Shown here: positions 1-14,768 of the stretch, one piece after another
How the letters are laid out: each line of letters begins with the position of its first letter
Position numbering within the stretch: position 1 is the stretch's first letter
Source of the DNA: Candidatus Auribacterota bacterium
Lineage (GTDB): Bacteria; Auribacterota; JAFGBW01
NCBI GenBank assembly: GCA_016932965.1
Contig: JAFGBW010000229.1
Location: forward strand, 1-14,768
Direction of reading: 5' to 3'
Length of the DNA: 14,768 bases
Notes under the pieces: generated by a model
The model's database searches: none
Told to the model about the DNA's origin: nothing
What the model saw: the letters and a program-made list of their open reading frames with translations, nothing else
Program-made: the position numbers and the translations under genes

Positions 1-2
1 AT

Positions 3-557
3 CCCCTGCTTTTCAAAAAATGCGGCCGGAATGTGGTATTTGGTTCTCATATCGTTCTGAGGCATCCCCATAAAATCGAAATAGGGGATTCGGTCATGAT
101 CGATTCCAACTGTCTTTTGGACGCCAAGGGTGAAAACAACAAGGGTATCATCATTGGAAACGGGGTATTCATCGGCAGAAATACCATATTGAGCTGCAAG
201 AACGGCGACATCGTCCTGGAAGAGAATGTGAATATCGGGGCTAACTCCTATATTTTTTCCGGCAGTACCGTGATTTTAAGAAAAAATACGCTGGTGGCGG
301 CTTATTGTTATTTCATAGGCGGAGACCATGAGCTGACAGACCCGGACAAATCCTTTCTGGAACAGCCCCAGGTGTCAAAAGGAATCGAAACAGGGGAAAA
401 CTGCTGGTTCGGAGCCGGAGTAAAGATACAAGACGGCGCCAAAATCGGCAAAGGATCTGTCATCGGCACCGGCGCGGTGGTGACAAAAAACATCCCGGCT
501 TATTCCGTCGCTGTCGGCCTTCCGGCCAGGGTCGTGAGTGACCGGAAACCAAAATGA
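3..557 (+). CDS. Hexapeptide-repeat acyltransferase (LbH fold), 5' end outside window
   Basis: Probable O- or N-acyl(acetyl)transferase of the left-handed beta-helix family (WbbJ/LacA/DapH-like), cytoplasmic, usually acetylating a sugar in surface polysaccharide synthesis. The reading frame is open to the window edge and the residues before the first GTG (position 33) read PLLFKKCGRNVVFG, which is normal family sequence, so the GTG is internal and the gene starts upstream. Hexapeptide turns are visible throughout (for example IIIGNGVFIGRNT and VKIQDGAKIGKGSVIGTGAVV). GGDHE near position 320 holds the likely catalytic histidine, and the C-terminus has the family ending IPAYSVAVGLPARVV. The TGA stop overlaps an ATG of the next frame (ATGA), which suggests co-transcription with the lipoprotein gene. 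The acceptor cannot be told from sequence. Confidence 0.88.
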   Translation, partial: PLLFKKCGRNVVFGSHIVLRHPHKIEIGDSVMIDSNCLLDAKGENNKGIIIGNGVFIGRNTILSCKNGDIVLEENVNIGANSYIFSGSTVILRKNTLVAAYCYFIGGDHELTDPDKSFLEQPQVSKGIETGENCWFGAGVKIQDGAKIGKGSVIGTGAVVTKNIPAYSVAVGLPARVVSDRKPK

Positions 558-598
558 ATACGAAAAATAAAAAGGATTCAATCATAAAGGAAACAAAA

Positions 599-1366
599 AT
601 GAAAACAGGTAAAGATTGGTTCATCATCTCTTTCATTCTTTCTTTGGTATTTATTACCGGGTGTGCCGTCACCGGATCGACTTCCTCCTTTGTGTTAAAA
701 CCCGGAGCCGCTATGGCGGATTCCAGGGCTGCCAAAATAAATGTTTCATCTGTTGAACTGGAAAAAGACGCAAGCCGTCTTGAGAATGTGGGAGTTTTTT
801 CCTGGGGAAAATATGACAGTAAGGATGTGGGGATTTTTTCAAAATCGCTTAAGGATTCCATGGCCGGAGCCCAGAGTGCCCAAAAAATCGAGGCCGGCAA
901 AATATTAAATGTTTACGTTATCATCAGGACTTTCATGGTGGCTTCCAGCAACACCGGCGGGGCGGCTCTTGCCTGCGTTGCATGGGCGGCAGCGGATACG
1001 GACAACAATCTGATTTATCATGAGCAGTTTTATGCCTCTGATTCAGTGAAATTAATCGGGACCCTCGGCGGATTGAAAAACGGTCTGAACAAAGCCATTG
1101 CCAGAAGGATCGTAGAAACATCCCTCAAACTTGCGGACCTGGACAGGACCCAAGCCGTTGAAGAGCAGCCTTTCGAAAAAACCTACGGCTCGTTTGATAA
1201 AGCCACGGAACGTCTTCCGAAACAAATGACCAGTATGTACCAGAACAATTTTGTTTTTGGAAATCCATACCATGTTACTGCAACACTCTCATCAGGAATT
1301 GCATGGAACTGGAGCGAACATCCGGATAATGTGAACTGGGAAGAATATCTCAATAAAAATCAGTAA
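599..1366 (+). CDS. Envelope lipoprotein of unknown function
   Basis: About 255 residues beginning MKTGKDWFIISFILSLVFITGC: a basic N-region, a hydrophobic core and the lipobox ITGC, with lipidation expected at Cys22, so it should be membrane-anchored in the periplasm. I chose the ATG at 599 because AAGGA lies about 8 bases before it and because it puts the signal peptide at the very N-terminus. An ATG at 554 overlaps the upstream stop and would add 15 mostly charged residues before the signal, giving 270. The mature part alternates hydrophobic strands and helices (VGVFSWGKY, KILNVYVIIRTF, NLIYHEQFYAS). This topology recalls uncharacterised lipoprotein families such as DUF4410, but I cannot confirm membership. 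Downstream of the acyltransferase it may serve polysaccharide export or assembly; that is inference from position. Confidence 0.75.
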   Translation: MKTGKDWFIISFILSLVFITGCAVTGSTSSFVLKPGAAMADSRAAKINVSSVELEKDASRLENVGVFSWGKYDSKDVGIFSKSLKDSMAGAQSAQKIEAGKILNVYVIIRTFMVASSNTGGAALACVAWAAADTDNNLIYHEQFYASDSVKLIGTLGGLKNGLNKAIARRIVETSLKLADLDRTQAVEEQPFEKTYGSFDKATERLPKQMTSMYQNNFVFGNPYHVTATLSSGIAWNWSEHPDNVNWEEYLNKNQ

Positions 1367-1440
1367 CCCTTTCCCGTATTCAGAAGTTCCGGTTTCTTTT
1401 CATCCAATGGATAATGCGGATTCTATCCTGAGAATTCATT

Positions 1441-1481
1441 CTTTTTAAAACAACTCCCGCAGAGGCGCAGAGGAAAAATAA
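1441..1481 (+). repeat. CGCAGAGGCGCAGAG-type degenerate repeat, copy 1
   Basis: The core CTCCCGCAGAGGCGCAGAG is preceded by CTTTTTAAAACAA. The same flank-plus-core pattern (TTTTTAAACGACT then CAGAGGCGCTGAG) recurs at 4863-4894, and looser copies lie at 3721, 8038 and 10168. This is the cleanest copy in the window. Confidence 0.7.
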
Positions 1482-1599
1482 TTTTTACTGTGTAAGGACA
1501 TGGAGGGAAAAACCGGATCGTCCTCTGTTCTTCCGCTTTTCTATCGGCTGAAAGCTTCTATAAACCCGGCCATTTTGAAGATCTGCCAATTCTCTTATT

Positions 1600-1622
1600 C
1601 TCCCCTTTTTTCAAAAAGGGAG
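1600..1622. repeat. Short inverted repeat, possible weak terminator
   Basis: CTCCC(C)TTTTT pairs with AAAAAGGGAG around a tiny loop, with one bulged C. It lies 230 bases after the lipoprotein stop and just before the promoter of the methyltransferase-like gene, so it could insulate that promoter. The T-run after it is poor, so a terminator role is weakly supported. Confidence 0.4.
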
Positions 1623-1645
1623 TATCTTTTATTGATTCCATTCTA

Positions 1646-1674
1646 TTGACATATTTTAAATTATAGAGTATCAA
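1646..1674 (+). promoter_or_regulatory. Sigma-70-type promoter for the 650-residue exported protein
   Basis: A perfect -35 box TTGACA (1646-1651) is followed after exactly 17 bases by TATCAA (1669-1674), a 4-of-6 match to the -10 consensus, in very AT-rich DNA. Transcription would start near 1681, giving a short leader of about 16 bases before the ATG at 1697. That would place the GAGAGG ribosome-binding candidate (1679-1684) at or just across the RNA 5' end, so the true -10 may lie slightly upstream. Confidence 0.5.
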
Positions 1675-1696
1675 TAATGAGAGGCAGTTTAACTCC

Positions 1697-3649
1697 ATGA
1701 AGTTGAATATCGTTAGAACGATGATCCTATTATCTGTATTCTGCATCTGTCCATCCAGCCATGGATCGGCCATCAATCACAGCCTGGGACCTTTATCGGA
1801 CTTTGCGAAAACAGGTTCAGATGTCGCAGAAACATCCAATTCTTTACTTGCCGAACAGCAGACCAGAGCATTACTAAATATTTTTCTGGTTCAATTAAAC
1901 ACTGTCGCCCTGAAGAAACATCATGAAGACATCAGCAAAGTGATAGGGATTCTTCAATGTGAATCGCATGAAAGAATGCTGTCCAGTATTGCCCAGTACG
2001 AAAATGCTGAATCAATGACTGAATCAATGAAAAAAATCAGGGAACTGGTTGCTGAAAGACAATTGAATCCCTTATCCGCTCCGGATATTTTGGTTTTCTG
2101 GCCCGTTCTTATTGAATTGATAAATAAGACGAATGATCATGATGATTATCATCTTGTGACTGATTTTATCGAACTCAATCAAAACCGCCTTGGTGCAGAT
2201 GCAATCGGACAATTGGACTGGAAAAGTTATTTAAGAGACTATGCTTATACAAGTTTTTTTGGATTCATGATGGATGGAGATGTCCGTCTTATCACGCCGG
2301 ATTATCATAAACATGCACGTTCCATTGAAGACGTTATATTTTATTTACACATCCTGACTTTGACCAAATTGATATCGGACGGGCCAAGAACCCCTCTTTC
2401 CCTTTTCAGGACAAATTATCTGGATGACGTTGTGCGTTATGTGCGGCGGATTATGGATGATCTGGGTTCAGATCCGTCAAAAATAGAAACCATCAAAAAA
2501 GAACTCGACGTATTGGTTCCGGCAGGAAGCCCAAAAAGAATCTATCTGCAATTCATCAGCGATATTTTTGACATAACTCTTGCAAACAGGACGCCGGATG
2601 AAAAAACAGAAGGAGAACAGTTGGAAATACCTGAAAGATTAATTGAATTAACAACAGCTGAAAAAGCTGCAAACGTGATAAAAAACTTTTCATCCGTATG
2701 GAGTGTAACCGGCCTGCCTTCCAGATGGGGATTGAATCAATATTTCACCGATACCCGATTTTCACGCGGTGTCTTTACCCCGTTTGTCGATGCGTTATGC
2801 ACCGATACATCATTCTATATTGATTTGTTCAGGATTTGTTACCGGAGGGATCTAAGAGGACTTTCTCAGGTTCCTATTTTGGCTTACATGTTCGAGCACA
2901 TTTATCCCGGTATATTTCCTGACGGAGAAGATTATCAAATTCTTCCGGGTTCCAACGGGCATCTCTATTTTTGGTGCAAATACCTTGTTGAACAAAGACG
3001 AGACGTTTTATATGGGCTTTTTGCCACATTCACCAGTCCTGTAGTCAGGACGGACCTGGATTTAGGTCCTCATGAAGACCCTTATCAGGCTAAACGAGCC
3101 TATAAAGAACACGTGGTGGATTTTATGGGTGATTTTTTTGAAAGGGCCAGAGTTTCAGGGACTTTGGAGGAAAATCCCTTGATCACAGAAATCGGGGTCA
3201 GCACAGGACATAGTTGCCAGCATTATCTGAAAGAAGCCAAAAGAACTTATCCGCACGTTTTATTCAGAGGAACAGATATTGTCCATTATCCTGATTCTGT
3301 TTTAAAAGATGATGAATTCATTTTGCACGATATTTTGTCTTCCCCGCTGCCTTTGCGGCCTGATGTTATTGTTTTTGTGAATGTTAACGTCCATTTGTCT
3401 CCTGGTCATTTTGATACACAGAAGATCAGTGGAGGCGGCAGAGAGAAGGCGTGGAAAAATATTTTATCTTCTGCAAAGGAAGGGACTGTTATTATTTCAG
3501 GCACAGATGAATTTGAATACTGGATCGTTGAAAACAGAAGGCTTGTTCAAGTTCAAAACGCTGAGGAAGCGATAGAAAGAATTGCCGGAATCAGATTACA
3601 ACACAGGACGATCTCCACTCCGGTTTCACCACACTCACGTGCAAGCTAA
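1697..3649 (+). CDS. Exported protein with C-terminal SAM-methyltransferase-like domain
   Basis: A 650-residue protein. Residues 1-25 look like a Sec signal peptide (K3 and R7, hydrophobic core TMILLSVFCIC, cleavage after GSA at 25). Residues about 40-480 are mostly helical and I do not recognise them. Residues about 490-640 look like a class I SAM methyltransferase, closest in style to CheR: glycine loop EIGVSTGH (498-505), acidic end of strand 2 in RGTDIV (D527), and DVIVFVNVNVHLS (from D556), where CheR enzymes have a similar strand with an Asn. ATG 1697 is the first start after an in-frame stop; GAGAGG lies about 12 bases upstream. SAM is not expected outside the cytoplasm, so an exported methyltransferase domain is odd: the domain may be catalytically dead or repurposed, or the leader may be an uncleaved anchor. 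It stands alone, with its own promoter. Confidence 0.8.
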   Translation: MKLNIVRTMILLSVFCICPSSHGSAINHSLGPLSDFAKTGSDVAETSNSLLAEQQTRALLNIFLVQLNTVALKKHHEDISKVIGILQCESHERMLSSIAQYENAESMTESMKKIRELVAERQLNPLSAPDILVFWPVLIELINKTNDHDDYHLVTDFIELNQNRLGADAIGQLDWKSYLRDYAYTSFFGFMMDGDVRLITPDYHKHARSIEDVIFYLHILTLTKLISDGPRTPLSLFRTNYLDDVVRYVRRIMDDLGSDPSKIETIKKELDVLVPAGSPKRIYLQFISDIFDITLANRTPDEKTEGEQLEIPERLIELTTAEKAANVIKNFSSVWSVTGLPSRWGLNQYFTDTRFSRGVFTPFVDALCTDTSFYIDLFRICYRRDLRGLSQVPILAYMFEHIYPGIFPDGEDYQILPGSNGHLYFWCKYLVEQRRDVLYGLFATFTSPVVRTDLDLGPHEDPYQAKRAYKEHVVDFMGDFFERARVSGTLEENPLITEIGVSTGHSCQHYLKEAKRTYPHVLFRGTDIVHYPDSVLKDDEFILHDILSSPLPLRPDVIVFVNVNVHLSPGHFDTQKISGGGREKAWKNILSSAKEGTVIISGTDEFEYWIVENRRLVQVQNAEEAIERIAGIRLQHRTISTPVSPHSRAS

Positions 3650-3720
3650 ATTTTTTGCTTTGCAAGGAAAAAGGACAGCCATAAATCAGAAATGGCAAGT
3701 GTTTAAGGAGAGGCTTTTTT

Positions 3721-3748
3721 ACAGTTCCCAGAGTGGCGCAGAGAAAAA
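3721..3748 (+). repeat. CGCAGAGG-type degenerate repeat, copy 2
   Basis: AGTTCCCAGAGTGGCGCAGAG is a diverged copy of the CTCCCGCAGAGGCGCAGAG core. It is the first module of a composite repeat that continues to 3840. Confidence 0.55.
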
Positions 3749-3850
3749 ACATCAAATTGAGAATTAAGAATTGAGGATGGTTGTTGGTGGATAGAGAAAG
3801 GGAAAAGAGATTAAAATGACATTTTGACACCGTCCCCCTATTCCCTGCAG
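3749..3850 (+). repeat. Composite intergenic repeat, second and third modules
   Basis: Downstream of repeat copy 2 come an A-rich near-tandem segment (ATTGAGAATTAAGAATTGAG), then GGTTGTTGGTGGATAGAGAAAGGG, then TTGACACCGTCCCCC (3824-3838). The same order of modules on the same strand recurs after 10168, and partly after 4871 and 6809. It fills the gap between two convergent genes. No ORF with coding character is present. Confidence 0.55.
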
Positions 3851-3852
3851 GA

Positions 3853-4683
3853 TCAATCACGGGCCGCATTTTTATGAATGATATTTCTATAGGGATAGGG
3901 GATCTCAATCCCCTGTTTATTAAAACGTTCCTTGATGGATTGATTCAGGTCGCAAATCATGTCAAAGGCTTCTGTGTGATTGCGGGCCCAGACCCATGCC
4001 CGCAGGTTGACGGAGGATTCTCCAAACCCCACTATCCTCACCTTGACGGGGGACAGGCCTTTCTTTTTCTCTTCTTTTGTACGGTTGTCAAAAAAATCCG
4101 GATGCTTCATCACCTCTTCTTCAATGATTTTCATGGCCTTGTTGTGGTCGGAATCATAGCCGATGCCGATTTCAAAAAACTTGCATATGGTTTCATCCAC
4201 AATATTGGCGTTTTCGATGACTTCCGTGCTGACAATGGCATTGGGAATGATGATCCTCTTGTTTTCAAATGTCTTGATGATGGTATGCCTCAGAGTGATA
4301 TCCTCGATCGTACCGATGATATCTTTCCCGATGAATTTGACCTTGTCTCCGATGCTGAACGGCTTGAAGATGGCTATAAAAAAGGCGCTGATGATGTTTG
4401 CCAGTGCATGCTGAGCCGCAAATCCGATGACAATTGCGATCACTCCCGAGCTGGCAAGGATGGATCCTGTCAGATGGCGAAGAGGCGGAATGACGTAAAT
4501 GCACAGCAGCCCTCCCAGAAAGTAAACCACCCCGAAAAGCAGGTAGGCATAAAATCTCAGCGGATTCCATGTGCCGCTGTCCAGCCGGCTGTTTTTGAAT
4601 ATGAATTTTCTAAGCAAGACAACCGAAAACCGCGTGCTGAACACGATCAATAACACAAGAAAAAATTTCTGAGTCATCTCCAT
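3853..4683 (-). CDS. MscS-family mechanosensitive ion channel
   Basis: A 276-residue small-conductance mechanosensitive channel of the inner membrane, which would release solutes on hypo-osmotic shock. Three membrane segments fit the minimal MscS plan: about 4-24, 43-65 and the pore helix 74-106, which reads SSGVIAIVIGFAAQHALANI and then KPFSIGDKV (107-115), the family's signature at the start of the beta domain. The beta domain follows (GTIEDITLRHTII, KRIIIPNAIV), then the alpha/beta C-terminal domain ending with KERFNKQGIEIPYPYR, typical of the family. Length is close to E. coli MscS (286). The start is the ATG at 4683; the best purine run (AAGGGA) is rather far upstream, so a weak ribosome site is likely. 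It has no operon partner. Confidence 0.93.
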   Translation of the reverse strand: MEMTQKFFLVLLIVFSTRFSVVLLRKFIFKNSRLDSGTWNPLRFYAYLLFGVVYFLGGLLCIYVIPPLRHLTGSILASSGVIAIVIGFAAQHALANIISAFFIAIFKPFSIGDKVKFIGKDIIGTIEDITLRHTIIKTFENKRIIIPNAIVSTEVIENANIVDETICKFFEIGIGYDSDHNKAMKIIEEEVMKHPDFFDNRTKEEKKKGLSPVKVRIVGFGESSVNLRAWVWARNHTEAFDMICDLNQSIKERFNKQGIEIPYPYRNIIHKNAARD

Positions 4684-4862
4684 TAAAATCTGTTTATCCC
4701 TTCATTTATGATTCCAATTATATCAATGCATTTTCATCCGGTTTTGTCCCTTCCGCCGGAAACAAAAACGCCTGTATTTGAGAATAAATCGAAAAAGGTG
4801 ATGGAATTTAGAATGAAGAAGGAAAAATGGGAAGTTAAATTTTCATCAGGGATGAAAAATCA

Positions 4863-4962
4863 TTTTTAAACGACTGCCTCAGAGGCGCTGAGAGATAATG
4901 ATGAATAGTGAATAAGAAAGAGTTCATGGTTGCTGGTTTTTGGTTGTTAGTTGAATTCGCCG
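4863..4962 (+). repeat. CGCAGAGG-type repeat copy 3 with following composite modules
   Basis: TTTTTAAACGACTGCCTCAG then AGGCGCTGAGAG (to about 4894) matches copy 1 including its A/T flank. It is followed by GATGAATAGTGAATAAG (4899-4915) and TTCATGGTTGCTGG with TTGGTTGTTAGTTGAATTC. This is the same module order as at 3721 and 10168. Confidence 0.6.
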
Positions 4963-4983
4963 GGGTTAATGAACATCCTCTCA

Positions 4984-5022
4984 TCATTCACCATTTACCA
5001 GTCACCAATCACCAATTAATGA
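4984..5022 (+). repeat. CACCAATCACC-type degenerate repeat, copy 1
   Basis: A run of near-tandem CACC/CATT units (TTCACCATTTACCAGTCACC then AATCACCAATTAATGAA). The 15-base string AGTCACCAATCACCA (5000-5014) is repeated exactly at 10063-10077. Confidence 0.55.
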
Positions 5023-5041
5023 AAATGGCGGCCAAGGCATT

Positions 5042-5635
5042 CTAGAAATGGGTGTTTAGCTGGATTTGCCTCATTATATTCCAAATAGGTTGATCTTCTT
5101 TCCATTTATCGGATGGGGTACCGAAGGTGAAAATATAGATGGTACCCGTTTTGTCATTGGCAAAGATGGTATGATGAACCGTGTATTGTTGAGTGATTCC
5201 GCGCACGGTCATTGTTTGTTCCACTGTAATTCCACATCGCTTAATCCCTTCTGCAAGTTCAACAAAGTCGAATAACTGAATCTGCCTGGCTGATTTTTGT
5301 TTCTGGTCGATGAAATAAGCGGCATAAAGTGTCGGTTGAACATGGGTTTTCGTTTTGACATCCCGAACGACGTTCAAGGTCAGTCCTGTATGAAATCCTT
5401 CTTCCGGCGTTTCTCTGGTGAGTCTGAAAACATAAGTGCCATCCCTGTATATCGGTTCACAAACATACCAGCCATCCGGTTTGAGGATGGAAACGGAAAC
5501 AGCGGGCGCTTCGCACCATGAATATCCTTCGGGGGCTATAGAACGTTCTGCCCGGGATATTTTTTCCTTGTCCTGTTCTGATGCAAAAACCGAGACGGCC
5601 AAAGACAGGGACATCAATACGCTCATCATTTTCAT
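5042..5635 (-). CDS. Secreted protein of unknown function
   Basis: A 197-residue protein with a short Sec signal peptide (MKMMSVLMSLSLAVSVFA, cleavage before SEQ). The mature part has one globular domain: KPDGWYV, TYVFRLTRE, FHTGLTLNVVRDV, a helix ending in FDFVE, then IKRCGITVEQTMTVRG, YTVHHTIFAND, GTIYIFTFGTPSDKW and a C-terminal helix. A hydrophobic KPDGW strand, a TGLTLNVV strand and a late TIYIFTFGTPSDKW strand recall the PsbP/Mog1-like fold of small exported proteins, but this is pattern resemblance only. AGGA lies about 8 bases before the ATG, a good ribosome site. Two cysteines remain in the mature chain. It is separated from both neighbours by more than 200 bases, so it is probably transcribed alone. 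Confidence 0.72.
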   Translation of the reverse strand: MKMMSVLMSLSLAVSVFASEQDKEKISRAERSIAPEGYSWCEAPAVSVSILKPDGWYVCEPIYRDGTYVFRLTRETPEEGFHTGLTLNVVRDVKTKTHVQPTLYAAYFIDQKQKSARQIQLFDFVELAEGIKRCGITVEQTMTVRGITQQYTVHHTIFANDKTGTIYIFTFGTPSDKWKEDQPIWNIMRQIQLNTHF

Positions 5636-5853
5636 TTTGTATTCCTGTTATGTATTCTGCTTTTTTATTTGAAAGTTCATCCGAAATTCTCTTATTAACA
5701 TAATATAATCTGACAAATCAAAATCATTGAATTCATTTAAACTCATTATTCTGGCTTCCGCATCCAGATAAGAGGCAGAAAAGGCAGAAATTTTTTCATC
5801 TTATTGTTTTTTCCCAACATCAGCTTCACGGGAGAGGGTGAGAATACGAGTCA

Positions 5854-6663
5854 TCAGGATGGTTTTTCATCCCAACGCTGGATTTTTTCACCAAAAATAT
5901 GATTGCCATAATATTCATTTTTACGGTTACGGGGGTATTTTCTAAAATCAATATAAGGTTTTTTACACAAAGGACACAAAAAAGAATTCAAATAATGAAA
6001 AGTCCCATTACATATCGAACACCGAGGAAGTTTTGATTCAAGCCTGTTTAAACCATCCGGATCCGTTTCACTGAGCTGGGCGGGGACGTCTTTAATATAA
6101 GAGCTGACCACAAGAGTATGAGGATAATCGCTGCAGTAAAAATACTGGACATCACTAAAACCGGCATGAAATGACTGCAGGTGAAAACTCTTACGGCAGT
6201 AATCACAGATGCAGATACAGGAAACATTCCCGGGGGTTACTCTCCCTGGAAAATGGAATCCCCGTTCAAACAGACCTTTTCCGATGAATTCTTCTGGTTT
6301 GACTTTTCCTTCTGGCAGGAAAAACGGCTGGAACCGGATCCCGCTGATTTTATGTTCACGATAAAGTTTTGCTGAATCGCCGGCATGAGAAGTGGTTGAT
6401 ATGAGACAATCCGCCTGCACTGCAAAATTATCCTGAATTCTTATTGAAAAATGGACATACCGGGAATCTGTTACAGAATCGGAAAAATCATATTCATATT
6501 CAAGACCGGAACTATCAATCAATTTAAAAACAGCGGAATGATTCCTGATTTTTACAGCGGATAATTTTTCAGATGGAAGATTTTTCAGATAAAAAGTCTC
6601 GATAAGACCATCATTGACAAACGCCCTTAAAATTTCCTTATTTTTTTTAAGGAAAAACATCAT
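5854..6663 (-). CDS. Cysteine-rich zinc-ribbon protein of unknown function
   Basis: A 269-residue protein without signal peptide or membrane segment, so probably cytoplasmic. Residues 1-145 form a beta-rich domain I do not recognise. Two metal-binding clusters follow. The first is crowded: C149, C151, C153, C156 (CICICDYC), with histidines at 161 and 166 and C177. The second is a textbook zinc ribbon, C215-x2-C218 and C230-x2-C233, near the C-terminus. The ribbon could bind nucleic acid or protein, but nothing else indicates a role. Start: ATG codons at 6663 and 6660 are adjacent; the only upstream purine signal is GGGG, so either is possible. It sits between two genes for secreted unknown proteins on the same strand, with spacers of about 210 bases on both sides. 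Confidence 0.72.
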   Translation of the reverse strand: MMFFLKKNKEILRAFVNDGLIETFYLKNLPSEKLSAVKIRNHSAVFKLIDSSGLEYEYDFSDSVTDSRYVHFSIRIQDNFAVQADCLISTTSHAGDSAKLYREHKISGIRFQPFFLPEGKVKPEEFIGKGLFERGFHFPGRVTPGNVSCICICDYCRKSFHLQSFHAGFSDVQYFYCSDYPHTLVVSSYIKDVPAQLSETDPDGLNRLESKLPRCSICNGTFHYLNSFLCPLCKKPYIDFRKYPRNRKNEYYGNHIFGEKIQRWDEKPS

Positions 6664-6808
6664 TTATGCCCCGTATTTAGACCTTGTTGCATGTACCGTA
6701 TCAGGCAATGCGTTGGATGGGATTCCTGAAATTTATTTCGTTAACAGGCTATATGGATTCAATCCTGATTTTCTGGTGAATAGAGAACAAAGGAAGTAAA
6801 GGGGTGCA

Positions 6809-6870
6809 GGTTGATAGATGAAGAGGAAAAAGGGGTTGAATTGACTTATTTTCACGGCCCTTTATTCCTT
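6809..6870 (+). repeat. Composite intergenic repeat, terminal modules only
   Basis: GGTTGATAGATGAAGAGG, AAAAAGGGG, then TTGAATTGACTTATTTTCAC and GGCCCTTTATTCC. These line up with the last two modules of the composite at 3777-3850 (GATAGAGAAAGGG, TGACATTTTGACACCG, CCCCCTATTCC). There is no CGCAGAGG module before it. Confidence 0.4.
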
Positions 6871-6872
6871 AT

Positions 6873-7964
6873 TTATTTGAGCTTTGTCAGTGATATTTTC
6901 GCATAATCGATTGACTGAGAACTCCCGAATTCCCTGGACCATCCGTCTTTAAGGGGCATTTGTACGCAGGCCTGCAAAACCTGGACACCGGGGAATTCGA
7001 CGATACCGCCGTCGACGGCTTCTTTTCTGATTCCATCCACCCAATCCTTATAAGTCGGAGCAGCGTACTGTGCCTTGTTTTTTTCATAGGCGGCCTTGGC
7101 TCCTTCCTCGGATAAAACACATTTATAATCCACTGCAAAAAAATTATCGTTCGGCAAATGAAGCGAAACAGAATTGCCGGATTTTTTTCCGGAAACATTG
7201 AAGCTTTCTTTATTGATATAAGGCGTTTTATGTTTTTTGCCGTTTTGATCCGTATAGGATCCGGACAAGACACTGCATGTGAAAAGCCCTGCCGGCACGG
7301 AATGAGGTTCAAAATTTCTGAATTTTGCCGTGCCTGAACCTTTGCTGTATTGATTATTTTTTATTTCAAAATTGGCATCGATCTGCCAGTGAACCCTGAT
7401 TCCCCCGCAGATGAGACTGCCGAAGTAAAGCGTATCCCAGCCGATGATGGTCATTTTCCATTTTTCGATTTTTTCCCCTTTTAACGTCCATGTCATTGTC
7501 CCGGTGGTTTTAGAAGGCGCATGGGATATGTTCTGGACGACTTTTGCGCCGTTTTCCACGTTGATTTTGACGGGTTTATTCCCGCCCACCATTAATCCGG
7601 CGTTATCCAGAGGCACGGAACCGGCAGAGGTTTGCGCGACACCTGTAGTCAGCGAGCTTTTCGGGATGAATGTCAGCACACCATCTTTAATGTAACCGTC
7701 CAGAATCAGTTTTCCGTTTGAAAATACTCCCGTGGCCTTCAGGGTCATGGGTCCTTCCCCTTTTGCAGGACCGTTTCCCTTGGGAAGCGGAAATACGGCT
7801 TTGCCTTCCATGACGTTTTTCATTCCGTAGGTTGTCCAGGCTGCATGACATTCCAGAGTCCAGTTTTCATCAGAGGCACATAAACTGGAAGGAAAAGAAG
7901 AAAAATAAAGGATCAAAATTGAAAAAAAACGAATGACGGGATTCAATTTTCTCATTCCATGCAT
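6873..7964 (-). CDS. Secreted protein of unknown function (363 residues)
   Basis: It begins MHGMRKLNPVIRFFSILILYF, a Sec signal peptide with likely cleavage after SSLCA (residue 30), so it should be periplasmic or released. The mature part is rich in beta strands and glycine (KGEGPMTLKATGVFSNGKLILDGYIKDG-like stretches), with five scattered cysteines that could form disulfides. The last 60 residues are more helical (AKAAYEKNKAQYAAPTYKDW) and end SIDYAKISLTKLK. No catalytic motif is evident and I do not recognise the family. AAAGGAA lies about 10 bases before the ATG at 7964, which supports that start; an ATG three codons in is an alternative. It is followed by the zinc-ribbon gene on the same strand after about 210 bases with repeat sequence between, so co-transcription is uncertain. 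Confidence 0.72.
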   Translation of the reverse strand: MHGMRKLNPVIRFFSILILYFSSFPSSLCASDENWTLECHAAWTTYGMKNVMEGKAVFPLPKGNGPAKGEGPMTLKATGVFSNGKLILDGYIKDGVLTFIPKSSLTTGVAQTSAGSVPLDNAGLMVGGNKPVKINVENGAKVVQNISHAPSKTTGTMTWTLKGEKIEKWKMTIIGWDTLYFGSLICGGIRVHWQIDANFEIKNNQYSKGSGTAKFRNFEPHSVPAGLFTCSVLSGSYTDQNGKKHKTPYINKESFNVSGKKSGNSVSLHLPNDNFFAVDYKCVLSEEGAKAAYEKNKAQYAAPTYKDWVDGIRKEAVDGGIVEFPGVQVLQACVQMPLKDGWSREFGSSQSIDYAKISLTKLK

Positions 7965-8037
7965 TTTAATTAATTCCTTTCTCTTTGTAAACCAATAGCT
8001 GGATCCGGAAATGCCCGCAATCGCTCGCCAAAAAAAG

Positions 8038-8103
8038 ACTCCTGCATAGGCGCGGAGGCGCAGAAGAAGGAAAAGATTGTTTTAGCCAGGATGAACAGGA
8101 TTG
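8038..8103 (+). repeat. CGCAGAGG-type repeat copy 4 plus CAGGATGAACAGGATT unit
   Basis: ACTCCTGCATAGGCGCGG then AGGCGCAGAAGAAGG is an internally expanded copy of the core. It is followed closely by CCAGGATGAACAGGATT, which contains CAGGAT / ACAGGAT as an imperfect direct repeat. Confidence 0.5.
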
Positions 8104-8204
8104 TGTTTACCCTGAAGGGGAAAACCTGCGATGTTCTGATGTTGAGTCAATTCCTATTTTGGCGCTATATAAATCGGGATCGATTTATTCGTTAACTAAC
8201 TGCC

Positions 8205-8225
8205 TTGACTCTGTCCCCATCCCCC
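8205..8225 (+). repeat. TTGACxCxGTCCCC motif, second copy
   Basis: TTGACTCTGTCCCCATCCCC matches TTGACACCGTCCCCCTATTC at 3824 in 12 of the first 15 positions. Both lie outside genes. Confidence 0.4.
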
Positions 8226-8290
8226 GTTTTGGCTTGAGCAAGAACATACTCCAGAATTAATCCAGGGTATTACATTTTATGTTTCTTTTT

Positions 8291-9745
8291 TTATGGAAAA
8301 AACCTGGTTTTTATTCCTCCATGAAAAGTGGAAATACAAATGGATGTGCCCAGAGAAAAAATTCTGAAAGGTTTTTTCCAAAAAAGACGAAAAATTTTTG
8401 TACGAAAACCAATGCCCAAATAAAAATCCCTCTGAATTTTCCTAAAAAAATATTTCAATCGACCTTCATCTAAAAAACGGGTTTTCATAACGGGAAAATC
8501 CCCAGTCCAATGAGATAAATTGAAATCAAAAATTAAGTTTTCGGAATCAGCTATTTTTCTGATAGGAGTTCCGTTAAAAGGAATACAAAAGGAAAGTCCC
8601 AGAATATCAACGGGAAGAGTTCGAAAAAAATCCAGATTTCGGTTTAAATCAACCTCTGTTTCCCATGGAAAGCCAATGATTGCAGTTCCCAAAATCTGAA
8701 TATCCGCATCCATTAAATATTTGGCGGTCGTTTTAATTCGGGAGATGGAAGTTTGTTTATTTATTTTTTTCAATCCCTCATCGCTCCCTGTTTCAATTCC
8801 TAAATTTACAAAACAACATCCGGCTTTCCTCATATTTTTTGCCAATGCGGAAGTTACGTTTTCAGCACTGACAGTTGAGCACCAGGGGATTTTAATGTTG
8901 CGAGTTAAGAGCCCATCGCAAATTTCCATAATTCTTTCCGGGAAGGCTGAAAAATCTTCATCAATAAAGGCAATCAAATTTGCTTTGTATTTTGTATATA
9001 AAAGTTGAATTTCATCCAAAACCTGGGAAACAGGACGAAGAATCAATTCAGTTCCCCGTATAACCGGCGTCTGACAGAAAACGCATTTTTTTCTACAACC
9101 ACGTGCTGATTGAACTGTAAAAAAATTTTGACCAAACGGCCAGACATCAGCGATTCCAAGCCAGTGATATGGTGAAGGATTCATATCATCTCTATAGGGA
9201 ATGCCAAAAGATTCCAAAGACTTTATTCTGGGCTGCGGCGGATTATGAATGATTTCCTGTTTGGTTTTAAAACTCAATCCATTGATTTGCCTCATCTTTT
9301 TTTCATCACCAAGGCCCTGCAGCAATGATTTAAAAGGTTCTTCTCCTTCCCCTCTGATAACCATATCCACTGAATCTTCAGCCAATACTTCCTTATTCCC
9401 ACTCACGTGATAACCACCGAATACAATTGGAATTTCATGATTCCATGATTTGATTTGTCTGGCTATATTTAAGGCATGCGGGAACTCGTGTGTTGTGGAC
9501 GTAATTCCAATCAAATGGGGTTTGATTTTTTTTAAAGATAGCAACAATCCTGATGATGTTCTGTTTTCTTTTTGTGCCTGGTCCAGAATGATGACTTCAT
9601 TTCCCAGTGACTTTGCAACTTGTGAAATGCAAATAAGCCCCAAAGGCTCAAAAAGGGAATCCCACGTTTTAGACCAATCCAATCGTGGTTTAATCAACAC
9701 TATCCTTAAACGATCCGCATTAATTAATGATTGATAGCAAATCAT
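8291..9745 (-). CDS. B12-binding-type radical SAM enzyme
   Basis: A 484-residue protein of the cobalamin-type radical SAM superfamily (BchE/HpnR-like architecture), cytoplasmic. Residues about 12-150 match the B12-binding fold (RIVLIKPR, EPLGLICISQVAKSLG, FGGYHVS at 109-115, VIRGEGEEPF at 129-138). The usual cobalamin-ligand motif DxHxxG is not seen, so B12 may not be bound in the standard way. The radical SAM core starts with SARGCRKKCVFC, giving the CxxxCxxC iron-sulfur ligands C217, C221 and C224, and continues with FIDEDF, NLGIETGS (about 314-321) and GTAIIGFPWET (353-363). The last 100 residues are basic and aromatic. Substrate is unknown; relatives methylate or rearrange lipids, tetrapyrroles and antibiotics. 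The ATG at 9745 has no good ribosome site. The gene looks more AT-rich than the flanking acyltransferase and nuclease genes. Confidence 0.9.
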   Translation of the reverse strand: MICYQSLINADRLRIVLIKPRLDWSKTWDSLFEPLGLICISQVAKSLGNEVIILDQAQKENRTSSGLLLSLKKIKPHLIGITSTTHEFPHALNIARQIKSWNHEIPIVFGGYHVSGNKEVLAEDSVDMVIRGEGEEPFKSLLQGLGDEKKMRQINGLSFKTKQEIIHNPPQPRIKSLESFGIPYRDDMNPSPYHWLGIADVWPFGQNFFTVQSARGCRKKCVFCQTPVIRGTELILRPVSQVLDEIQLLYTKYKANLIAFIDEDFSAFPERIMEICDGLLTRNIKIPWCSTVSAENVTSALAKNMRKAGCCFVNLGIETGSDEGLKKINKQTSISRIKTTAKYLMDADIQILGTAIIGFPWETEVDLNRNLDFFRTLPVDILGLSFCIPFNGTPIRKIADSENLIFDFNLSHWTGDFPVMKTRFLDEGRLKYFFRKIQRDFYLGIGFRTKIFRLFWKKPFRIFSLGTSICISTFHGGIKTRFFP

Positions 9746-10053
9746 CGTTGTCTAAAATAATCTATAAACCGTTTAAAAACTCTATCCGAGTGAAATAAAT
9801 AAAGCAGGAAAATCCTTATTTCACTTTCTGGTTTTCCAGCTTGTTTTCTCGATTCAGTGAGGTTTTCCATTTTTCAAAAAAATAGAAAATTTGAGTCACT
9901 ATTACAAGTCTATAACTGAATTACTTTCAAAAGAACAGAACCTAAGCTTAACAACAAAAAATAATAGGAAATAGAAGGAATGATAGAGGATTTGGAATGG
10001 AGGCAAAATAACCATTTAATGAAATAAATAGAAGTTATTCGAGCCGTTTTCCA

Positions 10054-10086
10054 GCCACTAGTAGTCACCAATCACCAGTTATTGAA
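10054..10086 (+). repeat. CACCAATCACC-type degenerate repeat, copy 2
   Basis: CCACTAGTAGTCACCAATCA then CCAGTTATTGAA. It shares AGTCACCAATCACCA exactly with 5000-5014, and in both copies the string is followed by an ATTA/TTATTGAA-like tail. Confidence 0.55.
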
Positions 10087-10167
10087 TCCTCATATTTGTT
10101 CGGAATAGCAGAGGAATTGGAGTGTTGAGTTGAAATGCATTCTCCGCTGTCGTTCATGGACAAAACA

Positions 10168-10275
10168 GACTCCCGCAGAAGGGTGGGGAAGAGAATAGTA
10201 AATGATGAATAGTAAACACTGAATGGTTGTTAGTTGATAGAGAAAGGGGATAAATTGATATTTCGATATGTGCCT
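10168..10275 (+). repeat. CGCAGAGG-type repeat copy 5 with composite modules
   Basis: GACTCCCGCAGAAGGGTGG then GGAAGAG is a diverged copy of the core. It is followed by AAATGATGAATAGTAAACAC, GGTTGTTAGTTGATAGAG, AAAGGGG and a TTGATATTTCGATATGTGCC segment. The order and orientation are those of the repeat at 3721-3850. Confidence 0.55.
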
Positions 10276-10456
10276 TTTTCCTTTTGATTGTCTGAATGAA
10301 TTAATCCATTAACACCATCCCGTACTCCTGCTGCACGGAAAAAATACATTTTCTATTGCTTCATAACTTCCTATCTTTAAGAAAATTACGAGAAAATCCT
10401 GAATCATATCCACGGGTGCCCTTTACAACATTGATATTTTGACTTAACAATAATAC

Positions 10457-11854
10457 ATGAACACGGCGGCCAGTAAAATACAATACAAATTTATTCTTCC
10501 ATATATTTTGTTTATTCAAATTGCCTGCATGACTTCTTTTGTATCAGCTTTAGACTTTCTGGCCCCCGAGAGCAGAACCGCTAAAATCACCGGTTTCTTG
10601 GATGAGGGGGATGACCAATCACAAAAAAATTTAGGAATAAAACTGGAAAATTTGATTGTCCAAACTGCCGAACAAAATACCGGATTACGAGAAACGCAAT
10701 CTGACCCTTTTGATACGGCTTTACTCAGTTTATCCGCTTTGGAGAAAGGGCTTTTTACTCCCGACCAGGCCGCTAAATATGTCGTACCAATTATCCATTA
10801 TTATTTGGATCCGGGATCATTTGATTACTACGCCGCCGGACTTCTGGTGCTCCATGCTCTTCATTTGAGATTGCCCGGCGTTACTGCCGTCATGCTTGAA
10901 CAGGCTTTCAGGGAAGTCGAAGGGGTACAACATGAAGGAGATCATGCGAAGATGATACTGGATTATATCGAAGATGATCCGCCGCCTCCGGAACAGAAAG
11001 AAGCGGTCAACGCTATTATAGAAAAATATATTGGGCCGGAGTTTTATGCCCGCACTCCGGACGTTGTGTCAACTTATGACGCGGCAATACGTGATATCAA
11101 TACTCATTTTATGCAAGGACGAAACGTTCGTGCGCGGAAATTTTTATTATTATTGTTTGAAACCTATCCGGAAAAAGCTGATGAGATCATTAAAAAAATA
11201 TGGGAAGGTTCTAATCTTCCGGTTGCTTTTATTAAAAAGATTATTCGTCGTTTTCATGCATCCATCACGGTTGAATCAATCAATCACCTTTTTGATACTT
11301 ATTTCACCCATTATCCCGTTAAAGCGGCTGAGATTGCAGTTGCATCCTTGGTATATCATGTGGCCGGTTGTCAAGAAATGCTTCCAATATGGAGAGAGCG
11401 TCTTGCCGATACTACCGGTAGAAGCCGCCCGTTGGAGGAGCGGAATTACCTTCTTTATGTAATCGATTTTGCGGCGGCAGGCGCAGGGGTAGAAGGCTTT
11501 ACTCTGGCTGCGGCTGAACAGGAAGTCGATTCGTTTTTCCAATCTTTAGGGAAAACGCCGGACATCGATTATGCTTATACGGCTGCTGCCGAAATTATAG
11601 AGAATAAAAATCCCTTAATCGACGCGCGTCTGGTCAAAAAATGGATGCTGCATTGCATAGAAGGGGGCAGACTCGACATGGCCGCAGATTTATTGCGCAT
11701 TGCCTTAGACGAAGGGGTCGAAGGATTCACTAAAGCCGATGTGGAAACGGTGTTACAGGAGAGCTTAAGCCGAAAGGATCCTTTAAGCGCGGCGCATCTG
11801 GGAATCAGCTCGCTGGCGGCCCTGAAAAAAAATCCCGCGATTTTCTGCGCCTGA
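10457..11854 (+). CDS. Exported all-helical protein of unknown function
   Basis: A 465-residue protein with a Sec signal peptide (hydrophobic FILPYILFIQIACMTSF, cleavage after VSA at residue 31). The mature chain is almost wholly predicted helix with pairs of amphipathic helices, for example 215-300 (FLLLLFETYPEKADEIIKKI and IRRFHASITVESINHLFDTY), which suggests a HEAT/TPR-like solenoid, but I see no regular repeat phase. No catalytic motif is evident. The mature N-terminus SALDFLAPESRTAKITG resembles SAINHSLGPLSDFAKTG of the 650-residue exported protein at 1697-3649, so the two may belong to one family of exported proteins. ATG 10457 is the first start after an in-frame stop (10451-10453). 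No ribosome-binding purine run precedes it, so initiation may be weak or leaderless. It is transcribed alone. Confidence 0.75.
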   Translation: MNTAASKIQYKFILPYILFIQIACMTSFVSALDFLAPESRTAKITGFLDEGDDQSQKNLGIKLENLIVQTAEQNTGLRETQSDPFDTALLSLSALEKGLFTPDQAAKYVVPIIHYYLDPGSFDYYAAGLLVLHALHLRLPGVTAVMLEQAFREVEGVQHEGDHAKMILDYIEDDPPPPEQKEAVNAIIEKYIGPEFYARTPDVVSTYDAAIRDINTHFMQGRNVRARKFLLLLFETYPEKADEIIKKIWEGSNLPVAFIKKIIRRFHASITVESINHLFDTYFTHYPVKAAEIAVASLVYHVAGCQEMLPIWRERLADTTGRSRPLEERNYLLYVIDFAAAGAGVEGFTLAAAEQEVDSFFQSLGKTPDIDYAYTAAAEIIENKNPLIDARLVKKWMLHCIEGGRLDMAADLLRIALDEGVEGFTKADVETVLQESLSRKDPLSAAHLGISSLAALKKNPAIFCA

Positions 11855-12058
11855 TTATAGTTATACGATTTTATTTTTTAAATAAGTTAATCAGTAACTC
11901 CATTCCCTATTCTTTTCTAGTAAATAGTCAACAGAGAATGGAAATCATGAATTATGAAAGGGAAAATAATTTTAACGAAATACACGAATTTCACAAAAAA
12001 AATTATTAATTGATGAAATAAGGTTTTACCCGAAACTCTTTTAAAAAAATTTATGCAC

Positions 12059-12087
12059 GGAAAGGTTTTTTCCTGAAAAACCTTTCC
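12059..12087. terminator. 12-bp perfect hairpin, possible terminator
   Basis: GGAAAGGTTTTT (12059-12070) and AAAAACCTTTCC (12076-12087) pair perfectly around TCCTG; beyond two mismatches, four more base pairs are possible. It lies about 200 bases after the stop of the 465-residue protein. There is no clean T-run directly after it on either strand, so it may be a repeat rather than a working terminator. Confidence 0.45.
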
Positions 12088-12114
12088 ACGCATCATTTAA
12101 AAATTTTTGAAAAA

Positions 12115-12166
12115 GGGGTATGGGGAAAAAACTTTTTATAAAAAGTTTTTTCCCCAAGCTTACCCC
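12115..12166 (-). terminator. Long-stem intrinsic terminator of the membrane protease gene
   Basis: TGGGGAAAAAACTTTTT (12121-12137) and its exact complement (12140-12156) form a 17-bp stem. The outer GGGGTA (12115-12120) and TACCCC (12161-12166) extend it to 23 bp with a 4-base bulge. It begins one base beyond the stop codon of the gene read on the minus strand, and on that strand it is followed by TTTTT, as expected of an intrinsic terminator. Confidence 0.65.
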
Positions 12167-12167
12167 C

Positions 12168-12701
12168 TTATTCCCCGCTTTTCTTTCTGAAAGAAGCGAT
12201 CAATAAAACAAAAGCGATGATCAAGGTGAGGCTCATGCCGGCTTTGCTGATGAAACGCAGTCTGTCTGCGTAGACGTAGCATTGGTCCAGGCAATTCCAT
12301 TCGGACAAAAGCCAATTCCAGTCGTGGATGACGGGGCCGCCGAACCCGCCGACCAGGGGGAGCCGGGTTTCTTCAGCGTCTTCCACGTACCGGGCGATGT
12401 TCATGAAGTTTTCAAAAAACCAGAACCCCATGACAGAGGATGCGAATTTCTGGCCTTTCATGAAAAAAACGACGGCGATCAACAGGGGGAAGAACAATTG
12501 ACCGAGCGTTCCGCCCAGGATGTGAAGGGTCTGGCTGCCGCAGGAGAGAAAGAGGTGTCCCGCCTCATGGTATGCGAGATTCAGATGATCCAGAAAAATG
12601 GTTTCTTTATTTTGAAAGACCAGTTGATAGAAGAAAAAACAGATGAGGACAAAGGCGATACTGTTCGCGACTTTTGAGGAACTGTACTCAGCGTCTTCCA
12701 T
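12168..12701 (-). CDS. Small membrane protein with HEAGH zinc-metalloprotease motif
   Basis: A 177-residue integral membrane protein if started at the ATG at 12701; the frame extends to a TTG at 12794, giving 208 residues, but those extra residues are polar, lysine-rich and less likely. Membrane segments: about 11-29, 66-82 and 148-168. HEAGH (45-49) is an HExxH metal site, preceded by LNLAY and followed by LHILGGTLGQLFFPLL, typical of site-2-protease-like M50 enzymes where the motif lies at a membrane helix. The usual NPxxDG motif is absent; the conserved-looking GGPVIHDWNWLLSEW (His126, Asp127) may supply the remaining ligand. I recall similar uncharacterised proteins with HEAGH plus HDW..LL, so this is probably a known but unstudied family. 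Substrate unknown. It is bounded by hairpins on both sides and has no operon partner. Confidence 0.75.
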   Translation of the reverse strand: MEDAEYSSSKVANSIAFVLICFFFYQLVFQNKETIFLDHLNLAYHEAGHLFLSCGSQTLHILGGTLGQLFFPLLIAVVFFMKGQKFASSVMGFWFFENFMNIARYVEDAEETRLPLVGGFGGPVIHDWNWLLSEWNCLDQCYVYADRLRFISKAGMSLTLIIAFVLLIASFRKKSGE

Positions 12702-12813
12702 GATCCATGATGATAATGTATTTTTCTTTTTTATGAATTTAATATACACTATCACGATTTGATTTTTCTGGGACAGAAAAAACAAATCGTCCAATAAAAG
12801 TGTTTGGAAAAGG

Positions 12814-12849
12814 TCCGGAAGAACCTTTATTCATAAAGGTTCTTCCGGA
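12814..12849. repeat. 16-bp perfect inverted repeat between divergent genes
   Basis: TCCGGAAGAACCTTTA (12814-12829), loop TTCA, then the exact complement (12834-12849). It lies upstream of both divergent genes: about 110 bases before the membrane protease start and 25 bases before the nuclease-helicase start. It could form a hairpin in the leader RNA of the latter or serve as a palindromic protein-binding site. There is no adjacent T-run. Confidence 0.65.
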
Positions 12850-12874
12850 ACAAATAACATAACAGGATTCTGGC

Positions 12875-14768
12875 ATGTCTTTCATAGCGGATCTGCACAT
12901 TCATTCCCATTTATCCAGGGCCACGTCCCCTGAAAACAGGCTGGACATCTTGTCTGCCTGGGCGCATATAAAAGGCATCCAGGTCCTGGCCTCCGGGGAT
13001 TTCAGCCATCCTGAGTGGTACAGTGAAATCCGGGAAAACCTGGTTGAGGCGGAACCCGGTCTTTACAAGATAAAGAACCCGAAACAGATCTCTCTGGGAA
13101 ACCATCTCAAGGCAGACACCGGGAAAACCCGGTTTATTCTGTGCGTGGAGATCAGCAGTATTTATAAAAAAAACAACCGCGTGTATAAGAACCACAATCT
13201 GGTATTTGCGCCGGATCTGGTGTCCGCGGCCAAAATCAACGCCAAACTGGCTGCTATCGGCAATATTGAATCAGACGGTCGGCCTATATTGGGGCTTGAT
13301 GCCAGACATCTCCTGGAGATCATTTTGGAAATCTCCGAACAAGCTTACCTTGTTCCGGCGCACATCTGGACGCCGTGGTTTTCGCTGTTGGGGTCCAAAT
13401 CCGGATTCAACTCAGTGGAGGAATGTTTTGAAGACCTGACTTCACACATTTTCGCCTTGGAGACAGGGCTGTCATCGGACCCGGACATGAACTGGATGGT
13501 TTCCTCCCTGGACAGGTATTCTCTGATTTCCAATTCTGATTCCCACTCTCCTGAAAAACTAGGCAGGGAGGCCAATCTCTTTAATTGCCCCATGGATTAT
13601 TTTTCACTGTTCAAGGCATTGAAAACCAAACAGGGGTTTTCAGGCACCATTGAATTTTTCCCTGAAGAAGGGAAATACCATTTTGACGGCCACCGCAAAT
13701 GCCATGTCATGTTGCATCCTGAAGAAACCAAAAAGCACCATTCCCTGTGTCCGGTATGCGGGAAAGAGCTGACGATTGGCGTGATGAACCGGGTCTGGGA
13801 GATCGCTGACAGGAAAAAACCGGAGAAACCAAACCCATCCGGGGATTTCCATCATCTGATCCCCTTGAAGGAAGTGGCGGCTGAAACACTGGGGATCTCC
13901 ATTCAGTCCAAAAAAACCGGTGAAGAATACGGGAGGCTTATATCGCAATATGGATCGGAATTCAACGTGCTTCATCATCTTCCTGAAACGGAATTTGAGC
14001 ATGATTCCAACCCGCTTTTAAAAGAGGCGATTCACAGGATGAGGGAAGGAAACGTGATCAAAGAACCGGGCTATGACGGGGAATACGGGATCATCAAAAT
14101 TTTCAGGGAAAAGGAACGGGAAAACCTGTTGGGACAGGGAAATCTTTTTTCAGGTTTAATGGGTCCGAAAACAAAAGCCCCTGTTAAAAGCCGGCCCGTG
14201 AAGAAGGAATTGAATGAACCCCGGCCTGTTTCCGTTCCGGCAGGCAGGGAATGGAATCAGGAACAGAAACTGGCGGTGGAAAATGAAGATCCGGCTCTCA
14301 TCATCACAGCCGGGCCGGGCACGGGCAAGACCTGGACGATGACCAAAAAAATCGCATCATTGGTTCTGAAAAAAAACAAATCTCCTGAATCCATTCTGGC
14401 GATTACTTTCACAAACCGCGCAGTCAATGAAATGAAAACACGGCTTCAGGGTTTGCTGGGGAAGAAAGCTGATTCCCTGACGGTCTGCACCATTCACCGG
14501 CTTTGTCTTTCCATACTGGAAGACAGCGCTTCATCCAAACAGATGATTGTGGACGGGGAAGAAAGAATGGCCATCATGCACTATCTTTTTCCTGATTTAA
14601 GTTCTTCAGCGATTCAGTCTGTGATCGGGGAAATCAGCCTGTCCGACAAGATGGCATTTTCTCATACGCAGAACAAACCACAGGAATCTGAAACCGGAAC
14701 CCTTATCAAACGATATAAAAGTTATCTGAATGAAAACAACCTGTTGGATTTGGACAGCCTGATATTCA
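12875..14768 (+). CDS. Endonuclease Q-like PHP nuclease fused to UvrD-type helicase, 3' end outside window
   Basis: 631 residues are visible and the frame runs off the end. Residues 1-240 are a PHP phosphoesterase domain with the metal residues of endonuclease Q: DLHIHS (6-11), GDFSH (41-45), E92 in CVEISSIY, H163 in PAHIWTPW and NSDSH (220-224). A zinc module follows: GHRKC (C276) and CPVCGKELTIG (C292, C295). EndoQ enzymes nick DNA 5' of deaminated bases (uracil, hypoxanthine) and abasic sites. From about 462 a superfamily 1 helicase begins: Q-motif WNQEQKLAV, Walker A AGPGTGKT (479-486), motif Ia LAITFTNRAVNEM, and TVCTIHRLC. The fusion suggests nicking at a lesion coupled to strand unwinding for repair. 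AGGA lies 7 bases before the ATG. This architecture is known in bacteria; the missing C-terminal half should hold motifs III-VI. Confidence 0.92.
   Translation, partial: MSFIADLHIHSHLSRATSPENRLDILSAWAHIKGIQVLASGDFSHPEWYSEIRENLVEAEPGLYKIKNPKQISLGNHLKADTGKTRFILCVEISSIYKKNNRVYKNHNLVFAPDLVSAAKINAKLAAIGNIESDGRPILGLDARHLLEIILEISEQAYLVPAHIWTPWFSLLGSKSGFNSVEECFEDLTSHIFALETGLSSDPDMNWMVSSLDRYSLISNSDSHSPEKLGREANLFNCPMDYFSLFKALKTKQGFSGTIEFFPEEGKYHFDGHRKCHVMLHPEETKKHHSLCPVCGKELTIGVMNRVWEIADRKKPEKPNPSGDFHHLIPLKEVAAETLGISIQSKKTGEEYGRLISQYGSEFNVLHHLPETEFEHDSNPLLKEAIHRMREGNVIKEPGYDGEYGIIKIFREKERENLLGQGNLFSGLMGPKTKAPVKSRPVKKELNEPRPVSVPAGREWNQEQKLAVENEDPALIITAGPGTGKTWTMTKKIASLVLKKNKSPESILAITFTNRAVNEMKTRLQGLLGKKADSLTVCTIHRLCLSILEDSASSKQMIVDGEERMAIMHYLFPDLSSSAIQSVIGEISLSDKMAFSHTQNKPQESETGTLIKRYKSYLNENNLLDLDSLIF

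Follow-up and report, generated by a model that had tools for sequence, protein, structure and literature searches.

A predicted exported protein with a methyltransferase-like C-terminal domain in a Candidatus Auribacterota bacterium

Introduction

The methyl donor SAM is made and kept in the cytoplasm, and class I methyltransferases are therefore assumed to act in that compartment. The window analysed here, meaning the whole stretch of 14,768 nucleotides from a Candidatus Auribacterota bacterium, contains an open reading frame (ORF) that raises the question of what a domain of this kind might do behind an export leader. A first-pass annotation of this DNA, made from the letters alone, had recognised both elements in the encoded protein and had offered three ways to reconcile them, namely a non-enzymatic relative used outside the membrane, a leader that anchors a cytoplasm-facing protein, or a true start inside the ORF.

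The gene and its start

The ORF and the signals in front of it are as follows.

1646-1674, + strand: possible sigma-70 promoter, TTGACA-17-TATCAA, read by eye
1679-1684, + strand: possible ribosome-binding site GAGAGG (which includes GAGG), 12 nt 5' of the ATG
1697-3649, + strand: ORF of 650 aa plus stop, with an ATG start, open throughout

Codon-position GC in the ORF is.49/.37/.38 and changes little between residue 26 and the stop, so that the ORF looks coding over its whole frame. The possible promoter is absent from the output of the consensus scan, whose rule demands a T at the last place. The ORF stands alone: the upstream gene on the same strand (554-1366, +), which encodes a protein with a lipoprotein-like leader, stops 330 bases earlier, while the downstream gene (3853-4683), encoding an MscS-type channel, lies on the opposite strand. 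In its own genome the ORF is single-copy, and no paralogue was found there. Elsewhere in the window, 8291-9745 (-) encodes a B12-binding radical SAM protein, with matches to both B12-binding and Radical_SAM in Pfam, and 12875-14767 (+), an ORF that runs off the contig end, encodes a UvrD-type helicase with a PHP phosphoesterase-like N-terminal region.

An internal start would yield a cytoplasmic enzyme; for example, a TTG at residue 309 would give a product of ~342 aa, and the strongest Shine-Dalgarno-like match in the ORF, AAGGAG, lies 5 nt upstream of this codon. However, AAGGAG sits in E-G-E codons, internal TTG starts are rare, and the region upstream of TTG309 is itself coding by codon-position composition. 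Furthermore, a well-formed, contiguous signal peptide begins at the first ATG, with GAGG at 12 nt, and the combination of a leader with a CheR domain recurs in the genome, as described below. An internal start is therefore not favoured, and we consider it very improbable.

The export leader

The first-pass annotation had placed a Sec-type signal peptide at the very N-terminus, and this is borne out at the level of a heuristic score, shuffles and hydropathy.

1697-1771, + strand: predicted Sec-type signal peptide, residues 1-25, with the predicted cut after HGSA

The leader reads MKLNIVRT-MILLSVFCIC-PSSHGSA and is followed by INHS. It has an n-region charge of +2, a 10-residue h-region of KD 2.97 and a short polar stretch, and its cut site is of the G-x-A type, with G at -3 and A at -1. 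It scores 4.05 with a home-made heuristic, not with SignalP; three evident leaders of the window reach 3.39, 3.93 and 4.59, and when residues 2-30 were shuffled 5000 times, 38 shuffles did as well. The heuristic gave no score for four other N-termini of the window and thereby missed a fourth evident leader, recognised by eye in the ORF that starts at 10457. A hydropathy scan of the protein found no second membrane segment, the next best 19-mer reaching 1.30.

Since a twin arginine is absent from the leader, Sec is the likely route. Sec substrates cross the membrane unfolded, and bound SAM would therefore not be carried along. In addition, K2 and R7 precede the sole hydrophobic stretch. Under the positive-inside rule this order would place the remainder of the protein outside the membrane whether the leader is cut or not. 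For the same reason, and with no second segment present, it is unlikely that the leader anchors a cytoplasm-facing protein.

The N-terminal region and the search for relatives

1772-3016, + strand: residues 26-440, belonging to no family recognisable in library searches

These residues gave no match in Pfam, NCBIfam, PHROGs, PADLOC or the PDB sequences, in agreement with the earlier statement that the roughly 440 residues between signal and domain resemble nothing recognisable. For the protein as a whole, searches of 44 genomes from the phylum turned up no relative; the matches inspected there were a Skp/OmpH coiled coil, a thioredoxin-like protein and other chance matches, all of them rejected as relatives. 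Both the whole protein and the C-terminus were run against GTDB contigs, and the C-terminus against viral contigs; these searches, which sense close relatives only, returned pattern matches but no relative, and none was found in phages and plasmids either. The protein thus appears to be a divergent singleton rather than a demonstrated member of a family.

The C-terminal domain

3152-3496, + strand: class I SAM-methyltransferase-like core, residues 486-600, from hhalign and a null of 138 real protein segments
3188-3211, + strand: motif I, EIGVSTGH, residues 498-505, from the sequence and the profile alignment
3275-3277, + strand: acidic residue of motif II, D527 (RGTDIV), from the sequence and the profile alignment
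3362-3400, + strand: motif IV strand, DVIVFVNVNVHLS, residues 556-568, from the sequence and the profile alignment

Related genomes supplied 30 Methyltransf_25 proteins, from which a class I methyltransferase profile was built. Its alignment to residues 486-600 by hhalign has a probability of 68 and a P of 4.8e-5. With hmmsearch, 15 of 2000 shuffles of the C-terminus did as well as the real sequence against this 30-sequence profile and 5 of 2000 against a 5-sequence profile. As a null made of real proteins, 138 segments of 250 residues each were taken from other ORFs. Against the methyltransferase profile the C-terminus scored 33.9 and ranked third of the 139 segments, and the only two that outscored it are true CheR domains (43.1 and 40.2). 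The remaining true CheR domains fell between 31.4 and 23.8, and no unrelated segment scored above 24.6. The match to the methyltransferase superfamily is moderate and does not lie at a curated threshold. Motif I is kept as E-x-G-x-S-T-G (E498 to G504), together with the motif II Asp.

Structure prediction was less informative. AlphaFold models predicted from the single sequence are of low quality (pLDDT 42 and 47). That of residues 474-640 (pLDDT 47, pTM 0.47) has an order of strands and helices compatible with a methyltransferase; its best Foldseek matches are SAM methyltransferases, but at a non-significant E of 0.09 or worse, and VIA-align returned mixed Rossmann-like folds, all non-significant with Z under 5. 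Both fold searches were taken as uninformative.

The resemblance might be due to chance, with the C-terminus adopting another alpha/beta fold or none that is known. This would be consistent with the fold searches, with the hhalign control, in which 1 of 300 shuffles equalled the real score, and with the libraries: Pfam gave nothing for the C-terminus even at E 10, nor did NCBIfam, PHROGs or the PDB sequences, where the few matches are weak and to unrelated proteins. On the other hand, the rank among real proteins, the order of secondary structure in the model, and an alignment of 99 columns in which motifs I, II and IV fall in register together with the last strand all argue against it, and we regard chance as improbable. 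The C-terminal domain, judged from its sequence, is likely of the class I SAM-methyltransferase type, short of proof.

Relation to CheR

The first-pass annotation had described the pattern as CheR-like. The motifs do lie where it had placed them and the class I assignment is supported, but the CheR family label is not. There is no Pfam CheR match, and home-built CheR profiles did no better on the protein than on shuffles: with profiles built from 19 CheR sequences of the ordinary kind and from 7 of the export type, 129 to 470 of 2000 shuffles were as good, or no score was obtained. A profile of four CheR sequences from giant proteins, described below, was likewise not significant against the C-terminus. 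Furthermore, only 17 residues separate the motif II Asp from the next acidic position or strand, compared with 60 in one of the export-type CheR proteins of the same genome (L072), and the CheR insert of ~60 residues is missing. Because the CheR profiles fail and the insert is absent, the CheR-like pattern is best seen as a resemblance at the superfamily level only.

Export-type CheR proteins in the same genome

True CheR domains behind leader-like segments are encoded in the genome from which the window comes. Six matches in long ORFs, which we call export-type CheR, score between 50.7 and 81.5 bits against Pfam CheR.

L072, 3696-6131: export-type CheR
L073, 3662-6787: export-type CheR
L074, 4871-7837: export-type CheR
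L075, 3905-5539, - strand: export-type CheR
L076, 4248-6686, - strand: export-type CheR
L077, 3514-4851: export-type CheR

They represent five or six genes, since two of them, C221 and C246, are partial at contig ends and may belong to one gene. They keep the SAM motifs, in the form of CSTG(E/Q)E, (S/T)DI(N/D) and a strand that reads YDL...N(I/V). Weak TPR matches occur in three of the six. A hydrophobic, leader-like segment occurs in all five whose N-terminus is present. Those of C43 and C41 score as leaders with the heuristic, and that of C221 is a good leader by eye which the filter excluded for a Gln in the h-region. In C270 and C75 the hydrophobic segment follows an unusually long N-terminal stretch, so these may be signal anchors or mis-started. 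The same genome also has a chemotaxis-type CheR (L079), which adjoins CheB- and CheA-like genes.

The export-type CheR family is more solid than the finding on ORF 1697-3649 itself. As the genome encodes true CheR domains with export leaders, an accident becomes a less likely account of the leader and domain found together in our protein. The protein could even be a degenerate member of this family. It follows the same plan of leader, N-terminal region and methyltransferase domain, and by eye it shares the short look-alikes VPILAY and TSPVVR in the same order. Nevertheless, neither the CheR profiles nor those of the family itself are significant, and no significant sequence link to the family was found with the C-terminus, the N-terminal region or the full length. 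The CheR insert and the TPR repeats that follow the domain are also absent, and we consider this origin unlikely.

Leaders on methyltransferases elsewhere

The architecture recurs in the phylum. In a genome of a sister family (G001), the 902-aa protein L078 (3437-6142, -) has a classic leader, a CheR match of 54.6 bits and TPR. Its upstream neighbour on the same strand, 75 bases away, is an EamA transporter gene. EamA proteins share their broad superfamily with the bacterial SAM transporters that are known, but because they are common, this neighbour is a lead only. In a third family (G014 and G021), L129, L130 and L132 are giant proteins, 1688 to ~5100 aa long, that carry as many as three CheR-like sites, and both N-termini inspected among such proteins are signal peptides. 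In G014, one stop codon splits the frame into a 1181-aa ORF with the leader and a 2220-aa ORF with the CheR sites. A profile of the export-type CheR, applied at E 1e-25 to a limited sample of 85 genomes from two other phyla, found nothing.

Ordinary proteins look different. An evident N-terminal leader is absent from all 17 ordinary CheR proteins that were compared, and three candidates at internal positions look spurious by eye. Among the 24 Methyltransf_25 matches of the own genome, the heuristic flags four (L094, L102, L100 and L083), of which L100 is a multi-membrane protein and L083 looks spurious, so the ordinary methyltransferases of this genome are mostly without leaders. Of the other two, both on the - strand, L094 is an isoaspartyl-methyltransferase-like ORF of 261 aa with a leader-like N-terminus, and L102 is a class I methyltransferase-like ORF of 262 aa with a leader and an unusual motif I, IIDLLSGTHT. 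A LAP-x-(S/T)-R motif soon after the leader is shared by L102 (LAPKTR) and the window ORF 10457-11854 (+) (LAPESR); its tally of 2 of 55 leadered against 0 of 181 other ORFs examined is too small to judge.

Proposed explanation

Overall, we favour, with a rough probability of 0.6, export of the protein and binding of SAM or SAH by its C-terminal domain outside the cytoplasm of the producing cell, whether or not a methyl group is transferred. Binding outside is preferred mainly because leaders are repeatedly fused to CheR domains with preserved SAM motifs, and less on account of ORF 1697-3649 itself. The protein would leave via Sec and its signal peptide would be cleaved, so that the exported product would consist of the N-terminal region of ~440 residues, of unrecognised fold, and the class I (Rossmann) methyltransferase-like domain. 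SAM or SAH might then be bound in the periplasm, at the cell surface or in another cell, and a protein side chain might perhaps be methylated there. The protein would represent a rapidly diverged, lineage-specific case of a wider habit of placing methyltransferase domains on exported proteins.

The weak point of this reading is the supply of SAM, of which no source outside the cytoplasm is known. This favours the non-enzymatic relative, in which the Rossmann fold is kept, methyl transfer is lost, and the domain has a binding or structural role outside the cell. The status of the protein as a fast-evolving, single-copy orphan and the GHS found in place of the CheR GEE point in the same direction. 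In contrast, the preserved E-x-G-x-S-T-G and motif II Asp, and the retention of SAM motifs in export-type CheR domains across two families, speak against such a loss, and we hold a purely non-enzymatic role to be doubtful.

Within the favoured reading of SAM or SAH binding outside, it is a tentative proposal that the exported set, consisting of the CheR-type proteins and the protein of ORF 1697-3649, carries out SAM-dependent methylation outside the cytoplasm of this lineage, whether in the periplasm, at the surface or in a partner cell. If true, methylation outside the cytoplasm would need a supply of SAM there, to which delivery into another cell that contains SAM would be the alternative. 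The repeated occurrence of leaders on domains with SAM motifs would accordingly mean that SAM is supplied outside, that enzymes are sent into other cells, or that the fold is re-used for binding. Class I methyltransferase-like domains are familiar in themselves. For their placement on exported proteins, and for a lineage-specific CheR family built in this way, a search of open-access literature for CheR or isoaspartyl methyltransferases that are periplasmic or carry an export tag gave no relevant description.

Comparison with known systems

Among known families, Methyltransf_25 (PF13649) resembles residues 486-600 in the register described above. The protein differs from it in staying under Pfam reporting at E 10, in the short spacing of 17 residues after the motif II Asp, and in its added export leader and N-terminal region of 440 residues. 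With CheR (PF01739), for which 1af7, 1bc5 and 5ftw are solved structures, it shares the STG of motif I, the Asp of motif II and an Asn in the motif IV strand; unlike CheR, it has GHS instead of GEE and a leader, and lacks both the insert and a significant profile match.

In behaviour, the protein can be likened to secreted effectors such as Rv1988 of Mycobacterium tuberculosis, a secreted methyltransferase of an intracellular bacterium, in that a methyltransferase would act, with SAM found elsewhere, after leaving the cell that made it; no relation in sequence is claimed. There is a likeness in plan to the export-type CheR proteins, of which L072-L077 come from the same organism and L078 from G001. 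These differ from it in being true CheR by Pfam, several of them with TPR, and such better-conserved members would offer a handle on SAM-dependent chemistry outside the producing cytoplasm.
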